In this document: positions 1 to 64,000 of the stretch, piece after piece
Position numbering within the stretch: the stretch's first letter is position 1
How the letters are laid out: every line of letters starts with the position of its first letter
Origin: Sphingobacteriales bacterium
GTDB taxonomy: Bacteria > Bacteroidota > Bacteroidia > Sphingobacteriales > Sphingobacteriaceae
Assembly: GCA_025353765.1 (NCBI GenBank)
Contig: JANXOD010000009.1
Span: 1 to 64,000, forward strand
Length of the DNA: 64,000 nucleotides
Reading direction: 5' to 3'
The notes under the pieces: model-generated
The model's database searches: none
The model's input: only the letters and a program-made list of their open reading frames with translations
Told to the model about the DNA's origin: nothing
Program-made: the position numbers and the translations under genes

Positions 1-1
1 T

Positions 2-1030
2 GGAGCACCCACAGCCGGAGTAGGAATAGACGGGGACTTTTATATTGATAACGGAACGAATACAATTTATGGACCGAAAGCGGCTGGTGTATGGCCAACC
101 CCAGGTAAGGCCTTGGCCAGTGGTCCGGCCGGAGTAGATGGAGTTAGCATTGACTTTAAAGGATCATTTGCGGATTTAACGGCATATAAGGTTGCTTTTC
201 CCAATCCTTCATTAAACCAAGCATATTATGACTTAGCTCTTAAACAATCGCTTGTATTTGATGGTATAAACTGGAAAGACTTTGCCCATGATGGGACAGG
301 AGGTTCAGGTTCAAGCACATTTGATTTTAGTGCTGTTAGTACCAATCCGAACCTTGGTCCTAGTCCTCAAGTATTTGGTACTAACGCTTCAACATTAGAT
401 CAAGTTTTAAAAAATTTAATTTACCCATCTGTAGCAGCAGTAGCATCATTAAGTGTTTCTGGAAGCTCTCTGTATGAAGTTGGTAATTCTGGCCTTTTCA
501 GTCTTGTTTGGTCGGTAACTTTGCCCACAGGTAGCACGCCTATTAAAGATGTTACTGTTAATACTGTTCCGCAAGGCACAACGCTTAACGGAACATTACC
601 TATTACTCCCAATTTTAGTGTAGCAGGAACCATTCCTTATTCAATGGTTGTCAACACTCAAGATAAAACGACTAATGCAGGTACTTCTATTACCTTTAGA
701 TACAGACGCTATTGGGGTACATCGTCAATAGCCCAACCTACTCAAGCTGAAATTACAGCAGCTTTAAACGGAGGTACTGACCTGGGTGCCGGTAATGTAA
801 ACCCTGGGTTTACCATCTCAATTCCTCCAGGTGCCGCTAATAACGCTTATGTATTCTTCGCTTATGCAAATGATAGCCTTCCATTAACTGAATTTAAAAT
901 AGGAGCAACAGATAATTTAGGAGCATTTACTCCAACAGATGTTACGGTTACAGGTAAAACTTACCATGTATATACTTCTAACAGTAAATTTGGTAATGCT
1001 ACACCGGCAGTAATTTACTCTACAAAATAA
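2..1030 (+). CDS. Collagen-like fibre protein, C-terminal part (5' end outside window)
   Basis: The frame is open from base 2, so the N-terminus lies upstream of the window; the internal TTG at 113 is not a believable start. The visible part begins inside a collagen-like unit (GDFYIDNGTNTIYGPK), followed by an FKGSF...NQAYYD...FDG module and a C-terminal domain of about 220 residues ending in a RRYWG-containing beta-rich region. The gene at 1042 repeats the same order, so the two are tandem paralogs 11 bp apart. Inference: a secreted, surface-exposed fibre or adhesin. The substrate is unknown; a phage-tail-fibre-like fold is an alternative. Confidence 0.8.
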   Translation, partial: GAPTAGVGIDGDFYIDNGTNTIYGPKAAGVWPTPGKALASGPAGVDGVSIDFKGSFADLTAYKVAFPNPSLNQAYYDLALKQSLVFDGINWKDFAHDGTGGSGSSTFDFSAVSTNPNLGPSPQVFGTNASTLDQVLKNLIYPSVAAVASLSVSGSSLYEVGNSGLFSLVWSVTLPTGSTPIKDVTVNTVPQGTTLNGTLPITPNFSVAGTIPYSMVVNTQDKTTNAGTSITFRYRRYWGTSSIAQPTQAEITAALNGGTDLGAGNVNPGFTISIPPGAANNAYVFFAYANDSLPLTEFKIGATDNLGAFTPTDVTVTGKTYHVYTSNSKFGNATPAVIYSTK

Positions 1031-1041
1031 AAATTGAAAGC

Positions 1042-2913
1042 ATGAAAAAATTATATATTTTCTTATCCATTATTGGTTTAATAAGTGTGTTAAACCAAAA
1101 TGTTTTAGCTCAGGTACCTTTTGGAGGTTATATTTCCACTGTTGGTACCGCAGACTATCCAACCCATCTTGATAATCTGGGAAAAGGGGGCTATCGAAGT
1201 GTGTTAGATAAGGCAGAGCGGGATTTAATTACTACCGAACGCCGGAAACCCGGCATGCTGGTATATGTTACATCTTTGGATTTAATGTACATTTTAAAAT
1301 CCGTTACGCCCGATCTTAATAGTAATGCTGAGCCTGCTGATTGGTTTCCATTATCATTTGGCACCAGTACTGGCGGTGGTTCAGTTATTTATAGTGGTAC
1401 AGGTACACCAACGGCTAATCCTCCGGCCAACAGTAAAGACGGAGATTATTACTTTGATAAAAGTGGCTCAACATTTTATGGCCCTAGAACGACTATAGCT
1501 AATGTTGTAGACTGGGGCACAGGAACACCATTATCAGGTGCGGCCGGAACTAATGGTAATACAGTATTAAATGGACAAAAAATACCGGACGATGTTAATG
1601 ATGGTGTAGATGGAGATTTTTATATTGAGACTTCAACTAATACGATTTACGGTCCAAAGCTAGCTGGTGCATGGCCTGCTACAGGAACTGTTTTGAAGGG
1701 TATAAATGGCAATACGGTATTAAATGGGCAAAAAACACCGGACGATGTTAATGATGGTGTAGATGGAGATTTTTATATTGAGACTTCAACTAATACGATT
1801 TACGGTCCAAAGCTAGCTGGTGCATGGTCTAAAGGGACATCTCTTATCGGTCCAGTAGGATTAAATGGTATAAATGGGAATACAGTATTAAATGGAACAG
1901 GAGATCCTAGTGTAAATAATCCTGGTGTAACCGGAGATTTTTACATCGATACTCAGGCCAATACAATTTATGGCCCCAAAGGAGCTACCATATGGCCTCT
2001 TACAGGAACCATTTTGAAAGGAACCAATGGCATTGGTGTTGATTTCAAAGGATCATTTGCTGCTGCTCCGGCAAATCCAACAATTAATCAGGCATATTAC
2101 GATACGGTTAAGGGGCAGTCTTTTATATTTGATGGTACAGCCTGGCAGCTTTTTGCTCAGGATGGCGCTTCAGGTATATTTAATGCTGCTGCAGCAAGTA
2201 CCAGCCCTATTGTTGGTTTAAGTGGTGTAACATTGGGGACTGCAAATTCAACCATAAGCCAAGTGTTGCAAGCTTTAATCTATCCATCTCTTCCGGCAGG
2301 AGCTTCATTAACTATAACTAACAATGGGGTTTCTCCTGTATTAGAAGTAGCTCCTTCGGGCACATTCACACTTAGCTGGGTGGTAACACCATCAGCAACA
2401 CCTAATACACCGATTAATAGTATTACTGTTAATGGTGTTTCACAACCTACTAGTCCACTTAGCGGAACAGTGAACATTAACCCAAATCCAAGTGTAGCCG
2501 GAACTACTAATTATTCCATGTCTGTTACAACAGATAAAACAACAAACGCAAATGCGTCCATTAGTTTTCAATTCAGGCGATTTTGGGCTCGTTGTGCAGG
2601 GCCTACACCTACTGACCTAGAAATTCTTGCCGCTAAAAATGCAAGTGCAGGTGGTGGTACTGACTTAGTTGGCAGCAACATAAATAATAATTTCAAAATT
2701 ACTTATAATGGTACCCCTTCGTATTTCTTCTTTGCTTATCCTACTAATTTTGCACCATTAAGCTCATTTATTATAGGATCTGCAGAAAGTTATCCGGCTT
2801 TTACAAAAGAACTTAACAGGTCCATTACTACTAACGGCGTTCAAAAAAATTATAATGTATACACCTCTCCAAATGCATATACAGCAGATACACCGCTTCT
2901 TTATACGAAATAA
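1042..2913 (+). CDS. Secreted collagen-like repeat fibre protein
   Basis: 623 aa. The signal peptide is about residues 1-23, cleaved after VLA. An N-terminal module follows (PFGGYISTVG ... RRKPGMLVYV, about 24-95) that is shared with the genes at 2920 and 6741. Three collagen-like units of the GDFYIET/NTIYGPK type start near residues 172, 223 and 277, then an FKGSF module near 335 and a C-terminal beta-rich domain from about 400 homologous to the preceding gene. The first two units are identical over 90 bp of DNA, a recent duplication. No recognisable T9SS sorting domain. Co-directional with the flanking fibre genes and 6 bp from the next. Inferred role: extracellular fibre. Confidence 0.85.
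   Translation: MKKLYIFLSIIGLISVLNQNVLAQVPFGGYISTVGTADYPTHLDNLGKGGYRSVLDKAERDLITTERRKPGMLVYVTSLDLMYILKSVTPDLNSNAEPADWFPLSFGTSTGGGSVIYSGTGTPTANPPANSKDGDYYFDKSGSTFYGPRTTIANVVDWGTGTPLSGAAGTNGNTVLNGQKIPDDVNDGVDGDFYIETSTNTIYGPKLAGAWPATGTVLKGINGNTVLNGQKTPDDVNDGVDGDFYIETSTNTIYGPKLAGAWSKGTSLIGPVGLNGINGNTVLNGTGDPSVNNPGVTGDFYIDTQANTIYGPKGATIWPLTGTILKGTNGIGVDFKGSFAAAPANPTINQAYYDTVKGQSFIFDGTAWQLFAQDGASGIFNAAAASTSPIVGLSGVTLGTANSTISQVLQALIYPSLPAGASLTITNNGVSPVLEVAPSGTFTLSWVVTPSATPNTPINSITVNGVSQPTSPLSGTVNINPNPSVAGTTNYSMSVTTDKTTNANASISFQFRRFWARCAGPTPTDLEILAAKNASAGGGTDLVGSNINNNFKITYNGTPSYFFFAYPTNFAPLSSFIIGSAESYPAFTKELNRSITTNGVQKNYNVYTSPNAYTADTPLLYTK
1585..1827 (+). repeat. Direct repeat inside collagen-like gene (period 153 bp)
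   Basis: Bases 1585-1674 and 1738-1827 are identical over 90 bp, within a 153-bp (51-codon) unit. The similarity is weaker on either side, and a third diverged unit follows at about 1873. The period keeps the reading frame. Confidence 0.9.
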
Positions 2914-2919
2914 ATAAGT

Positions 2920-5900
2920 ATGAATAAATTTTTATTGTTATTATTTATAAGTTCAATGAGTTTGTTAAATAAAGATGCTTTAGCTCAAATACCTTTTGGA
3001 GGATATCTTTCCACCATTGGCCCTCTTGATGTGTATCCAACGCATCTGGAGAATTTAGGTCTTGGCGGCTATAGAAGTGTAACGGATATTAATGGGCGAA
3101 ATGTTATCACAAAAGAGAGGCGAAAAGAAGGTATGCTGGTATATGTAAGCGGAGATCAGAGTTTTTACCAGTTACTGGGTACTACTCCTGCTACGCTTAG
3201 TGATAATACCAAATGGGTTAAGGTAAATATAGGCGCCGGTTCTTCATGGAGTTTAAGTGGAAATTTTGCCACTGCTACAGATTTTTTCGGAACTACCAAT
3301 AATGTACCTGTTATATTTAAAGCTAATAATAAAGAAGGTTTAAGAATTTCTCCTAATGCTAATGGTATAAATGATATTGGTATCAATACAGGTTCTCCAA
3401 GATCCTCATTTGATATTAATACCTCAGATGCTATGATTGTGCCTTTGGGTACAACGGCCCAGCAACCTGCAACTACTGTTACAGGTATGCTACGTTTTAA
3501 TGCCGATAATGATAAATTGGAATATGCTGATAATAGCAAAAGCTGGCAAAATATTTCTAATAGTAATACTGCCTGGTCATTAAGCGGAAATACGATAGGC
3601 TCCACCGGTACAAATACTTTAGGAACTCAAGATGATTTCCCTGTTATATTTAATACGCATGGGGTAGAGGCCTTTAGAATTACATCTAATGCTGATGGGA
3701 TTACCCAGGGTAATTTAAATTTAAAAGCTCCTTTACAGATCAACGATCAACAGATACTTTCAGACGGTGGTGATCCTACGCTCAATAATATACTAATAGG
3801 TAATACTCAAGCTGCTTCTTTGGGAAGTAATAATATATTTATAGGCCAGAATGCGGGCGCTGATGCTATTGGTTATGGTATTTTCATTGGCCAAAACTCA
3901 GGGAAGGGCGCTGTCTATGGCTATAATAATACCTTGGTAGGAAATGATACAGGTTCATCAGGTATGAGTGGAACGAACAATAGTTTTTTTGGGACTCAAG
4001 CTGGAACAGTTGTAACTCAGGGAGAGTCTAATAGTTTTTTTGGAACCAATGCCGGATTGCAGACTACAACGGGCTCCGAGAATATTTTTATTGGCAATGG
4101 GGCCGGTTTTGCTAATATAGATGGAAGTGATAATATTGGTATTGGGGGTGGTCCAATTGCACCGGGTCTGACAAACTCGATCGCTATAGGGGTTGGCACT
4201 CAGGTTTCTCAAAGTAACTCCATGAACCTCAGTCTTAAAGTTAATGGTCTTAGGGTAGGTATTAATAATCCTGCACCAAAAGCTTCATTAGATCTGAGTG
4301 CTAATACGGATGCTGTAATTCTGCCCAAGGGTGATACTGCTAACGAAAGGCCCGGATCTATTGGTACCATTAGTGCAGTTACAGGTATGTTACGCTATAA
4401 TAATAGTACTAACGTATTAGAATATTATGACAATACTGGATGGAAAGACGTTCTGGGTTCTGGCAGCACCTGGAGCTTAAGTGGAAACCTGGGTGCGCCT
4501 GGAATTTTTCTGGGAACAACAAATGACCAGAATGTTATATTTAAAACAGACGGTGTAACAAGTATGCAACTTCTCTCTAACGGTAATGCAAAAGCAGGTA
4601 ACCTGGAGTTGAGTGCCACTTTACGATTGAATGGTCACTCTATGCTTTCAGATGGTGGTGGTGGCTCTGCACTTAATAACATATTAGTAGGTAATATCAA
4701 TGGTCCTGACTTAACCGGCACTAATAATATATACATTGGTGCTAATGCCGGTGCTGCTGCTACAGCGAGTTCTTCTAATATATTCATTGGCTCAAACTCA
4801 GGAACGAATGCACTTGCTACTAATAATAGAAATGTATTTGTTGGCGATTTTACAGGTCCTAACATAGCTGGAGCAAATAATAGCTTTTTTGGAAGTGGAG
4901 CAGGGCAGGTTGCAGGTGCAACCACGTTGAATAGCTTTTTCGGCCTCTCCGCAGGAGGAGCTACTACTACAGGGGGTAGCAATGCTTTTGTGGGTGCCAG
5001 TTCCGGTGCATATAATAAGACTGGGAGTAATAATACGGCTATTGGAACATCTGCTGGTCCGGCGGCGGGGTCATCGGGTCTATCAAATACTGTTGCTATA
5101 GGCTCCAATGCTTTTGTTGCCAAAAGCAATGCCATGGTATTAGGAGGACTTGGCCAATATGCAGTTCAGGTAGGTATTAATACCACCTCTCCAAGAGCTT
5201 CATTAGATATTGCTACTACAGATGCGATTATTGTGCCTGTGGGTACAACGATCCAACAGCCTGCAACCACTATAACCGGTATGCTACGTTTTAATACCAT
5301 TAATGATAAATTGGAATATGCTGATAAGAGCAATAACTGGCAAAATATTTCTAATAGCAATTCTGCCTGGTCATTAAACGGGAATACTGCCATAGCTACA
5401 GACTTTTTTGGAACCAGCAATAATCAACCTGTTATATTTAAGACTTTTGGTATAGAAGCTTTTAGAGTTACAACACCCATTGGTGCTACACCCGGTAATA
5501 TTGATGTTAAATCTGCTCTGCAGATGAATAGCCAAGCAATGCTCTGGGATGGAAATGCACCTAATAGGAATAATATATTCTTAGGCAATACAAAACCTGT
5601 TAACCTTAGCGGGCAGTATAATATATTTATGGGTCAGAATGCAGGTCTGGCTTCAATAAATGTTTTTGATAATTTGTTTATAGGCCGGGATGCAGGGTTA
5701 CTTAATACAGTGGGCAGTAACAATGTTTTAATTGGAGGGCAGACAGGAAATAAAGTCAACAGTACAGGTAATACTTTCGTTGGGGCTCAGATTGGGGCAT
5801 CTAATACTGGAGTAACGGCAGCCGGACTGGGAGGCAATAGTTTTTTTGGGTCTTTTGCCGGACTTCGTTTTACTGACGGAGCATATAATAACTTTTTCGG

Positions 5901-6603
5901 AAATTTTGCAGGAGATAAGACTACAACGGGCAGCAATAATAACTTTTTTGGTACCCTTGCCGGTCATGGAAATGTTGATGGAAGTTATAATATTGGTATT
6001 GGCGACAATGCAGGGCCTGGTTTAACAAGTTTGATAAATACGATTGCCATAGGACATAATGCATATGCAATGAAAGATAATTCACTAATCCTAGGAGGAA
6101 CTGCTTATCCGGTTAGTGTAGGTATTAATACTCAATCTCCAAGAGCTTCATTAGATATCGCTACTACAGATGCGATGATTATACCTGCAGGTAATGATAC
6201 AAATGATAAGTCAGCCATCGCCCAGGTTGTGCCTGGTATGGTACGTTTTAATACAACTAATAATGTGTTAGAATACCATGATAACAGTTCCTGGCAAAAT
6301 GTAGTTTCAGGTAACGCAACTATAATAAAATTCCAATCTACCGGACAAGGTGTTGTTCCTCTTGCTGCAAATACAGATGTAGACTATGATATTGTTTTTC
6401 CCGGAGGGAATGTTTTTAATGCAGCTACAGCTACAGCTATAGCAAGTCCTACAGTGCTATTAAATGCTGGTGTTGTAATTAGTTTTGTAATGGTTAGTGC
6501 TAAAGACACGGTTACCATTAGATTAAGAAATACTTCCTCATCAGCTCTTAATAACTATTTTGTAGGCTCAAAATTAAATTGGAATATTACTGTAACTCAA
6601 TAA
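2920..6603 (+). CDS. Large secreted fibre protein with YadA-head-like repeats
   Basis: 1227 aa. The signal peptide is about 1-22 (ends DALA), then the shared N-terminal module (PFGGYLSTIG ... RRKEGMLVYV). The rest is built from large units of roughly 260-300 residues: WSLSGN plus an FFGT/VIFKT segment, a run of short repeats of the type NNIFIGQNAG / NSFFGTNAG / TTGSNN, then VGINTxSPRASLDI and GMLRFNxxNDKLEY. Three head-repeat blocks are visible, near residues 290-420, 580-720 and 880-1040. The short repeats resemble left-handed beta-roll heads of trimeric adhesins and phage fibre shafts. The last 95 residues match the end of the gene at 6741. No sorting domain recognised. Inferred role: trimeric surface fibre. 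Confidence 0.83.
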   Translation: MNKFLLLLFISSMSLLNKDALAQIPFGGYLSTIGPLDVYPTHLENLGLGGYRSVTDINGRNVITKERRKEGMLVYVSGDQSFYQLLGTTPATLSDNTKWVKVNIGAGSSWSLSGNFATATDFFGTTNNVPVIFKANNKEGLRISPNANGINDIGINTGSPRSSFDINTSDAMIVPLGTTAQQPATTVTGMLRFNADNDKLEYADNSKSWQNISNSNTAWSLSGNTIGSTGTNTLGTQDDFPVIFNTHGVEAFRITSNADGITQGNLNLKAPLQINDQQILSDGGDPTLNNILIGNTQAASLGSNNIFIGQNAGADAIGYGIFIGQNSGKGAVYGYNNTLVGNDTGSSGMSGTNNSFFGTQAGTVVTQGESNSFFGTNAGLQTTTGSENIFIGNGAGFANIDGSDNIGIGGGPIAPGLTNSIAIGVGTQVSQSNSMNLSLKVNGLRVGINNPAPKASLDLSANTDAVILPKGDTANERPGSIGTISAVTGMLRYNNSTNVLEYYDNTGWKDVLGSGSTWSLSGNLGAPGIFLGTTNDQNVIFKTDGVTSMQLLSNGNAKAGNLELSATLRLNGHSMLSDGGGGSALNNILVGNINGPDLTGTNNIYIGANAGAAATASSSNIFIGSNSGTNALATNNRNVFVGDFTGPNIAGANNSFFGSGAGQVAGATTLNSFFGLSAGGATTTGGSNAFVGASSGAYNKTGSNNTAIGTSAGPAAGSSGLSNTVAIGSNAFVAKSNAMVLGGLGQYAVQVGINTTSPRASLDIATTDAIIVPVGTTIQQPATTITGMLRFNTINDKLEYADKSNNWQNISNSNSAWSLNGNTAIATDFFGTSNNQPVIFKTFGIEAFRVTTPIGATPGNIDVKSALQMNSQAMLWDGNAPNRNNIFLGNTKPVNLSGQYNIFMGQNAGLASINVFDNLFIGRDAGLLNTVGSNNVLIGGQTGNKVNSTGNTFVGAQIGASNTGVTAAGLGGNSFFGSFAGLRFTDGAYNNFFGNFAGDKTTTGSNNNFFGTLAGHGNVDGSYNIGIGDNAGPGLTSLINTIAIGHNAYAMKDNSLILGGTAYPVSVGINTQSPRASLDIATTDAMIIPAGNDTNDKSAIAQVVPGMVRFNTTNNVLEYHDNSSWQNVVSGNATIIKFQSTGQGVVPLAANTDVDYDIVFPGGNVFNAATATAIASPTVLLNAGVVISFVMVSAKDTVTIRLRNTSSSALNNYFVGSKLNWNITVTQ

Positions 6604-6740
6604 AATAATTTATGGAAATAAATAAAACTCATCTTAGTAATATAGCTTTTAACCTTGGTTTTAGCCAATATAAATAATACATTGTTAGTGCATTTACCAT
6701 TTAATAAAAATAAATTATTATAAAATAAAAATTGACAAGC

Positions 6741-9326
6741 ATGAAAAAATTATCCATTTTCTTATTCATAATTGGTTTAATGAGTTTATTAAATCAAAAT
6801 GCTTTAGCTCAAATACCATTTGGTTCATATCTTTCAACCATTGGCCCTGCTGATGTGTATCCAACCCATTTGGACAATTTGGGCTTAGGTGGTTATAGAT
6901 CTGTAGCTACCGGTGCCGGTGGAGAAAGAGATGCTATTACTACAGAACGCAGGAAGCAGGGAATGCTGGTATATGTTGTAGCAGATGACAAAACTTATAT
7001 GCTAAAATCAGCAATACCTGATATCACTAAAAATGTTGATGGTGTTGATTGGGTTTTAGCCGGTGGCGGCAGTGGTACTGCATGGAGTTTAGGCGGAAAT
7101 ACTATAGGTGCCGGTACAAATACTTTTGGAACTATAGATGATTCCCCTGTTATATTTAACACTTTCGGTGTAGAAGCTTTTAGGGTTACATCTAATTCTA
7201 ATGGCACTACGCCCGGTAATGTCAATCTTAAGGCCGGTTTGCTAATGAATGATAAGCCTATACTTTCGGATAATCTTACTAACTTATTAATCGGTAATAC
7301 ATCACCTACTAATATCACTGGAGGGAATAATGTAATGATAGGTGATGATGCAGGGAAATCTAATATGAATGGAGCAAATAATTTCTTTATAGGTACTTCT
7401 GCAGGTTCGAATAATACAAGTGGGAATAATAATACTTTTTTTGGAATATTATCAGGAGGGCAGAATATAGATGGAAATAATAATATAGGCATTGGTTATA
7501 GTGCGGGGCCCGTTTATCCAGATTTAAATAATACCATTGCCATAGGATATGGTGCTACAGCTGACCAAGATAATGCGATGATATTAGGTGGGACCGGCTC
7601 ATTCGCAGTTCAGGTAGGTATCAATACCTCCGCTCCAAGAGCTTCATTAGATATTGCGACTACAGATGCTGTAATTGTACCTGTAGGTACAACTTTTGAA
7701 AGACCATCAGCAACAACCGGATCATTACGTTTTAACAGAGATAATGATAAATTAGAATATGCTGACAAGAGCAATACCTGGCAAAATATATCTAATAACA
7801 ATTCTGCCTGGTCATTACTTGGTAATGTAGGGACTAATTCTACAAAGAATTTTTTAGGGACTACAGATAACCAAGCTCTTGTATTCAAGTCTAATAATAT
7901 AGAAGGTTTAAGAATATCCCCCAATGGTACAAGTAATAATATAGGTATCAATACATCTAGTCCCCGATCTTCATTTGATATTAATACCAAAGATGCTATA
8001 ATTGTACCTGTTGGTAATAATACAACAGATAAACCTTCACCGTTAGTCTCTGTACGGGGTATGTTACGTTATAACACTCAAGGAGATAAGCTGGAATATT
8101 ATAATAACAGTTCTTGGTTAGATATTCTTGCTGGCGGTACTCCTTGGGCACTAAGTGGAAATACAGGTACTAATTCTGCTACAGATTTCTTTGGAACTAT
8201 AGATAATCAGGATATTGTATTTAAAACTTATGGATTGGAAGCTTTTAGAGTTACATCTAATGGAAGTATTCTTCCTGGTAATGTAGATCTTAAGGCTACC
8301 CTGAAAATGAATGGGCAACCAATGCTTTCTGATGTGGGATCACCTTTAAAGAATAATATACTCGTAGGAAATACACAGCCAGCTAATTTAAAGGGAACTA
8401 ATAATATATACATAGGGCAGGATGCGGGTGCAACTACAACAACTTCTAAAGATAATATATTTATCGGCCACAATTCAGGAATTAATGCTACCAGCACTAG
8501 TTTATCAAATACATTTGTTGGTGATAATACAGGGAAAGCCACATCCTCTGCTGGTAATAGTTATTTTGGAAGCTCTGCAGGATCAGCTTCAACCTCAGCT
8601 GGTTTCAATAGCTTTTTTGGCTTGGCATCAGGATCAGGAACTACAATAGGTGGGGGTAATACTTTCTTTGGTGTTGCATCTGGTCAAGTTAATGTGACTG
8701 GAAATTATAATACTGCTATTGGTTATAATGCAGGGCCAGGACCAGGTACAAACTTTTCCAATACTACTGCAATAGGAGATGGTGCTCTAGTGAGTCAGGA
8801 TAATTCGATGGTATTAGGAAAAAAAGGGTCAAGTGGTAGTTTACCTGCAGTTAAGGTAGGTATTAATACTGCTACTCCAAGAGCTGTATTAGATATTGAT
8901 ACTAAAGACGCCATAATTTTACCTAAGGGTACAAGTGGTGATAGGAATACCTTTACTCCTTATACAGGAATGATACGCTTTAATACTACTCTTAATAGGT
9001 TAGAATATGTTGATGCCACAGATTGGTACCCAATTCCGGTTGTAGTAAATGGGAGCGTTGCCGCAACTACTAAGTCTCTTACTGCTGCGGGTACAGGCGC
9101 TAGTAGCTATCAGGATTATGTAGTAGATATGACACCTGCACCAGCTACAGGTGTAGCCACTGCTAATCCTGATGTTGATTTAAACCCGGGTATAGTTATT
9201 AGTTTTGTGAGGGTAACAACATTTTTTGGTGTAACTATTGTTAAGATCAGAGTGCAAAATGTAACACCTGGACCTGTAGCTATAGCTCCAGCTAATTTCA
9301 ACTGGAATGTTACAATAACTCAATAA
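6741..9326 (+). CDS. Secreted fibre protein with YadA-head-like repeats (paralog)
   Basis: 861 aa from ATG 6741; a TTG nine bases upstream is not needed. Signal peptide about 1-23 (ends NALA), the shared N-terminal module, then two large units carrying NNIYIGQDAG / NSFFGLASG-type head repeats and VGINTxxPRASLDI linkers. The final 90 residues (NPGIVISFV ... FNWNVTITQ) match the end of the gene at 2920. The leader just before the ATG is nearly identical to the one before 1042, so the duplication covered the upstream region as well. Preceded by a 137-bp gap. Inferred to be a shorter version of the same extracellular fibre. Confidence 0.83.
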   Translation: MKKLSIFLFIIGLMSLLNQNALAQIPFGSYLSTIGPADVYPTHLDNLGLGGYRSVATGAGGERDAITTERRKQGMLVYVVADDKTYMLKSAIPDITKNVDGVDWVLAGGGSGTAWSLGGNTIGAGTNTFGTIDDSPVIFNTFGVEAFRVTSNSNGTTPGNVNLKAGLLMNDKPILSDNLTNLLIGNTSPTNITGGNNVMIGDDAGKSNMNGANNFFIGTSAGSNNTSGNNNTFFGILSGGQNIDGNNNIGIGYSAGPVYPDLNNTIAIGYGATADQDNAMILGGTGSFAVQVGINTSAPRASLDIATTDAVIVPVGTTFERPSATTGSLRFNRDNDKLEYADKSNTWQNISNNNSAWSLLGNVGTNSTKNFLGTTDNQALVFKSNNIEGLRISPNGTSNNIGINTSSPRSSFDINTKDAIIVPVGNNTTDKPSPLVSVRGMLRYNTQGDKLEYYNNSSWLDILAGGTPWALSGNTGTNSATDFFGTIDNQDIVFKTYGLEAFRVTSNGSILPGNVDLKATLKMNGQPMLSDVGSPLKNNILVGNTQPANLKGTNNIYIGQDAGATTTTSKDNIFIGHNSGINATSTSLSNTFVGDNTGKATSSAGNSYFGSSAGSASTSAGFNSFFGLASGSGTTIGGGNTFFGVASGQVNVTGNYNTAIGYNAGPGPGTNFSNTTAIGDGALVSQDNSMVLGKKGSSGSLPAVKVGINTATPRAVLDIDTKDAIILPKGTSGDRNTFTPYTGMIRFNTTLNRLEYVDATDWYPIPVVVNGSVAATTKSLTAAGTGASSYQDYVVDMTPAPATGVATANPDVDLNPGIVISFVRVTTFFGVTIVKIRVQNVTPGPVAIAPANFNWNVTITQ

Positions 9327-9336
9327 ATTAACTTTT

Positions 9337-10542
9337 ATGAAAGCATATAAATTTATTTTCGGTACAGCTTTTACCTTAGGTTTAGCTGGTATATTACCAG
9401 CTTCTGCCCAATGGGTAAATAATGGAGCTGATGTATTTATTGCATCCACTGCCCAGGTAATGGTTAATAATACAGATTATGTTCATCAGTCTGGCGATGT
9501 AGAATTGCAGGGTTGGCTGGGGCTTAACGGTAATTGGGAGAATAATGATGCGTCTTCACTCGCATTAAACCCAGCAGGTACCGGAACAGTTGAATTCTCT
9601 GGTATAGATCAAAACTTCGGAGGTACGAATAAAACTCAGTTTTATAATCTACTTCTTTCAGGTGCAGGTATAAAAACCATGAATATTGATCAGGAAGTGA
9701 GTAATACACTGGATTTAACAGATCGTGAGCTGGCCCTCCAAAATTTTAATTTATCGGTAACTGGTACAGCTTTAGATGCAATAAAACGCAGTTCGGGTTT
9801 TATCAGTTCTATAAGTACACAGGGAGCAATTATTCGCAACACATCATTAGCCGGAGAGTATCTGTTTCCTACAGGGTCTACTTTAGGAGCGACTGCACGC
9901 TATCGTCCGGTTATTTTAACTATACCTACCGCTGCGGATGCCCGTTTAGCCGTATCTTTTGCAAACAGTGATCCAAATGCCAATGGTCTTCCCCGAGATG
10001 TTTTAGGTCAGGGTTTAACAGATATTAATCCTAATTTTTATCATCGTATAGAACGTTTAGCAGGCACTACACCTTTTGATATCAGCATGCTATATAATGA
10101 TGCAGATGGCGGCTTTAAAGAAATGGCTTATTGGGAAAATACAGGCTGGAAAAATTTAAATAAAACCACATTAACAACAGCAAATTATGGCGATGGCCTC
10201 ACTTCCAGAATTACTAAATCGTCGGTAGATTTAATGGGTATACAATACTTTGCTTTAGCTAATGGTAAAGGGACAAATTTTCTTACCATTCCAACGGCAT
10301 TTAGCCCTAACGGCGATGGCATGAATGATCTATTCCTAATAGGTGGGCTAGACGGCTATCCGGATAATGAAGTACGTATTTTAAATCGCTGGGGTGATGA
10401 ACTTTACTATAAAAAATCTTACAGCAGCAGCAATGCTTTTGATGGCGCAGGCTTTGATCCAGGTACTTACTATTACGTTGTAAAAGTAAATCTTAATGGT
10501 CAGGTAAGATCGTTTGCTGGTTACATTACCCTGCTGCGATAA
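9337..10542 (+). CDS. Gliding-motility-type T9SS cargo protein (CHU_C domain)
   Basis: 401 aa. Signal peptide about 1-24 (ends ASAQ). The middle is a beta-rich region without a named domain. The last 85 residues start PTAFSPNGDGMNDLF and contain VRILNRWGDELY and a GTYYYVVKVN segment, which is the gliding motility-associated C-terminal domain (TIGR04131, type B T9SS signal). It lies 10 bp after the fibre gene and directly upstream of a PorP/SprF gene, the usual pairing for type B cargo. It may anchor or present the fibres encoded upstream; that link is inferred from position only. Confidence 0.87.
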   Translation: MKAYKFIFGTAFTLGLAGILPASAQWVNNGADVFIASTAQVMVNNTDYVHQSGDVELQGWLGLNGNWENNDASSLALNPAGTGTVEFSGIDQNFGGTNKTQFYNLLLSGAGIKTMNIDQEVSNTLDLTDRELALQNFNLSVTGTALDAIKRSSGFISSISTQGAIIRNTSLAGEYLFPTGSTLGATARYRPVILTIPTAADARLAVSFANSDPNANGLPRDVLGQGLTDINPNFYHRIERLAGTTPFDISMLYNDADGGFKEMAYWENTGWKNLNKTTLTTANYGDGLTSRITKSSVDLMGIQYFALANGKGTNFLTIPTAFSPNGDGMNDLFLIGGLDGYPDNEVRILNRWGDELYYKKSYSSSNAFDGAGFDPGTYYYVVKVNLNGQVRSFAGYITLLR

Positions 10543-10632
10543 AATACCAGTGCCTTAAAATTGTCTTTATGCATACGCGATTAATAAGTTGTGAGTTTAT
10601 AAATACCAATAAATAATAAATTAAATACGATA

Positions 10633-10676
10633 AAACTATTATATGCAGTGTTACGCAAACGGGGATATAATAGTTT
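10633..10676. promoter_or_regulatory. 12-bp perfect inverted repeat upstream of the PorP/SprF gene
   Basis: Arms at 10633-10644 and 10665-10676 are perfectly complementary (AAACTATTATAT and its reverse complement), separated by 20 nt, and end 28 bp before the PorP start. The stem is nearly all A/T and lacks a clean T-tract, so an operator or mRNA structure is as likely as a terminator. Confidence 0.45.
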
Positions 10677-10704
10677 CATTTTATTATAAGAAAATTAGAA
10701 TCGG

Positions 10705-11673
10705 ATGAAAAAGATATTATTTACCTTTTGTATGGTGTTTTTGGGCTCGAGTTTGTTTGCGCAACAAGATGCATTATACAGCCAATATATGTTTAATGGC
10801 CTGGTACTTAACCCCGCTTACGCGGGTAATAAAGGTGTATTAAATATAAATTTAGTTAATCGTAATCAATGGGTTGGGCAAAAAGTGGAAGGCGCACCTC
10901 AAACTCAGGCACTTACTGCAGATGGGTCTTTCATGGATGGTAAAGTAGGACTTGGGGTTCATCTGATTAATGATAAAGTGGGTGCGCAGAGTCAGCAAAT
11001 AGCTATGTTTTCTTATGCATATAAGATACCAGTTTCCGAAACAGCTGATCTTTCTTTCGGATTAGGTGGGGGTGTAGCCAATTTTGTATTGGATGGAACA
11101 CAATTAACTACAACACAACAGGGTGATCAGGCTATACCAACAGAACGGATATCACACTTTACACCTGATGTGAATTTTGGAGTTTATTTAAGCCATGAAA
11201 AATATTACGTAGGATTATCTACAACTCATTTAATTACGTTAAAGCCCAAAGCTGATTTTGCTAATTACGTTAATCTCAAAAGACATTATTATTTAACTGG
11301 TGGATATATTTTCCCGATCAATGATTTTGTAAAAGCATACCCTTCGGTACTTGTTAAATCAGATTTAAACGGCCCTATCAATGTGGATGTAAATGGATTT
11401 GTAATGATTTTGGACAAGTTTAGTGTAGGAGCCTCATACCGTACCGGAGTCTATGTCCAGAGTGGTAATTATTCACCAGGCGCTTTAAAAAGTAATTCTG
11501 TAGTAGCAATGGCCCAAATATATATGCTTGATCAAAAATTAAGGGTAGGTTATTCCTATGATTTTGATGTTTCAAAGACCGGCTATAGCAGGAATACTCA
11601 TGAAATATCTTTAGGTTATCTGATTAAAACAGAGGATGGTTTAAGAAATCTTTCATCACCGCGTTATTATTAA
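10705..11673 (+). CDS. PorP/SprF family type IX secretion outer-membrane protein
   Basis: 322 aa. Signal peptide about 1-19 (ends LFAQ), followed at once by the family signature QDALYSQYMFNGLVLNPAYAG. The remainder is beta-barrel-like with alternating hydrophobic strands and ends in the aromatic SPRYY. In Flavobacterium johnsoniae SprF is needed for secretion of the neighbouring SprB adhesin, and PorP-type proteins commonly sit next to CHU_C cargo, as here. Inferred role: outer-membrane partner of the cargo at 9337. Confidence 0.93.
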   Translation: MKKILFTFCMVFLGSSLFAQQDALYSQYMFNGLVLNPAYAGNKGVLNINLVNRNQWVGQKVEGAPQTQALTADGSFMDGKVGLGVHLINDKVGAQSQQIAMFSYAYKIPVSETADLSFGLGGGVANFVLDGTQLTTTQQGDQAIPTERISHFTPDVNFGVYLSHEKYYVGLSTTHLITLKPKADFANYVNLKRHYYLTGGYIFPINDFVKAYPSVLVKSDLNGPINVDVNGFVMILDKFSVGASYRTGVYVQSGNYSPGALKSNSVVAMAQIYMLDQKLRVGYSYDFDVSKTGYSRNTHEISLGYLIKTEDGLRNLSSPRYY

Positions 11674-11779
11674 TATAGATGGTAAACCCATAAAGAAATG
11701 ACTGAATATGCTATATTTGGCAATATTCCTTCAAAATAAATAAAGACATCAACAAATAAATCCCCAAATAAATTATTAA

Positions 11780-14161
11780 ATGAAAAATAATACTCTTTAC
11801 AGTCTGTTTATACTTTTTCTGTTTAGCAGTACTTGTTGTCTAGCCCAAAGTACACGCCAAAAAGCAGATTTTTTATTTAAGAATGAACAGTATTTTACTT
11901 CTTTAGAATATTATCAGAAATTATATCAAAAAGATTCAACAAAAGCAGATGTTAATACTAAAATTGCTCAGATCTATTATAAAATAAAAGACTACCCGCA
12001 ATCTGAAAAATGGTACCGTAAAGTACCGATACAGCAACTTGGCTCTGAGCCTTCGTTAATATTTGAATATGCGGAAGTTTTGCGTATTAATGGGAAATAT
12101 CGGGATGCTTCTACAGCTTATCGGGATTATTTGATTAAAGTCCCGAATGAGTTGAAAGCGTTAAGATTGGCTGAATACTCGGATTCCATAGCCTTCATGA
12201 ATAAGAATGGGAAGAAAAAAGAGAATAAATCAAGGGTGGCATTGCTTACTCCGGCTAACTCAACATACGCAGAATTTGCCCCATTACCTATAAAAAATCA
12301 ACTGCTTTATGTTACTGACAGACTCCAAAAGATTGATAAAGATGCTCCTAAAAGTAGTCAACAACAAATAAATGTGTATGGACGTACTGGTAAAGCATAT
12401 TCCTATTTAATAGCACAACCCTTTGTTTTAGACTCCTTAATAACATTAGAGTCCGCTTTAAAAACGAGATTCAGTACAGAGAAGACAAATTTTAAGACGG
12501 CTGCACCAGATACTTCCTTTTTATCTATCTTACGTAAAGAGCTTAACGTTGGGCCATTATGTTTTAATGCAAAAATGGATACCTTATTTTTTAGCCGGGT
12601 TCGTGTATTAGGAAAATCAAAAAATGATAAATCAGATGAACCTAAAATTGACCTTAATAAGGTTTCATTTAATGAATTATGTTATATAGTTAAAGAGAAT
12701 AACAAATGGTCAGATATTAAAATTTTCCCCTATAATGATTATCTCTCTTACTCCATGATGCATCCTGCTTTGAGCCCTGACGGAAAACGACTTTATTTTA
12801 CATCAGATAGAAAAGGAAGTATAGGAGCATTTGATATTTTTTATTGTGAGCGTATAAAAAATGATATATGGTCTACTCCTATTAATGCTGGAAGTACTAT
12901 TAATACAGAAGGTTATGAGTTATTCCCTTATATTGATGCCGATAACACTATTTATTTTTCTTCAGACGGACATATCGGCTTAGGTGGTTTAGATATTTTT
13001 TATACTTCATTAAATACAAATATTCCTGATAAGGCTCATCCTGCTCTAAGCCATATTGGCGATCCAATAAATTCATCAGGAGATGATTTTGGTATTTATA
13101 TGTTTAATCCTGCAACAAAGCGTGAAAAATGGGGACTTCTTAGCTCCAATCGTGCCGGGGGAAAAGGGTTTGATGATATTTATAGTTTTTATCTGAATGA
13201 AACTACCTCGTGTCCTGCTTCTATTTTAGTAGTAGATAGTGAAACTAAAAATCCGATTGTTAATGCACGCCTTCTTTTCCAACAAACTCCCAAAGATTCT
13301 GTCATTGAAAAATTCACAGATATTCAGGGTAAAGTTACGATGGAAATTAAAGACTGCGCTCCTGGATCTATGATCATTAGTAAAAATGGATATAGTGGTT
13401 TAAAAGATTCACTTTTAACTAAAACAGAAAAGCCACTTTATAAATATGAACTCGCTCCCATTAAAGGGTATTCTATTGAAGGTGTAGTTACAGATAATGA
13501 AACTAAACAACCCTTAGATTCTGCTGTGGTTAAAATTATTGCCGTTGTTACACGTAATACGCAGCCACTTATAACAGGTAAAAAAGGTGAGTATAAGTTT
13601 GATCTTAAGGATACCACTAATTATTTGGTACTGGCTCAGAAAAAAGGCTATTTTACAAAACGGAATGTTTCTGTAAATACAATAGGCCGCCCACCAGGAA
13701 CTATATTCAGCGTGAATTTTGAGCTTGAAAAAATAATATTTAATAAAGAAATTAAAATTGAAAATATTTACTATGATTTAGGGAAAGCAACCCTTAGAAA
13801 ACAATCTTTGCCTGAATTGGATAAAGTACGCGATCTCTTAGTTGATAACCCAGAGTTAATGATTGAACTTAGTTCTCATACAGATTCACGTGGAAAGGAT
13901 AAAGCCAATTTATTGCTCTCCCAACGTCGTGCTGCCTCGGCAGTAAAATACCTGGCTAGTAAAGGAATTGCTTCTACCCGGATGATAGCACGAGGTTATG
14001 GTGAAAGTAAACTGATTAATAACTGTACGAATGGAGTACCATGCTCAGAAGCAGAGCATGAAATGAACCGCCGTACAGAATTTAAGGTAATTGGTTATGT
14101 TAAAACTCTTCCGGTTAAAAAAGCTGTAGTTAAACGTAAAGGGAAGCCTAAACACAAATAG
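11780..14161 (+). CDS. PorE-like OmpA protein (TPR, propeller, CRD, OmpA)
   Basis: 793 aa. Signal peptide about 1-22 (ends CCLAQ). TPR-like helices follow (about 25-130; ADFLFKNEQYFTSLEYYQKL), then WD40/PD40-type propeller blades (about 260-470; HPALSPDGKRLYFTSDR), carboxypeptidase-regulatory-like folds (about 485-650), and a C-terminal OmpA peptidoglycan-binding domain (about 660-780) with HTDSRGKDKANLLLSQRRA and NRRTEF. This order matches PorE, a T9SS component thought to tie the system to peptidoglycan. It follows the PorP/SprF gene by 106 bp. Whether it is the core PorE or an accessory paralog cannot be decided here. Confidence 0.9.
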   Translation: MKNNTLYSLFILFLFSSTCCLAQSTRQKADFLFKNEQYFTSLEYYQKLYQKDSTKADVNTKIAQIYYKIKDYPQSEKWYRKVPIQQLGSEPSLIFEYAEVLRINGKYRDASTAYRDYLIKVPNELKALRLAEYSDSIAFMNKNGKKKENKSRVALLTPANSTYAEFAPLPIKNQLLYVTDRLQKIDKDAPKSSQQQINVYGRTGKAYSYLIAQPFVLDSLITLESALKTRFSTEKTNFKTAAPDTSFLSILRKELNVGPLCFNAKMDTLFFSRVRVLGKSKNDKSDEPKIDLNKVSFNELCYIVKENNKWSDIKIFPYNDYLSYSMMHPALSPDGKRLYFTSDRKGSIGAFDIFYCERIKNDIWSTPINAGSTINTEGYELFPYIDADNTIYFSSDGHIGLGGLDIFYTSLNTNIPDKAHPALSHIGDPINSSGDDFGIYMFNPATKREKWGLLSSNRAGGKGFDDIYSFYLNETTSCPASILVVDSETKNPIVNARLLFQQTPKDSVIEKFTDIQGKVTMEIKDCAPGSMIISKNGYSGLKDSLLTKTEKPLYKYELAPIKGYSIEGVVTDNETKQPLDSAVVKIIAVVTRNTQPLITGKKGEYKFDLKDTTNYLVLAQKKGYFTKRNVSVNTIGRPPGTIFSVNFELEKIIFNKEIKIENIYYDLGKATLRKQSLPELDKVRDLLVDNPELMIELSSHTDSRGKDKANLLLSQRRAASAVKYLASKGIASTRMIARGYGESKLINNCTNGVPCSEAEHEMNRRTEFKVIGYVKTLPVKKAVVKRKGKPKHK

Positions 14162-14206
14162 AGATATAAATGTACTGAGTTAATTTTACTAGCTCAATAC
14201 CATACA

Positions 14207-14824
14207 TCACAAGCAGCAAAAACTGTAACCCTTATTAGTTAAAAGTTCTAAAATATTGGGCAGTATAAACTCCAGCCTTGGATAAGCTTTTACGCTATCA
14301 TGGAATACAATGACAGAGCCATTTTGGGCATGTTTTATTACATTATTTAAACATTTTTCTGCAGTAATGTCAGGATCAAAATCACCACTCAAAACATCCC
14401 ACATAATGATATTTAGGTTTGGTTGTTGAGATTTTATATAAGAGATCTGGCTTCGTTTTATTTTCCCATACGGTGGACGAAAGAGATTGCACTTCAATAA
14501 TTCATAGCACTTTTGAATATTATCTATATAAAATCGATCGCTCGTTTTCCAGCCGTTAAGATGATTATATGTATGATTACCTATTGAATGACCATCAGCA
14601 AGTATTTGTTGAAAAACATCAGGATGCTTAGCTACGTTATCACCAATACAAAAGAAAGTTGCTTTTGCATCATATTTTTTTAATGTATTTAATACAAACG
14701 GTGTAACAACAGGTATAGGTCCATCGTCAAAGGTTAAGTAAATGCGTTTTTCTTTACGGCTTTTATGCCAGGTTAGCGATGGATATAGCCATTGCAGCCA
14801 AAAAGGAGAATTTACCAGATACAA
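14207..14824 (-). CDS. Polysaccharide deacetylase family protein (NodB homology)
   Basis: 205 aa. The NodB domain covers nearly the whole protein: motif 1 TFDDGP at about 29-34, motif 2 HSIGNHTYNH (metal-binding histidines) near 74-83, motif 3 RPPYGK, and FHDS near the end. It should remove N- or O-acetyl groups from a cell-wall or surface polysaccharide with a divalent metal. No ATG lies before the domain. The TTG at 14824 gives an N-terminus (YLVNSPFWLQWLYPSL) like relatives as I remember them, so TTG is taken as the start. No clear signal peptide. Convergent with the PorE-like gene. Confidence 0.88.
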   Translation of the reverse strand: MYLVNSPFWLQWLYPSLTWHKSRKEKRIYLTFDDGPIPVVTPFVLNTLKKYDAKATFFCIGDNVAKHPDVFQQILADGHSIGNHTYNHLNGWKTSDRFYIDNIQKCYELLKCNLFRPPYGKIKRSQISYIKSQQPNLNIIMWDVLSGDFDPDITAEKCLNNVIKHAQNGSVIVFHDSVKAYPRLEFILPNILELLTNKGYSFCCL

Positions 14825-14913
14825 TTTTTATTTTTTAATTTATCACGAAGATAAATATGTCTAAGTAATTTATAGATAGTAAATTAGCAATTTAAAAATT
14901 AAAATCTATTTTG

Positions 14914-16284
14914 ATGGAATTCATTAATAATATGAAATATAAAAATCATTTTTTTAGCATGCTCTTTAACAAGTTTTTTCTAATAATATTAACGTTAATA
15001 ACAGCAGTAAGTGTACAGGCTCAGGAGAAAATTACATTAAAGCGTGCTACTGAGTTAGTTTTGCAAAATAATCTGCAAATTAAACAAGCCCAACTTAGTG
15101 AGGCTCTTACCGATGAGAATTTAAAACAATCTAAATTAGCTTTGTATCCAACATTAAACGCAAATAGTAATTTAAATTTTAATTTCGGGCGTAGCATTGA
15201 TCCAATAACCAATCAATTTGTGAATCAATCGGTTACGTCACTAAATGGAAATTTAGGCAGTAGTGTAACGTTGTTTCAGGGATTTCAAAAATTGAATCAA
15301 ATTTCACAAAATAAATTGCAACTGGAAGCTGATAAAAGTAGCACCCAAAAAGTGAAAAATGATCTAATTTTAGCGATTGTAACCGATTATTTATCTGTTT
15401 TAAATGCACAGGATCTATTAGTGGCAGCAAATCAGCAGCTGGAAATTTCCCGCCAACAATTAGATCATGAACAGAAGTTTTTTGATGTGGGAAATAAAAC
15501 ACTCGCAGATCTCTCACAAGCGAAATCGCAGCTTGCTACAGCTGAACTTAATGTAACCAATGCCCAAAACCAAACCGACCTATCATTTCTTAATCTTGCA
15601 CAATTATTGGAACTAGATCCTGCAATTCCATTTGAAGTAGAAAAGCCTGTAATTGATGATACTAAGAATATTAATACTTCATATACTGCTACAGAAGTTT
15701 TTAAAACGGCTTACAGCACCTTCCCTGATATTAAATTAGCAGATTTAAGAACGCAGGTATCACGCAAAGCAATTGATATTGCCAGAGGTAATTATTATCC
15801 AACGTTAACTTTGCAGGGAGGATTAGGAACCAGATATTCTAACGGGTCATTTTCTAATAATTCATTCAATTCACAGATACAAGACAATTTTAACCAGTCG
15901 ATAGGATTCGGACTAAATATTCCCATATTCAACGGTTATTCAGCCCGCTCATCTGTACGCAAAGCGAAAATTAGCTTTCAAAATGCGGAGATCAATGAAC
16001 AACTAGCTAAAAATACGCTCAATAAAGTAATTAATCAGGCAGTATATGATCTCAGGGCAGCCGAAAAAAGATATCATTCTGCACAAACTGCTTTCGAATC
16101 TTCTAAAGATGCCTTTAACGTAATTGAACAGCGATATGCTGTAGGTTTAATAAATTCACTTGATTTTAATCAGGCTCAAACTAATTTGAATAAAGCTCAA
16201 TTAGATTTGATACAAGCTCGTTATGATTTAATTTTCCGAAGCAAAGTAATAGACTATTATTTGGGTAATCCCTTAATTTTTTAA
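14914..16284 (+). CDS. TolC family outer-membrane efflux protein
   Basis: 456 aa from ATG 14914; later ATGs at 14932 and 14959 would only shorten the N-terminus before the signal peptide (ends VQAQ). Two repeats of long helices with the usual LxxAxxxAxxxNLxxxQA pattern, for example ITLKRATELVLQNNLQIKQA at the start and YAVGLINSLDFNQAQTNLNK near the end, identify an outer-membrane factor. It forms the outer channel of a tripartite exporter. The HlyD-type adaptor begins 38 bp downstream, so they are likely one operon. Confidence 0.93.
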   Translation: MEFINNMKYKNHFFSMLFNKFFLIILTLITAVSVQAQEKITLKRATELVLQNNLQIKQAQLSEALTDENLKQSKLALYPTLNANSNLNFNFGRSIDPITNQFVNQSVTSLNGNLGSSVTLFQGFQKLNQISQNKLQLEADKSSTQKVKNDLILAIVTDYLSVLNAQDLLVAANQQLEISRQQLDHEQKFFDVGNKTLADLSQAKSQLATAELNVTNAQNQTDLSFLNLAQLLELDPAIPFEVEKPVIDDTKNINTSYTATEVFKTAYSTFPDIKLADLRTQVSRKAIDIARGNYYPTLTLQGGLGTRYSNGSFSNNSFNSQIQDNFNQSIGFGLNIPIFNGYSARSSVRKAKISFQNAEINEQLAKNTLNKVINQAVYDLRAAEKRYHSAQTAFESSKDAFNVIEQRYAVGLINSLDFNQAQTNLNKAQLDLIQARYDLIFRSKVIDYYLGNPLIF

Positions 16285-16322
16285 TTCAAAAACGAAATTC
16301 TCAATTTCTTCATAAAGTAAAC

Positions 16323-17681
16323 ATGGCAAAGAAAAGTAATACATTAAAATATGTGCTCATTGGAACAGGGGTATTGGTTGTTATAGCTATTGCAGGTAAC
16401 AAGCTTGGTTGGTTTGGCAAAGGTGATACTACCCAGGTTGCTACAGAGAAAGTTGAGAAACGATCTATTGTGGAAACTGTTTCTGCAAGCGGAAAAGTAC
16501 AGCCAGAAGTAGAGGTTAAACTTAGTGCTGAAGTTTCCGGAGAAATAGTTCAGTTGCTGGTTAAAGAAGGGGATGTGGTAAGGAAAGGGCAATTACTGTG
16601 TAAAGTTCGCCCGGATGTGTTACAGTCTGGATATGAACGTGCAGTAGCATCTTTAAATGGCCAACGTGCAAGTTTGGCCAGTACTCAGCAACAGCTAAAA
16701 CAGGCAGAGGCTAATTTTGCTAATACCGCGGCTAAGTATAAACGTAATCAGGAACTTTATACTAAAAAAGTACTGTCTGCCGCAGAATTTGATGCTGCAA
16801 AAGCTGAATATGAAGGTGCAAGAGCAAACTTAGAATCTATGCGTCAAAATGTGATTGGTTCAAAATTTGGCGTTGAGCAATCTGATGCAGTAGTAAAAGA
16901 AGCAGGTGCTAATTTGGCAAAAACAACAATATATGCCCCGGTTGATGGTGTAATTTCTAAATTATCTGTTGAGCTGGGTGACCGTATTTTGGGTACTTCG
17001 CAAATGGCTGGTACAGAGATCATGCGTATATCTAACCTGAGTGCTATGGAAGTTAGCGTAGATGTGAATGAAAGCGATATAAACAGAGTCTCCTTAGGTG
17101 ATACTGCCGAAATTGAAGTGGATGCTTTCCAAGGGAAAAAGTTTAAGGGCCAGGTTACAGAGATTGCTAGTTCTGCTAATGTAGTTGGAAGTAGTGCAGA
17201 CCAGGTTACCAACTTTACGGTTAAGGTTCGGATCCTTCCTGAATCGTATGCAAAATTGATAAGTTCCGGGAAGTCAAATTCTCCATTCCGTCCGGGCTTA
17301 TCTGCAACAGTTGATATTCAAACGGAACAATTTAATGGATTAGCTGTTCCCATCCAGTCGGTTACTACACGTGAGGATAAAAAAGTGAAAAAAGATGCTG
17401 ATAAAACAGCTAAGTCAGATAATAGTGATAATAAGGACAAAATTAAACCCAAAGAAGCGGTAAAAGAATATGTATTTACTTACAAGGGTGGAAAAGTAAA
17501 ACAGGTTCAGGTTACAACCGGAATACAAGATGATACCTACATCCAAATCTTATCCGGACTAAAAGGAGGAGAAGAAGTTGTATCACGTCCTTTTACAGCA
17601 ATATCTAAAACACTAAAAGATGGAATGGCAGTTGAAAAAGTGGATAAAGAAAAACTGTTTACAGCTGATAAGAAAGAATAA
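16323..17681 (+). CDS. HlyD/MacA-type periplasmic adaptor protein
   Basis: 452 aa. An N-terminal membrane anchor lies at about 9-26, then a barrel-sandwich/lipoyl half (SAEVSGEIVQLLVKEGDVVRKGQLL), a long alpha hairpin (about 90-185), the second lipoyl half (TTIYAPVDGVISKLSVELGD) and beta-barrel domains. A lysine- and aspartate-rich insert (about 355-385) interrupts the distal region. It should bridge an inner-membrane pump to the TolC protein upstream. MacB-type ABC permeases usually follow such genes; here a terminator follows instead, so the pump must be encoded elsewhere. Confidence 0.93.
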   Translation: MAKKSNTLKYVLIGTGVLVVIAIAGNKLGWFGKGDTTQVATEKVEKRSIVETVSASGKVQPEVEVKLSAEVSGEIVQLLVKEGDVVRKGQLLCKVRPDVLQSGYERAVASLNGQRASLASTQQQLKQAEANFANTAAKYKRNQELYTKKVLSAAEFDAAKAEYEGARANLESMRQNVIGSKFGVEQSDAVVKEAGANLAKTTIYAPVDGVISKLSVELGDRILGTSQMAGTEIMRISNLSAMEVSVDVNESDINRVSLGDTAEIEVDAFQGKKFKGQVTEIASSANVVGSSADQVTNFTVKVRILPESYAKLISSGKSNSPFRPGLSATVDIQTEQFNGLAVPIQSVTTREDKKVKKDADKTAKSDNSDNKDKIKPKEAVKEYVFTYKGGKVKQVQVTTGIQDDTYIQILSGLKGGEEVVSRPFTAISKTLKDGMAVEKVDKEKLFTADKKE

Positions 17682-17703
17682 TTTCTAATAAATATATTAA
17701 CTT

Positions 17704-17745
17704 GTCCCGGTCTTCAGAAGTTTTTTCTGAAGACCGGGACTTTTT
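17704..17745 (+). terminator. Strong intrinsic terminator or leader hairpin before gpsA
   Basis: A perfect 16-bp stem (17704-17719 with 17725-17740), GTTTT loop and T-rich tail. It ends the TolC/HlyD operon, but its T-tract finishes only a few bases before the gpsA ATG at 17750. Confidence 0.9.
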
Positions 17746-17749
17746 ATTT

Positions 17750-18757
17750 ATGGAGGACATTCAAAAAAATATTGCAATTATAGGTGGTGGTAGCTGGGCA
17801 ACAGCTATTGTTAAGATTTTATGCGACAATGTTGTAGAAAAAGAAATTTTTTGGTGGATGAGAAGCTGCCAGTCTATAGATCATATTCGTAAATACAGGC
17901 ATAATCCTAATTATTTAAGCTCTGTTGAGATAAATGTTCCTGCAAAGAATATAGATTCTGATTTAAAAGCAATTATAGGCAAATGCAATATGATCTTGCT
18001 CAATGTGCCTGCTGCTTTTTTAAAAGAGGCTTTAACAGGTATCACAGTGGATGATCTGAAAGGGAAAAAAATCATTTCTGCTATTAAAGGGATAGTACCT
18101 GATGAAAATTTAATTATCGGAGAGTTCATGAATCAAAAATATGGAATTCCGTTAAACGATATATTGGTTATAAGCGGTCCTTGCCATGCCGAAGAAGTAG
18201 CGCTGGAAAAACTATCTTACCTAACCATCGCTTCTCAGAATAATGAAACAGCCGTTTGCTTTGCGGAGATGCTTAATACACGCTATATAAAAACAAATGT
18301 TTCGGATGATATTTATGGTACAGAATATGCCGCCGTGCTTAAAAATATTTATGCGGTTGCCAGTGGGATATGCCATGGCGTAGGTTATGGAGATAATTTC
18401 CAGGCTGTTTTAATTTCTAATGCTATACGGGAAATTAGCCGTTTTGTAGATGTCGTTCATCCGATTGATCGGGATATAAAAGAATCCGCTTATCTGGGAG
18501 ATTTGTTGGTAACAGCCTATTCTCAGTTTAGTCGTAACCGCACCTTTGGAAACATGATTGGGAAAGGATATACCGTTAAATCCGCTCAGTTGGAGATGAA
18601 TATGATTGCCGAAGGTTATTACGCAGTAAACTGTTTACACCAGATCAACAAAAAATACAAAGTAAATATGCCTATTTGCAGGGCAGTATATGCCATTCTT
18701 TATGAAAGCCATTCTCCAAGCCTGGAGATGAAATTATTATCCGAACAGCTCTCTTAA
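17750..18757 (+). CDS. gpsA: NAD(P)H-dependent glycerol-3-phosphate dehydrogenase
   Basis: 335 aa. Reduces dihydroxyacetone phosphate to sn-glycerol 3-phosphate for phospholipid synthesis in the cytoplasm. The N-terminal Rossmann fold starts IAIIGGGSWATA (glycine-rich NAD(P) site), VISGPCHAEEVA is the conserved mid motif, and EYAAVLKNIYAVASGICHG contains the catalytic lysine. An upstream TTG at 17702 would place the terminator hairpin inside the gene, so ATG 17750 is chosen. With about 10 nt between hairpin and start codon there is no room for an ordinary promoter and leader after the terminator. Confidence 0.94.
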   Translation: MEDIQKNIAIIGGGSWATAIVKILCDNVVEKEIFWWMRSCQSIDHIRKYRHNPNYLSSVEINVPAKNIDSDLKAIIGKCNMILLNVPAAFLKEALTGITVDDLKGKKIISAIKGIVPDENLIIGEFMNQKYGIPLNDILVISGPCHAEEVALEKLSYLTIASQNNETAVCFAEMLNTRYIKTNVSDDIYGTEYAAVLKNIYAVASGICHGVGYGDNFQAVLISNAIREISRFVDVVHPIDRDIKESAYLGDLLVTAYSQFSRNRTFGNMIGKGYTVKSAQLEMNMIAEGYYAVNCLHQINKKYKVNMPICRAVYAILYESHSPSLEMKLLSEQLS

Positions 18758-18837
18758 TCTCTGCAACAAATAATCAATAATTACCTAATACTATCTTGGC
18801 ATTTAAGTTGTATACCTAAATGTATAAAACTCAAAAT

Positions 18838-19095
18838 ATGAAAAAGATAATCTCATTTTTAGCATTTGCAGCTATTATAGCCGTATTGCCGGCTAAAGCC
18901 CAAACGAAGGCGGGAAAAGTTATTAATACAGTGGAGCATAAAACCGCTAAAACTGCTACAGTTGTTGGGGCAAAAGTAACTGACAAAAAATTAAAGAATG
19001 TTAAAGGTCCTAATGGCGAAACATGTTATGTAGATAAATATGATAAAAAGTACTACGTAAGCAAACGTGGACATAGGGTATTTTTAAAGAAGTAA
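18838..19095 (+). CDS. Small secreted basic protein of unknown function
   Basis: 85 aa from ATG 18838; an in-frame ATG at 18820 would add six residues before the signal peptide. Signal peptide about 1-21 (ends PAKAQ). The mature protein is short and lysine-rich, with VKGPNGETCYVDKYDKKYYV and a C-terminal RGHRVFLKK. I do not recognise a family. It stands alone, with its own terminator immediately after the stop, and probably acts in the periplasm or outside the cell. Confidence 0.72.
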   Translation: MKKIISFLAFAAIIAVLPAKAQTKAGKVINTVEHKTAKTATVVGAKVTDKKLKNVKGPNGETCYVDKYDKKYYVSKRGHRVFLKK

Positions 19096-19101
19096 ATAAA
19101 A

Positions 19102-19130
19102 AAAATCTGAATTAAATTCGGATTTTTTTT
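19102..19130 (+). terminator. Intrinsic terminator after small secreted protein gene
   Basis: A hairpin of about 11 bp (AAAATCTGAAT pairing with ATTCGGATTTT, one G-U, TAA loop) runs into an eight-base T-tract, 6 bp after the stop codon. Confidence 0.8.
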
Positions 19131-19345
19131 ATGACACGATTGATTCTTTCAAGTTGAAAGAAAGATCAATCTTCTGTGGGTTTATGCTGTACTGATCAGA
19201 GCACATACGTTTCCACTCACACAAAAGATTGATGAAACAAACATACTTTTATCAAAATAATTCAGAAAGAGATAAACTACCTGAATTATGGGGTAGAAAT
19301 ACGTGTTTAGCAAATTGTAATGAGCTTATCCTGTTTGGTTTCTCA
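19131..19345. other. Gene-free intergenic stretch with a bulged inverted repeat
   Basis: No gene seen. An inverted repeat at 19138-19171 (GATTGAT..CTTTCAA with its complement, three-base bulge, one-base spacer) is the only structure; its function is unknown. Confidence 0.4.
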
Positions 19346-19384
19346 TAAAAAAATCCCTGCTGATTTTAGCAACAAGGATTTCAA
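19346..19384 (-). terminator. Intrinsic terminator of the DEAD-box helicase gene
   Basis: Read on the minus strand, AAATCCTTGTTG pairs with CAGCAGGGATTT (12 bp with G-U pairs) and is followed by a run of seven Ts. It lies just past the helicase stop codon. Confidence 0.8.
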
Positions 19385-19402
19385 ATAATAGTTAACTTAA
19401 TT

Positions 19403-21253
19403 TTAGTTACGTCTGCGTCTATCACCGCCACCGCCTTCGCGATTTCCGCTGCTGCGTTCTTCACGGCGTTTACCGGAAAAGTCACGGAAACCACCGCCAC
19501 CTTCACGACTTCCGCCGCCAGTACGGGCACGATAACCGCCACCACTTCCACCCTCACGACTTTTATAGCCACCGCTGCTACGTTCACGGTTACCACCACT
19601 GCGTTCAGAACTTCCACCTTCTCTGTCACCCGCGAGTTCAATACGTACTGATCTTCCCTGGTAATCAACAGATTTAAAACCTTGTTGAACCTGGTCTACA
19701 AAAGCATTTTCTACTTCAAAAAATGTAAAAACACCCTTTAAATCAATTTTGCCGATGCTTTTCCCACTAATTTTAGTGTTATTGCAAATGAAACCTAACA
19801 TGTCCCCACGGGTAAAATCATCTACAGAACCTAAATTCATAAATAAGCGGGTATAACCTGCGCTAACACTTGATTTAAATGAACGATCTCCACGATCACT
19901 ACGGTCGCCTGAACGCTCTTCATGTGCCGATGCATTCAGATCAGGAGCCTTTGAATAATATTCAAGGAAACGGTTAAACTCTAAAGACGCAAAGCGTTTT
20001 ACGATTTCTTCCTTATCCAAATCTTTAAACTCCTCCATTATACGAGGAATGTATTGTTCAATTTGTTCCTGGTTAACTTCTACATTATGCACTTTATGCA
20101 CCAAGGCAAAAAGTTGTTTTTCGCAAACATCAAATCCATTAGGGATTTCTGCTTTTGTAAACTGTTTTCCAAGAACGCGTTCTATCTGGCGTATTTTACC
20201 CTGTTCTTTAGAATTAATAATAGCAATTGAAATTCCTGTTTTACCGGCACGGCCTGTACGTCCGCTTCGGTGAGTATAGCTTTCAAGCTCATCTGGTAAA
20301 GAGTAATTTATAACGTGAGTTACATCATTTACATCAATACCACGGGCTGCTACATCGGTTGCAATTAATAATTGTAAACTTCTATCGCGATAGCGCTTCA
20401 TCACCTTATCACGTTGTTGTTGTGAAAGATCACCATGTAAAGCATCTGCGTTGTAACCGTCTTTAATTAATGATTCTGCAATTTCCTGGGTTTCGATTTT
20501 GGTGCGGCAAAATACAATACCAAAGATCTCGGGATTGAAATCGACAATGCGTTTGAATGCTGCATATTTATCGCGGGCACGCACTACATAATATTCATGT
20601 TCGATATTAACGTTACCGGTATTTTTGGTACCCATGGTTAATTCAAACGGATCTGTCATGTATTTTTTCGCAATCCGGCGAACTTCTGACGGCATGGTTG
20701 CAGAAAATAACCAGGTTTTTTTATCTTCTGGAGTGGTAGACAAAATACTGTCGATATCTTCCTGAAAGCCCATATTGAGCATTTCATCAGCTTCATCTAA
20801 CACCACAAAACCTACCTGAGAAAAATTAATCGCTTTGCGATTGATAATATCAAGCATACGGCCTGGTGTGGCCACTACGATCTGCACGCCACGTTTGATC
20901 TGGCGTAATTGATCGGAAATATTAGCACCGCCATAAACAGCAACAACGTTCACGTTCTTCATGTTTTTGGCGTAATTATTCATATCGTTGGTGATCTGTA
21001 AACACAGCTCACGGGTTGGACATAAAATAAGTGCCTGGGGATAATTTTCTTCGAAATCGAGTAATTCTAATAAAGGCAGGCCAAATGCTGCCGTTTTACC
21101 GGTTCCTGTTTGAGCTAATCCGACAAAATCGTTGCTGCCTGAAAGTAATACCGGGATGGCTTGCTCCTGGATTGGTGTGGGATTTTCAAATCCCAGTTCA
21201 GTAATGGCATTAACAATATCATGACGGATACCCAAGTTACTAAATGGGTTCAT
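19403..21253 (-). CDS. DEAD-box ATP-dependent RNA helicase (DbpA/CsdA-like)
   Basis: 616 aa. RecA domain 1 carries the Q motif (FENPTPIQEQAIP), Walker A AQTGTGKTAA, DEAD in VLDEADEML and SAT. RecA domain 2 carries ATDVAARGIDVNDV and HRSGRTGRAG. A DbpA-type RNA-binding domain follows at about 465-540 (TRLFMNLGSVDDFTRGDMLG), then a glycine/arginine-rich tail of RGG type (about 545-616). It unwinds structured RNA in ribosome assembly or cold adaptation. A -7 box TATCTTTG lies at 21299-21292 on the minus strand, and the leader contains a small hairpin CTAAC..GTTAG (21270-21285). Confidence 0.95.
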   Translation of the reverse strand: MNPFSNLGIRHDIVNAITELGFENPTPIQEQAIPVLLSGSNDFVGLAQTGTGKTAAFGLPLLELLDFEENYPQALILCPTRELCLQITNDMNNYAKNMKNVNVVAVYGGANISDQLRQIKRGVQIVVATPGRMLDIINRKAINFSQVGFVVLDEADEMLNMGFQEDIDSILSTTPEDKKTWLFSATMPSEVRRIAKKYMTDPFELTMGTKNTGNVNIEHEYYVVRARDKYAAFKRIVDFNPEIFGIVFCRTKIETQEIAESLIKDGYNADALHGDLSQQQRDKVMKRYRDRSLQLLIATDVAARGIDVNDVTHVINYSLPDELESYTHRSGRTGRAGKTGISIAIINSKEQGKIRQIERVLGKQFTKAEIPNGFDVCEKQLFALVHKVHNVEVNQEQIEQYIPRIMEEFKDLDKEEIVKRFASLEFNRFLEYYSKAPDLNASAHEERSGDRSDRGDRSFKSSVSAGYTRLFMNLGSVDDFTRGDMLGFICNNTKISGKSIGKIDLKGVFTFFEVENAFVDQVQQGFKSVDYQGRSVRIELAGDREGGSSERSGGNRERSSGGYKSREGGSGGGYRARTGGGSREGGGGFRDFSGKRREERSSGNREGGGGDRRRRN

Positions 21254-21323
21254 GATAATTTAAAAAAATCTAACAGTATTGTTAGAAGCCGCAAAGATAT
21301 ACAAAAGAATGGGATTTCTTAAA

Positions 21324-21362
21324 CTAAAAAGAGGCTGTCTTTTTGAGACAGCCTCTTTTTAG
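21324..21362 (-). terminator. Strong hairpin terminator downstream of the T9SS cargo gene
   Basis: A perfect 17-bp stem (21324-21340 with 21346-21362), TTTTG loop. It ends transcription of the minus-strand gene at 21379-22596 and insulates the helicase promoter. Confidence 0.88.
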
Positions 21363-21378
21363 TATTTTAATTGCTGAA

Positions 21379-22596
21379 TTATTTAATAAACTTCAGATTC
21401 AGGTTTTCTGTTGCTGTGCTTAATGTAGCAATATTTAAACCGGCTTGCATTTGTGGAGCAGCTATTTTTACTAAGTTAAGGCCTTGGCTTAAGCTCAAAG
21501 TCTGATTAAGTAATTTACGGCCGCTTGCATTAAATACAGTAAATTGAGCATTTGTATTAGTTGACGAATACACAGAAACTTCTATTTCACTTTCCTCTTT
21601 AGAAGCATAAACATGAAATGCGGATTTATTTAAATCAACAGTAACTGCTACCACAGCAGATTTGGTATTTTTTCCATCAAAATCAAACTGATTTAACTGG
21701 TAATAGTTCGTACCAGCAAATGGACTTTGATCAGTATAAGAATAATTATGAACAGCATCTGAATTTCCATTACCATTTACTTTTGCAACAGAACGGAATG
21801 TTTTACCATCTGTGGAGCGTAATACTTCAAAATAGGAATTGTTTTTTTCTGATGCTGTAGCCCAGTTTAATTGAACACCTTTTGTTTGTTTTTTTCCTGT
21901 GAATGAAGTAAGGGTTACAGGAAGAACTGCTGCTCTTAAAGATTGAATATATGTATCATTAGTTATATTATTAGCAGACCCGAGTGTTAAACCTGTTGCA
22001 GCACCTGTAGCATCTGTGCCATTATAATCTGATATTGATGATGTAGAATTATTGGCATAAACAAATTGATTTGTACCTGCAGTAGCGGTAGATCTTAACC
22101 TGGGATCTAATGCTGATGTAAATTGTGAGCCTGCAGTTCCTCCCGCCAAAATATGTATTGACCCTGTTACACCAGCAATTCCACTACCAGCACTTTTTAT
22201 CATAATCATATCTGTAGTGGATATATCAAAGCTTCCTCCGCCATTTGTGAAATATGTTGCATTATCAAGTCCTAGATCTAAATTAAAATCAGAACCGCCT
22301 GCAACCACATCCGCAGAGGAGCCATCTTTACGTAATACTATAAGAGTTCCGGACTGCACACTTGCCCATAAGGCATCTGTTGTAAATGTATATTTTCCAC
22401 CATTATCTGATCCCATACTTGCTGAAAAATCTTTAACAATCATACCCCTCATATCAAGGTTATTAGTGATAACTAAAAGTTCAATTGCATCTCCGGTAAC
22501 GACACCAGTATTAAAATATTTATTTATAACAACGCTTTGACTAAAAGCTGTAATTGTTATTTGTAAGAAAAGCAAAACAAGTAAAATTTTTTTCAT
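21379..22596 (-). CDS. Secreted protein with T9SS type A-like sorting domain
   Basis: 405 aa. Signal peptide about 1-19 (ends AFSQ). The N-terminal half (INKYFNTGVVTGDAIELLVI) resembles lamin-tail-like domains of secreted Bacteroidota proteins. VLPVTLTSFTGKKQTKGVQLNWATASEKNNSYFEVLRS is the stretch that typically precedes a sorting domain. The last 75 residues (FTVFNASGRKLLNQ ... LNLKFIK) fit a diverged type A T9SS C-terminal domain. A -7-like box TATATTTG lies at 22631-22624 on the minus strand. Exported and probably attached to the cell surface; no enzymatic motif seen. Confidence 0.82.
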   Translation of the reverse strand: MKKILLVLLFLQITITAFSQSVVINKYFNTGVVTGDAIELLVITNNLDMRGMIVKDFSASMGSDNGGKYTFTTDALWASVQSGTLIVLRKDGSSADVVAGGSDFNLDLGLDNATYFTNGGGSFDISTTDMIMIKSAGSGIAGVTGSIHILAGGTAGSQFTSALDPRLRSTATAGTNQFVYANNSTSSISDYNGTDATGAATGLTLGSANNITNDTYIQSLRAAVLPVTLTSFTGKKQTKGVQLNWATASEKNNSYFEVLRSTDGKTFRSVAKVNGNGNSDAVHNYSYTDQSPFAGTNYYQLNQFDFDGKNTKSAVVAVTVDLNKSAFHVYASKEESEIEVSVYSSTNTNAQFTVFNASGRKLLNQTLSLSQGLNLVKIAAPQMQAGLNIATLSTATENLNLKFIK

Positions 22597-22676
22597 GATT
22601 TTTTAAATTTAGGGTTTGGATTTCAAATATAATAAAGAATAAATTACAACAGAGTAGATTTCTGGAATTTTTTTTA

Positions 22677-23144
22677 TTAGCGTAACCTATCCGCAGATTT
22701 AATTAGTTTTTCATCATTCCGGATGCCTCTTAAAGCCAAAATAATAAATAATATCGCAAGAGAAGGAAGTATAACCCCTATTCCATAATTATCAACCTGT
22801 AGCGTAATGTTTCCTAAAACCTGCTTGGCTGTTTGAACCAGCCAAAAACTGTATCCTAATAAGACTAAAATACTGAGATAACAGATCATAATTTGCTTTT
22901 TACGATCCTGGTAGAAGAATATAATGATAAATGGCAGCAGTCCCACCAATACGGTAGCAATAGTTAAAACTAAAAATTGCTGAGTTTGAACAACCTGGCC
23001 ACCTATATTTTGATAAACACCGGTTACTTTTAATGCCTTTGCTGTGCCATCTGAATTCAATACCTGGATGTAAGGGAATAGAAATAAGCAAAATAAAGCT
23101 GCGGTTGCAAAAAATAGCCAGATGGTTTGTACTCGTTGTAACAT
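22677..23144 (-). CDS. DUF4293 family four-helix membrane protein
   Basis: 155 aa from ATG 23144. A longer frame from TTG 23165 would overlap the promoter box TATCTTTG (23170-23163, minus strand), so the shorter start is used. The N-terminus MLQRVQTIWLFFATAALF and four hydrophobic segments (about 8-27, 50-70, 78-96, 115-135) match the Bacteroidota-specific DUF4293 family. Inner membrane, function unknown. Divergent from truA. Confidence 0.85.
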   Translation of the reverse strand: MLQRVQTIWLFFATAALFCLFLFPYIQVLNSDGTAKALKVTGVYQNIGGQVVQTQQFLVLTIATVLVGLLPFIIIFFYQDRKKQIMICYLSILVLLGYSFWLVQTAKQVLGNITLQVDNYGIGVILPSLAILFIILALRGIRNDEKLIKSADRLR

Positions 23145-23162
23145 AATTTGAATGATTTTAAG

Positions 23163-23170
23163 CAAAGATA
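23163..23170 (-). promoter_or_regulatory. Bacteroidota -7 box for the DUF4293 gene
   Basis: TATCTTTG on the minus strand matches TAnnTTTG, 18 nt before the ATG at 23144. No clear -33 element. Confidence 0.5.
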
Positions 23171-23320
23171 ACAGGCAAAGCGGAAGTTTAGCTGTTATTT
23201 GTTTATTTGTTGAATTGGTTAAGTGTTTAACTGTTTATTTATTGATATGTTTAATTTTATTGCATATTTTCAAATTAGCTCATTTCAAATCGCAAATTAG
23301 CATATTCTTGATCTGCTTAC

Positions 23321-23328
23321 TACCTTTG
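23321..23328 (+). promoter_or_regulatory. Bacteroidota -7 box for truA
   Basis: TACCTTTG matches TAnnTTTG and ends only 5 nt before the GTG start of truA, so a transcript from it would have almost no leader. No TTG at the expected -33 distance. Confidence 0.45.
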
Positions 23329-23333
23329 ATGCC

Positions 23334-24128
23334 GTGAGGAAAACACAACGATATTTTATTGAACTCTCTTATAATGGTACAGCCTATCATGGCTGGCAGA
23401 TCCAGGAAAACGCAATATCTGTTCAGGAAGTTCTAAATAAAGCATTATCTACGGTTTTTAGGCAAACTATTGATACGCTGGGTTGCGGACGAACAGATAC
23501 AGGAGTCCATGCCAGGCAGTTATTTGCTCATTTTGATATTATTGAGTCCGAAAGTTGGGAAGTCGGGGAGTCGGAAGTGGGAGAGTTGATAGTCAATCTC
23601 AATACTCAACTCATCACCAGTATAAATGCTCTTCTTCCATATGATATTGCTGTAAAACGAATCATTAAGGTTGAACCTGATGCACATGCCCGGTTTGATG
23701 CGACCCAACGTTCTTATGAATATCATATTCATTTTAATAAAGATCCATTCAAGCATAATTTATCCTGGTTATTGCGGGATGAACCTAATATAGAATTAAT
23801 GAACGAAGCAGCAAAAATACTGATGGAATACCATGACTTTAGTTGTTTCAGCAAATCAAATACACAAACGGCAACTAATAATTGTGTGATATCACAGGCA
23901 GAATGGGTTCGGACTGAAGGCGGTGTAATCTTTCATATTTCTGCAGACCGATTTTTGAGGAATATGGTAAGAGCTATTGTGGGTACTTTAGTGCAGGTGG
24001 GTAAAAAAGAGATTGAACCTATGGAAATTCGAAAGATAATTGAAAGTAAGAATCGCTGCAATGCCGGAGCATCTGTTCCTGCCTGCGGATTGTATTTAAC
24101 AAAAGTGATTTATCCCTATATTGTTTAG
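23334..24128 (+). CDS. truA: tRNA pseudouridine(38-40) synthase TruA
   Basis: 264 aa. Isomerises uridines in the tRNA anticodon arm. The conserved start RYFIELSYNGTAYHGWQIQ leaves no room for an ATG, so GTG 23334 is the start. GCGRTDTGVHA holds the catalytic aspartate (D55), and FLRNMVRAIVGTLVQVG is the C-terminal motif. Residues about 70-95 (IIESESWEVGESEVGELI) look like an insertion compared with the usual short loop between HFD and the LNALLP motif. Its DNA resembles an intergenic repeat at 42521-42610. Divergent from the DUF4293 gene. Confidence 0.95.
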   Translation: MRKTQRYFIELSYNGTAYHGWQIQENAISVQEVLNKALSTVFRQTIDTLGCGRTDTGVHARQLFAHFDIIESESWEVGESEVGELIVNLNTQLITSINALLPYDIAVKRIIKVEPDAHARFDATQRSYEYHIHFNKDPFKHNLSWLLRDEPNIELMNEAAKILMEYHDFSCFSKSNTQTATNNCVISQAEWVRTEGGVIFHISADRFLRNMVRAIVGTLVQVGKKEIEPMEIRKIIESKNRCNAGASVPACGLYLTKVIYPYIV

Positions 24129-24160
24129 GCTTGTAGCCCACAAATCTATCTCATAAAAAC

Positions 24161-25927
24161 ATGGCTAAAGTAAGCGGAAAAGCAGTTGATATAAATTTAT
24201 TAAAACGGATATTTCGTTACGTTATTCCGTATCGTGGTATATTCCTGTGGTCTGTTATTTTAACCATTTTCCTGTCCGTATTAGCTCCCGTAAGGCCTTT
24301 ACTCATTCAATATACACTTGATAAATATATACTGGAGAATGATAGCAGCGGACTATTAAGAATGACCTTTATCATGATTGGATTATTACTATTACAAACC
24401 GTTGTGCAGTATTTTCATACCTTTTTAACCAATACTTTGGGCCAATCGGTTATTAAAGATCTTCGTATAAACGTATTTAATCACATTAGCAGTTTAAGGT
24501 TAAAGTATTTTGATCATACCCCTATTGGCCAGTTAATTACCCGAACCGTATCCGATTTGGAAACTATTGCTGATATTTTTTCGGAAGGTTTAATTATGAT
24601 CATTGGTGATATTTTACAAGTAATTGCCATTATTGGAGTGATGTTATATACTGATTGGAAACTGACTCTGATCGTTCTGATACCCATGCCTTTCTTAATA
24701 GTGGCATCTTATGTATTTAAAGAAGCCATTAAATCTGCTTTTCAGGATGTTCGTGCCCAGGTATCTCATTTGAATACATTCTTGCAGGAGCATATTACAG
24801 GAATACGAATCATCCAGTATTTTGCCCGCGAAGACCAGGAAATGCTAAAATTTAAGGGTATTAATGCGAAACACCGGGATGCTAATATCCGCTCAAACTG
24901 GTATTATTCCATTTTCTTTCCTGTGGTAGAACTTATATCAGCTATTTCAATTGGCTTATTGGTGTGGTATGGATCGAAAGCAATTTTATCAAACACCATT
25001 TCGCCCGGTGTGGTGGTGGCATTTATCATGTACATTAACATGCTTTTTCGTCCCATTAGAGAACTTGCAGATAAGTTTAACACCTTACAAATGGGTATGG
25101 TTGGCGCAGAGCGGATCTTCAATGTGCTTGATACGAATGAAATCACAGAAAATAAAGGGACTCTACAACCTGCTGTATTGAAAGGCGAAATTGAATTCAA
25201 AAATGTATGGTTTGCTTATGATGATGAGAACTGGATATTAAAGGATATTTCTTTTCATGTTAAACCCGGCGAAACACTGGCATTGGTTGGAGCAACCGGA
25301 GCCGGGAAATCATCAACCATTAATATCCTAAACCGTTTTTATGAAATTAATAAAGGAAGTGTTCAGGTAGATGGGGTAGATATCCGCGATTATGATTTAA
25401 ATTATTTACGTTCTCAAATAGCAACTGTATTGCAGGATGTATTTTTATTTTCAGATTCTATTGCCAATAATATCAATTTGAATAATCAGGCAATTACCCG
25501 GGAGCAGCTTATCACAGCAGCAAAAGAAGTGGGTGCGCATGATTTTATAGAACGTTTACCCGGTGGTTTTGATTACGATGTGATGGAACGCGGAGCCACA
25601 TTATCTGCCGGACAGGCTCAACTCATTTCATTTATACGTGCATTAGTTTATGATCCTGCAATTTTAGTGCTTGATGAAGCCACATCATCAGTGGATACAG
25701 AGACGGAGGTTTTAATACAAAATGCGATAAATAAATTAATGCAAAGCCGCACATCCATTGTGATTGCTCACCGATTATCCACTATTCAAAATGCAGATAA
25801 GATCATTGTTCTGGATCACGGAGAAATCAAAGAAATGGGTTCTCACCAGGAGTTATTGAGACTAAATGGATATTATAAACGCCTGTATGATTTGCAGTTT
25901 AATTCTGAAGGAATTGCTAAATCATAA
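24161..25927 (+). CDS. ABC exporter, fused permease and ATPase (MsbA-like)
   Basis: 588 aa half-transporter working as a dimer in the inner membrane. Six transmembrane helices (about 20-320) precede the nucleotide-binding domain: Walker A GATGAGKSS near 375, the signature LSAGQAQ (usually LSGGQ), Walker B ILVLDEATSSVD and H-loop IAHRLSTI. Substrate unknown; lipid or drug export is the family norm. The ATG is 32 bp after the truA stop, so co-transcription is possible. Confidence 0.92.
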   Translation: MAKVSGKAVDINLLKRIFRYVIPYRGIFLWSVILTIFLSVLAPVRPLLIQYTLDKYILENDSSGLLRMTFIMIGLLLLQTVVQYFHTFLTNTLGQSVIKDLRINVFNHISSLRLKYFDHTPIGQLITRTVSDLETIADIFSEGLIMIIGDILQVIAIIGVMLYTDWKLTLIVLIPMPFLIVASYVFKEAIKSAFQDVRAQVSHLNTFLQEHITGIRIIQYFAREDQEMLKFKGINAKHRDANIRSNWYYSIFFPVVELISAISIGLLVWYGSKAILSNTISPGVVVAFIMYINMLFRPIRELADKFNTLQMGMVGAERIFNVLDTNEITENKGTLQPAVLKGEIEFKNVWFAYDDENWILKDISFHVKPGETLALVGATGAGKSSTINILNRFYEINKGSVQVDGVDIRDYDLNYLRSQIATVLQDVFLFSDSIANNINLNNQAITREQLITAAKEVGAHDFIERLPGGFDYDVMERGATLSAGQAQLISFIRALVYDPAILVLDEATSSVDTETEVLIQNAINKLMQSRTSIVIAHRLSTIQNADKIIVLDHGEIKEMGSHQELLRLNGYYKRLYDLQFNSEGIAKS

Positions 25928-25987
25928 TCACATCCATAAACCAATTAACCTCTACTCAATTTCTTTAATTCTTTTCAGCATTACCTT

Positions 25988-26017
25988 TTGACATTCATGC
26001 TGATTCTGTTAGCTTTG
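25988..26017 (+). promoter_or_regulatory. Canonical Bacteroidota promoter of sucD
   Basis: -33 TTG at 25988-25990 and -7 TAGCTTTG at 26010-26017, separated by 19 nt. The start codon follows 18 nt later. Confidence 0.8.
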
Positions 26018-26035
26018 CCAAACTAAAAAACAATC

Positions 26036-26920
26036 ATGAGTGTACTCGTTAATAAAGATTCAAAAGTTATAGTTCAGGGATTTACCGGTACTGAAGGTAC
26101 GTACCATGCATCGCAAATGATTGAGTACGGGACTCAGGTTGTGGGTGGTGTTACTCCCGGGAAAGGCGGTCAGCAACACCTGGAACGCCCTGTATTTAAT
26201 ACCGTTATAGATGCTGTTGAAAAAACAGGCGCCGATGTTTCTATCATTTTTGTACCTCCTGCATTTGCCGCAGATGCAATTATGGAAGCTGCCGAAGCAG
26301 GTATCAAAGTGATCGTATGTATTACGGAAGGAATTCCAACGAAAGACATGATTCTGGTGAAAGAGTATATTTCAGATCGCGATTGTCGTTTAATTGGTCC
26401 TAATTGTCCGGGTATTATTACAGCTGATGAAGCTAAAATAGGCATTATGCCGGGCTTTATATTTAGAAAAGGAACAGTTGGTATCGTGTCTAAATCAGGA
26501 ACGTTAACTTACGAAGCGGTAGACCAGGTTGTAAAAGCTGGTTTAGGAATTACTACAGCTATCGGTATTGGCGGTGATCCGATCATCGGAACTCCAACTA
26601 AAGAAGCTGTTGAGCTGTTAATGAATGATCCGGAAACGGAAGGCATTGTAATGATTGGTGAGATTGGTGGTGGAATGGAAGCAGAAGCTGCCCGCTGGAT
26701 AAAAGAACATGGTACAAAACCGGTTGTAGGCTTTATCGCCGGACAAACTGCTCCTCCGGGACGCCGTATGGGCCATGCAGGAGCTATTGTTGGTGGTGCT
26801 GATGATACTGCTGCCGCTAAAATGAAGATTATGCGTGAATGCGGTATTCGTGTAGTAGAATCGCCGGCAGAAATTGGTGAGGCGATGGCTGATGAATTAC
26901 GCAAAGCAGGAAAAATATAA
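26036..26920 (+). CDS. sucD: Succinyl-CoA synthetase subunit alpha
   Basis: 294 aa. TCA-cycle enzyme that interconverts succinyl-CoA and succinate with nucleotide triphosphate formation. CoA-binding Rossmann domain with [13 protein letters not shown]; ligase domain with [16 protein letters not shown] and the phosphohistidine loop [18 protein letters not shown]. The beta subunit gene sucC is not adjacent. It has its own promoter (25988-26017) and terminator, so it is a single-gene unit. Confidence 0.97.
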
Positions 26921-26955
26921 TTTGTTTGCTGTTGTAGAAACCAACAGTGGTTTTT

Positions 26956-26997
26956 AAAGCAAGAAATCCCGATCATTTGATCGGGATTTCTTGCTTT
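26956..26997 (+). terminator. Strong intrinsic terminator after sucD
   Basis: A perfect 19-bp stem (26956-26974 with 26979-26997) and ATTT loop; the descending arm ends in a short T-run. Confidence 0.9.
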
Positions 26998-27112
26998 TGG
27001 GAAGATCTTCTCTTTTGTTATCTATTCCTGAATCAAATTTGCCGTTTCTAGCTTTGGATTTGTCATCCCTGACTTCAGATTTATCATTTCTATCTTCAGA
27101 TTTGATGTTTCG

Positions 27113-27364
27113 GGTTTGATATTGGCATTATTAGGTTTCATAACGACGTTATTCGGTTTAATAATGCCATTATTAACTTTCATATTGCCATTATTGAGTT
27201 TGATAATGGTGTTATTGGACTTCATAATGCCATTATTAGGTTTGATAATGACGTTAGTGGGTTTGAGATTGCCAATGTCAAGGCTGACATTGATGTTTTC
27301 AGGTTTGATAATGATATTATTGGATTTGATATTGACGTTTTCGGGTTTGACTTTACTAATAGTG
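27113..27364. repeat. 21-bp degenerate tandem repeat array (12 units)
   Basis: Twelve consecutive units of exactly 21 bp, consensus near GGTTTGATAATGNCATTATTG, with no indels. More degenerate units of 21 and 14 bp extend upstream to about 27040. Both strands contain open frames (plus 27116-27382, minus 27225-27022) that translate the repeat into heptapeptides. I do not call them genes, because they have no plausible initiation or family and the frames follow from the period. The array occupies the gap between the sucD terminator and the next gene. Confidence 0.85.
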
Positions 27365-27459
27365 GGTTTGAAATGGCAGTAATTAAATCAGCTACCATAT
27401 TTTCAAAAATCTAACAAGATACTTGTAGATTTATCTGCTATAGATTGAATATAAAACTT

Positions 27460-28053
27460 ATGATTAATATGCTGAAAAAAGACAAAGAATTTAAGGAAGC
27501 AATAGGTGCATTTATAATTGCCTTCTCCGAATTTGAATTTGGATTAGTTTTTCTATGTACGATGACGGAATTTAATTTGCTGAATAAAAACAGTTATATC
27601 AAAAAATATATGGGCTTTGAATTTTCAAAAAAAATGGATCATCTTACACAATTTATTGACGAATATTTGCCTGAAATTAAATCTATTTGGGATAATATTA
27701 AACAAGAAATCGGGCAATTAAATAGAGAAAGAAAATTTTTGGTACATGGACATATGGCATATGGATTGCCCAATGAGACTATAACAACTTATATAAGACA
27801 AAATAATAAAGTTATAACTGGAAATAGTCAAGTTATACCGAAGAACCAAACTGTATCTGAAATTGAAGGATTTACAAACAGGCTCCATCATTTAAATACC
27901 GGAGAGAATGGAATTAATGGAGAATTTCATACTTTTTTCACTAAAACACGAATAAATAAATGGAATAAACTAGTTAGCGATGAAAATAAAATTTTGTATA
28001 GAGTTAATGCTGAAACTGTATCAGAATGGAAGGGTAGAGTCAGTGACCAATAG
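27460..28053 (+). CDS. Unknown protein with HEPN-like R-x4-H motif
   Basis: 197 aa from ATG 27460; an upstream TTG at 27445 and an ATG at 27469 are alternatives. Mostly helical and rich in Lys, Asn and Glu. Residues 91-96 (RKFLVH, followed by GH) give an R-x4-H pattern at the end of a long helix, like the RNase motif of HEPN proteins and the RNxLVHG motif of uncharacterised helical families. No partner antitoxin or nucleotidyltransferase gene is adjacent. Function not known; the HEPN link is a motif-level guess. Confidence 0.7.
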   Translation: MINMLKKDKEFKEAIGAFIIAFSEFEFGLVFLCTMTEFNLLNKNSYIKKYMGFEFSKKMDHLTQFIDEYLPEIKSIWDNIKQEIGQLNRERKFLVHGHMAYGLPNETITTYIRQNNKVITGNSQVIPKNQTVSEIEGFTNRLHHLNTGENGINGEFHTFFTKTRINKWNKLVSDENKILYRVNAETVSEWKGRVSDQ

Positions 28054-28127
28054 ATTGAGCTCATAGGTCGTATCTTCTTCTCCCATTGTTGGTGTCCTCA
28101 TCAACAATAGTTTTAAGATTTGTGCAT

Positions 28128-28135
28128 TATATTTG
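28128..28135 (+). promoter_or_regulatory. Bacteroidota -7 box for msrB
   Basis: TATATTTG matches TAnnTTTG, 17 nt before the msrB ATG. No TTG at the expected -33 spacing. Confidence 0.5.
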
Positions 28136-28152
28136 CATATTAAAATCATCCC

Positions 28153-28524
28153 ATGGCATACAATAAATTAACTCCCGAAGAAGAATATATCATCCTGAAA
28201 AAAGGAACGGAAGCGCCCTTTTCCGGCGAATATGTAAATACAAAAGAGCCTGGCACATACATTTGCAGACAGTGCAATACTCCGCTATACCGATCGGAAG
28301 ATAAGTTTGATTCGCATTGCGGCTGGCCCAGTTTTGATGATGAAATTGCGGGTGCAGTAAAAAGTGTGACAGATAAAGATGGCAGGCGCACAGAAATTTT
28401 ATGTGCCAATTGCGGAGCTCATTTGGGCCATGTTTTTGAAGGGGAACGATTTACTCCTAAAAATACCCGCCATTGTGTAAACTCCCTATCTATGAAGTTT
28501 GTGCCTGCTGCTAAAACAGAGTAA
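28153..28524 (+). CDS. msrB: Peptide-methionine (R)-S-oxide reductase
   Basis: 123 aa, close to the family norm. Reduces R-methionine sulfoxide in proteins. Two CxxC pairs bind structural zinc (CRQCNT, CANCGAH). HCGWPSF and [17 protein letters not shown] are the substrate-site motifs, with Cys in RHCVNS as the catalytic residue. No signal peptide, so cytoplasmic. The small CWC gene starts 24 bp downstream and may be co-transcribed. Confidence 0.96.
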
Positions 28525-28548
28525 TAATTAAAGCAGCACTCGCTATTC

Positions 28549-28752
28549 ATGACAAAACACGAAATCATTGCCTGCGAACGCTGCCGAACAGCTATTGAGT
28601 GCAAGGCTAATTCATTTGTGAAATGTCAATGCAGCCAGGTTAAGTTGAATTTAAATGAAACACAGTACATTAGCGAACGCTACGAGAATTGTTTATGCGC
28701 TAAGTGCTTATTTGAACTTCAGGAAGAATATCAACTATCTATAAGAAGCTAA
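28549..28752 (+). CDS. Cysteine-rich CWC family protein
   Basis: 67 aa. Cysteines pair as CERC, ECKA, CQCSQ and CLCAKC, matching the small CWC-type cysteine-rich family (PF14375) and suggesting a metal-binding fold. Function unknown. It follows msrB in the same direction, fitting a minor redox or metal role, but this is inferred from position. Confidence 0.8.
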   Translation: MTKHEIIACERCRTAIECKANSFVKCQCSQVKLNLNETQYISERYENCLCAKCLFELQEEYQLSIRS

Positions 28753-28759
28753 ACCTGGG

Positions 28760-29830
28760 TTATCCTATCACTTTTTTGAGTACCGGAATATACCTGATGG
28801 CTCTCACGATTAAAAAAGACGTCACTAATATAACACCTGCTTTTAAAGGAATGCCCCAAACGGGATGAAGGTTAGAGAAAAATTCAGAATAAGGTTTATC
28901 ATCGGTAAATGCATATTCCATAATCAGTACGTGGATTAAATATATCCCAAAGCTTTCCATGCTGATAAGACCAATTATTTTATAAGATAATGAAGATGGA
29001 ACAGCTCTAAATGAGCGATTTTTCATCCATAAGTATAAACCCATCACAGCCAAAATGATATCCGGAGTAAAATCGCTCTCTGTAATTTCTGAAGCATGGG
29101 CTACCTGGCATTTTATTAAAAGGTAAGGCATTATAGTCGAGAAGATGAGACTAAGTACTGCTAAAAAGTAGAATACATTTAACTGTTTGGTGGTGAATGT
29201 GAAATTGGTAAGATAATATCCTAATAAAAAGTATCCGGCGTAACCGGTAAAACTGTTTAATTCAATTCCAATACTTAGGCCGTACATAGTTTCTATAAGT
29301 CCGAAAAAGGTATTGGTGATAATCCACATAATTAAAAAATAACGGATGTGAATTTCTTTAGCGGCAGATATAAATACATTCAGAATGGGGTAAATCAGGT
29401 ATACGCCAATCAGCATATACAGAAACCAAAAATGATAGATCACCGGGCCCTGGTAAAATGTAGACAATGTATCCCATAAATGGAAGTTTTTCCAACCGTC
29501 TTCCATCATCGAATTCTCATAAACAACATAAACAATACTCCAGAAGATAAGCGGGATGAGTATTTTTGGGATCCTTTTACTAAACACTTCCTGGATAGTA
29601 ACTTCTTTATTTTTTTTGAGAAGGAAAGCTCCGCTGAGAATAACAAACATGGGTACACAAAACCGAGCTAATCCGTTATAAATTGCCCCTGCCCACCAAT
29701 AACTTAAAGGTATTTTACCGTATTCGGGTACATAATCTGAAGCATTATGCAGGATTATTACCGCTATAATAGCAATTACGCGAAGTACATCGGCATAAAA
29801 AATCCGGTTGACGGGTTGTATAGGAGGCAT
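28760..29830 (-). CDS. Membrane acyltransferase, acyltransferase_3 family
   Basis: 356 aa with about ten hydrophobic segments. The N-terminus RIFYADVLRVIAIIAVIILH has the Arg-...-Asp-...-His pattern of this family, which transfers acyl groups to surface polysaccharides, peptidoglycan or lipids. ARFCVPMFVILSGAFLL follows as expected. The 3' end lies 7 bp from the convergent CWC gene. Donor and acceptor cannot be told from sequence. Confidence 0.9.
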   Translation of the reverse strand: MPPIQPVNRIFYADVLRVIAIIAVIILHNASDYVPEYGKIPLSYWWAGAIYNGLARFCVPMFVILSGAFLLKKNKEVTIQEVFSKRIPKILIPLIFWSIVYVVYENSMMEDGWKNFHLWDTLSTFYQGPVIYHFWFLYMLIGVYLIYPILNVFISAAKEIHIRYFLIMWIITNTFFGLIETMYGLSIGIELNSFTGYAGYFLLGYYLTNFTFTTKQLNVFYFLAVLSLIFSTIMPYLLIKCQVAHASEITESDFTPDIILAVMGLYLWMKNRSFRAVPSSLSYKIIGLISMESFGIYLIHVLIMEYAFTDDKPYSEFFSNLHPVWGIPLKAGVILVTSFLIVRAIRYIPVLKKVIG

Positions 29831-29886
29831 TATGAATTTTTTTAAAATTCTAATCTAATTAAACATTCCATTTTATTGTAAAAAAA

Positions 29887-29894
29887 TATCTTTG
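29887..29894 (+). promoter_or_regulatory. Bacteroidota -7 box for fabG
   Basis: TATCTTTG matches TAnnTTTG, 35 nt before the fabG ATG. A TTG occurs only at 29876-29878, too close for a standard -33 element. Confidence 0.5.
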
Positions 29895-29929
29895 TATCTG
29901 TTAAATTGATTAGCACTTTTATAATATAT

Positions 29930-30673
29930 ATGAAATTACTCGAAGGGAAAACCGCATTAATTACCGGAGCATCAAAAGGAATTGGTCGTAAGATTGCCGA
30001 AAAATTTGCAGAGCATGGTGCAAATGTTGCTTTTACATATTTGTCTTCAGTTGAAAAAGGCGAAGCTTTAGAGCAGGAACTGCAAAATTTTGGAACCAAA
30101 ATAAAAGGTTACCGTTCTGATGCATCAAAATTTGATGAAGCAGAAAAATTGATCACGGATATAGTGGCTGATTTTGGCACTTTAGATATTGTAGTTAATA
30201 ATGCCGGGATAACCAAAGATGGTTTACTAATGCGCATGAGCGAAGAAAATTGGGACGATGTATTGAATGTGAACCTCAAATCGATATTTAATGTAACCAA
30301 AGCGGCATCTAAAATTATGATGAAAAACCGTAAAGGGGTGTTCGTGAATGTAAGCTCGGTTGTTGGGATCCAGGGAAATGCAGGTCAGGCAAATTACGCT
30401 GCTTCTAAAGCCGGAATTATTGGTTTTTCAAAGTCGGTGGCGAAAGAATTGGGCTCAAGAAATATACGTACTAACGTGGTTGCTCCAGGTTTTATCCGTA
30501 CAGAAATGACCGATGTATTGGATCCTAAAGTGGTAGAAGGCTGGGCTCAGGCCATCCCATTAAAACGAGCTGGTGAAACAGAAGATGTAGCGAATGCCTG
30601 CGTGTTTTTAGCATCAGATATGAGCGCTTATATAACCGGACAGGTTATTCCTGTTTGTGGTGGGATGTTATAA
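29930..30673 (+). CDS. fabG: 3-oxoacyl-[acyl-carrier-protein] reductase
   Basis: 247 aa from ATG 29930; an in-frame TTG at 29906 would start too near the -7 box. NADPH-dependent reduction step of fatty acid elongation. Classic SDR motifs: TGASKGIG, NNAGIT, catalytic Ser in VNVSSVVG, and YAASKAG (Tyr/Lys). The tail GQVIPVCGGML is typical of FabG. Other SDR ketoreductases share these motifs, but length and near-consensus sequence favour FabG. Confidence 0.92.
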   Translation: MKLLEGKTALITGASKGIGRKIAEKFAEHGANVAFTYLSSVEKGEALEQELQNFGTKIKGYRSDASKFDEAEKLITDIVADFGTLDIVVNNAGITKDGLLMRMSEENWDDVLNVNLKSIFNVTKAASKIMMKNRKGVFVNVSSVVGIQGNAGQANYAASKAGIIGFSKSVAKELGSRNIRTNVVAPGFIRTEMTDVLDPKVVEGWAQAIPLKRAGETEDVANACVFLASDMSAYITGQVIPVCGGML

Positions 30674-30674
30674 G

Positions 30675-30713
30675 CCTCACCTGAATCCTCTCTGGAAGGA
30701 GAAGGCTTTCTTT
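30675..30713 (+). terminator. Probable imperfect terminator after fabG
   Basis: AGCCT near 30674 pairs with AGGCT near 30709, with an inner CCTCTC/GGAGA pairing, followed by TTCTTT. Imperfect stem and short T-tract. The sequence type (CCTCAC...CTCTC...GGAGA) recurs before the pseudouridine synthase gene. Confidence 0.45.
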
Positions 30714-30742
30714 CATGTTCAATAAAAAAGCGGCATATTTAC

Positions 30743-32839
30743 ATGATTATTATGCCATTACTATTTCAATTGCAATTTACAACATCTTCCTTTTTTTGGC
30801 TTATAGGATGTCTTTCTTTGGGGCTTGCGTATGCGTTTGTACTTTACCGCTCTAAATCCAATCTAAATAAAACCTTAAGGAATTCTCTTTTTGCATTGCG
30901 GACTTTAGCAGTAGCCATTTTATCTTTCCTGCTATTTGCACCTCCTTTTAAAACGATTAGTAAAACCCTTGAAAAACCGCTAATCATCATTGCTCAGGAT
31001 AATTCGGCATCCATAGGAATCTCAAAAGCGAAAGATTTTAATCCCCAAACCTATTCATCTCAATTAAAAGAACTGGAAAAAGCACTTTCGGCAGATTATG
31101 AAGTACGCTCATTTAATTTTGGTTCTGATGTTAAAGAGGGGCTAGATTTTAAGTATGATGCTAAACTAACCGATATTTCTTCGGTTTTTAAAATGGTTAA
31201 CGATCAGTTTTCCAACCAGAATATGGGTGCTGTTATTTTGGCCACAGATGGGATCTATAACAAAGGAGGAAATCCGCAGTACGAGAGCAAGAATCTAAAA
31301 GTACCTGTCTATACCGTTGCTTTAGGCGACACCACTCCAAAACGGGATATCCTGATCTCCAATATTAATTATAACAATATCGCTTATCTAGATAATCAAT
31401 TCCAGATAGAAGTTAGCATAGAAGCGTATCAAAGCAAAGGAGAATTCAGTAAATTAACTGTTTCGGATAATGCCGGGATTGTTTTTTCTAAACCTGTTTC
31501 TATTAACAATAATGAGTACAGGTTAAATATCCCGGTAATCTTGCAGGCTAAACACATAGGAATTCAGAAGTTTACCGTTAGTTTAGCTCCAATTTCAAAC
31601 GAGCTTTCAAGCAAAAATAATACGCAAGCTATATTTGTAGAAGTTATTGATGGGAAGCGAAACGTATTAATTATAGCGAATGCTCCTCATCCCGATTTAA
31701 CGGCCATAAAACAAGCTATTGAAGTAAATAAAAATTATGTAGTTAAGGTGGCTTTCGCCGATAATGTAGATAACAGCGAAATTGACAAAGCCGGACTAAT
31801 TATATTGCATCAGCTTCCCTCACTAACCAATGTCGCTCAGAATATATTAAAGCGAGTTTCCGCTAAGCCCTTGCTTTTTATCTTGGGAGCCCAAAGTAAT
31901 GTTTCTGGTTTTTCAGCTGCACAGTCTGTATTGAGTATAACCTCTTCCGGTGCAGTTCAGGAAGTCATTGCCAAAGTCCAACCTGATTTTTATGCATTTA
32001 CATTAAGTGAAGCTAGTAGGCTAAAACTGCAAAATTTCGCCCCGCTATTTGCCCCTTTTGGTAATTATGGCTTAAAAGGCCCTACATCTGTTTTACTCAA
32101 TCAACAGATTGGAAAAGTAGCTACCAAAATGCCTTTACTTGCTTTTGGCGATGACAATCAACGTAAAGTGGGGGTTTTGACTGGAGAAGGTATTTGGCGA
32201 TGGCAATTGGAAGAGTTTCAGGAAAACTCTAATCATGATGCGGTGGATGAATTGCTTAATAAGATCATCCAATATCTTTCCTCACGTGATGATAAGCGTA
32301 AGTTTAGAGTGTACACTGCAAAAAATGCTTTTGATGAAAGCGAGCATATTATTCTTAATGCCGAACTGTATAATGATGCTTATGAGCTGATTAATAAACC
32401 GGATGTTAATATTTCACTCAAAAATAAATCAGGAAAAAATTATACTTACTTGTTTTCAAAATCAGGGAATGCCTATATACTGGATGCAGGTGTTTTACCT
32501 TCCGGAGAATATGTTTATGATGCAAAAACTCAGTTGGGGAGCAAAAAATATACAGCAACCGGGCAATTTGTTATTGCACAACAACAAACAGAATTTCAAC
32601 AAACTACGGCTAATCACCAGCTTTTGTATACTATGGCCAGGCAAAACGGTGGACAAATGATTTATCCGAATCAATTAGATGAACTGCCCAAATTGATAAA
32701 AGCGAATGAGAATATTAAAACGGTTTCTTACGAAAATCGCCAGTATGAAGAACTGATTAATTTGAAGGTTATCTTCTTTTTAATACTCGGTTTATTGGCT
32801 ATGGAATGGTTTTCGCGAAAGCGGAATGGAGAGATTTAG
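30743..32839 (+). CDS. Membrane protein with VWA-like domain
   Basis: 698 aa. Two N-terminal transmembrane segments (about 12-31 and 45-66) and one near the C-terminus (about 672-688) anchor a large periplasmic part. Residues about 80-195 form a VWA-like fold whose MIDAS start reads IIAQDNSASIG (normally DxSxS) and continues ILATDGIYNKG. The layout resembles Bacteroidota BatA-like proteins and glutamine-amidotransferase-like membrane proteins. No neighbouring MoxR or BatB gene is present. Function unknown, perhaps aerotolerance- or envelope-related. Confidence 0.72.
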   Translation: MIIMPLLFQLQFTTSSFFWLIGCLSLGLAYAFVLYRSKSNLNKTLRNSLFALRTLAVAILSFLLFAPPFKTISKTLEKPLIIIAQDNSASIGISKAKDFNPQTYSSQLKELEKALSADYEVRSFNFGSDVKEGLDFKYDAKLTDISSVFKMVNDQFSNQNMGAVILATDGIYNKGGNPQYESKNLKVPVYTVALGDTTPKRDILISNINYNNIAYLDNQFQIEVSIEAYQSKGEFSKLTVSDNAGIVFSKPVSINNNEYRLNIPVILQAKHIGIQKFTVSLAPISNELSSKNNTQAIFVEVIDGKRNVLIIANAPHPDLTAIKQAIEVNKNYVVKVAFADNVDNSEIDKAGLIILHQLPSLTNVAQNILKRVSAKPLLFILGAQSNVSGFSAAQSVLSITSSGAVQEVIAKVQPDFYAFTLSEASRLKLQNFAPLFAPFGNYGLKGPTSVLLNQQIGKVATKMPLLAFGDDNQRKVGVLTGEGIWRWQLEEFQENSNHDAVDELLNKIIQYLSSRDDKRKFRVYTAKNAFDESEHIILNAELYNDAYELINKPDVNISLKNKSGKNYTYLFSKSGNAYILDAGVLPSGEYVYDAKTQLGSKKYTATGQFVIAQQQTEFQQTTANHQLLYTMARQNGGQMIYPNQLDELPKLIKANENIKTVSYENRQYEELINLKVIFFLILGLLAMEWFSRKRNGEI

Positions 32840-32878
32840 TACTTCGGCTCCGCTCAGCATGATAAGTGGCGGAGAAAT

Positions 32879-33196
32879 TTAAAAAATAGATTTTTTTTCT
32901 TTTTTAGGTTCTTCTTTGATGATTACGAACACATCTTCATTATCCTTTTTCATCAAATATTTTTCTCGGGCAAATTTTTCAAGCATCTCCTGGTTAGTAG
33001 TTAACTCATCTAAATCTTTAACTGCTTTTGCAGATTCTTTAATGTAGAATTCCTTTTCAGCCTTTAGTTTATTGAGTTGAGTGCGGTATTCATATTGTGA
33101 CATCAAATCATTACGATCAAAAAATAGCATCCAAACTACAAAAGCAAGAGCTATTATAAAATATTTATTGCGTAATAATTGGAATATGCGATTCAT
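32879..33196 (-). CDS. FtsB/DivIC-type septum formation initiator
   Basis: 105 aa from ATG 33196. A nine-residue longer start at 33223 would run into the terminator of the TonB receptor gene. One transmembrane helix (about 12-30), then a coiled coil (YRTQLNKLKAEKEFYIKE), then LEKFAREKYLMKKDNEDVFVI, the DivIC family signature. It should act in the divisome with FtsL and FtsQ. eno is 3.3 kb upstream; in many bacteria eno and ftsB are adjacent, so the region fits. Confidence 0.87.
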   Translation of the reverse strand: MNRIFQLLRNKYFIIALAFVVWMLFFDRNDLMSQYEYRTQLNKLKAEKEFYIKESAKAVKDLDELTTNQEMLEKFAREKYLMKKDNEDVFVIIKEEPKKEKKSIF

Positions 33197-33217
33197 AATC
33201 TTATGCAAAATAACAAA

Positions 33218-33251
33218 AAACATTCTGAGTTTTTTAAAACTCAGAATGTTT
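33218..33251 (-). terminator. Intrinsic terminator of the TonB receptor gene
   Basis: A perfect 15-bp stem (33218-33232 with 33237-33251) followed on the minus strand by TTTTTTTG. Confidence 0.85.
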
Positions 33252-33294
33252 ATAAAGAGCCATTTGAAATATCTCTTTTAAATGGTAAGGATTT

Positions 33295-35868
33295 TTAAAA
33301 CTTAACCGCCAGCTTAGTGAAAAAATAGGTACCATTAAAGCCCATTTGTACCGGCTCATAAATACCGCCTGATTCACTATTATATGCATCTGATTTGGAA
33401 GGAAGAGCATTAAATAAGTTGCTGCCACCTACAGAAAAAGTGAAATTTTTACTAACCTGGTAACCTAATGTTAAGTCTGTAGTGATTTTTGCATCATACT
33501 TATCAAAAGCTGTAAGGTCATAGTTGTAATCTAACAATTGAAGTTTATCGAAACGTACAAAGCGAAGGTTTGCATTAAACTTACTATATCTGTAATCAAA
33601 TGTAAGATTCATTTTGCTTGATGGAGCAGAGGCTATTAAGAAAGCTTTTTCACGGTCGTCAAAATAAACATCTTCATGTCCTGCGAGTTTAGCTGATGTT
33701 TTAACTTTTCCCGGAGTAATTTTATTAAAGTTAGCAGCGAATGAAGTAGAAAGATGATGTGATCCAAAATTAGTAGACCAGGTAACTATTGCATCTAAGC
33801 CTAATGTTTTTGTATCTAAGGCATTAGTAAAAAATTTGACTTCTTCCACATTATAATTGTTTAGATCGGCTGCTATTTCTGGCGAATTAGTACTATTGAA
33901 GGAACCTGTTAGTAGAATACGGTCTTGAATTTTTACATAGTAACCATCAACAGTTATGGTAACACCACCACCTGGTTTTGAAGTCATACCGAAGCTGGCA
34001 TTTACTGTTTTTTCTTGTTTTAAAGGTTCTATGCCTAATGTTTGGGCAATGGCGCTATTATTTTTTGCTAATAATATATTCACAGGAGTACCTCCAACTA
34101 CATTTGTATAGGTGGTATTAAAATAAGATTGAACCAGCGATGGTGCTCTGAAGCCAGTACTTACAGAACCTCTTAAAGTAAAGGCTGGTGCAAATTCGTA
34201 TCGTGCAGCAAATTTACCATTTAGGGTATTGCCAAAATCATTATATCGTTCAAAACGGGCAGCTGTAGCTATTAGAAACTTTTTGCTGAAATTAAATTCA
34301 GCATCTGCGTATGCGCCTAAATTGGTACGTGATGCATTAACCTCATTGCTTGGCTGAAAGCCAGGGAAACCCTGTGAGCCTCCTGCTTTAGTATTATCGT
34401 ATGTTTTCCATGATGCTTCTTCGCCAGCGAAAATTTTATAATTCTCAGAACGGAATTCTGATCCAAAGGCCAGGTTAGTACCGGCACTCAACGCATTTTT
34501 AAAGAACCGACTAACATTTAAGCCAACTGTATTCTGGCTGAGCTGAAAGCCGCCAGCATTAAATTTAGTTGGCGAATTTACTCCTAAAGAAGTATTCAAT
34601 GTTTTATCTACGGAATAACCAAACTTATTCATGCCGAAAGTATTATTCAGATCCAGACTCCATCCGCTTAAATCAAATTTAAATCCGGCAGATATGGAAC
34701 GGTCTTTAATAGCAGAGATAATTTGCGGATCAAATCCGTTTGGATAAATTTCAGGTACATTATTAGGGCTCCCTACATACTCAGGACTTCCCGGATATCT
34801 TGTAAAAGCATATGCATTTCCATCGCGGTTATTGAAACCTGCAAATGTGTAGAATTGAGCTTTTTCACTAAGGTCAAATTGGGCATTATACATGGCTGCA
34901 AAACCTTTTATCAGGGCATCCCCATAAAATCTTCTAGGCACATTAGTTGCAGGGTCAACATACATAGCCGGATCTTCAGCTCTATTGGTGCGCCCACGGT
35001 ATGCATAATCGCCCGTAAGGTTTATAAAGCCTTTTTCTCCAACTTTAATTCCATAATTGCCATTAAAGGCTAAATTTTTACCATCGCCTTTGGATGTAAC
35101 ACCACTGTTTACATTGCCATCAAATTCATCAACAGATGTTTTAAGAACAATGTTAATTACTCCAGCGATAGCATCGGATCCATATTGAGCTGCTGCCCCA
35201 TCTCGTAAAATTTCTATCCGTTCAATTGCTGCTGCCGGAATAGTGTTAAGATCTGTTCCTGTGTTTCCTCTTCCACGGGTTCCAAACAAATTTACTAAGG
35301 ATGATTGATGTCTTCTTTTCCCGTTGATTAAAACTAGCGTTTGATCTGGGCCTAAACCTCTTAATGAAGCAGGATCCACATGGTCTGCACCGTCAGAGCC
35401 TGTTTGGCGATTAGAGTTAAAAGAAGGCGCTACAAATTGTAGTAACTGGTTCAAGTCTATCTGCCCTACGGAATTTGTGACCTTAGCCATAGAAATAACA
35501 TCTACAGGAACAGGTGTCTGAGTAGCTGATCGATTAGGGCTTCGGCTTCCAACTATAGTAATTCCTTCTAACATTGAAGATTCGGCTTTCAATGTTATAT
35601 CCAATGCATTTCTGCCATTAAGTGGAATTTCCTGGGTAGCAAATCCAATATACCGGAAAATGATGATTGGGTTAGTACCTGAATAACTCAGTTGGTAATA
35701 ACCTTCTGCATTACTGCTGGTACCGCCAGAACTTCCTTTTTCAAGTATGCTAACACCTGGTAAAGGCATTCCGCTTTCGTCTGTGATTTTGCCCTTTAAT
35801 ATGTTTTGGGCAAAGATGTTGCTACTTAACAGCGTAAGAAAAGTAAGAGTAAAAATAAATTGCTTCAT
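33295..35868 (-). CDS. TonB-dependent outer-membrane receptor
   Basis: 857 aa. Signal peptide about 1-20 (ends IFAQ). A carboxypeptidase-regulatory-like domain (about 22-95; LKGKITDESGMPLPGVSILEKG) is followed by the plug (about 115-235; VLINGKRRHQ, IPAAAIERIEILRDGAAAQY, AIAGVINIVL) and a 22-strand-type barrel ending in an aromatic residue (LAVKF). No SusD partner lies next to it, so this is not a standard glycan-utilisation pair; the substrate (siderophore, vitamin or peptide) is unknown. Its own terminator shows it is a single-gene unit. Confidence 0.94.
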   Translation of the reverse strand: MKQFIFTLTFLTLLSSNIFAQNILKGKITDESGMPLPGVSILEKGSSGGTSSNAEGYYQLSYSGTNPIIIFRYIGFATQEIPLNGRNALDITLKAESSMLEGITIVGSRSPNRSATQTPVPVDVISMAKVTNSVGQIDLNQLLQFVAPSFNSNRQTGSDGADHVDPASLRGLGPDQTLVLINGKRRHQSSLVNLFGTRGRGNTGTDLNTIPAAAIERIEILRDGAAAQYGSDAIAGVINIVLKTSVDEFDGNVNSGVTSKGDGKNLAFNGNYGIKVGEKGFINLTGDYAYRGRTNRAEDPAMYVDPATNVPRRFYGDALIKGFAAMYNAQFDLSEKAQFYTFAGFNNRDGNAYAFTRYPGSPEYVGSPNNVPEIYPNGFDPQIISAIKDRSISAGFKFDLSGWSLDLNNTFGMNKFGYSVDKTLNTSLGVNSPTKFNAGGFQLSQNTVGLNVSRFFKNALSAGTNLAFGSEFRSENYKIFAGEEASWKTYDNTKAGGSQGFPGFQPSNEVNASRTNLGAYADAEFNFSKKFLIATAARFERYNDFGNTLNGKFAARYEFAPAFTLRGSVSTGFRAPSLVQSYFNTTYTNVVGGTPVNILLAKNNSAIAQTLGIEPLKQEKTVNASFGMTSKPGGGVTITVDGYYVKIQDRILLTGSFNSTNSPEIAADLNNYNVEEVKFFTNALDTKTLGLDAIVTWSTNFGSHHLSTSFAANFNKITPGKVKTSAKLAGHEDVYFDDREKAFLIASAPSSKMNLTFDYRYSKFNANLRFVRFDKLQLLDYNYDLTAFDKYDAKITTDLTLGYQVSKNFTFSVGGSNLFNALPSKSDAYNSESGGIYEPVQMGFNGTYFFTKLAVKF

Positions 35869-35994
35869 AAAGTTGGTAGTTAGTTTTTGTGAAAAAAATT
35901 TTTCTAAATTATAAACTTAATTATTAAACTACAAGTCTTTTATTTGTTACAATGGAATTGAGGTTGATAGAGAACGTGTGTTAAGTATTAAAAA

Positions 35995-36040
35995 AAGCCT
36001 CAATGTTATTCTATCCTGGGTTAGAATAACATTGAGGCTT
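35995..36040 (-). terminator. Strong intrinsic terminator after the eno operon
   Basis: A perfect 19-bp stem (35995-36013 with 36022-36040) and 8-nt loop, followed on the minus strand by a run of Ts. About 60 bp past the stop of the small gene downstream of eno. Confidence 0.9.
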
Positions 36041-36101
36041 AATAATCCATTGCCCTAAAAGAAAGTCAGGGCTAGTATAAAATAGCCATTAAAGGAAAAA
36101 C

Positions 36102-36464
36102 TTAAACCTCAAACGGAAGTAGATATTCTTTAGTTATCAGTTTGGAACTTCGGGTTTTTACTTCCACTTTGGCTTTAAGCGGAGAACCAATTAAGAGAGA
36201 TATTTTTACAAATTGATCGTCATGAGCCATCCATGATCGGTCTTCCAACAGGTATTCACTAAGACCTGCTTTGCCTGCCTTATATACCCATTGTTCCACT
36301 ATATTGGGTTCAAATGTGACGTAATTCCCCATATATAAAATCTGGATGCCAGGTAACTCTTGGTTTCCCAATTCTGTGCAACCTTCTACCAATACGCTAA
36401 TGGAAGTATTATCTTCCAGGTCTTTTACTGACCATTCATCTATTGTAGTTTTAATATTTGCCAT
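36102..36464 (-). CDS. Unknown protein in operon with eno
   Basis: 120 aa, no signal peptide, no transmembrane segment, no cysteine motif. Composition is ordinary for a soluble cytoplasmic protein, with notable segments WSVKDLEDNTSISVLVEGC and IVEQWVYKAGKAGLSEYLLE. I do not recognise a family. It starts 5 bp after the eno stop and ends before a strong terminator, so it is almost certainly co-transcribed with enolase. Confidence 0.78.
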   Translation of the reverse strand: MANIKTTIDEWSVKDLEDNTSISVLVEGCTELGNQELPGIQILYMGNYVTFEPNIVEQWVYKAGKAGLSEYLLEDRSWMAHDDQFVKISLLIGSPLKAKVEVKTRSSKLITKEYLLPFEV

Positions 36465-36469
36465 AAGGT

Positions 36470-37789
<1,320 letters not shown>

Positions 37790-37836
37790 TTAAACAGAAA
37801 GGCTTAGCAGGAATGAAAACTAAGCCTGAATTAAGT

Positions 37837-37869
37837 CAAATTTATAATTTTTAGAGAGAGTTTAAGCAA
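37837..37869 (-). promoter_or_regulatory. Bacteroidota promoter of eno
   Basis: On the minus strand, -33 TTG (37869-37867) and -7 TAAATTTG (37844-37837) are 22 nt apart. The leader then folds an 8-bp hairpin (37800-37827) before the ATG at 37759. Confidence 0.6.
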
Positions 37870-37888
37870 AAACGTACAATTTATGTAG

Positions 37889-37933
37889 TTTATTCCCATT
37901 TAAAGGTTTTAACTGCTAAGGCATAAATTATAA
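37889..37933 (-). pseudogene. Orphan 3' end of an ABC-2 permease gene
   Basis: 45 bp that match the last codons of the ABC permease at 39193 (42 of 45 bases, same orientation). On the minus strand it reads IIYALAVKTFKWE and a stop, the same peptide; all three differences fall at third codon positions and are synonymous. No permease coding sequence continues upstream of it. The best reading is the remnant of a deleted paralog. Confidence 0.75.
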
Positions 37934-37956
37934 ATTTTATATTTAAATAAAAATAT

Positions 37957-37964
37957 TAAATTTG
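37957..37964 (+). promoter_or_regulatory. Possible -7 box of the FISUMP lipoprotein gene
   Basis: TAAATTTG matches TAnnTTTG, 43 nt before the ATG at 38008; TTT rather than TTG at the -33 spacing. Confidence 0.4.
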
Positions 37965-38007
37965 TTGCCTATATCAATATTCATCAAACCTTAAAAAATA
38001 AAAACTT

Positions 38008-38694
38008 ATGAAAAATTTAGCCCTCTTACTTTTCCTCTTACCTCTATTATCTTCCTGTAAAAAAGAAGCCAAAGTTACTCCACCATTAACGGTAACCGAT
38101 GTAGATGGTAACGTGTACAAAACCGTGAAAATAGGTACCCAGATTTGGATGGCAGAAAACCTGAAAACTACTAAATACCGGGATAAAAGCCCGATAACTA
38201 AAATAATAATAGATAATGCAGCATGGACAACCGATAAAATAGGTGCTTATTGTGACTATAATAATGTTGCAGGTAATGCTAAAGATTACGGCCATTTGTA
38301 TAATTGGTATGCCGTGGCAAATGCTAAGAATATAGCTCCTCTAGGCTGGCATGTACCAAGTACTGAAGAATTTAAAACTCTGTATGACTATTTAAGTAAT
38401 AGTAAGACTTTAACGGATGCTCAAATTAGCAATGCACTCCGAGAAAAAGGTACTGTACATTGGGCTTCCCCTAATGACGGAGCTACCAATAGCACTGGTT
38501 TTACAGCTTTGGCTGGAGGGCAACGGAACGATAATGGCACATTCGACAATTTAGGCTTAGGCGCTTATTTTTGGTCGTTTACTGATTATTTACCAGACTA
38601 TGCATATCGAAGTGTTATCGCTTCTCCTAATTTCTTAAATCAACAGGGTTTTCTTAAGAATCCAGGCTTTTCCATCCGCTGCATTAAAGATTAA
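38008..38694 (+). CDS. FISUMP-domain lipoprotein
   Basis: 228 aa. Lipoprotein signal peptide with Cys at about 17 (LLSSCKKE). The whole mature part is the Fibrobacter succinogenes major paralogous domain (TIGR02145): DVDGNVYKTVKIGTQIWMAENLKTTKY, GHLYNWYAVANAKNIAPLGWHVPSTEEF, and the closing FSIRCIKD. Extracytoplasmic, outer-membrane attached, function of the domain unknown. It sits alone between the orphan permease fragment (37889) and the 21-bp repeat array. Confidence 0.9.
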   Translation: MKNLALLLFLLPLLSSCKKEAKVTPPLTVTDVDGNVYKTVKIGTQIWMAENLKTTKYRDKSPITKIIIDNAAWTTDKIGAYCDYNNVAGNAKDYGHLYNWYAVANAKNIAPLGWHVPSTEEFKTLYDYLSNSKTLTDAQISNALREKGTVHWASPNDGATNSTGFTALAGGQRNDNGTFDNLGLGAYFWSFTDYLPDYAYRSVIASPNFLNQQGFLKNPGFSIRCIKD

Positions 38695-38705
38695 ACAACT
38701 ACTAC

Positions 38706-38737
38706 TGTTTGACATATTCTGCAGAGCATGTCGAACA
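38706..38737. repeat. Inverted repeat after the FISUMP gene
   Basis: TGTTTGACAT (38706-38715) pairs with ATGTCGAACA (38728-38737) around a CTGCAG core. It may act as a terminator though no T-tract follows; it may also be a dispersed intergenic palindrome. Confidence 0.4.
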
Positions 38738-38765
38738 ATGGTTTGATTGGAGATAGTAGAGTTGT

Positions 38766-39078
38766 TTATAAGGCATTAAAAAAACTTTATAAGCCCTCGA
38801 AATGAATTTATAAGTATTAGAGTAGAACTTATAAGTATTCAAAATGAGTTTATAAGCATTAGAGTAGAACTTATAAGTATTCAAAATGAGTTTATAAGTA
38901 GTAGAGTAAAACTTATAAGTATTCAATGAGTTTATAAGTAGTAGAGTAAAAGTTATAAGTATTCAAAATGAATTTATAAGTATTAGAGTAGAACTTATAA
39001 GTCATCAAAATTAGTTTCGGGGTCATAGAGTAAAAGTTCTTCCGGCTCGAAATGAGTTACGGAGTTATAGATTAAAAG
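38766..39078. repeat. 21-bp tandem repeat array with alternating units (15 units)
   Basis: Fifteen units, most beginning TTATAAG. All are 21 bp except one of 19 bp at 38913-38931. Two variants, one containing ATTCAAAATGAGT and one ATTAGAGTAGAAC, alternate and make a 42-bp higher-order unit. The last three units are degenerate. A minus-strand frame (38926-38702) encodes TYKFYSNTYKLILN heptads, but the 19-bp unit breaks the frame, which argues against a protein-coding role. It lies between converging genes. Confidence 0.88.
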
Positions 39079-39192
39079 TTCTGCTTATGCAAGCTCCCAA
39101 CTCAAATGTTATCCGATTAAACCACGCTTTACAACCTCCGTCTTGTTCCGCTTCGCTTCACAATCCACCTCCCCAACGGAGGAGAAAAAGCT

Positions 39193-40290
39193 TTATTCCC
39201 ATTTAAAGGTTTTAACAGCTAAAGCATAGATTATAACTCCCCAAATAAATAATATTAATATTTGATGGCTCACATCTATTAATGTTGCGCCTTCGAAAGC
39301 TACTTTCCGCATTGCATCATTAAGATAAGTAAGAGGTAAAGCCCGACTTATAGGCTGCAACCAGGATGGAAATGCTTCAATTGAAAAAAATGTACCTGAT
39401 AATAAGAACTGCGGCAATGTGATCAAATTAGCAATAGGGGGTACCGAACTTTCGGTTTTAGCAATACCTGATACAACAAATCCAAAACCCATAAATACAA
39501 TTAAGCCGAGGATAGATAAAATCAGCATATTAACGACAGTTAAAGCTCCGTTCACTAAGGTAAAACCAAAAGCAAAATGACCAATAAGGATAATGATTAA
39601 TGCTCCTAATAAGGAAAAAACCAGGCGACTTAGCGCTTCTCCTAATACAATACTTGAGCGTTTAACGGGTGTAGCAAAAAAGCGTTTAATAACTAATGTT
39701 AAGCGCAAACTTAAAAATACAAAAGCAGTACCGAACACGCCTGAACTCAGTAAGGAGAAACCTAATTGTCCCGGCAGAATAAAGTCTATTGTTTTATATT
39801 CCCGTCCTTTAACAGTTGTTGCCTTTACTTCTGCAATAGGTGGCGGACCTTGTTTCACACCATTATTTATGGATGCCAGAACATTAGTTAATATAGATTT
39901 TAATATGCCTCCTTTATCGCGTGAAGCATCTGTGTATTGAACATTAACCAAATAAGCTGGTTGTGTATGGGTTGACTGGATATTTATAACCGCATCAATT
40001 CTGCCTTTAACCAGATCTTGCTGCATTTCTTTTTCTGATTCGCGAATCAGATTAACCACTTTTATATTTTTTAAAGCCTGATAAACCGGGTTAGCAGTAT
40101 CACTTTTACTATTTACACCTACATCTACACGTATACCACCCCCACCGATAAAGCCAAAAACTACAATGAAAATTAGCGGAAAGGCCAAAGTAAATACAAC
40201 GGCCGAAGGGCTTCTAAGTATAGAGCGAAAACTGGCCTTTGCCATAGCTAACGTAGCTCTTGTATTACTGTATGATTTAGATTTGTTCAT
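39193..40290 (-). CDS. ABC-2 type transporter permease
   Basis: 365 aa. One N-terminal transmembrane helix (about 28-50), a large extracytoplasmic region (about 55-170), then five to six helices (about 175-360), the layout of YhfH/DrrB-like ABC-2 permeases. It works with the ATPase encoded 72 bp upstream. The last 13 codons are duplicated at 37889-37933. Substrate unknown; drug, lipid or polysaccharide export are family options. Confidence 0.9.
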   Translation of the reverse strand: MNKSKSYSNTRATLAMAKASFRSILRSPSAVVFTLAFPLIFIVVFGFIGGGGIRVDVGVNSKSDTANPVYQALKNIKVVNLIRESEKEMQQDLVKGRIDAVINIQSTHTQPAYLVNVQYTDASRDKGGILKSILTNVLASINNGVKQGPPPIAEVKATTVKGREYKTIDFILPGQLGFSLLSSGVFGTAFVFLSLRLTLVIKRFFATPVKRSSIVLGEALSRLVFSLLGALIIILIGHFAFGFTLVNGALTVVNMLILSILGLIVFMGFGFVVSGIAKTESSVPPIANLITLPQFLLSGTFFSIEAFPSWLQPISRALPLTYLNDAMRKVAFEGATLIDVSHQILILFIWGVIIYALAVKTFKWE

Positions 40291-40362
40291 TTTTAAAGGA
40301 TTGAAGGAAGAATTGCTTATGATTTAAAATGTAAGACTAAAAACTTAGAACTGCCAACGGAA

Positions 40363-41127
40363 TTATTCTGCCCGCCATTCTTTACCTGTAAGATTGATGA
40401 ATACATCTTCCAGACTGGCCTGCTTAACTTCTTTTTTGCGTTCAAAGCCGGATGCTACCAGCTTATCTATAAAATGATCGGGTGTATCTAAGCCAATAAT
40501 TTGGCCGCCATCTATAAATGCAACCCGGTCGCAAAGGACTTCTGCTTCGTCCATATAATGTGTGGTTATTACAACTGTGGTTCCCGATTGGCGGATTTCA
40601 AGAATCAAATCCCATAAGTTTCTTCTTGCCTGCGGGTCAAGGCCTGTTGTAGGCTCATCCAGAAAAATAATTTTGGGTTTATTGATCAGTGTAGTAGCAA
40701 TGGAGAACCGTTGTTTCTGTCCCCCCGAAAGTTCTTTATATTTTGCTGTTGCTTTATCTGTTAATGCCACCTTTTCTAGTAATTCTAATGGCACTACGTC
40801 AATTCCGTATAATCCGGAAAACAGATCAATCAATTCTAATAAATTAAGATTGGGATAATAGCCGGCAGCTTGTAATTGAACACCTATAATATGTTTAATT
40901 TCATTGGGATTTTCATCTAGATCAAAAGAATCAACGGTTACCTTTCCGGATGTTTTTTCTCTTAGGGTTTCTATCACTTCAAGTGTAGTAGTTTTACCGG
41001 CACCGTTTGGACCCAAGAGGCCAAATATCTCACCTTCATAAACCTCAAATGATATATCGTTTACGGCTGTAAAATCATTGTATTTCTTGACAAGGTTTTT
41101 TACGGTAATAATGGGTGTTAAGCTCAT
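40363..41127 (-). CDS. ABC transporter ATP-binding protein
   Basis: 254 aa. Walker A GPNGAGKTT near 38-46, Q-loop, signature LSGGQKQRFS near 138, Walker B IIFLDEPTTGLDP and H-loop TTHYMDEAE. The sequence is of the DrrA/CcmA-like group that pairs with ABC-2 permeases, here the gene directly downstream. Cytoplasmic, energises export. Confidence 0.95.
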   Translation of the reverse strand: MSLTPIITVKNLVKKYNDFTAVNDISFEVYEGEIFGLLGPNGAGKTTTLEVIETLREKTSGKVTVDSFDLDENPNEIKHIIGVQLQAAGYYPNLNLLELIDLFSGLYGIDVVPLELLEKVALTDKATAKYKELSGGQKQRFSIATTLINKPKIIFLDEPTTGLDPQARRNLWDLILEIRQSGTTVVITTHYMDEAEVLCDRVAFIDGGQIIGLDTPDHFIDKLVASGFERKKEVKQASLEDVFINLTGKEWRAE

Positions 41128-41243
41128 GCTATAAAAATCAAATTAAAATATGAATAAACCATAGATTTTTCGGGAAAAGCAGAAATAAATCGATGAACTA
41201 AAGAAAATAATAGGATAAAGTATATAAACATCTATCTGTTAAA

Positions 41244-42344
41244 TTAATTCTTTAACATCTTCACAAAATCATCAAACAAATACCTGGAATCATGAGGGCC
41301 CGGAGATGATTCCGGATGATATTGCACTGAGAATGCTTTTTTACCTTTTACACGAATACCTTCTATGGACTGATCATTGAGGTTTAAATGAGTGATCTCT
41401 ACTTTTTCTGAATTGCGCACATCCTCTGGTACTACGCCAAAACCATGATTTTGTGAAGTGATTTCGCAATGGTCTGTAATGATATTTTTTACCGGATGAT
41501 TTAATCCGCGATGGCCATTAAACATTTTCATAGTTCTAATGCCATTTGCAAGAGCCAATAACTGATGGCCTAAACATATTCCGAACAATGGTTTATCAGC
41601 AGTTAAAATAGACTTCACGGTTTCAACAGCATATAGCATAGCCGATGGATCACCCGGACCGTTGGATATAAAATAACCATTCGGATTCCATTTTTCCATT
41701 TCTTTGAAAGATGTTTGAGCTGGGAATACTTTTGCAAAAACACCTCTTGCTTCAAAATTCCGGAGGATATTTTTCTTTACACCCAAATCAAGCACTGCAA
41801 CCCGATGTTGCGCTTTTTCATCTCCAAAAAGATAGGCTTCTTTAGTGGATACTTGTGATGCTAATTCCAAACCATCCATTGATGGAACAGCACTAAGTTT
41901 CTTTTTTAATTCTTTAATATCTAAAACCTCAGATGATATGATGGCATTCATCGTACCTTTATCACGTATATGCCGAACCAATGAACGGGTATCTATATCA
42001 GAAATCCCTATAATATTTTCATCCTGGAAATAATCCTGAATAGATCTGTCTGATTGTTTTCTGCTATAAGCAATATTAAAATTCTTACAAACCAATCCGG
42101 AAATTTTAATATGACCGGATTCAATTTCTTCAGGATGAATTCCATAGTTTCCGATATGAGAGTTGGTGCATACCATAATCTGGCCGAAATAAGAAGGGTC
42201 AGTAAATATTTCCTGGTAACCAGTCATTCCGGTATTAAAACAAATTTCGCCTGTTGTAGTACCAATTTTTCCGGCAGCTTTTCCATGGTAGATTGTTCCA
42301 TCTTCCAGTAATAATACAGCAGGTAATTTGATGTAATTAGTCAT
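41244..42344 (-). CDS. carA: Carbamoyl-phosphate synthase small subunit
   Basis: 366 aa. Glutaminase subunit that feeds ammonia to CarB for pyrimidine and arginine synthesis. The N-terminal domain has GKAAGKIGTTTGEICFNTGMTGYQEIFTDPSY in two conserved blocks. The C-terminal class I amidotransferase domain has GICLGHQLLALANG (nucleophilic Cys) and YHPESSPGPHD (His/Glu). carB is not adjacent. A -7 box TACCTTTG (42467-42460, minus strand) would give a leader of about 110 nt containing a GAAGTA/TACTTC palindrome. Confidence 0.96.
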   Translation of the reverse strand: MTNYIKLPAVLLLEDGTIYHGKAAGKIGTTTGEICFNTGMTGYQEIFTDPSYFGQIMVCTNSHIGNYGIHPEEIESGHIKISGLVCKNFNIAYSRKQSDRSIQDYFQDENIIGISDIDTRSLVRHIRDKGTMNAIISSEVLDIKELKKKLSAVPSMDGLELASQVSTKEAYLFGDEKAQHRVAVLDLGVKKNILRNFEARGVFAKVFPAQTSFKEMEKWNPNGYFISNGPGDPSAMLYAVETVKSILTADKPLFGICLGHQLLALANGIRTMKMFNGHRGLNHPVKNIITDHCEITSQNHGFGVVPEDVRNSEKVEITHLNLNDQSIEGIRVKGKKAFSVQYHPESSPGPHDSRYLFDDFVKMLKN

Positions 42345-42732
42345 AACTAATAAGGTGATGAAGATTAAGAAAAAATAGAAAAAAGTTTATGATTTCGGAT
42401 GGTCTTCCGTTTGCGTTGGATAATAAGATTGAAGTATTTACTTCATTTTTCACAGAAGTCAAAGGTATGCATTTATAAGGAATTTTAATTGTTGAAATGT
42501 TGGCTGGATTGAAAAGTAGGGAAAGTCCGGAAGTTAGCAGTTAACAAAAATCTCACATCTCAATACGCAATAACAAAATAGTCCCGGAAGTTGAGAAAGT
42601 GGCAGTTAAGTAACACTAATAGTTAATAGTTTCATTCTCTCATTCCTCCTCCTTTCATTCATTTCATTCTATCCTTCTTTCATTCCATCCTTTTAATTCT
42701 AACTTTGTTTAAAGCTAAATTTAGATCATCGC
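42345..42732. other. Divergent carA/panB intergenic region
   Basis: 388 bp without a gene. It holds a carA -7 box (42467-42460, minus), a repeat-like stretch at 42521-42610 with two copies of GTCC(C)GGAAGTT, a pyrimidine-rich tract at about 42637-42692, and a panB -7 box TAACTTTG at 42700-42707. No riboswitch fold was recognised. Confidence 0.5.
42521..42610. repeat. Degenerate GTCCGGAAGTT-type repeat segment
   Basis: Two copies of a GTCC(C)GGAAGTT...GCAGTTAA block around 42525 and 42580 enclose a TCTCACATCTCAATACGC stretch. The pattern resembles bases 23544-23618 inside truA, suggesting a dispersed repeat family. Confidence 0.4.
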
Positions 42733-43548
42733 ATGTCTGTTCATAAAGAGATTAAAAGAATTACCACCAATACTATTCAGGAAATGAAGCAAAAAGGCGA
42801 AAAGATCACTATGCTTACCGCCTATGATTATTCGATGGCAACCATTGTCGATGAGGGTGGAGTTGATGTGATATTAGTGGGAGATTCGGCGTCTAATGTA
42901 ATGGCCGGACATGAAACTACTCTGCCCATTACGCTGGATCAAATGATCTATCATGCGGCATCCGTAGTGCGTGCTGTAAAACATGCTTTGGTGGTAGTTG
43001 ATCTTCCTTTTGGATCTTACCAGGGAAATTCTAAAGAGGCCTTAAATTCTGCCATTCGCATTATGAAAGAATCTGGCGCTCATGCTGTAAAATTAGAAGG
43101 CGGAGCCGAAGTGCGGGAATCTATTGAGCGAATTATTACAGCAGGGATTCCTGTAATGGGACATTTGGGTTTAACGCCTCAATCCATTTATAAGTTTGGC
43201 ACATATACCGTAAGGGCAAAAGAAGAAGCAGAAGCTGGACGATTAAAAAGTGATGTCTTGATTCTCCAGGAAGCAGGATGTTTTGCTATTGTTTTAGAAA
43301 AAATACCTGCTAAGTTAGCAGCGGAAGTTAGCAATAGTCTCAAAATTCCGACCATTGGAATAGGAGCCGGCCAACAATGTGACGGACAGGTTTTGGTAAT
43401 TAATGATATGATTGGCCTAACTAAAGGATTTAAACCTCGTTTTTTACGTCAATATTTAAATTTGTTTGAAGAGATTAACAGAGCAGTACAGTCATATGTG
43501 AAAGATGTAAAGAGTAAGAGTTTCCCTAACGAGAAGGAACAATATTAA
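42733..43548 (+). CDS. panB: 3-methyl-2-oxobutanoate hydroxymethyltransferase
   Basis: 271 aa. First committed step of pantothenate synthesis: adds a hydroxymethyl group from methylene-tetrahydrofolate to 2-oxoisovalerate. Family landmarks: [35 protein letters not shown] (metal Asp), VKLEGGAEV and [10 protein letters not shown], and [18 protein letters not shown]. panC and panD are not nearby. A -7 box TAACTTTG lies 25 nt before the ATG. The next gene starts about 36 bp downstream. Confidence 0.97.
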
Positions 43549-43552
43549 AGAC

Positions 43553-43580
43553 CTCACCCCCCTCCTTCTTTTGGAGTGAG
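43553..43580 (+). promoter_or_regulatory. Hairpin overlapping the RBS of the pseudouridine synthase gene
   Basis: CTCC (43562-43565) pairs with GGAG (43573-43576) and CTCA (43553-43556) with TGAG (43577-43580). The GGAG arm sits 8 nt before the ATG at 43585, where a Shine-Dalgarno site would be, so folding could limit translation. Confidence 0.4.
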
Positions 43581-43584
43581 AGAA

Positions 43585-44340
43585 ATGTTAATGAATTTAA
43601 TGAACAAACCTGAACATAGAAAAATAAAGTTTCCTGCTACTGTAGCCAATATTACTGATTCGGACATCTTATTTGAAGATAATCACTTGATTGCTGTAAA
43701 TAAACGTGCCGGTGATATTGTACAGGTGGATGATACCGGTGATGAATCGCTGGATGAAAAAGTAAAAAGATACATTGCTCAAAAATATAATAAACCGAAC
43801 GGTGCATTCTTAGGAGTTGTTCATCGCTTAGACAGGCCTGTAAGCGGAGTCATATTATTTGCTAAAACCAGCAAAGCTCTCGACCGCATTAATAAGATGT
43901 TTAAAAGCAGGGATATGCATAAAACATATTGGGCTGTTGTTCGTAACCGGCCTCAGCAACCTGAAGGAAACCTGATACACTGGTTGGTGAAAAATCCTCA
44001 AAAGAATGTAACAAAGGCTTATGATAAGGAGGTGGAAGGAAGCCAGCGTTCGGAATTAAATTATAAACTTATTGGGGAGTTGGATGGCTATTACCTGATA
44101 GAGGTCAATCCGATCACAGGCCGCCCGCATCAAATCAGAGTTCAGTTATCTACTTTAAATTGTCCCATTGTTGGAGACAATAAATATGGTTATCCAAGGG
44201 GAAGCCTTAAAAAAAGTATTTGTTTACATGCCCGCAGATTACAATTCATTCATCCTGTAAAGCTGGAACCAATAAATATTTTTGCGCCTTTACCGCAAGA
44301 TGGTTTCTGGGAACGGTTTGAAGTTTTTGGCGAAGAATAG
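43585..44340 (+). CDS. RluA family pseudouridine synthase
   Basis: 251 aa from ATG 43585; a GTG at 43576 and ATGs at 43591 and 43600 are alternatives. Catalytic motif VHRLDRPVSGVILFAKTS contains the active Asp, and GRPHQIRVQLSTLNCPIVGD is the conserved second motif. There is no S4 domain, so it belongs to the single-domain group acting on rRNA or tRNA. It follows panB closely and is probably in its transcript. Confidence 0.9.
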   Translation: MLMNLMNKPEHRKIKFPATVANITDSDILFEDNHLIAVNKRAGDIVQVDDTGDESLDEKVKRYIAQKYNKPNGAFLGVVHRLDRPVSGVILFAKTSKALDRINKMFKSRDMHKTYWAVVRNRPQQPEGNLIHWLVKNPQKNVTKAYDKEVEGSQRSELNYKLIGELDGYYLIEVNPITGRPHQIRVQLSTLNCPIVGDNKYGYPRGSLKKSICLHARRLQFIHPVKLEPINIFAPLPQDGFWERFEVFGEE

Positions 44341-44456
44341 GCATACTCTTAACACTACAACCTTTCGATATGATATATTTTTATTTAATGATATTATCAT
44401 AAAATTGTGTATTTTAGAATAAATAATTAATTTTATTATTATAAAAACCTACTCCT

Positions 44457-45425
44457 ATGAAATTTTCACAAAAAAAAGCCCTTTATTTTTTTATACTGTT
44501 TTTGATCACATTTGGGATGTTATCAACCTGTAAAAAGAGTAATACTACATCTAATCCTAAGCTTAACAATTGCACAGTTACAAATGCAGATGCAGAAAAT
44601 CTGCAAATTTTTCCTGCCGATAATCCTTGGAACCAGGATATTTCTAAAAGTGTACTTGATCCAAACAATAATCAGGTTATAAGCGCATTGACAAATATGT
44701 CTATCAAGGCAGACTTTGGAAGTGGTTTATGGCAAGGAGTACCAATAGGAATTCCTTATACTGTTGTTTGTGAGCAAACTATGAACAAGGTCACGTTTGT
44801 AGATTATGCTGATCAGAGTGATATAGGACCTTACCCCATACCATTAAATGCACCTATTGAAGGTAACGGAGCAGGAGATTCGCATGTAATTGCTGTTGAT
44901 TGTAAGAATCAGAAATTGTATGAATTATTCAACGCAAGGGTGAAAAATGGACAATGGGAGGCATCTTGCGGAGCTATATTCGATCTTACATCAAATACAC
45001 TAAGGCCTGATAGCTGGACTTCGGCAGATGCAGCCGGATTGCCCATTTTCCCGGGATTGGTAAGATATGAAGAAATTGTAAAAGGAGTTATTGATCATCC
45101 GATTCGGTTTACCCTGCAAAGCGGCAATGTACAGCCAGGTATTCACATTAATCCTGCACGCCATGATGTAAATAGCACTGGTGGAGTTAATAATACGCTT
45201 CCTTTTGGAGCACGCATTCGTTTAAAAAGCAATTATGATATTAGTAATTTTTCACCTACTAATCAGATCATTTTAAAAGCTATGAAAAAATACGGCTTAA
45301 TTCTCGCTGATATAGGAGGCAATTTATATATAACAGGAGCACCCGATGAGAGATGGAGCAACGATGATTTACAAAAATTGGGTAATGTGAAAGGCGTAAA
45401 TTTTGAAGTGGTTAACTTTCATTAA
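44457..45425 (+). CDS. Lipoprotein of unknown function
   Basis: 322 aa. N-terminal hydrophobic segment followed by LSTCKKSN, a lipoprotein-type cleavage site with Cys at about 25. The mature protein begins with a conserved-looking IFPADNPWNQDIS and has GDSHVIAVDCKNQKLYELF, PGLVRYEEIVKGVIDHPIRF and GLILADIGGN. I recall similar architecture in uncharacterised secreted proteins but know no assigned function. Transcribed as a single gene; the next gene encodes another lipoprotein. Confidence 0.75.
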   Translation: MKFSQKKALYFFILFLITFGMLSTCKKSNTTSNPKLNNCTVTNADAENLQIFPADNPWNQDISKSVLDPNNNQVISALTNMSIKADFGSGLWQGVPIGIPYTVVCEQTMNKVTFVDYADQSDIGPYPIPLNAPIEGNGAGDSHVIAVDCKNQKLYELFNARVKNGQWEASCGAIFDLTSNTLRPDSWTSADAAGLPIFPGLVRYEEIVKGVIDHPIRFTLQSGNVQPGIHINPARHDVNSTGGVNNTLPFGARIRLKSNYDISNFSPTNQIILKAMKKYGLILADIGGNLYITGAPDERWSNDDLQKLGNVKGVNFEVVNFH

Positions 45426-45593
45426 TCTGGTCTATTTTGGTGAATTTTTTAACTGTCTATTGTAATTAATATCAAATAGTAACTGTTTTTTAAGATAAAA
45501 TTTATATTTTAATTTCTGATAGTTATTAGAAATAAGAGAAAAATAAGCCCGTTATATCATAACAAAAATTACATCTATTAAAATTTATTTGTT

Positions 45594-47177
45594 ATGATTT
45601 CATCTAAAAAAACATCTTTTGGGATATGCCTTTTGGGTATACTAATTCTATCTCTTTCTTGTAAAAAACAACACTTGTCTGATCCGGCTATACCAGGTCA
45701 AAAAGTGCCTGGTTCATCTGTACCTTTGCCAACAGGGTTAACTTCCATAAAAGTAAAAGGCCCAAGCGGAGAGCATGATTATAAGAATTTACAGGATATT
45801 CCCTGGACTGTCTTAAAGCCCGGAGATATTGTTTATATTCCTTATCGAAAAGAGGCTTATCATGAAAAAATCATTGCCAGTACAGATGGCTTAAAAATTA
45901 TTGGCGTACCAGGTACTAAAGGTGCATTGCCTGTACTGGATGGAGAAAATGCTGCTTCTAAAGGGGAAGAATATATAGCTAGAGGCGAAGAAAGCGATTT
46001 AAATCCCCGTTCAGTGATTTGTGTTAGTAATCGTAAAAATTCTGGCATTGATAACTGGGGGCATCAGCCAAGTAATATTAGTATTGAGAATTTAGAGATT
46101 AGAAATGTACGCCAGGAATATAAGTTTGTCGATAATGGTAAATCCAGAAATTATATAAAATCTGCAGCAGCAATATGGGTGGATAAGGTTTCAAATCTTA
46201 CCATAAAAAATTGTATAATACATAATGCAGCTTGTGCCATTTTTGTTAGTTCACGTAATCCCAGCGAGCCTAATGATGCAGGAACTTCAAAAAATATAGT
46301 TATTGAGGGTAACTATTTTTATGATAATGGTGTGGTAGGAGACGATGGGATCCACAATACGTATGTTGAGGCAGTTGGTGTATTGTACAAAAACAATCGG
46401 TACATGCCTCTAATATCAGGAGCAAAGGGATCTACTTTAAAAGACCGCTCTTCAAAAACCGTAATATGTTATAACTGGCTAGAAAGTACAAAAAGAGTAT
46501 TGGATTTGGTTGACGCTGAAGCATCAGCCGGGGTTACTACTAAAGATCTTGGTTATAAAGAAACATATGTATATGGAAACGTGATTTATAATGGCCCTGA
46601 TGGTGCTTCCAGGCCTATCCATTACGGTGGTGATTCTTGGGATTATTCTAATTATCGTAGAGGTACGTTGTACTTTTATAATAATACATTTATCAATCAG
46701 GCGGATAAAGATAAACGATATGATACCGTTTTATTCCAACTGCCTGATGAAGATGCAACAGGTGCTGTAGATGAAACGGTAGATTGTCGTAATAATATTA
46801 TTTATAATATAGGCGCTGATGGAGGAGAGGCTTCAGAGCTATGTTTACTTTCAAAAAAGGGTAGTTTGATATTAGGAAAAAATTGGATCAGTCCTGGTTA
46901 TTTAGACCATAAAGAAGGGGAATTTGATGGGAGTATAAGTGGGAAAAATAATTTAATAACAAATCAACAGAATAATCCCGGATTTACTAGTCTTCAGAAT
47001 AAAGATTTCAGACTTGTTTCAACTTCATGTGCTATTGATGCCTGTAGTACCTGTGCAGATAAGACTAAAGGAAATAATGCTGTAACTATGCAATATGTAA
47101 CTCCTCCGCAATGCGCCAAACCACGTTTTGTAATTGGCAAGGCGTTAGATTTAGGAGCATTTGAATTTGGGAATTAA
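45594..47177 (+). CDS. Lipoprotein with right-handed beta-helix
   Basis: 527 aa. Signal peptide ending LSLSC (Cys about 23). Residues about 60-480 show the repeated pattern of parallel beta-helix proteins of the pectate-lyase type: SNISIENLEIRNV, SNLTIKNCIIHNAACAIFV, KNIVIEGNYFYDNG, DCRNNIIYNIG. It ends DLGAFEFGN, common in this family. A polysaccharide lyase or binding role is possible, but no catalytic residues are recognised. Shares a bidirectional terminator with the next, convergent gene. Confidence 0.83.
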   Translation: MISSKKTSFGICLLGILILSLSCKKQHLSDPAIPGQKVPGSSVPLPTGLTSIKVKGPSGEHDYKNLQDIPWTVLKPGDIVYIPYRKEAYHEKIIASTDGLKIIGVPGTKGALPVLDGENAASKGEEYIARGEESDLNPRSVICVSNRKNSGIDNWGHQPSNISIENLEIRNVRQEYKFVDNGKSRNYIKSAAAIWVDKVSNLTIKNCIIHNAACAIFVSSRNPSEPNDAGTSKNIVIEGNYFYDNGVVGDDGIHNTYVEAVGVLYKNNRYMPLISGAKGSTLKDRSSKTVICYNWLESTKRVLDLVDAEASAGVTTKDLGYKETYVYGNVIYNGPDGASRPIHYGGDSWDYSNYRRGTLYFYNNTFINQADKDKRYDTVLFQLPDEDATGAVDETVDCRNNIIYNIGADGGEASELCLLSKKGSLILGKNWISPGYLDHKEGEFDGSISGKNNLITNQQNNPGFTSLQNKDFRLVSTSCAIDACSTCADKTKGNNAVTMQYVTPPQCAKPRFVIGKALDLGAFEFGN

Positions 47178-47199
47178 ACGGAGTTGAAAGGGAATAAAA

Positions 47200-47239
47200 A
47201 ATCAAAAGAGGATGGCAAATTTGCCATCCTCTTTTGATT
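47200..47239. terminator. Bidirectional terminator, perfect 40-bp palindrome
   Basis: 47200-47219 and 47220-47239 are perfect reverse complements (AATCAAAAGAGGATGGCAAA and its complement). It lies between converging genes and overlaps the stop codon of the minus-strand gene. Confidence 0.85.
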
Positions 47240-47570
47240 AAGGTCTTTCTCTGTTATTATGCTTTTTACGATAAATAGCTCTGCTATCTTGTTTAGCCTC
47301 TTTTCTTAGATCCTTGCGTTCAGCGACAGTTACCTTTCCATCAGCTTTTGCCATTTTAGTATCCTGGTGAAGGTCTTTTTCATCGGTACGTAATGTTTTT
47401 GCTTCGCGGTGGGTTAATTCTCCACTTTTAACGCCTTCGTGAATTCGTTTAGACTGATTTCTTTCATGTACAACAATTCTCCTTTTAGCAGGAGTTGCTT
47501 GTGCTGATACATTTGAGTTAACTGCAATACCTGCAATTAATAATACTCCAAATAAGATGTTTGATTTCAT
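47238..47570 (-). CDS. Small secreted Lys/Arg-rich protein
   Basis: 110 aa. Signal peptide about 1-23 (ends VSAQ). The mature part is very basic and helical, with IHEGVKSGELTHREAKTLR and KVTVAERKDLRKEAKQDSRAIYRKKHN. Similar short secreted proteins with a GVxSGELTxxEA motif are widespread in Bacteroidota but uncharacterised. Single gene; its stop overlaps the shared palindromic terminator. Confidence 0.8.
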   Translation of the reverse strand: MKSNILFGVLLIAGIAVNSNVSAQATPAKRRIVVHERNQSKRIHEGVKSGELTHREAKTLRTDEKDLHQDTKMAKADGKVTVAERKDLRKEAKQDSRAIYRKKHNNRERP

Positions 47571-47653
47571 GATCGTTTAAATTTGTAGGTTGGAGTATAT
47601 ATTAAGTGTAATGGTTTAACTGCACTAAAATTATTTATACAAATGCAGTTACA

Positions 47654-48493
47654 TTATTCAAATGAGGTATTTATAGAAACTTCTTCCCAAAGTTTTAGAT
47701 TGCTTTCTACCGATTTTAATTTTTCTAAAATCCCATTATAAGCCATTTTCCCTAACGGTAATCGCAAGGGAGGATTTTCACTTTCTACCGCTTTTAGTAT
47801 TGCCTGTGCTCCTTTTACAGGATCACCAGGCTGGTTGCCACTGTAGCCATTGATCGTTTTAATGAGTTCTCCAGAAGATACGTCATAATCATTAATGACC
47901 TGCTCAGAACGCACTGAAGATGAGCCTGCCCAATCAGTACGGAATGGTCCCGGTTCAACTATGGTTACATTGATGTTAAGATGTTTTGCTTCGATGGATA
48001 AAGCCTCACTAAAACCTTCAAGCGCATATTTACTGGCATTGTAAATTCCTAAGCCAGGGCTAGACCGTATACCCGCAATGGAAGATATTTGTACGATACG
48101 TCCTGATTTTTGCCGGCGCATGATGGGTAAAACTGACTGAGTCATGGCTAAAGCGCCAAAAAAATTAGTTTCCATTTGTTTACGTGCTTCATCCATAGAA
48201 ACCTCTTCAATAGCTCCGAATAAACCATAGCCGGCATTGTTAACTAATACATCAATCTTACCAAACTGATCTAAAATGTGGGTTATTATTAATGGGATGC
48301 GATGATGATCGTTTACATCCAGCTCTAAACCAAACGTTTTGCCAGGCACTAACTGGTTAAAATCTTCTAGTTGTTCTGGCTTTCTTAACGTGCCAAAAAC
48401 GATATCCCCGTTTTGAGCAACTTCTTTAGCAAGCGCCCGGCCTAAGCCTCCCGAAACCCCTGTTATTAACCATATTTTTGAAGTAGTAATCAT
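47654..48493 (-). CDS. SDR family oxidoreductase
   Basis: 279 aa. Classical short-chain dehydrogenase: TGVSGGLGRALAKEV (cofactor loop), NNAGYG, Ser in QISSIAG and catalytic YNASKYALEGFSEAL. The arginine after the first strand (LRKPEQ) and the length fit NADP-dependent members of the group that includes 17-beta-hydroxysteroid-like dehydrogenases. Substrate not predictable. Confidence 0.9.
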   Translation of the reverse strand: MITTSKIWLITGVSGGLGRALAKEVAQNGDIVFGTLRKPEQLEDFNQLVPGKTFGLELDVNDHHRIPLIITHILDQFGKIDVLVNNAGYGLFGAIEEVSMDEARKQMETNFFGALAMTQSVLPIMRRQKSGRIVQISSIAGIRSSPGLGIYNASKYALEGFSEALSIEAKHLNINVTIVEPGPFRTDWAGSSSVRSEQVINDYDVSSGELIKTINGYSGNQPGDPVKGAQAILKAVESENPPLRLPLGKMAYNGILEKLKSVESNLKLWEEVSINTSFE

Positions 48494-48625
48494 ATATTGT
48501 AAAGTTAAGATTTAGCAGAATCTGTTTGTCTGTAAAAATTGATAAAATTAAATATCAGAACTTATAGTGATTGATAAATTATGTTTTAAAAATTTGATTT
48601 TGTGCTGATAAAATACCGCATAAAA

Positions 48626-48654
48626 AACCTCCCCATAAAACTAATGAGAAGGTT
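48626..48654 (-). terminator. Intrinsic terminator of icd
   Basis: On the minus strand AACCTTCTCAT pairs with ATGGGGAGGTT (11 bp with two G-U pairs), followed by a T-run. About 25 bp past the icd stop. Confidence 0.75.
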
Positions 48655-48676
48655 CTAAGAATAAATAATAAAAGTA

Positions 48677-49912
48677 TTAACTCAACTTTGATTTTAAATT
48701 ATCATCAATAGCAGCTAAGAATTCTTCGGTGTACAAATAATGTTCGCCATGATTTACTTTATTTCCATGAATACAAACAGCCAGATCTTTAGTCATTTTT
48801 CCACTTTCAACGGTTTCAATACAAACTTCTTCTAGGGTTTTGCAGAAATTTGCCAGCGCTGCGTTATTATCTAATCTTGCCCGAAACTCTAAACCTCTGG
48901 TCCATGCAAAAATAGAAGCAATCGGATTTGTTGAAGTAGGTTTCCCGGCCTGATGATCACGATAATGACGCGTTACAGTTCCATGAGCAGCTTCAGCTTC
49001 CATTGTTTTTCCATCGGGAGTAATTAATACTGAAGTCATTAATCCCAATGAACCAAAACCTTGCGCAACGGTATCAGATTGAACATCACCATCATAATTT
49101 TTACAGGCCCAAACGAAATTTCCATGCCATTTTAAAGCAGAGGCCACCATATCATCAATTAAACGATGCTCGTACGTTAAGCCGTTGGCATCATATTGAG
49201 CCTTAAATTCTTTTTGATAGATATCTTCAAAAATGTCTTTAAAGCGGCCATCGTATTTTTTAAGGATAGTATTTTTAGTTGAAAGGTATAAAGGCCATTT
49301 TTTAATCAAAGCCTGGTTAAAGCATGAACGGGCAAAACCGCGGATACTCTCATCTGTGTTATACATCGCCAAAGCAACACCATCACCTTTAAAATTATAA
49401 ACCTCGTATGATTGTGCTTCACTGCCATCATCCGGAGTGTAGGTAATGGTTAGCTTACCATTTCCCTTTGTTAAAAAATCTGTAGCACGATACTGATCGC
49501 CAAAAGCATGACGGCCAATACATATAGGAGCGGTCCAGTTAGGCACTAAACGCGGAACGTTATTCATTACAATGGGTTCACGAAAAACAGTCCCATCCAG
49601 AATATTCCGAATAGTTCCGTTTGGTGATTTCCACATTTGCTTTAAATGGAATTCTTTCACACGCTCTTCATCGGGAGTAATGGTAGCACATTTTATACCT
49701 ACGCCATATTTCTTAATCGCGTTTGCTGCATCAATAGTTACCTGGTCATTCGTTTCATCGCGATACTCAATGCCCAGATCATAATATTTTATATCTAATT
49801 CCAGGTATGGAATAATCAATTTATCTTTTATGAACTTCCAGATAATCCTGGTCATTTCATCACCATCTAACTCTACTACGGGATTGGCTACCTTGATTTT
49901 TTGTAATGACAT
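48677..49912 (-). CDS. icd: NADP-dependent isocitrate dehydrogenase (dimeric type)
   Basis: 411 aa. Oxidative decarboxylation of isocitrate to 2-oxoglutarate in the TCA cycle. The sequence is of the homodimeric, eukaryote-like class: [39 protein letters not shown] (substrate phosphate site), and [21 protein letters not shown] (metal aspartates). The NADP site reads [13 protein letters not shown] -7 box TATCTTTG lies at 49954-49947 on the minus strand. Confidence 0.96.
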
Positions 49913-50070
49913 ATGCTTAATAATGTAATTTTATTTCAATTGTCGTCAAAGATATAAATTTTGAATAGACAGAAAAACTTCGTTATTATGGCGGGATATT
50001 TGAGCGTTTATGATCAAACTAACTGGTACTGAAACTGTTTATTTTAATATAATCCTTAAACTTAAATATT

Positions 50071-50511
50071 ATGGATCCAAAAGATAAATATTCTGAAGAA
50101 TTAAAGGCCGATAATCCGGACCGTGATCAAAAATTAAAAGAAGAGCTCAACTCAGAAACGGATATAAACAATCTCGCTTATAATAAAGAAGCGAATAGTT
50201 TTGAATATGACGTAAATGTTAACGATGGTGAATATGATCATCCGGACCCATACAAAACAGCCATAGAAAATGGCGGAGATTCTAACTCAACTTATGATGA
50301 GGCGAACAAAGAAGCACTTGATCAGTATGAAGATAATGCCGACTCCATATTAGATGAGTATGAAATGCGTGTAGATAATGGTTCTATAGTTAAGCTTGAT
50401 CCGATTGATGAAGAACTTGCTAAAACTCCGGAAGATGAACGAACTGATCTGGACGAAGAAGGATATCCTAAAAATGATTTGGATAAAGGCCATGGTGATA
50501 ATATGAAGTGA
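50071..50511 (+). CDS. Acidic, probably disordered protein of unknown function
   Basis: 146 aa with a very high Asp/Glu content and almost no hydrophobic core; no signal peptide or transmembrane segment. Segments such as DPIDEELAKTPEDERTDLDEEGYPKNDLDKGH suggest an extended chain. I do not recognise a family. The single ATG start and codon pattern support a real gene. It stands alone between icd and dnaX. Confidence 0.72.
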   Translation: MDPKDKYSEELKADNPDRDQKLKEELNSETDINNLAYNKEANSFEYDVNVNDGEYDHPDPYKTAIENGGDSNSTYDEANKEALDQYEDNADSILDEYEMRVDNGSIVKLDPIDEELAKTPEDERTDLDEEGYPKNDLDKGHGDNMK

Positions 50512-50534
50512 AACACATTTTTAGAATGGCAAAT

Positions 50535-50660
50535 GCACGAGAATTGGTTTGGGCGTTCCCCGAGCTTCGCAAGGGTCGGGCTTTTCACTGCAATCTTTTT
50601 CCTTCCCAGCCGAAACCTCACACAGAAAAAGGATTTCCGTTTCAATCCCTAACGCAATTA
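50535..50660. repeat. Possible dispersed intergenic element (REP-like)
   Basis: A GC-richer block in an AT-rich region. GGGCGTTCCCCGAGCTTCG, then GGGTCGGGCTTTTCACTGCA, then TTTTTCCTTCCCAGCC and AACCTCACACAGAAAAAGG. I remember a similar GGGCGTTCCC...GGGCTTTTCACTGCAATC element recurring between genes in Bacteroidota genomes. Only one copy is present here. Confidence 0.5.
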
Positions 50661-50664
50661 GAGC

Positions 50665-52497
50665 TTAATTAATATCCAGATTAAATTTTCTTCTAAACTC
50701 CTCTAGTTTAGCATTTTTCTGAACCATGTGCTCGTACTTTTCATTTGAAGTATACAGGCGTTTTTTATCCGTATTTTCAATCTGTTTAGTCACAATATCA
50801 ATATTAAAATTCTTAAGCTCAACCCTTAAAAAATTTAGCAGATCAACTTTTTCCGCACTTAATAAGTTCTGCTGAATTCTATTTTCAATGATCAATTGAA
50901 TCTGATTGTCATCCAGTAATGTTGGAGAATTAGAAGTCATTAACGTAAAGATGTTAATTTTTCCAACCGACTTGATTTTTTCTGCATATTCATTCCAGCG
51001 TTCGAGCATCATTTCCCCACTGAATGGCTCTTTACTATTGCCATTTACATACTCGGTTTTTTGTTCTTCTAACTTAGAATAGTTAGCTGTTAAATCATTT
51101 AAATTAGGAATAATAGAAGCATTAGCTGTTAAATTTAGTTTTGGAAGACTAATTTTTGGCTCTTCAGGGATTGAATGATTAAATGATGGTATGGTGGAAT
51201 GATCATCAGAGTTTATCTCAGATTGTTCTGTATTTTCTTCTGCAACTGGTTTAACTTCGTTTGTTATAATTTCCTCAGTTGAAGGTAAGTTCTCTGGTAT
51301 CGCTTCCTTTTCAATGTTTTTTTCAGCAATTATTGGTGTTGCAGCTCCCGATTCAGGTTTTTTTTTTAGTTCAACTACCGGAGTTAATGAAGATAAATTA
51401 AGAACCGCATTAATATGGCAAAGCTTAATAAGTGCCAGTTCCACTTGCAATCGCTGGTTTTTACTTGTTTTGTAGTTTAGATCACACTGATTAGCAACAT
51501 TTAAAGCTGATATTAAAAATGAAGCAGATGTAGCCTGCGATTGCTGTGCATATTTTTGTTTAATGCCTTCACTAACTTCCAACAACTTTAGCGTTAACGG
51601 ATCTTTTCCAACCAGCAAATTTCTAAAATGTGAGGCCAATCCGGTAATGAAATGGTTGCCATCAAAACCATGAGTAAGAATATCATCAAAAATAACAAGT
51701 GTTTCGGCTACATTTTCAGCAAGTAAAGTATCGGTTAGCTTAAAGAAATAATCATAATCCAGAATATTCAGATTATCAATTACAGCTTTATAAGTTAGGT
51801 TCTTGCTGGAAAAACTTACAATCTGATCAAACATGGAAAGTGCATCACGCAAACCGCCATCAGCTTTTTGTGCAATTAAATGCAAGCCATCAGCATCATA
51901 CGTTATACCCTCTTTTTCTGCAATATCTGCCAGGTGTTTAGCCATATCCTCTACTTTGATCCGGTTAAAATCAAAAATCTGGCAACGCGACAGAATGGTA
52001 GGAAGTATTTTATGCTTTTCTGTAGTAGCTAAAATAAATATGGCATAGCTTGGCGGTTCTTCCAATGTTTTCAAAAAAGCATTGAATGCTGCCTGCGAAA
52101 GCATGTGTACCTCATCAATAATATAAATTTTGTATCTGCTCGCCTGTGGAGGGATGCGGACCTGTTCTATCAAACTTCTAATGTCATCTACCGAATTATT
52201 AGATGCGGCATCAAGCTCATGTATATTGAAGGAGTTTCCGTTTTGGAAAGATTTGCATGAATCACAAACGCCGCAAGCTTCAGCTTCCGGTGTAAGATTT
52301 TCACAATTTATAGTCTTGGCCAGAATACGTGCACAGGTTGTTTTGCCAACTCCTCGTGGCCCGCAAAATAAAAATGCCTGCGCAAGCTGATTATTTTTGA
52401 TGGCATTTTTCAGCGTACTTGTAATATGTTGTTGACCAACAACAGTTTGAAATGTTGCCGGTCTGTACTTTCTGGCTGAAACAATAAAATTATCCAT
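50665..52497 (-). CDS. dnaX: DNA polymerase III subunits gamma and tau
   Basis: 610 aa. Clamp-loader ATPase of the replisome. AAA+ domain: GPRGVGKTTCARILAKTINC (Walker A), a zinc module with Cys in CGVCDSCKSF, Walker B IYIIDEVHML, LATTEKHKILPTILSRCQ (SRC sensor) and sensor 2 GGLRDALSMFDQ. A collar domain follows to about 375, then a low-complexity Glu/Ser/Asn linker (about 380-490) and a C-terminal tau-type domain. No slippery sequence for a gamma product was searched in detail. Confidence 0.96.
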   Translation of the reverse strand: MDNFIVSARKYRPATFQTVVGQQHITSTLKNAIKNNQLAQAFLFCGPRGVGKTTCARILAKTINCENLTPEAEACGVCDSCKSFQNGNSFNIHELDAASNNSVDDIRSLIEQVRIPPQASRYKIYIIDEVHMLSQAAFNAFLKTLEEPPSYAIFILATTEKHKILPTILSRCQIFDFNRIKVEDMAKHLADIAEKEGITYDADGLHLIAQKADGGLRDALSMFDQIVSFSSKNLTYKAVIDNLNILDYDYFFKLTDTLLAENVAETLVIFDDILTHGFDGNHFITGLASHFRNLLVGKDPLTLKLLEVSEGIKQKYAQQSQATSASFLISALNVANQCDLNYKTSKNQRLQVELALIKLCHINAVLNLSSLTPVVELKKKPESGAATPIIAEKNIEKEAIPENLPSTEEIITNEVKPVAEENTEQSEINSDDHSTIPSFNHSIPEEPKISLPKLNLTANASIIPNLNDLTANYSKLEEQKTEYVNGNSKEPFSGEMMLERWNEYAEKIKSVGKINIFTLMTSNSPTLLDDNQIQLIIENRIQQNLLSAEKVDLLNFLRVELKNFNIDIVTKQIENTDKKRLYTSNEKYEHMVQKNAKLEEFRRKFNLDIN

Positions 52498-52652
52498 CGG
52501 GCACTAAAATAGAAAGACGAGAGGTGATAAGCAAATTGAAGTTTTAGATAATGAGCTTCTGTGAATTTTAGATAATTATGCCATAAGTTTAATTGACCTT
52601 TTTTAAAACAAACTCAATTGGAATCTATTGTTATTTTAAACTTCTAATCATT

Positions 52653-53543
52653 ATGAAACACACATTTTTTTATTTTATAATTGCATTATGCGCATTGGTA
52701 ATGGGCTTGGGATGCAAAAAAGAGCACTTAGGCCAACAAAATAATGCTCCCTTTAATTCAACTAATTCATTACCCGGAGTGCAAGGTACAGGCTATTATC
52801 ATGGAGTGAAAATTTCCTACAAAGATATTGGCGGAGGCAAAACGCTATTGGCTGGAGATATTTTATTGGATATCTCTAAAATAAAGAAAGATAACTCTCG
52901 ATCACTCCTCCTTGGTACAGGGAGAATTAACAATTATTATTATTGGCCTAATGATACCGTTTTTTATCAGGTTGATCCTTCAGTACCTCGTAAAAGCAGA
53001 ATATTTGCTGCCATAGCACATTGGGAAGCTTTAACTAATGTTAGATTTAAGGAAAGAACAGATCAGCCGGATTATGTTTTATTTTTACCCGATGAAGACA
53101 GTTTCTCAATGGATGCTGATGGGGCCTACTCAACATCAGTTGGTAGAGAAGGGGGAAGGCAAATTATTGGATTATCAGTATTGGCTACAACTGGAAATAT
53201 AATTCATGAAATTGGCCATACAGTAGGTATGTGGCATGAACATATGCGGGCAGACAGGGATGAGTATATTACCGTTAATTTCGATAACATTATAAAAGAT
53301 AGGGTAAACGATTTTAAAACCTATGTGCAACTTGCTCAGGATGGTTTTGAAACAAACCATGGTGGGCTGGACTTTGGATCAATTATGATGTACCCTTCTT
53401 ATGCTTTTTCTGCTAATGGCAAACCAACCATTACAAAAAAAGACGGGTCTATATTTGAAGTACAAAGAAGCGGCTTATCTCAGGGTGATATAACTCTTAT
53501 TAATATTATGTATCCTAAAAATATAATTGTTGCTAATAAATAA
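52653..53543 (+). CDS. Astacin-family (M12A) zinc metalloprotease lipoprotein
   Basis: 296 aa from ATG 52653; a longer frame from TTG 52593 adds residues before the signal peptide. Lipoprotein signal ends LGC with Cys about 21. The protease domain covers about 90-290: HEIGHTVGMWHEHMRADRDEYI gives the extended HExxHxxGxxHE zinc motif with the astacin-type RxDRD continuation. IMMYPSYAFS is the Met-turn with the zinc-associated Tyr. Exported and membrane-anchored, it should cleave extracellular proteins. Confidence 0.94.
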   Translation: MKHTFFYFIIALCALVMGLGCKKEHLGQQNNAPFNSTNSLPGVQGTGYYHGVKISYKDIGGGKTLLAGDILLDISKIKKDNSRSLLLGTGRINNYYYWPNDTVFYQVDPSVPRKSRIFAAIAHWEALTNVRFKERTDQPDYVLFLPDEDSFSMDADGAYSTSVGREGGRQIIGLSVLATTGNIIHEIGHTVGMWHEHMRADRDEYITVNFDNIIKDRVNDFKTYVQLAQDGFETNHGGLDFGSIMMYPSYAFSANGKPTITKKDGSIFEVQRSGLSQGDITLINIMYPKNIIVANK

Positions 53544-53570
53544 GTAGCCATAATTTGTTTGTATCAGGAT

Positions 53571-53603
53571 ATAAACCCAATGTAGTACAAAACATTGGTT
53601 TAT
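53571..53603 (+). terminator. Probable terminator after the astacin gene
   Basis: ATAAACCCAATGT pairs with ACATTGGTTTAT (12 bp, one bulged base), AGTACAAA loop. No strong T-tract, so moderate confidence. Confidence 0.5.
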
Positions 53604-53664
53604 AATTATTCAGCTTTGCAAATCAAACCGAATGAAAATACTGCAATTTGCTTTTTTAAAGCGT

Positions 53665-53694
53665 TTGATTAATAGAAAATTATATCTATTTTTG
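53665..53694 (+). promoter_or_regulatory. Canonical Bacteroidota promoter of rpsF-rpsR-rplI
   Basis: -33 TTG at 53665-53667 and -7 TATTTTTG at 53687-53694 with a 19-nt spacer. The leader contains a 5-bp hairpin CCCAT/ATGGG (53699-53712), a possible autoregulatory structure. Confidence 0.8.
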
Positions 53695-53738
53695 CGTCCC
53701 CATTTACATGGGATAATCTTAAAAATTAAAAAGCAACA

Positions 53739-54107
53739 ATGCAACAGTACGAAACAGTGATCATTCTAACCCCGTTGTTATCAGAAGAAGCTTTGAAGGA
53801 GGTTTTAACCAAATTCGCCAAGCTTATGACAGATAACGGAGCCGAAATTGTCCATGAAGACAATTGGGGTTTGAGAAAATTAGCGTATCCAATTCAAAAG
53901 AAAACAACAGGATACTATCACCTAACTGAATTTAGAGCTCCGGGTGAGTTTATTAACAAACTTGAAGTCGAATACAGACGTGATGAACGTATTATGCGAT
54001 TTTTAACAATTTCTTTAGATAAGCATGCACTTGCTTATAGTGAGAAAAAACGTAGCGGTGCTTTCAATAAGAAGAAAGAATCTAAAACTGAGGAGGTAGC
54101 GAAATAA
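53739..54107 (+). CDS. rpsF: 30S ribosomal protein bS6
   Basis: 122 aa. Binds the 30S platform together with bS18. Typical fold: QYETVIILTPLLSEEALKEVL, EDNWGLRKLAYPIQKKTTGYY, then RRDERIMRFLTISLDKHALAY and a basic tail. First gene of a ribosomal operon; its stop overlaps the rpsR start (TAATG). Confidence 0.97.
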   Translation: MQQYETVIILTPLLSEEALKEVLTKFAKLMTDNGAEIVHEDNWGLRKLAYPIQKKTTGYYHLTEFRAPGEFINKLEVEYRRDERIMRFLTISLDKHALAYSEKKRSGAFNKKKESKTEEVAK

Positions 54108-54370
54108 TGGCAAAAAATACAATTCAATACGTTACCGCTCCCAAAGTGGATGAGAACCGTAAAAAATATTGTCGTTTTAAAAAGAACGGAATAAAATATA
54201 TTGATTATAAGGATGCGAGCTTTTTGTTAAAGTTTGTAAACGATCAGGGTAAAGTATTACCACGTCGTTTAACCGGAACTTCACTAAAGTTTCAGCGTAA
54301 AGTAGCTCAGGCTGTTAAGCGCTCACGTCATATTGGTTTAATGCCTTATGTTACTGATTCATTAAAATAG
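54107..54370 (+). CDS. rpsR: 30S ribosomal protein bS18
   Basis: 87 aa. Basic protein pairing with bS6. YCRFKKNGIKYIDYKDASFLLKFVNDQGKVLPRRLTGTS and RSRHIGLMPYVTDSLK match the family. The ATG shares one base with the rpsF stop codon, which suggests translational coupling. No ssb or priB gene lies between, as in other Bacteroidota. Confidence 0.97.
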   Translation: MAKNTIQYVTAPKVDENRKKYCRFKKNGIKYIDYKDASFLLKFVNDQGKVLPRRLTGTSLKFQRKVAQAVKRSRHIGLMPYVTDSLK

Positions 54371-54385
54371 AGGAAGATAAGCGAA

Positions 54386-54829
54386 ATGGAACTAATTTTA
54401 AAACAAGACATCAAAAATCTCGGAGAGAAAGATGATGTAGTAGATGTAAAACCAGGATACGGTCGTAATTATCTAATTCCTCAAGGATTTGCAGATTTAG
54501 CTACTTCTTCTGCAAAAAAAGTTTTAGCAGAAAACTTAAAGCAAGCAGCTTTTAAGCAAGATAAGATCAAAAAAGATGCTGATGCAATTGCGGTCAGACT
54601 TGAAGGTGTTAAATTGTCTATTGGTGCTAAAGCCGGCGAAAGTGGTAAAATCTTCGGATCTGTTAATACTATCCAAATTGCCGACGCTTTGAAGAAAGAA
54701 GGTTTTGAAGTAGACAGAAGACGCATTACATTCGAAACTGAACCTAAGTTTGTTGGCGAATATATTGCAAACTTAAATCTGCATAAAGAGGTGAAAGTGA
54801 AAGTTCCGTTCGAGGTAGTAGCAGAATAA
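54386..54829 (+). CDS. rplI: 50S ribosomal protein bL9
   Basis: 147 aa. Two-domain protein: the N-terminal rRNA-binding domain (MELILKQDIKNLGEKDDVVDVKPGYGRNYLIPQG in conserved order) and a long helix leading to the C-terminal domain (about 75-147, ending VKVKVPFEVVAE). Last gene of the operon, 15 bp after rpsR and followed by a terminator. Confidence 0.97.
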   Translation: MELILKQDIKNLGEKDDVVDVKPGYGRNYLIPQGFADLATSSAKKVLAENLKQAAFKQDKIKKDADAIAVRLEGVKLSIGAKAGESGKIFGSVNTIQIADALKKEGFEVDRRRITFETEPKFVGEYIANLNLHKEVKVKVPFEVVAE

Positions 54830-54862
54830 TCTCTTCCGAAAGAATAGGGAAATTAATATTTT

Positions 54863-54900
54863 AAGTGCTTCTTGATAAAATCAGGAAGCACTTTTTATTT
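54863..54900 (+). terminator. Intrinsic terminator after rplI, directly before mtgA
   Basis: AAGTGCTTCTTGAT (54863-54876) pairs with ATCAGGAAGCACTT (54880-54893), one G-U pair, AAA loop, then a T-tract. It ends 10 bp before the mtgA ATG. Confidence 0.88.
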
Positions 54901-54910
54901 TTACGGCATT

Positions 54911-55630
54911 ATGGCCAACAAGAAATCTGTTAAACCTAAAAGTAACAGGAAATTACATATCATATTTCGGGGAATAAAGAAAACTGTTCTCTGGTTTTTG
55001 ACTATCTCTATTTTATGGGTGTTAGCTTATCGGTTTATTAATCCGCCTATAACCTTATTAATGCTTCAGCGTGATTTTGAGCATAAATCTGATAATAAAG
55101 ATTGGAAAGTGAAAAAAGACTGGCGAAGTTTTGAGGAACTTTCAAGCAATCTTAAAGAAGCGGCTATTGCCGGAGAAGATATTAATTTCTTAAATCACTG
55201 GGGATTTGATTTTGAAGCGATGGGAAAGGCTTATGAAAAAAATCAAAATGGGAAAAAAATTAGAGGAGGAAGTACCATTAGTCAGCAAACAGCTAAAAAT
55301 GTATTTCTTTGGCCCGGCAGATCATACATCCGTAAAGGCTTTGAAGCGTACTTTACAGTTTTAATAGAGTTATTTTGGAGTAAAGAGCGAATATTGGAGG
55401 TTTATCTAAACGTAATTGAAATGGGAGATGGAATTTATGGAGCAGAAGCCGCTTCACAAACTTTTTATGAAAAATCAGCTGCCAGTATCAACAATCGGGA
55501 GGCTGCTTTATTAGTAGCTGTATTCCCAAACCCAATAAGATGGTCGCCAACAAGGCCAACGCCTTATATTTATGCCAAACAAAGAATAATTATGCGTAAT
55601 ATGGTTAGGCTAGGAAAGTTAGATTTTTAA
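54911..55630 (+). CDS. mtgA: Monofunctional peptidoglycan transglycosylase
   Basis: 239 aa from ATG 54911; the TTG at 54872 lies inside the terminator hairpin. An N-terminal membrane anchor (about 24-44) precedes a GT51 domain: EDINFLNHWGFDFEAM (catalytic Glu), GGSTISQQTAKNVFLW, and YLNVIEMGDGIYGAEAAS. It polymerises lipid II glycan strands at the inner membrane. No transpeptidase domain. The promoter must overlap the preceding terminator or the gene relies on read-through from rplI. Confidence 0.95.
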   Translation: MANKKSVKPKSNRKLHIIFRGIKKTVLWFLTISILWVLAYRFINPPITLLMLQRDFEHKSDNKDWKVKKDWRSFEELSSNLKEAAIAGEDINFLNHWGFDFEAMGKAYEKNQNGKKIRGGSTISQQTAKNVFLWPGRSYIRKGFEAYFTVLIELFWSKERILEVYLNVIEMGDGIYGAEAASQTFYEKSAASINNREAALLVAVFPNPIRWSPTRPTPYIYAKQRIIMRNMVRLGKLDF

Positions 55631-55659
55631 TATGATAAGTTAAGCAATTTATCCCCAAC

Positions 55660-55872
55660 CTATCTCTCTCCTGTGATTTCAGTTTTATCGGGCAAATTTA
55701 GCAGGATGATAATAGATATTACGGGTAAAAGAAAAGAGATCCAAAACCAAAACCAAAAGCTTCTCCCTATTTGTCTGGCATAAAAAGCAGCAATTAACTG
55801 AGGTGCCAAAACAGCTAAAAGGAAGGGAAGCATGATGATTTCGAAAAATAGGAAAACAGTAGAAAGAATCAT
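55660..55872 (-). CDS. Small two-helix membrane protein
   Basis: 70 aa with two hydrophobic segments (about 4-30 and 38-60) joined by a short basic loop (YARQIGRS), and a charged tail. No family recognised. It starts 12 bp after the stop of the upstream minus-strand gene, so the two are probably one operon. Confidence 0.7.
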   Translation of the reverse strand: MILSTVFLFFEIIMLPFLLAVLAPQLIAAFYARQIGRSFWFWFWISFLLPVISIIILLNLPDKTEITGER

Positions 55873-55884
55873 AGAAGTTCTAAT

Positions 55885-56367
55885 TTAAACTGAATCTATT
55901 TCAAATATTTGAGCGTGCCAACTGGTTTTTATTGGAACTTCCCATTTATTATCCAGTTCTTTCCGTGTTGCTGCCATATTATTAAACACAATGGTATTTG
56001 AATCAATCTTCCCTTTATGGATTAAATTTTCAAACTCATCGCGATTGCAAGAAATAATATTTTCTCCATCGCGATAAGCAATCTGAAAACGATCAAAAAG
56101 AGTAATATTAAACTCCTGTTCAAGTTGTTTCATCAGGCTAACAGATTTATCTATAGAGCAGCCTGTAGCCCCTGCTTGTTGTTCATCAACTGATAAAATA
56201 ATAAAAAGATGATGCCTGATTTCTCCTTTGGCAGTCAATTGCTGTCCGTGAGCAAGCCATTGAGAAGTAAAATCATCCAGAATTTGTTGAATCTGTTTTT
56301 CTTCTTCTATATTTAAAAACCGATTCGATTGGTAGATCCAAACACGCGAATTTTCAGAAATTTCCAT
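55885..56367 (-). CDS. Conserved soluble protein of unknown function
   Basis: 160 aa from ATG 56367. It has VWIYQSNRFLNIEEEKQIQQILDDFTSQW at the start and AGATGCSIDKSVSLMKQLEQ in the middle. Bacteroidota homologs are often labelled ABC transporter ATPase, but no Walker motif is visible here, so that label is unsupported. Cytoplasmic, 12 bp before the small membrane protein gene. Confidence 0.78.
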   Translation of the reverse strand: MEISENSRVWIYQSNRFLNIEEEKQIQQILDDFTSQWLAHGQQLTAKGEIRHHLFIILSVDEQQAGATGCSIDKSVSLMKQLEQEFNITLFDRFQIAYRDGENIISCNRDEFENLIHKGKIDSNTIVFNNMAATRKELDNKWEVPIKTSWHAQIFEIDSV

Positions 56368-56416
56368 GCCCAAAGTTATCGAATTATTAAGTTAGATTCA
56401 ATTTAGAACCTGTTCG

Positions 56417-56908
56417 ATGTTTGTAAAGTTTAAGATCATTTTTTTTAAGAGATTATTGGTTACAGGTTTAACCTGTTTTATAACTATAGCTATTTCTTCA
56501 TTTAACAGATATGATATTCATGATTTAACTATGCAAACTCAATTGAAATTAAATGCATTGTACGATCAGGAATATGATGCTTTGAAAGCAAAGAAAATAG
56601 AAATTTTAGTTACTGATGATGGATTTTTGAGATATCGTAAAACCTTTCTGGCAGGTAAACAAGAATATTACTCTTTCAATTTACGACAGCTTAATTCTGT
56701 AAATTATTTAGGCAATAGTACAAAGGGAGACTTATTGCTAAAAACTTTGGGTGAAGATGTTATTGTACAAACATATAATGATCCGAAAGGGGATATTGAT
56801 TCTATGGCTGGAGCTATCAATTTAAACGTAAAATTAATAGAGCCTGAAGACCTCAATCTTATTCAGAATAACTTAATGCAAATTAGAAAAATGCTCGTAA
56901 CCAAATGA
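56417..56908 (+). CDS. Exported protein of unknown function
   Basis: 163 aa. An uncleaved or cleaved N-terminal hydrophobic segment (about 10-30), then a mixed alpha/beta part with YDALKAKKIEILVTDDGFLRYRKTF and DPKGDIDSMAGAINLNVKLIEPEDLN. No family recognised. Divergent from the 55885-56367 gene with about 50 bp between them. Confidence 0.7.
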   Translation: MFVKFKIIFFKRLLVTGLTCFITIAISSFNRYDIHDLTMQTQLKLNALYDQEYDALKAKKIEILVTDDGFLRYRKTFLAGKQEYYSFNLRQLNSVNYLGNSTKGDLLLKTLGEDVIVQTYNDPKGDIDSMAGAINLNVKLIEPEDLNLIQNNLMQIRKMLVTK

Positions 56909-57112
56909 ATAGTAACTATTCCGAAGCGAATTATTTTTTAGAGTATAATATTAGAATTACGTAACTAAAGGATTTTTATTCTAACTAATGTTTTAACTTT
57001 ACTAATTAACCCATTCCAATATATAGTATACAGCATTCATTGTACTATTAATGAATCTGGTATATTGTTGCTTTTCTCGAATTCTAAATCAACTGAGTAG
57101 GTGCCCAAATTT

Positions 57113-58531
57113 ATGAGGAAAAACAGTTATTTTATTTTCATATCATTTTTTCTGTTTCTAAAGGCTTATTCAAATCCGTCTGAACAATTTTTTCTACAAC
57201 ATCTGGATAATGGAAATGGCCTTTCAAATAGTGCTATAAACTACATATTTAAAGATTCTGATAATATTATTTGGGTGGCTACGTGGGATGGTTTAAATAT
57301 GTATGACGGAACTTCCTTTCATGTTTTCAATTACGGTAAGGAGCAGGGTTCAAAAAGTATTGGCAGCAACGTTATTCAACGTATTACGGAAGATAAAGGT
57401 GGAAATATCTGGATTAATACGATAGAAGGCATTTCACGATATGATAAACATTCGGGGATATTTTATAACTATTTCTATAATCAACATCAGCGAAGTAAGA
57501 TTAGTGAACAGGAGTATGAATTAGCCGTTGATAAAACAGGAGATGTTTTTTGTCTCACCCAAAAATATGGCCTTATTTATTACGATGCGGCGGCAGATGC
57601 TTTTCGTCATTGTAATTTACCTAAACGCCCCGCAAAGTTTAATAAACTTGCTTTCGATGAATTCGATCATTTATGGCTGTTAAACAATAATGGAGACTTT
57701 GAAATGTATAGCAGGGGGAAACAACATGAATTCAAACTCTTACATACTTATCAGGAAAAAAGAGGCATAGTCAACTTTTTTCATGTTAATAAGCACTTGT
57801 TTTTTAGTACTACAGATGGTCAATTATTTGAGATAAATAGCAAAACATTAGAGCAAAGGCCGGTTTTAAACATGAAAACGGGTATTACGGATATGATTTA
57901 TTATAAAGATCATTATCTGCTTGCTTGGTCTACAAAAGGATATGGGGTATATGACTCCAATTTTAAATTATCGACTTTTCTTAATCCGGAAGTGCAACAA
58001 ATGCAGGATATCCGGGTAACATCATGGGCTCTGGGGAGCGAACAGATCTTATGGTGTGGTACAGATGGTAATGGAGTTATAAGAATATCTCCCAAAATAA
58101 AATCCTTTTCCACAGTTACTACTTCGGATAATGGGATGCCTTATAATAAATCCGTAAGGGCTTTTTGTGAAGAAAACGGAAATCTCTGGGTGGGTACTAA
58201 AGGCAGTGGCATTATTAAAATGCGAAATTTTTGGTCAGATGGACAGCAAGTTTTAGAAAAACAAAGTTTTTTGTCGCCAGCAGAATTAGATAATAATTCT
58301 ATCTATTCACTTAAAAAAGGATCGGATGACCTGATCTATATTGGTACAGATGCGAAAGGACTTGGAGTATATGATTTAAAAAGTAAAAAATTTCAGAAAT
58401 GGGCAAATATTAAAGAACATGATAAATATCCCGAATTCGGATCTATATATGCTATATTTCAGGATAAAGATCATTCTGTATGGTTAGGAACCAGCGGTTA
58501 TGGGCTCATTCATAAGTTCAACTTTCAATAA
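57113..58531 (+). CDS. Truncated two-component propeller sensor (Reg_prop repeats)
   Basis: 472 aa from ATG 57113; a GTG at 57101 is an alternative. Signal peptide about 1-20, then NGNGLSNSAINYIFKDSDNIIWVATWDGLNMYDG and further propeller blades (WINTIEGISRYD, LWVGTKGSGIIKM, VWLGTSGYGLI). This is the periplasmic sensor part of hybrid two-component systems. It stops after about eight or nine blades, without the Y_Y_Y domain, transmembrane helix, kinase, receiver or AraC domain. The 461 bp that follow hold none of these, so it is probably a broken gene or a stand-alone propeller. Confidence 0.8.
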   Translation: MRKNSYFIFISFFLFLKAYSNPSEQFFLQHLDNGNGLSNSAINYIFKDSDNIIWVATWDGLNMYDGTSFHVFNYGKEQGSKSIGSNVIQRITEDKGGNIWINTIEGISRYDKHSGIFYNYFYNQHQRSKISEQEYELAVDKTGDVFCLTQKYGLIYYDAAADAFRHCNLPKRPAKFNKLAFDEFDHLWLLNNNGDFEMYSRGKQHEFKLLHTYQEKRGIVNFFHVNKHLFFSTTDGQLFEINSKTLEQRPVLNMKTGITDMIYYKDHYLLAWSTKGYGVYDSNFKLSTFLNPEVQQMQDIRVTSWALGSEQILWCGTDGNGVIRISPKIKSFSTVTTSDNGMPYNKSVRAFCEENGNLWVGTKGSGIIKMRNFWSDGQQVLEKQSFLSPAELDNNSIYSLKKGSDDLIYIGTDAKGLGVYDLKSKKFQKWANIKEHDKYPEFGSIYAIFQDKDHSVWLGTSGYGLIHKFNFQ

Positions 58532-58992
58532 GTATTAAGACAAATCCATAAGACAATTGCGATATATTTAATAGGAATTTGTTTTATTAGAAACCAACAA
58601 GCAATAAAAATACATTTCAGGTTTTTATAGGCAACTATTGACCTGTATTGTTGATATGGTATAAATAACGGTAACTACTAAGGAAAGAGTTGCTGTGAAA
58701 AAGGATAAATTTTTGGAGAAAAATGGGATAAAAAGTTTCTAAAAGATTACCGAATTGAGGTAAAAGATTATGGGTAAGAGTAAGAAAAATGAAAGGGAGA
58801 TTAATCTGTTACAAAATAAGCAGGATGCTATATCATAAAAATAATTTTAAGGTATTCTATTAATAATATGTGATCCACCAGCTGCAAAAAAACTGGCAGA
58901 GGTAGACTTTAAGGATCAAAAAAGCTAATAGTGATCATCTACGGTTAGTGTATTTGGTGGATAAGTTTGAAAAATAGCTTTAGCTAGTAAGC
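58532..58992. other. Gene-free region with possible decayed coding sequence
   Basis: 461 bp without an intact gene. A plus-strand frame at about 58694-58840 reads KKDKFLEKNGIKSF, then stop codons interrupt it before MGKSKKNEREINLLQNKQ. Another frame near 58915-58977 reads ANSDHLRLVYLVDKFEK. These fit a small degraded ORF of unknown origin rather than the missing kinase part of the upstream gene. Confidence 0.35.
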
Positions 58993-59784
58993 TTATAACC
59001 CATTCGCTCTTGCAGTAATTTCTGCAATATCTAATACTTTAACTTCTTGTTCTTTATTATAGTTTTTAACGCCATCGCTCAGCATGGTCATGCAAAACGG
59101 GCAGCCGGATGCAATAATAGCAGGTTCCAGTGCCAATGCTTCATCAATACGTTCAATATTGATATCTTTAACTCCTTTTTCGGGCTCTTTAAACATTTGT
59201 GCGCCACCGGCACCACAGCATAATCCGTTAGATTTACAGCGCTTCATTTCTACTAATTCGGCATCAAGTATTTCTAACGCTTTACGGGGAGCTTCATATA
59301 CTCCGTTACCGCGACCCAGGTAGCACGGATCATGGAAAGTAATTTTTTTGCCTTTAAATGATTCACCGCCTTCTGCCCTTAGTTTTCCTTCGTCAATCAG
59401 TTGCTGAATTAATTGGGAATGATGTATCACATCATAATTTCCCCCCAAGCCAGGATACTCATTCTTGATAGTATTAAAGCAATGTGGGCATCCGGTAACG
59501 ATCTTTTTTATATTGTATCCATCTAATATTTGAATATTAGTCATAGCCTGCATCTGGAAAAGAAATTCATTTCCGGCTCTTTTGGCAGGGTCTCCTGTGC
59601 AACTTTCCTCCGTACCTAAAACAGCATATTTTATACCTACATGATGAAGTATTTTACAAATATCCCGGGTTATTTTTTGTGCACGTTCATCAAAACTGCC
59701 CGCACATCCAACCCAAAATAAGATCTCCGGCTCTTCACCTTTTGCAGCCATTTCGGCCATTGTTGGTATAGTAAATTTGTCCAT
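58993..59784 (-). CDS. Heterodisulfide-reductase-type Fe-S protein (CCG domains)
   Basis: 263 aa. Two cysteine-rich CCG-type domains: GCAGSFDERAQ with SCTGDP and TGCPHCFNTIKNEY, then HDPCYLGRGNG with CCGAGG and SGCPFC. This is the HdrD/GlpC/LldE-type subunit that takes electrons from the membrane Fe-S protein encoded just upstream (57 bp gap). Substrate unknown; heterodisulfide reductase-like or lactate/glycerol-linked functions are family possibilities. Confidence 0.9.
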   Translation of the reverse strand: MDKFTIPTMAEMAAKGEEPEILFWVGCAGSFDERAQKITRDICKILHHVGIKYAVLGTEESCTGDPAKRAGNEFLFQMQAMTNIQILDGYNIKKIVTGCPHCFNTIKNEYPGLGGNYDVIHHSQLIQQLIDEGKLRAEGGESFKGKKITFHDPCYLGRGNGVYEAPRKALEILDAELVEMKRCKSNGLCCGAGGAQMFKEPEKGVKDINIERIDEALALEPAIIASGCPFCMTMLSDGVKNYNKEQEVKVLDIAEITARANGL

Positions 59785-59841
59785 TTGTAATAAACTTATT
59801 TGTAAGGTTAATGTTAGTTAAATTGTCCCATAGACAATCGA

Positions 59842-61170
59842 CTAATTGTTAGTTGCCCAGTTAAAGCGATCAGCAGGAGAATATTTCCATGGTGCTCCAT
59901 TGTTTTCTACATTGCTAAGCATGGCATTTAAACTTGCGGGTGCCTGGGCTTCTTCCATAACCGAAAATCTTCTCAGTTCCATAATAATAGCAAGAGGATC
60001 AATATTAACCGGACAGGCTTCTGTACAGGCATTACAGGTTGTGCAGGCCCAGATCTCTTCACGGGAGATGTAATCATCTAATAATGCTTTTCCATCCGTA
60101 TGATCTTTACCGTGCTTATCTATATTTCTTCCAACTTCCTCCATCCGGTCACGGGTATCCATCATAATTTTACGCGGAGATAGAAGTTTACCTGTTATGT
60201 TTGCCGGGCAGACAGAAGTACATCGTCCGCATTCGGTACAAGTATAAGCTTCCATTAAATTCTTCCAGGTAAGGTCCTGAACATCTTTGGCGCCAAACCG
60301 ACTGCCTTCTGCAACAGGTAGAGGAATATAAGATGGATCTAACATGGCCTTAACTTCATTAGTTACGGATTGCATATCTGTAAACTCACCCTTAGGCTGA
60401 AGTTTAGAATAATAAGTATTTGGGAAAGCCAGAATAATATGAAAGTGTTTAGAATAGGGTAAGTAATTTAAAAATGCCAGAATACCAATAATATGAAACC
60501 ACCATGCATATCGTTCTATATAGAACAAAGAAGAGGCAGAAAAACCGGAAAATAAAGATGATAAAGTAGGAGATATACTACCGAATGTTCCGGCCGGATC
60601 ATGGCCATAAAGACTGGCATAAGCAACTGAGCCATGAGTTTTTATAAATGCATATTCTGCCGAATTCATAATTAGAAAGGCAGTCATCAATAACATCTCA
60701 ATGATCAAAATATTATTAGCATCAGACCGTGGCCATTTAGTCATCTCCGTACCGGAAAAGCGTTTTAGTTTAAGAAAATTTCTGCGAGCAAAAAATGCAA
60801 TAACACCCACTAAAACTAGTACAGCCAGAACTTCAAATGAACCAATTAAAAAATTATAACCCCCCCCTAAAAAGGAAGAGAAAATACGATGAGTGCCGAA
60901 TAAACCATCTATTATAATTTCCAACACTTCTAAATTGATGATAATAAAACCAGCATATACGAAGAAGTGCAGGATGGCTGCAACAGGCCTTTTTACCATT
61001 TTTGTCTGCCCAAAAGCTACTTTAAGCATGGTTATTAATCGCTCAGCGGGCCTGTCTGATCGGTTCTCAGGTCGGCCTAAATTTATGTTGCGAATAATTT
61101 TGCGAACATTAATAGTGAATAACGCAACAGCAGCAATAACGATAAGTAAAAATAAGGTTTGAGCAATCAT
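59842..61170 (-). CDS. Membrane (Fe-S)-binding oxidoreductase subunit
   Basis: 442 aa. Transmembrane segments at about 1-20, 68-88, 105-125, 152-175 and 220-240 resemble the NarI-type cytochrome b fold. Two 4Fe-4S clusters follow: CTECGRCTSVCPANI near 300 and CTTCNACTEACPVNID near 370. It forms an electron-transfer pair with the CCG-domain protein downstream, probably feeding or drawing from quinones. Confidence 0.9.
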   Translation of the reverse strand: MIAQTLFLLIVIAAVALFTINVRKIIRNINLGRPENRSDRPAERLITMLKVAFGQTKMVKRPVAAILHFFVYAGFIIINLEVLEIIIDGLFGTHRIFSSFLGGGYNFLIGSFEVLAVLVLVGVIAFFARRNFLKLKRFSGTEMTKWPRSDANNILIIEMLLMTAFLIMNSAEYAFIKTHGSVAYASLYGHDPAGTFGSISPTLSSLFSGFSASSLFYIERYAWWFHIIGILAFLNYLPYSKHFHIILAFPNTYYSKLQPKGEFTDMQSVTNEVKAMLDPSYIPLPVAEGSRFGAKDVQDLTWKNLMEAYTCTECGRCTSVCPANITGKLLSPRKIMMDTRDRMEEVGRNIDKHGKDHTDGKALLDDYISREEIWACTTCNACTEACPVNIDPLAIIMELRRFSVMEEAQAPASLNAMLSNVENNGAPWKYSPADRFNWATNN

Positions 61171-61309
61171 ACCGACTTGGTTGTTTAGCGCTAAATTAAG
61201 GAATAAGACTTAAATCTATTGCTATGCCTGTATAAATTTAAAAAGAGTTTAAGCAAGGAGTTATTCACAATAAATTTCAAATAATATTTTCATAAACCAA
61301 AAAAGACGC

Positions 61310-61317
61310 TACATTTG
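61310..61317 (+). promoter_or_regulatory. Bacteroidota -7 box for tRNA-Phe
   Basis: TACATTTG matches TAnnTTTG, 26 nt before the mature tRNA 5' end. No TTG at the -33 spacing. Confidence 0.55.
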
Positions 61318-61343
61318 CAGTCCCAATCAAATGGGTATGGTCT

Positions 61344-61419
61344 GGTACCATAGCTCAGTTGGTAGAGCAAAGGACTGAAAATCCTTGTGTCGCTGGTTCG
61401 ATTCCAGCTGGTACCACCA
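61344..61419 (+). tRNA. tRNA-Phe (anticodon GAA)
   Basis: 76 nt with encoded CCA. The acceptor stem GGTACCA pairs with TGGTACC, discriminator A, CCA at 61417-61419. D-arm AGCTCAGTTGGTAGAGC, anticodon loop CTGAAAA with GAA at 61377-61379, T-arm GCTGGTTCGATTCCAGC. Confidence 0.98.
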
Positions 61420-61425
61420 AGAAAG

Positions 61426-61455
61426 CTCAATCTTTAATTAGATTGGGTTTTTTTG
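61426..61455 (+). terminator. Intrinsic terminator after tRNA-Phe
   Basis: CTCAATCT pairs with AGATTGGG (8 bp, one G-U), TTAATT loop, followed by seven or more Ts. Confidence 0.8.
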
Positions 61456-61490
61456 TTTAGAGAACTGGAGAGTGGTCATTAAACTAGTAT

Positions 61491-61696
61491 CTGCATCGAT
61501 CAAACTTCAACCTGCGTCAATCAAACCATGAACTGCGCCTATCAAACTTCAACCTGCGTCAATCAAACTTTGACCTGCATCAATCAAATCTTGGACTGCA
61601 TCAATCAAACTTCGACCTGCGTCAATCAAACCATGAACTGCGCCTACCAAACTTTGACCTGCATCAATCAAACCATGAACTGCGCTTACAATCACC
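61491..61696. repeat. 21-bp tandem repeat array (9 full units plus a partial)
   Basis: Units of exactly 21 bp, consensus near CTGCRTCAATCAAACTTYGAC, no indels. Variants ending CCATGAA and starting CTGCGCCTA recur. A plus-strand frame (61528-61761) encodes CxNQTxx-type heptapeptides, not judged to be a gene. The array fills the gap between the tRNA terminator and the converging gene's 3' end. Confidence 0.88.
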
Positions 61697-61721
61697 ACAT
61701 CTATGCAACCATGATATACTC

Positions 61722-63347
61722 TTACCGTTTTCTAACCCGTTTAAGAATCAATAAATTTTGAGCATTATTACTCATACCACTTATATTATTTTGGTAAAGA
61801 TTAACGAGCTGATCATAGAATAAGATAACAACCGGTGATTGCTGCATGACCAGGTTATCCATTTCACGATACATGGCGTATCTTTTAGCATTATCTGTTA
61901 CAGAATAAGCTTTTTCAAACAGTTGGTCGAATTTCTTGTTTTTAAAACTCGTATAGTTTGGTCCTATGGGGACATAATTGTTGGAGTAAAAAACAGAAAG
62001 GTAATTTTCGGCATCCGGATAATCGGCTATCCACGAGCCTCTGAAAAAATTAACATTATTTTTGGCTATCAGCTCACGCAAACTGGCGCCCTGATTTACT
62101 TCAACTTTACATTTTATGCCAATACTTCCTAATTCACCCTGTACAAATTCCATTAAATCCTTATATGTAGTTGAACTTTGCAGCTTAATTTCAGGTAACC
62201 CTATCCCGTTAGGGAAACCGGCTTCTGCCAATAATTTTTTTGCTTTTTCGGGATCATAGTGATAACCTTTTACAGAATCCATATTAAAACCTGGCATTCC
62301 TTTGGGAATAAAACCGGCATGGCCTGGCGTTCCAATACTATTGCGTAAGTATTTAATCATCTTATTTCTGTCGATAGAATAATTAATGGCCTGGCGCAAT
62401 TTTAAATTCTTAAGAGGTGATGATTTGACGATGACCTTGTTACTGTCTACCAATATTCCTAAATATTCTGTGTTTAGATATGGGCCTGTTATGAGTTTAA
62501 ATTCCCCCTGATACTTACGAGTCATTTTGCCGGATTTGGTTAAAATATCATCGCGATAGCTACCATCTATGCTGTTGAAAAAGTCCAAATTCTTTTTGAT
62601 AAATTCCATAAAAGCAGTTTGCTTATCAGGAATAAAAGTTGATTTTATAGCATCTAAATAAGGGAGCTGATGTCTGTTTTCCTGTTCCCAATACTTTTCA
62701 TTTTTCAATAGAACGAGAATTTCTCCTTCTTTCCAGTATTTAAATTTAAAAGGACCTGTGCCAACTGGATGACTTCGAAAATCTTTGCCATAATGATCGG
62801 CAACCTCGTGAGGCACAACAGAACAATATTGAGCGGTGAGCATACTCAGAAAGGGAGTAAAAGGATTTTTTAAGTGTACAATAAATGTGCTGTCGTTAAG
62901 TGCTAGAAATGATTCTTTGCCATTCACTTTATCATTAAATATCCATGCACCAGATGAGGCTATTTTAGGATCAATAATCCGGCTGAAACTATACACAAAA
63001 TCAGCAGCAACTACTTTTCTGCCTTTCCCATTTTTGAATAAAGGATCGTCGTGAAAAAATACATCACTTCGGAGATGGAAAGTATAGCTTTTGCCATCGC
63101 CAGATATTCCCCAGGTTTTGGCAATTGCTGGTATGGTTTGTAAACTATCATTCACCTGCACTAATCCGTTAAATATCTGGTTAATCATCCACAATGCGTT
63201 CTGATTTCTGGCAAATGCGGGATCAAGTGTAGTTAAGCCTTCATTTAAATTAATATTAAACACTTGCTTGTTTTTATCTGATGAATTTATAGAACAGCCA
63301 TTCCATAAGAAACATATGAAAAATAATACGAGCAGAATTTCTCCCAT
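61722..63347 (-). CDS. Oligopeptide-type ABC transporter substrate-binding lipoprotein
   Basis: 541 aa from ATG 63347. Longer frames start at GTG 63404 and at other in-frame codons, but 63347 gives a clean lipoprotein signal with Cys at about 18 (FLWNGC). SBP_bac_5 family: LNEGLTTLDPAFARNQNALWMINQIFNGLV, SYTFHLRSDVFFHDDP, AVNYSIDRNKMIK-like motif (QAINYSIDRNKMIKYL), and the C-terminal DNLVMQQSPVVILFYDQLV. No permease or ATPase genes are adjacent. Binds peptides or similar in the periplasm. Confidence 0.92.
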   Translation of the reverse strand: MGEILLVLFFICFLWNGCSINSSDKNKQVFNINLNEGLTTLDPAFARNQNALWMINQIFNGLVQVNDSLQTIPAIAKTWGISGDGKSYTFHLRSDVFFHDDPLFKNGKGRKVVAADFVYSFSRIIDPKIASSGAWIFNDKVNGKESFLALNDSTFIVHLKNPFTPFLSMLTAQYCSVVPHEVADHYGKDFRSHPVGTGPFKFKYWKEGEILVLLKNEKYWEQENRHQLPYLDAIKSTFIPDKQTAFMEFIKKNLDFFNSIDGSYRDDILTKSGKMTRKYQGEFKLITGPYLNTEYLGILVDSNKVIVKSSPLKNLKLRQAINYSIDRNKMIKYLRNSIGTPGHAGFIPKGMPGFNMDSVKGYHYDPEKAKKLLAEAGFPNGIGLPEIKLQSSTTYKDLMEFVQGELGSIGIKCKVEVNQGASLRELIAKNNVNFFRGSWIADYPDAENYLSVFYSNNYVPIGPNYTSFKNKKFDQLFEKAYSVTDNAKRYAMYREMDNLVMQQSPVVILFYDQLVNLYQNNISGMSNNAQNLLILKRVRKR

Positions 63348-63393
63348 TTTAAAGGGAGACAAGCACATTCTCTCTATAGGAAACAAACATTTG

Positions 63394-63401
63394 TACATTT
63401 G
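63394..63401 (+). promoter_or_regulatory. Bacteroidota -7 box of the BtuF-like gene
   Basis: TACATTTG matches TAnnTTTG, 17 nt before the ATG at 63419. No TTG at the -33 spacing. Confidence 0.45.
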
Positions 63402-63418
63402 CACAAATTAAACCATTA

Positions 63419-64000
63419 ATGCCTGATAAAAAAATAATATCGCTATTGCCGGCTGCTACAGAAATTGTTTGTGCTTTGGGTTTAGAAAGTCAGTTGGTCG
63501 GGCGTTCGCATGAGTGTGATTATCCAGAAACGATAAAGGACTTGCCCATCTGTTCCTCAGCTAAATTTTTGCCTGGGTCAAATAGTGCGCATATTGATAG
63601 ACAGGTAAAGGAGATTTTGTCAGATGCATTGTCCATTTATACCATTGATAAGGAAACTATTAAATCATTAAATCCGGATGTAATTATTACCCAGGCACAA
63701 TGTGAAGTATGTGCAGTAAGTTTAAAAGATGTGGAGGAGGCATTGGATAATTTGCTGGATAAAAAAGCGGATATTATCTCTCTGGAACCCCAAATTCTGG
63801 GTAATATTTTTAAAGATATAAGAGCTGTTGCCCAACAATTAGAAGCAGATGAGCAGGCCGAACAACTTATTGGGGAATTGGAAGAACGCATCAACATCAT
63901 TCGTCATAAACTAAAATTCAGTGATAATAAACCTAAGATTGCCTGTATAGAATGGCTTTCGCCAATGATGGTTGCCGGTAACTGGACACCAGAATTGGTT
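63419..64000 (+). CDS. BtuF-like periplasmic-binding-fold protein (3' end outside window)
   Basis: At least 194 aa, open to the window end. KIISLLPAATEIVCALGLESQLVGRSHECDYPETIKDLP is the N-terminal segment of cobalamin/iron-complex binding proteins (PBP type III), and SLNPDVIITQAQCEVCAVS is the next conserved part. It has no signal peptide, unlike typical BtuF, but many Bacteroidota homologs start this way. No cobalamin riboswitch was recognised upstream. Divergent from the oligopeptide-binding gene. Confidence 0.87.
   Translation, partial: MPDKKIISLLPAATEIVCALGLESQLVGRSHECDYPETIKDLPICSSAKFLPGSNSAHIDRQVKEILSDALSIYTIDKETIKSLNPDVIITQAQCEVCAVSLKDVEEALDNLLDKKADIISLEPQILGNIFKDIRAVAQQLEADEQAEQLIGELEERINIIRHKLKFSDNKPKIACIEWLSPMMVAGNWTPELV

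Follow-up and report, generated by a model that had tools for sequence, protein, structure and literature searches.

In Porphyromonas gingivalis, a complex of PorE, PorP and the type-B protein PG1035 has been reported (PMC9143113), and the Fjoh_3952/3951/3950 operon of Flavobacterium johnsoniae has been described as encoding a static, PorE-linked type-B substrate of the type IX secretion system (T9SS) with its cognate SprF-like shuttle (PMC12618676). In gliding, a Cys-Xaa-Cys motif in the C-terminal tail of SprF is reported to be linked to GldK and to be needed for the movement of SprB (PMC12635249). As described, each T9SS substrate bears a C-terminal signal of its own, and a fusion devoid of this signal has been used as a negative control (PMC10994853). 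Judging by titles and abstract openings, the literature searches listed no paper describing operons that combine fibre genes with SprF and PorE genes; the accessible parts of PMC9936825, PMC12560110 and PMC5742166 contain nothing on this question.

We analysed a 64,000-nt stretch of DNA (the window), for which an earlier note had described seven co-directional genes, with fibre genes running into a trio of cargo, SprF and PorE-like genes. The ORF listing and the domain matches confirmed this arrangement: g1–g7, all on the plus strand, encode four fibre proteins, a type-B T9SS cargo, a PorP/SprF protein and an OmpA protein. Signal peptides in the following list were read by eye.

2..1030, plus strand: g1, fibre gene of which the contig start leaves only the 3' part (open 5' end); a single 'GDFYI..IYGP' unit precedes the C-terminal domain CT1
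1042..2913, plus strand: g2, encoding a 623-aa fibre; a signal peptide is followed by the N-terminal domain NT, by three 'IYGP' units and by CT1
2920..6603, plus strand: g3, encoding a 1227-aa fibre; a signal peptide is followed by NT, about 16 IGxxAG units and the C-terminal domain CT2
6741..9326, plus strand: g4, encoding an 861-aa fibre; a signal peptide is followed by NT, about 8 IGxxAG units and CT2 (start taken as the ATG at 6741; the ORF tool gives a TTG start at 6732)
9337..10542, plus strand: g5, proposed adaptor of 401 aa; signal peptide, conserved domain g5N (about residues 25–310), type-B T9SS sorting domain (317–401)
10705..11673, plus strand: g6, outer-membrane carrier of the PorP/SprF family (Pfam and NCBIfam matches); C-terminal tail ending in PRYY
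11780..14161, plus strand: g7, protein of PorE architecture (TPR, PD40 propeller, CarboxypepD_reg, OmpA), proposed peptidoglycan tether

The gaps between g5 and g6 (162 bp) and between g6 and g7 (106 bp) are both wider than in relatives. The fibre array probably begins on the adjoining contig C23, which carries three open fibre frames, the last of which (L006:10062-10712) is probably the 5' part of g1. GldK, L, M and N are encoded in the same genome. Nine of the ten flanking proteins scanned matched cellular families (aconitase, cyclophilin, SPOUT methyltransferase, DUF5606/DUF6852, polysaccharide deacetylase, OEP, HlyD, glycerol-3-phosphate dehydrogenase and DEAD helicase), and the tenth matched none.

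The assignment of g5 as a CHU_C-tailed cargo was upheld, as both TIGR04131 (41.1 bits, cut-off 35) and CHU_C (73.2 bits, cut-off 27) identified it as a type-B T9SS substrate; in a PDB sequence search only its C-terminal domain (CTD) found a match, to GhpA of Aureispira. The same is true for g6, which scored far above the cut-offs of T9SS_PorP_fam (TIGR03519; 265.8 bits, cut-off 90.55) and PF11751 (249 bits, cut-off 22.3) and thus belongs to the carrier family. The last 35 residues of g6 contain no cysteine, nor do those of the SprFs of 20 other modules of the family (L008 and 19 relatives), so that g6 lacks the Cys-Xaa-Cys typical of the periplasmic tail of mobile gliding SprF. This motif occurred in none of the 42 SprFs examined, and a single cysteine was present in four of them (three paralogs from the same genome without a fibre module, and L086). 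The cysteine-free tail, at the level of sequence, would fit a complex that does not move; this is a weak argument, and the feature is not specific to fibre modules. For g7, PD40, CarboxypepD_reg and OmpA were matched above cut-off and the TPR models below it. The description of this protein as PorE-like is therefore sound as regards its domain architecture, but not its score, which falls short of the PorE model NF052230 (318.5 versus 600 bits) and of CHU_0125_OmpA (399 versus 620). In trees of g5 and of SprF, the window copies sat on long branches, and no closest relative was resolved for them.

The fibre proteins themselves proved to differ from their first description. Two of them, g1 and g2, had been called collagen-like, a reading that we rejected, since neither gave a match to the Pfam collagen model PF01391 at E<=0.1 and their longest Gly-X-Y runs comprise 3 and 4 triplets; they share CT1 (46% identity). 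The YadA-head-like character of g3 and g4 was retained in part: a custom pattern detected repeated IGxxAG units in both (16 and 8, respectively), but PF05658 reached only 21.1 bits in g4 (cut-off 25) and the Pfam scan gave no match to it in g3. As the YadA C-terminal membrane anchor domain was also absent from both at E<=0.1, they were not assigned to the YadA-type trimeric autotransporters. In agreement with the earlier note, no recognisable type A, B or C sorting domain was found in g1–g4, for which no NCBIfam family matched at E<=0.1. Moreover, custom type-A and type-B profiles detected a T9SS signal in none of 116 frames with fibre domains (111 distinct, 86 distinct and uncut, phage frames included). 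The six visible fibre N-termini were read by eye as signal peptides.

The same genome does encode a true collagen-like fibre (96 triplets, PF01391 at 7e-45), which belongs to its second module, L008. Among the modules of relatives the shafts differ (252–1066 aa, 0–135 Gly-X-Y triplets), and CT2, a domain of about 75–80 aa situated at the C-terminus or a few residues from it in the fibres examined, is one of the two ends that are kept. The pairing of collagen-like with head-like shafts, previously singled out as the unusual trait of the cluster, was thus abandoned, since none of the window fibres is collagen and relatives differ in their shafts. One partner fibre (L101) carries Peptidase_S74, a tail-spike chaperone domain. 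The fibres are presumed to form trimers, of which this domain is an indirect indication. The AF2 monomer models were weak (mean pLDDT 60 and 56); in structure comparisons, viral folds gave no match to NT at E<=0.001 and 29 to CT1, with TM-scores of about 0.3–0.4, and CT1 matched no PDB fold. A PDB sequence search returned nothing for NT and one non-significant match for CT2 (E 0.68).

A profile scan detected g5N in 20 of 101 genomes of the family (21 strong and 2 weak matches). In all 21 strong modules (the window, L008 and 19 relatives) g5 is followed by SprF and then by a PorE-like gene, and the gene directly preceding it ends in CT2 in 20 and matches the VGIGT profile in the remaining one (L042); however, 19 of these modules (L008, L024-L041) are orthologs at one chromosomal site, so they represent few independent events. 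In the 20 modules outside the window the fibre and g5 genes are separated by -11 to 16 bp. The earlier proposal of a surface appendage with a dedicated export or anchoring module is hence supported as regards gene order, while surface display and docking are predictions. CT2 itself gave 30 matches in 26 of the 101 genomes, with SprF near 25 of them. Twenty-one lie in g5 modules; of the other nine, (i) four have an adjoining type-B-like gene and SprF, (ii) two a type-A partner, (iii) one lies in a prophage, and (iv) two have no partner.

The profiles used in these and the following searches (CTD, VG, NT, CT1, CT2, g5N, SprF, PorE) were custom-made from few seeds, the CTDA profile having been seeded with some of the proteins that it then counted; many loci end at contig edges. 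The VGIGT domain was found at 88 loci in 55 genomes, 22 of them near g5N (two weak g5N matches included) and at least 29 near SprF (six places added by hand). Twenty loci were hand-picked from the 58 others. A gene with a T9SS signal was present within four genes at 12 of these 20, against 0.64 expected under a rough custom model in which type-A counts were limited to 50; six had SprF and one had g5N by profile. At the level of the class, we inspected 40 g5N loci (the 32 best listed matches of distinct family labels and 8 extra short ones, hand-chosen among the matches listed): at 21 a fibre gene lay no more than four co-directional genes away (18 when judged by HMM alone), compared with a background of 1 in 361 distant genes. 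SprF was near 13 of the 40 and PorE-like genes near 8. No recognised fibre was nearby at 19, including L088 and L089, which have SprF and PorE-like genes. Taken together, the family modules, the class background and the VGIGT sample make it very unlikely that the linkage of fibres to T9SS genes is due to chance.

Five metagenome-assembled genome (MAG) loci carry the same NT; a single-sequence NT search of 60 genomes had found it in no genome but its own. None of the five has SprF in the locus DNA examined (PorP/SprF is present elsewhere in four of the five genomes), and partners at SprF-less loci are often type-A. SprF was accordingly rejected as an obligatory partner. The earlier note had regarded its idea as refuted if homologs of the fibre genes occurred mostly without SprF/PorE neighbours or inside prophages, and this turned out to be half the case: the five MAG loci and 14 of the 20 VGIGT loci are SprF-less, and fibre domains occur in phage contigs and a prophage, but a T9SS-signal gene adjoins the fibre at four of the five MAG loci as well as at the 12 VGIGT loci. 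This indicates that the stable pair is a fibre with a signal-bearing partner, of which SprF/PorE is the type-B form.

We propose, with a probability of roughly 0.5, that the genes of this locus specify a system of surface fibres with a static anchor, in which phage-like fibres are held by a T9SS-exported adaptor and fixed via SprF and a PorE-like protein. Sec would export the fibre proteins (g1–g4 and the C23 frames), built of domains shared with phage tail fibres, and the N-terminal domain of g5 would bind the fibre. The SprF-like g6 would collect the type-B CTD of g5 from the T9SS translocon and hold g5 in the outer membrane, the fibre being either exported together with g5 or caught by it at the cell surface. 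By tying g6 to peptidoglycan, g7 would leave the fibre fixed rather than moving, and the several fibre genes may provide alternative or mixed tips on one holder. Docking, fibre–g5 binding, co-export, the adhesive function and the trimeric state are all presumed here. The recurrence of the pairing in relatives suggests that these bacteria assemble and retain surface fibres in a common manner. More tentatively, a two-part system may exist throughout Bacteroidota, in which domesticated signal-less phage tail-fibre proteins piggyback through the T9SS on a CTD-bearing adaptor, typically with g5N, and the CTD type of the adaptor sets the fate: type A would lead to LPS attachment or release, and type B to SprF with PorE.

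A somewhat unlikely alternative is that fibre and T9SS genes are merely co-regulated adhesion genes in a shared operon, the fibres leaving by lysis, vesicles or another outer-membrane path, or staying periplasmic. The 8 sampled VGIGT loci with no T9SS-signal gene nearby and a lone signal-peptide fibre at L050 are consistent with this, but such pairs involve type-A as well as type-B partners and recur at several places with differing gene order, which is more than shared regulation of a single locus predicts. We consider it improbable that the fibres are exported by the T9SS themselves, with CT2 (perhaps also CT1) acting as an unrecognised sorting domain on which SprF-like carriers would act, and with g5 as a separate cargo. 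The size and terminal position of CT2, its frequent proximity to SprF and its retention while shafts vary would suit such a role; however, prophage fibres that lack a signal peptide (L043, adjacent cluster) terminate in CT2 and CT1 too, CT1 also occurs in phage contigs, and T9SS-signal neighbours also stand beside fibres with other ends (CT1 in MAGs, Peptidase_S74 in L101).

It appears highly improbable that the fibres are left over from a prophage or a phage-tail-like particle. It is true that counterparts of NT, CT1 and the repeat bodies were found in phage protein families, in phage records and in phage contigs: NT and CT1 are present in IMG/VR contigs (L017-L023), and the g3/g4 repeat bodies match PHROG tail-spike and unnamed families. 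For CT2, none of 129 pattern stretches in viral contigs was confirmed and PHROG gave weak matches (for 2 of 17 members, the best at 6e-4), so its phage link rests on prophage L043. Nevertheless, the apparent signal peptides, the cellular identity of nine of the ten flanking proteins and the lack of recognised phage genes around the locus led us to reject the prophage reading. Judged by sequence, the fibres share domains with phage tail fibres, yet the locus is not a prophage.

If CTD-less fibres linked to CTD-bearing partners are common, searches for signals would miss part of the secretome, some SprF/PorE operons would gain a role, and phage tail-fibre domains would prove to have been reused as bacterial appendages. 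Fibre-like genes, so far a poorly understood class, can thereby be examined as a testable pair with a T9SS partner.

The locus resembles several known systems in part. With YadA-type trimeric autotransporters it shares the IGxxAG head-like repeats, but these proteins have an anchor domain, in place of which we propose a separate T9SS-linked holder. NT, CT1, CT2 and the repeat bodies recall the tail fibres of tailed phages, which differ in that the fibres described here have Sec signal peptides and no recognised phage genes around them. As in the SprB/SprF gliding adhesin system, a type-B substrate is accompanied by a barrel of the SprF family as its carrier (carriage by g6 being proposed), but the Cys-Xaa-Cys described for SprF has no counterpart in g6 and the SprFs of the 20 other family modules (PMC12635249). 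The PorE-PorP-PG1035 complex of P. gingivalis likewise unites a type-B CTD protein, a PorP/SprF barrel and a protein with OmpA, TPR and propeller domains, whose counterparts g5, g6 and g7 are encoded side by side in the window; in contrast to our locus, the complex as described includes no fibre proteins, and g7 misses the PorE cut-off (PMC9143113). The Fjoh_3952/3951/3950 operon also brings together a type-B substrate, its cognate SprF-like shuttle and a PorE homolog, with static anchoring described there and proposed here. In that operon, as reported, the substrate itself is the putative adhesin (PMC12618676), whereas in the window the CTD is borne by a 401-aa protein encoded beside separate, CTD-less fibres.

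The first base of the window is the first base of contig C27, and its fibre locus has possible further members on contig C23 of the same genome:

2-14161, plus strand: seven genes filling the interval (ORF calls), namely the fibre genes g1-g4, followed by g5, g6 and g7
C23, end of contig: 217-aa open frame carrying the fibre N-terminal domain NT, its repeat being that of g1
C23, before the 217-aa frame: 608-aa gene with NT and the fibre C-terminal domain CT1
C23, before the 217-aa frame: 350-aa gene with another fibre start domain (VGIGT) and CT1

The T9SS trio that the earlier note had placed after the fibre genes was recovered: domain searches identified g5 as a type-B T9SS substrate and g6 as a PorP/SprF protein, and g7 has a PorE-like domain order, although it scores below the PorE cut-off. 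As also claimed, g1-g4 carry no recognised T9SS signal (family search). The description of g1 and g2 as collagen-like was not borne out, as they contain at most 3-4 Gly-X-Y triplets and gave no collagen match; g3 and g4, taken to be YadA-head-like, do have head-like IGxxAG repeats, although g4 falls below the Pfam cut-off and g3 was unmatched. A signal peptide and NT are common to g2, g3 and g4 (identity in the NT region 61% over 128 residues for g2 and g4, and 56% over 91 residues for g2 and g3), CT1 is shared by g1 and g2, and a second C-terminal domain, CT2, by g3 and g4. The sorting domain of g5 (window 9337-10542) is the only part that matched a solved chain, that of GhpA, the Aureispira grappling-hook protein (E 2e-10, family profile).

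Since the gene halves at the end of C23 and in g1 complement each other, C23 probably joins C27, in which case the fibre array would comprise six genes; no exact overlap between the two contigs was found. Contig C24 carries a second module (L008) with the gene order of the window: a 605-aa fibre with 96 Gly-X-Y triplets and CT2, a 402-aa g5 homolog, SprF and a PorE-like protein. The start of contig C35 (L010:3-4755) is possibly a third, partial fibre-SprF module. The contig begins inside an 812-aa fibre-like frame; next come a 426-aa protein, which gave an arabinofuranosidase-type match and no T9SS signal, and SprF. This 2.8-Mb genome also yielded at least 50 type-A T9SS sorting-domain matches, compared with 3-15 in eight same-genus relatives in the same search.

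The N-domain of g5 (g5N, profile A3) was detected in 20 of the 101 family genomes (21 strong and 2 weak matches). In all 21 strong modules, i.e. the strong loci of 19 relatives, L008 and the window, SprF and a PorE-like gene lie 3' of g5, and in 20 of them a CT2 fibre gene lies immediately 5'. In the exception, L042, three short genes precede g5. The nearest of these and one other match the VGIGT profile, and so does a 1696-aa gene further upstream. Fibre-g5 gaps were -11 to 16 bp in the 20 modules other than the window, with starts assigned mechanically. A shared divergent gene of about 281 aa, truncated or re-started in some cases, adjoins L008 and each of L024-L041; we take it to encode a transketolase subunit. 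These modules are therefore regarded as orthologs occupying a single placement, and the window and L042 represent the other placements. Within this orthologous set the fibre varies from 252 to 1066 aa, with the VGIGT start and CT2 retained.

Starting from the fibre domains, CT2 (profile A4) gave 30 matches in 26 of the 101 family genomes, 21 within g5 modules and 9 elsewhere. The latter comprised (i) four same-genus loci with SprF and a type-B-like gene, which in L045 scores below the TIGR04131 cut-off (30.4 vs 35) and in L046, L048 and L051 was judged by our own profile only, (ii) two loci with a type-A gene (L044 and L049; TIGR04183 47.9 and 38.1 bits, cut-off 23), (iii) one prophage with a portal gene (L043), and (iv) two lone fibres, with (L050) and without (L047) a signal peptide. 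In the four same-genus loci the fibre follows SprF rather than preceding g5, and three of them adjoin what are presumably ribosomal protein genes. On a simple reading of the locus, no phage genes were noticed beside the lone L047 fibre (L047:9019-11115). VGIGT (profile A8) gave 107 hits at 88 loci in 55 of the 101 genomes; 22 of these loci are near g5N and at least 29 near SprF. Twenty of the remaining 58 were sampled: 12 have a type-A or type-B gene no more than four co-directional genes away, against 0.64 expected from a rough model based on genome-wide counts, 6 have SprF and 1 has g5N, and at 8 no type-A or type-B signal was found within that distance. Several sampled loci appear orthologous (L094/L102, L099/L108, L110/L112, L100/L105), so the independent cases are fewer than 20.

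Class-wide, g5N (profile A7) was found in 204 of 395 genomes. Of 40 sampled loci, 21 (18 by HMM alone) have a fibre gene no more than four co-directional genes away, and at the other 19 none was recognised within this distance; the background, taken from genes of the fetched loci that lie far from any T9SS gene, was one fibre-like gene in 361. SprF was present at 13 and a PorE-like gene at 8 of the 40. Our own profile detected a type-A signal on 7 of the 40 g5N proteins, 5 of them with a fibre nearby. Own-built profiles found no T9SS signal on any of the 116 fibre-domain frames of all fetched loci (111 distinct; 86 distinct and uncut by an end; phage frames included). The linkage of fibre genes with T9SS genes is strong.

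The fibre domains also occur in phages; judged by its flanking genes, the window locus itself is not a prophage. Few genomes carry NT: it was found in 3 of 395 at class level, at five loci of the GTDB genome collection, each in a MAG whose title names Chitinophagaceae or Bacteroidetes, and in seven viral contigs, some near-identical, whose proteins were read as lacking a signal peptide; the one contig checked contains a terminase. No SprF was found around the MAG arrays within the DNA examined. Directly 5' of the array, four of the five MAGs encode a small protein bearing a signal of type-A-like kind (NCBIfam: L013 passes, 31.4 bits, L014 fails, 13.1; L015 and L016 by our own profile only), and the fifth is cut there by the contig end. 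In L013-L016 the NT/CT1 fibre genes are co-directional and the preceding small protein is of secreted type. In phage contigs L017, L019 and L020, a single gene stands between the CT1 and NT fibre genes; it encodes a protein of 347-348 aa that is presumably patatin-like. CT1 also occurs in prophage L043, where CT1 and CT2 fibre proteins lie close together (L043:4655-8967) and the CT2 protein has a GDSL lipase domain. With a threshold of E<=0.001, the predicted CT1 fold (mean pLDDT 56) had 29 viral matches, mostly uncharacterised phage proteins, the named ones including tail fibre, tail and baseplate proteins. A PHROG tail-spike family was matched by g3 (1.9e-14) and g4 (1.1e-15), unnamed PHROG families more strongly; g2 matches were weaker, at NT and the middle of the protein. 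Short stretches of g4 match 93 cyanophage records (6-7% of the protein among the matches listed), and g2 matches 7 phage records.

Phage fibres usually face the particle with their start, and NT starts the fibre in phages; by this analogy we would guess that the N-terminal end docks. The conservation of CT2 suggests that the other end may matter as well. We infer that the fibre is held by g5-g6-g7, in a static chain in which the fibre would sit on g5, g5 on g6, g6 on g7 and g7 on peptidoglycan, the fibre either riding out with g5 or being caught by it outside. In P. gingivalis, PorE is reported to bind PorP, and PorP in turn to bind PG1035, a type-B protein (PMC9143113). For two type-B substrates of F. 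johnsoniae, dependence on their SprF-like shuttles has been shown, and five operons of that species combine a PorE homolog with a type-B substrate and shuttle, one such substrate being static (PMC12618676). T9SS substrates are inferred to exit the translocon with the C-terminal sorting domain first (PMC10994853), and a Cys-Xaa-Cys tail of SprF ties moving adhesins to GldK (PMC12635249). No tail cysteines were found in g6 or the other family-module SprFs, which fits a static complex but supports it weakly, as Cys-Xaa-Cys is absent from all 42 SprFs examined, with or without a fibre neighbour.

No description of a fibre combined with such a complex was found in the literature searched, a scope that took in few subscription papers and preprints. 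Compared with the PorE-PorP-type-B complex, the arrangement described here is a variant, its new element being a signal-less fibre beside a signal-bearing partner.
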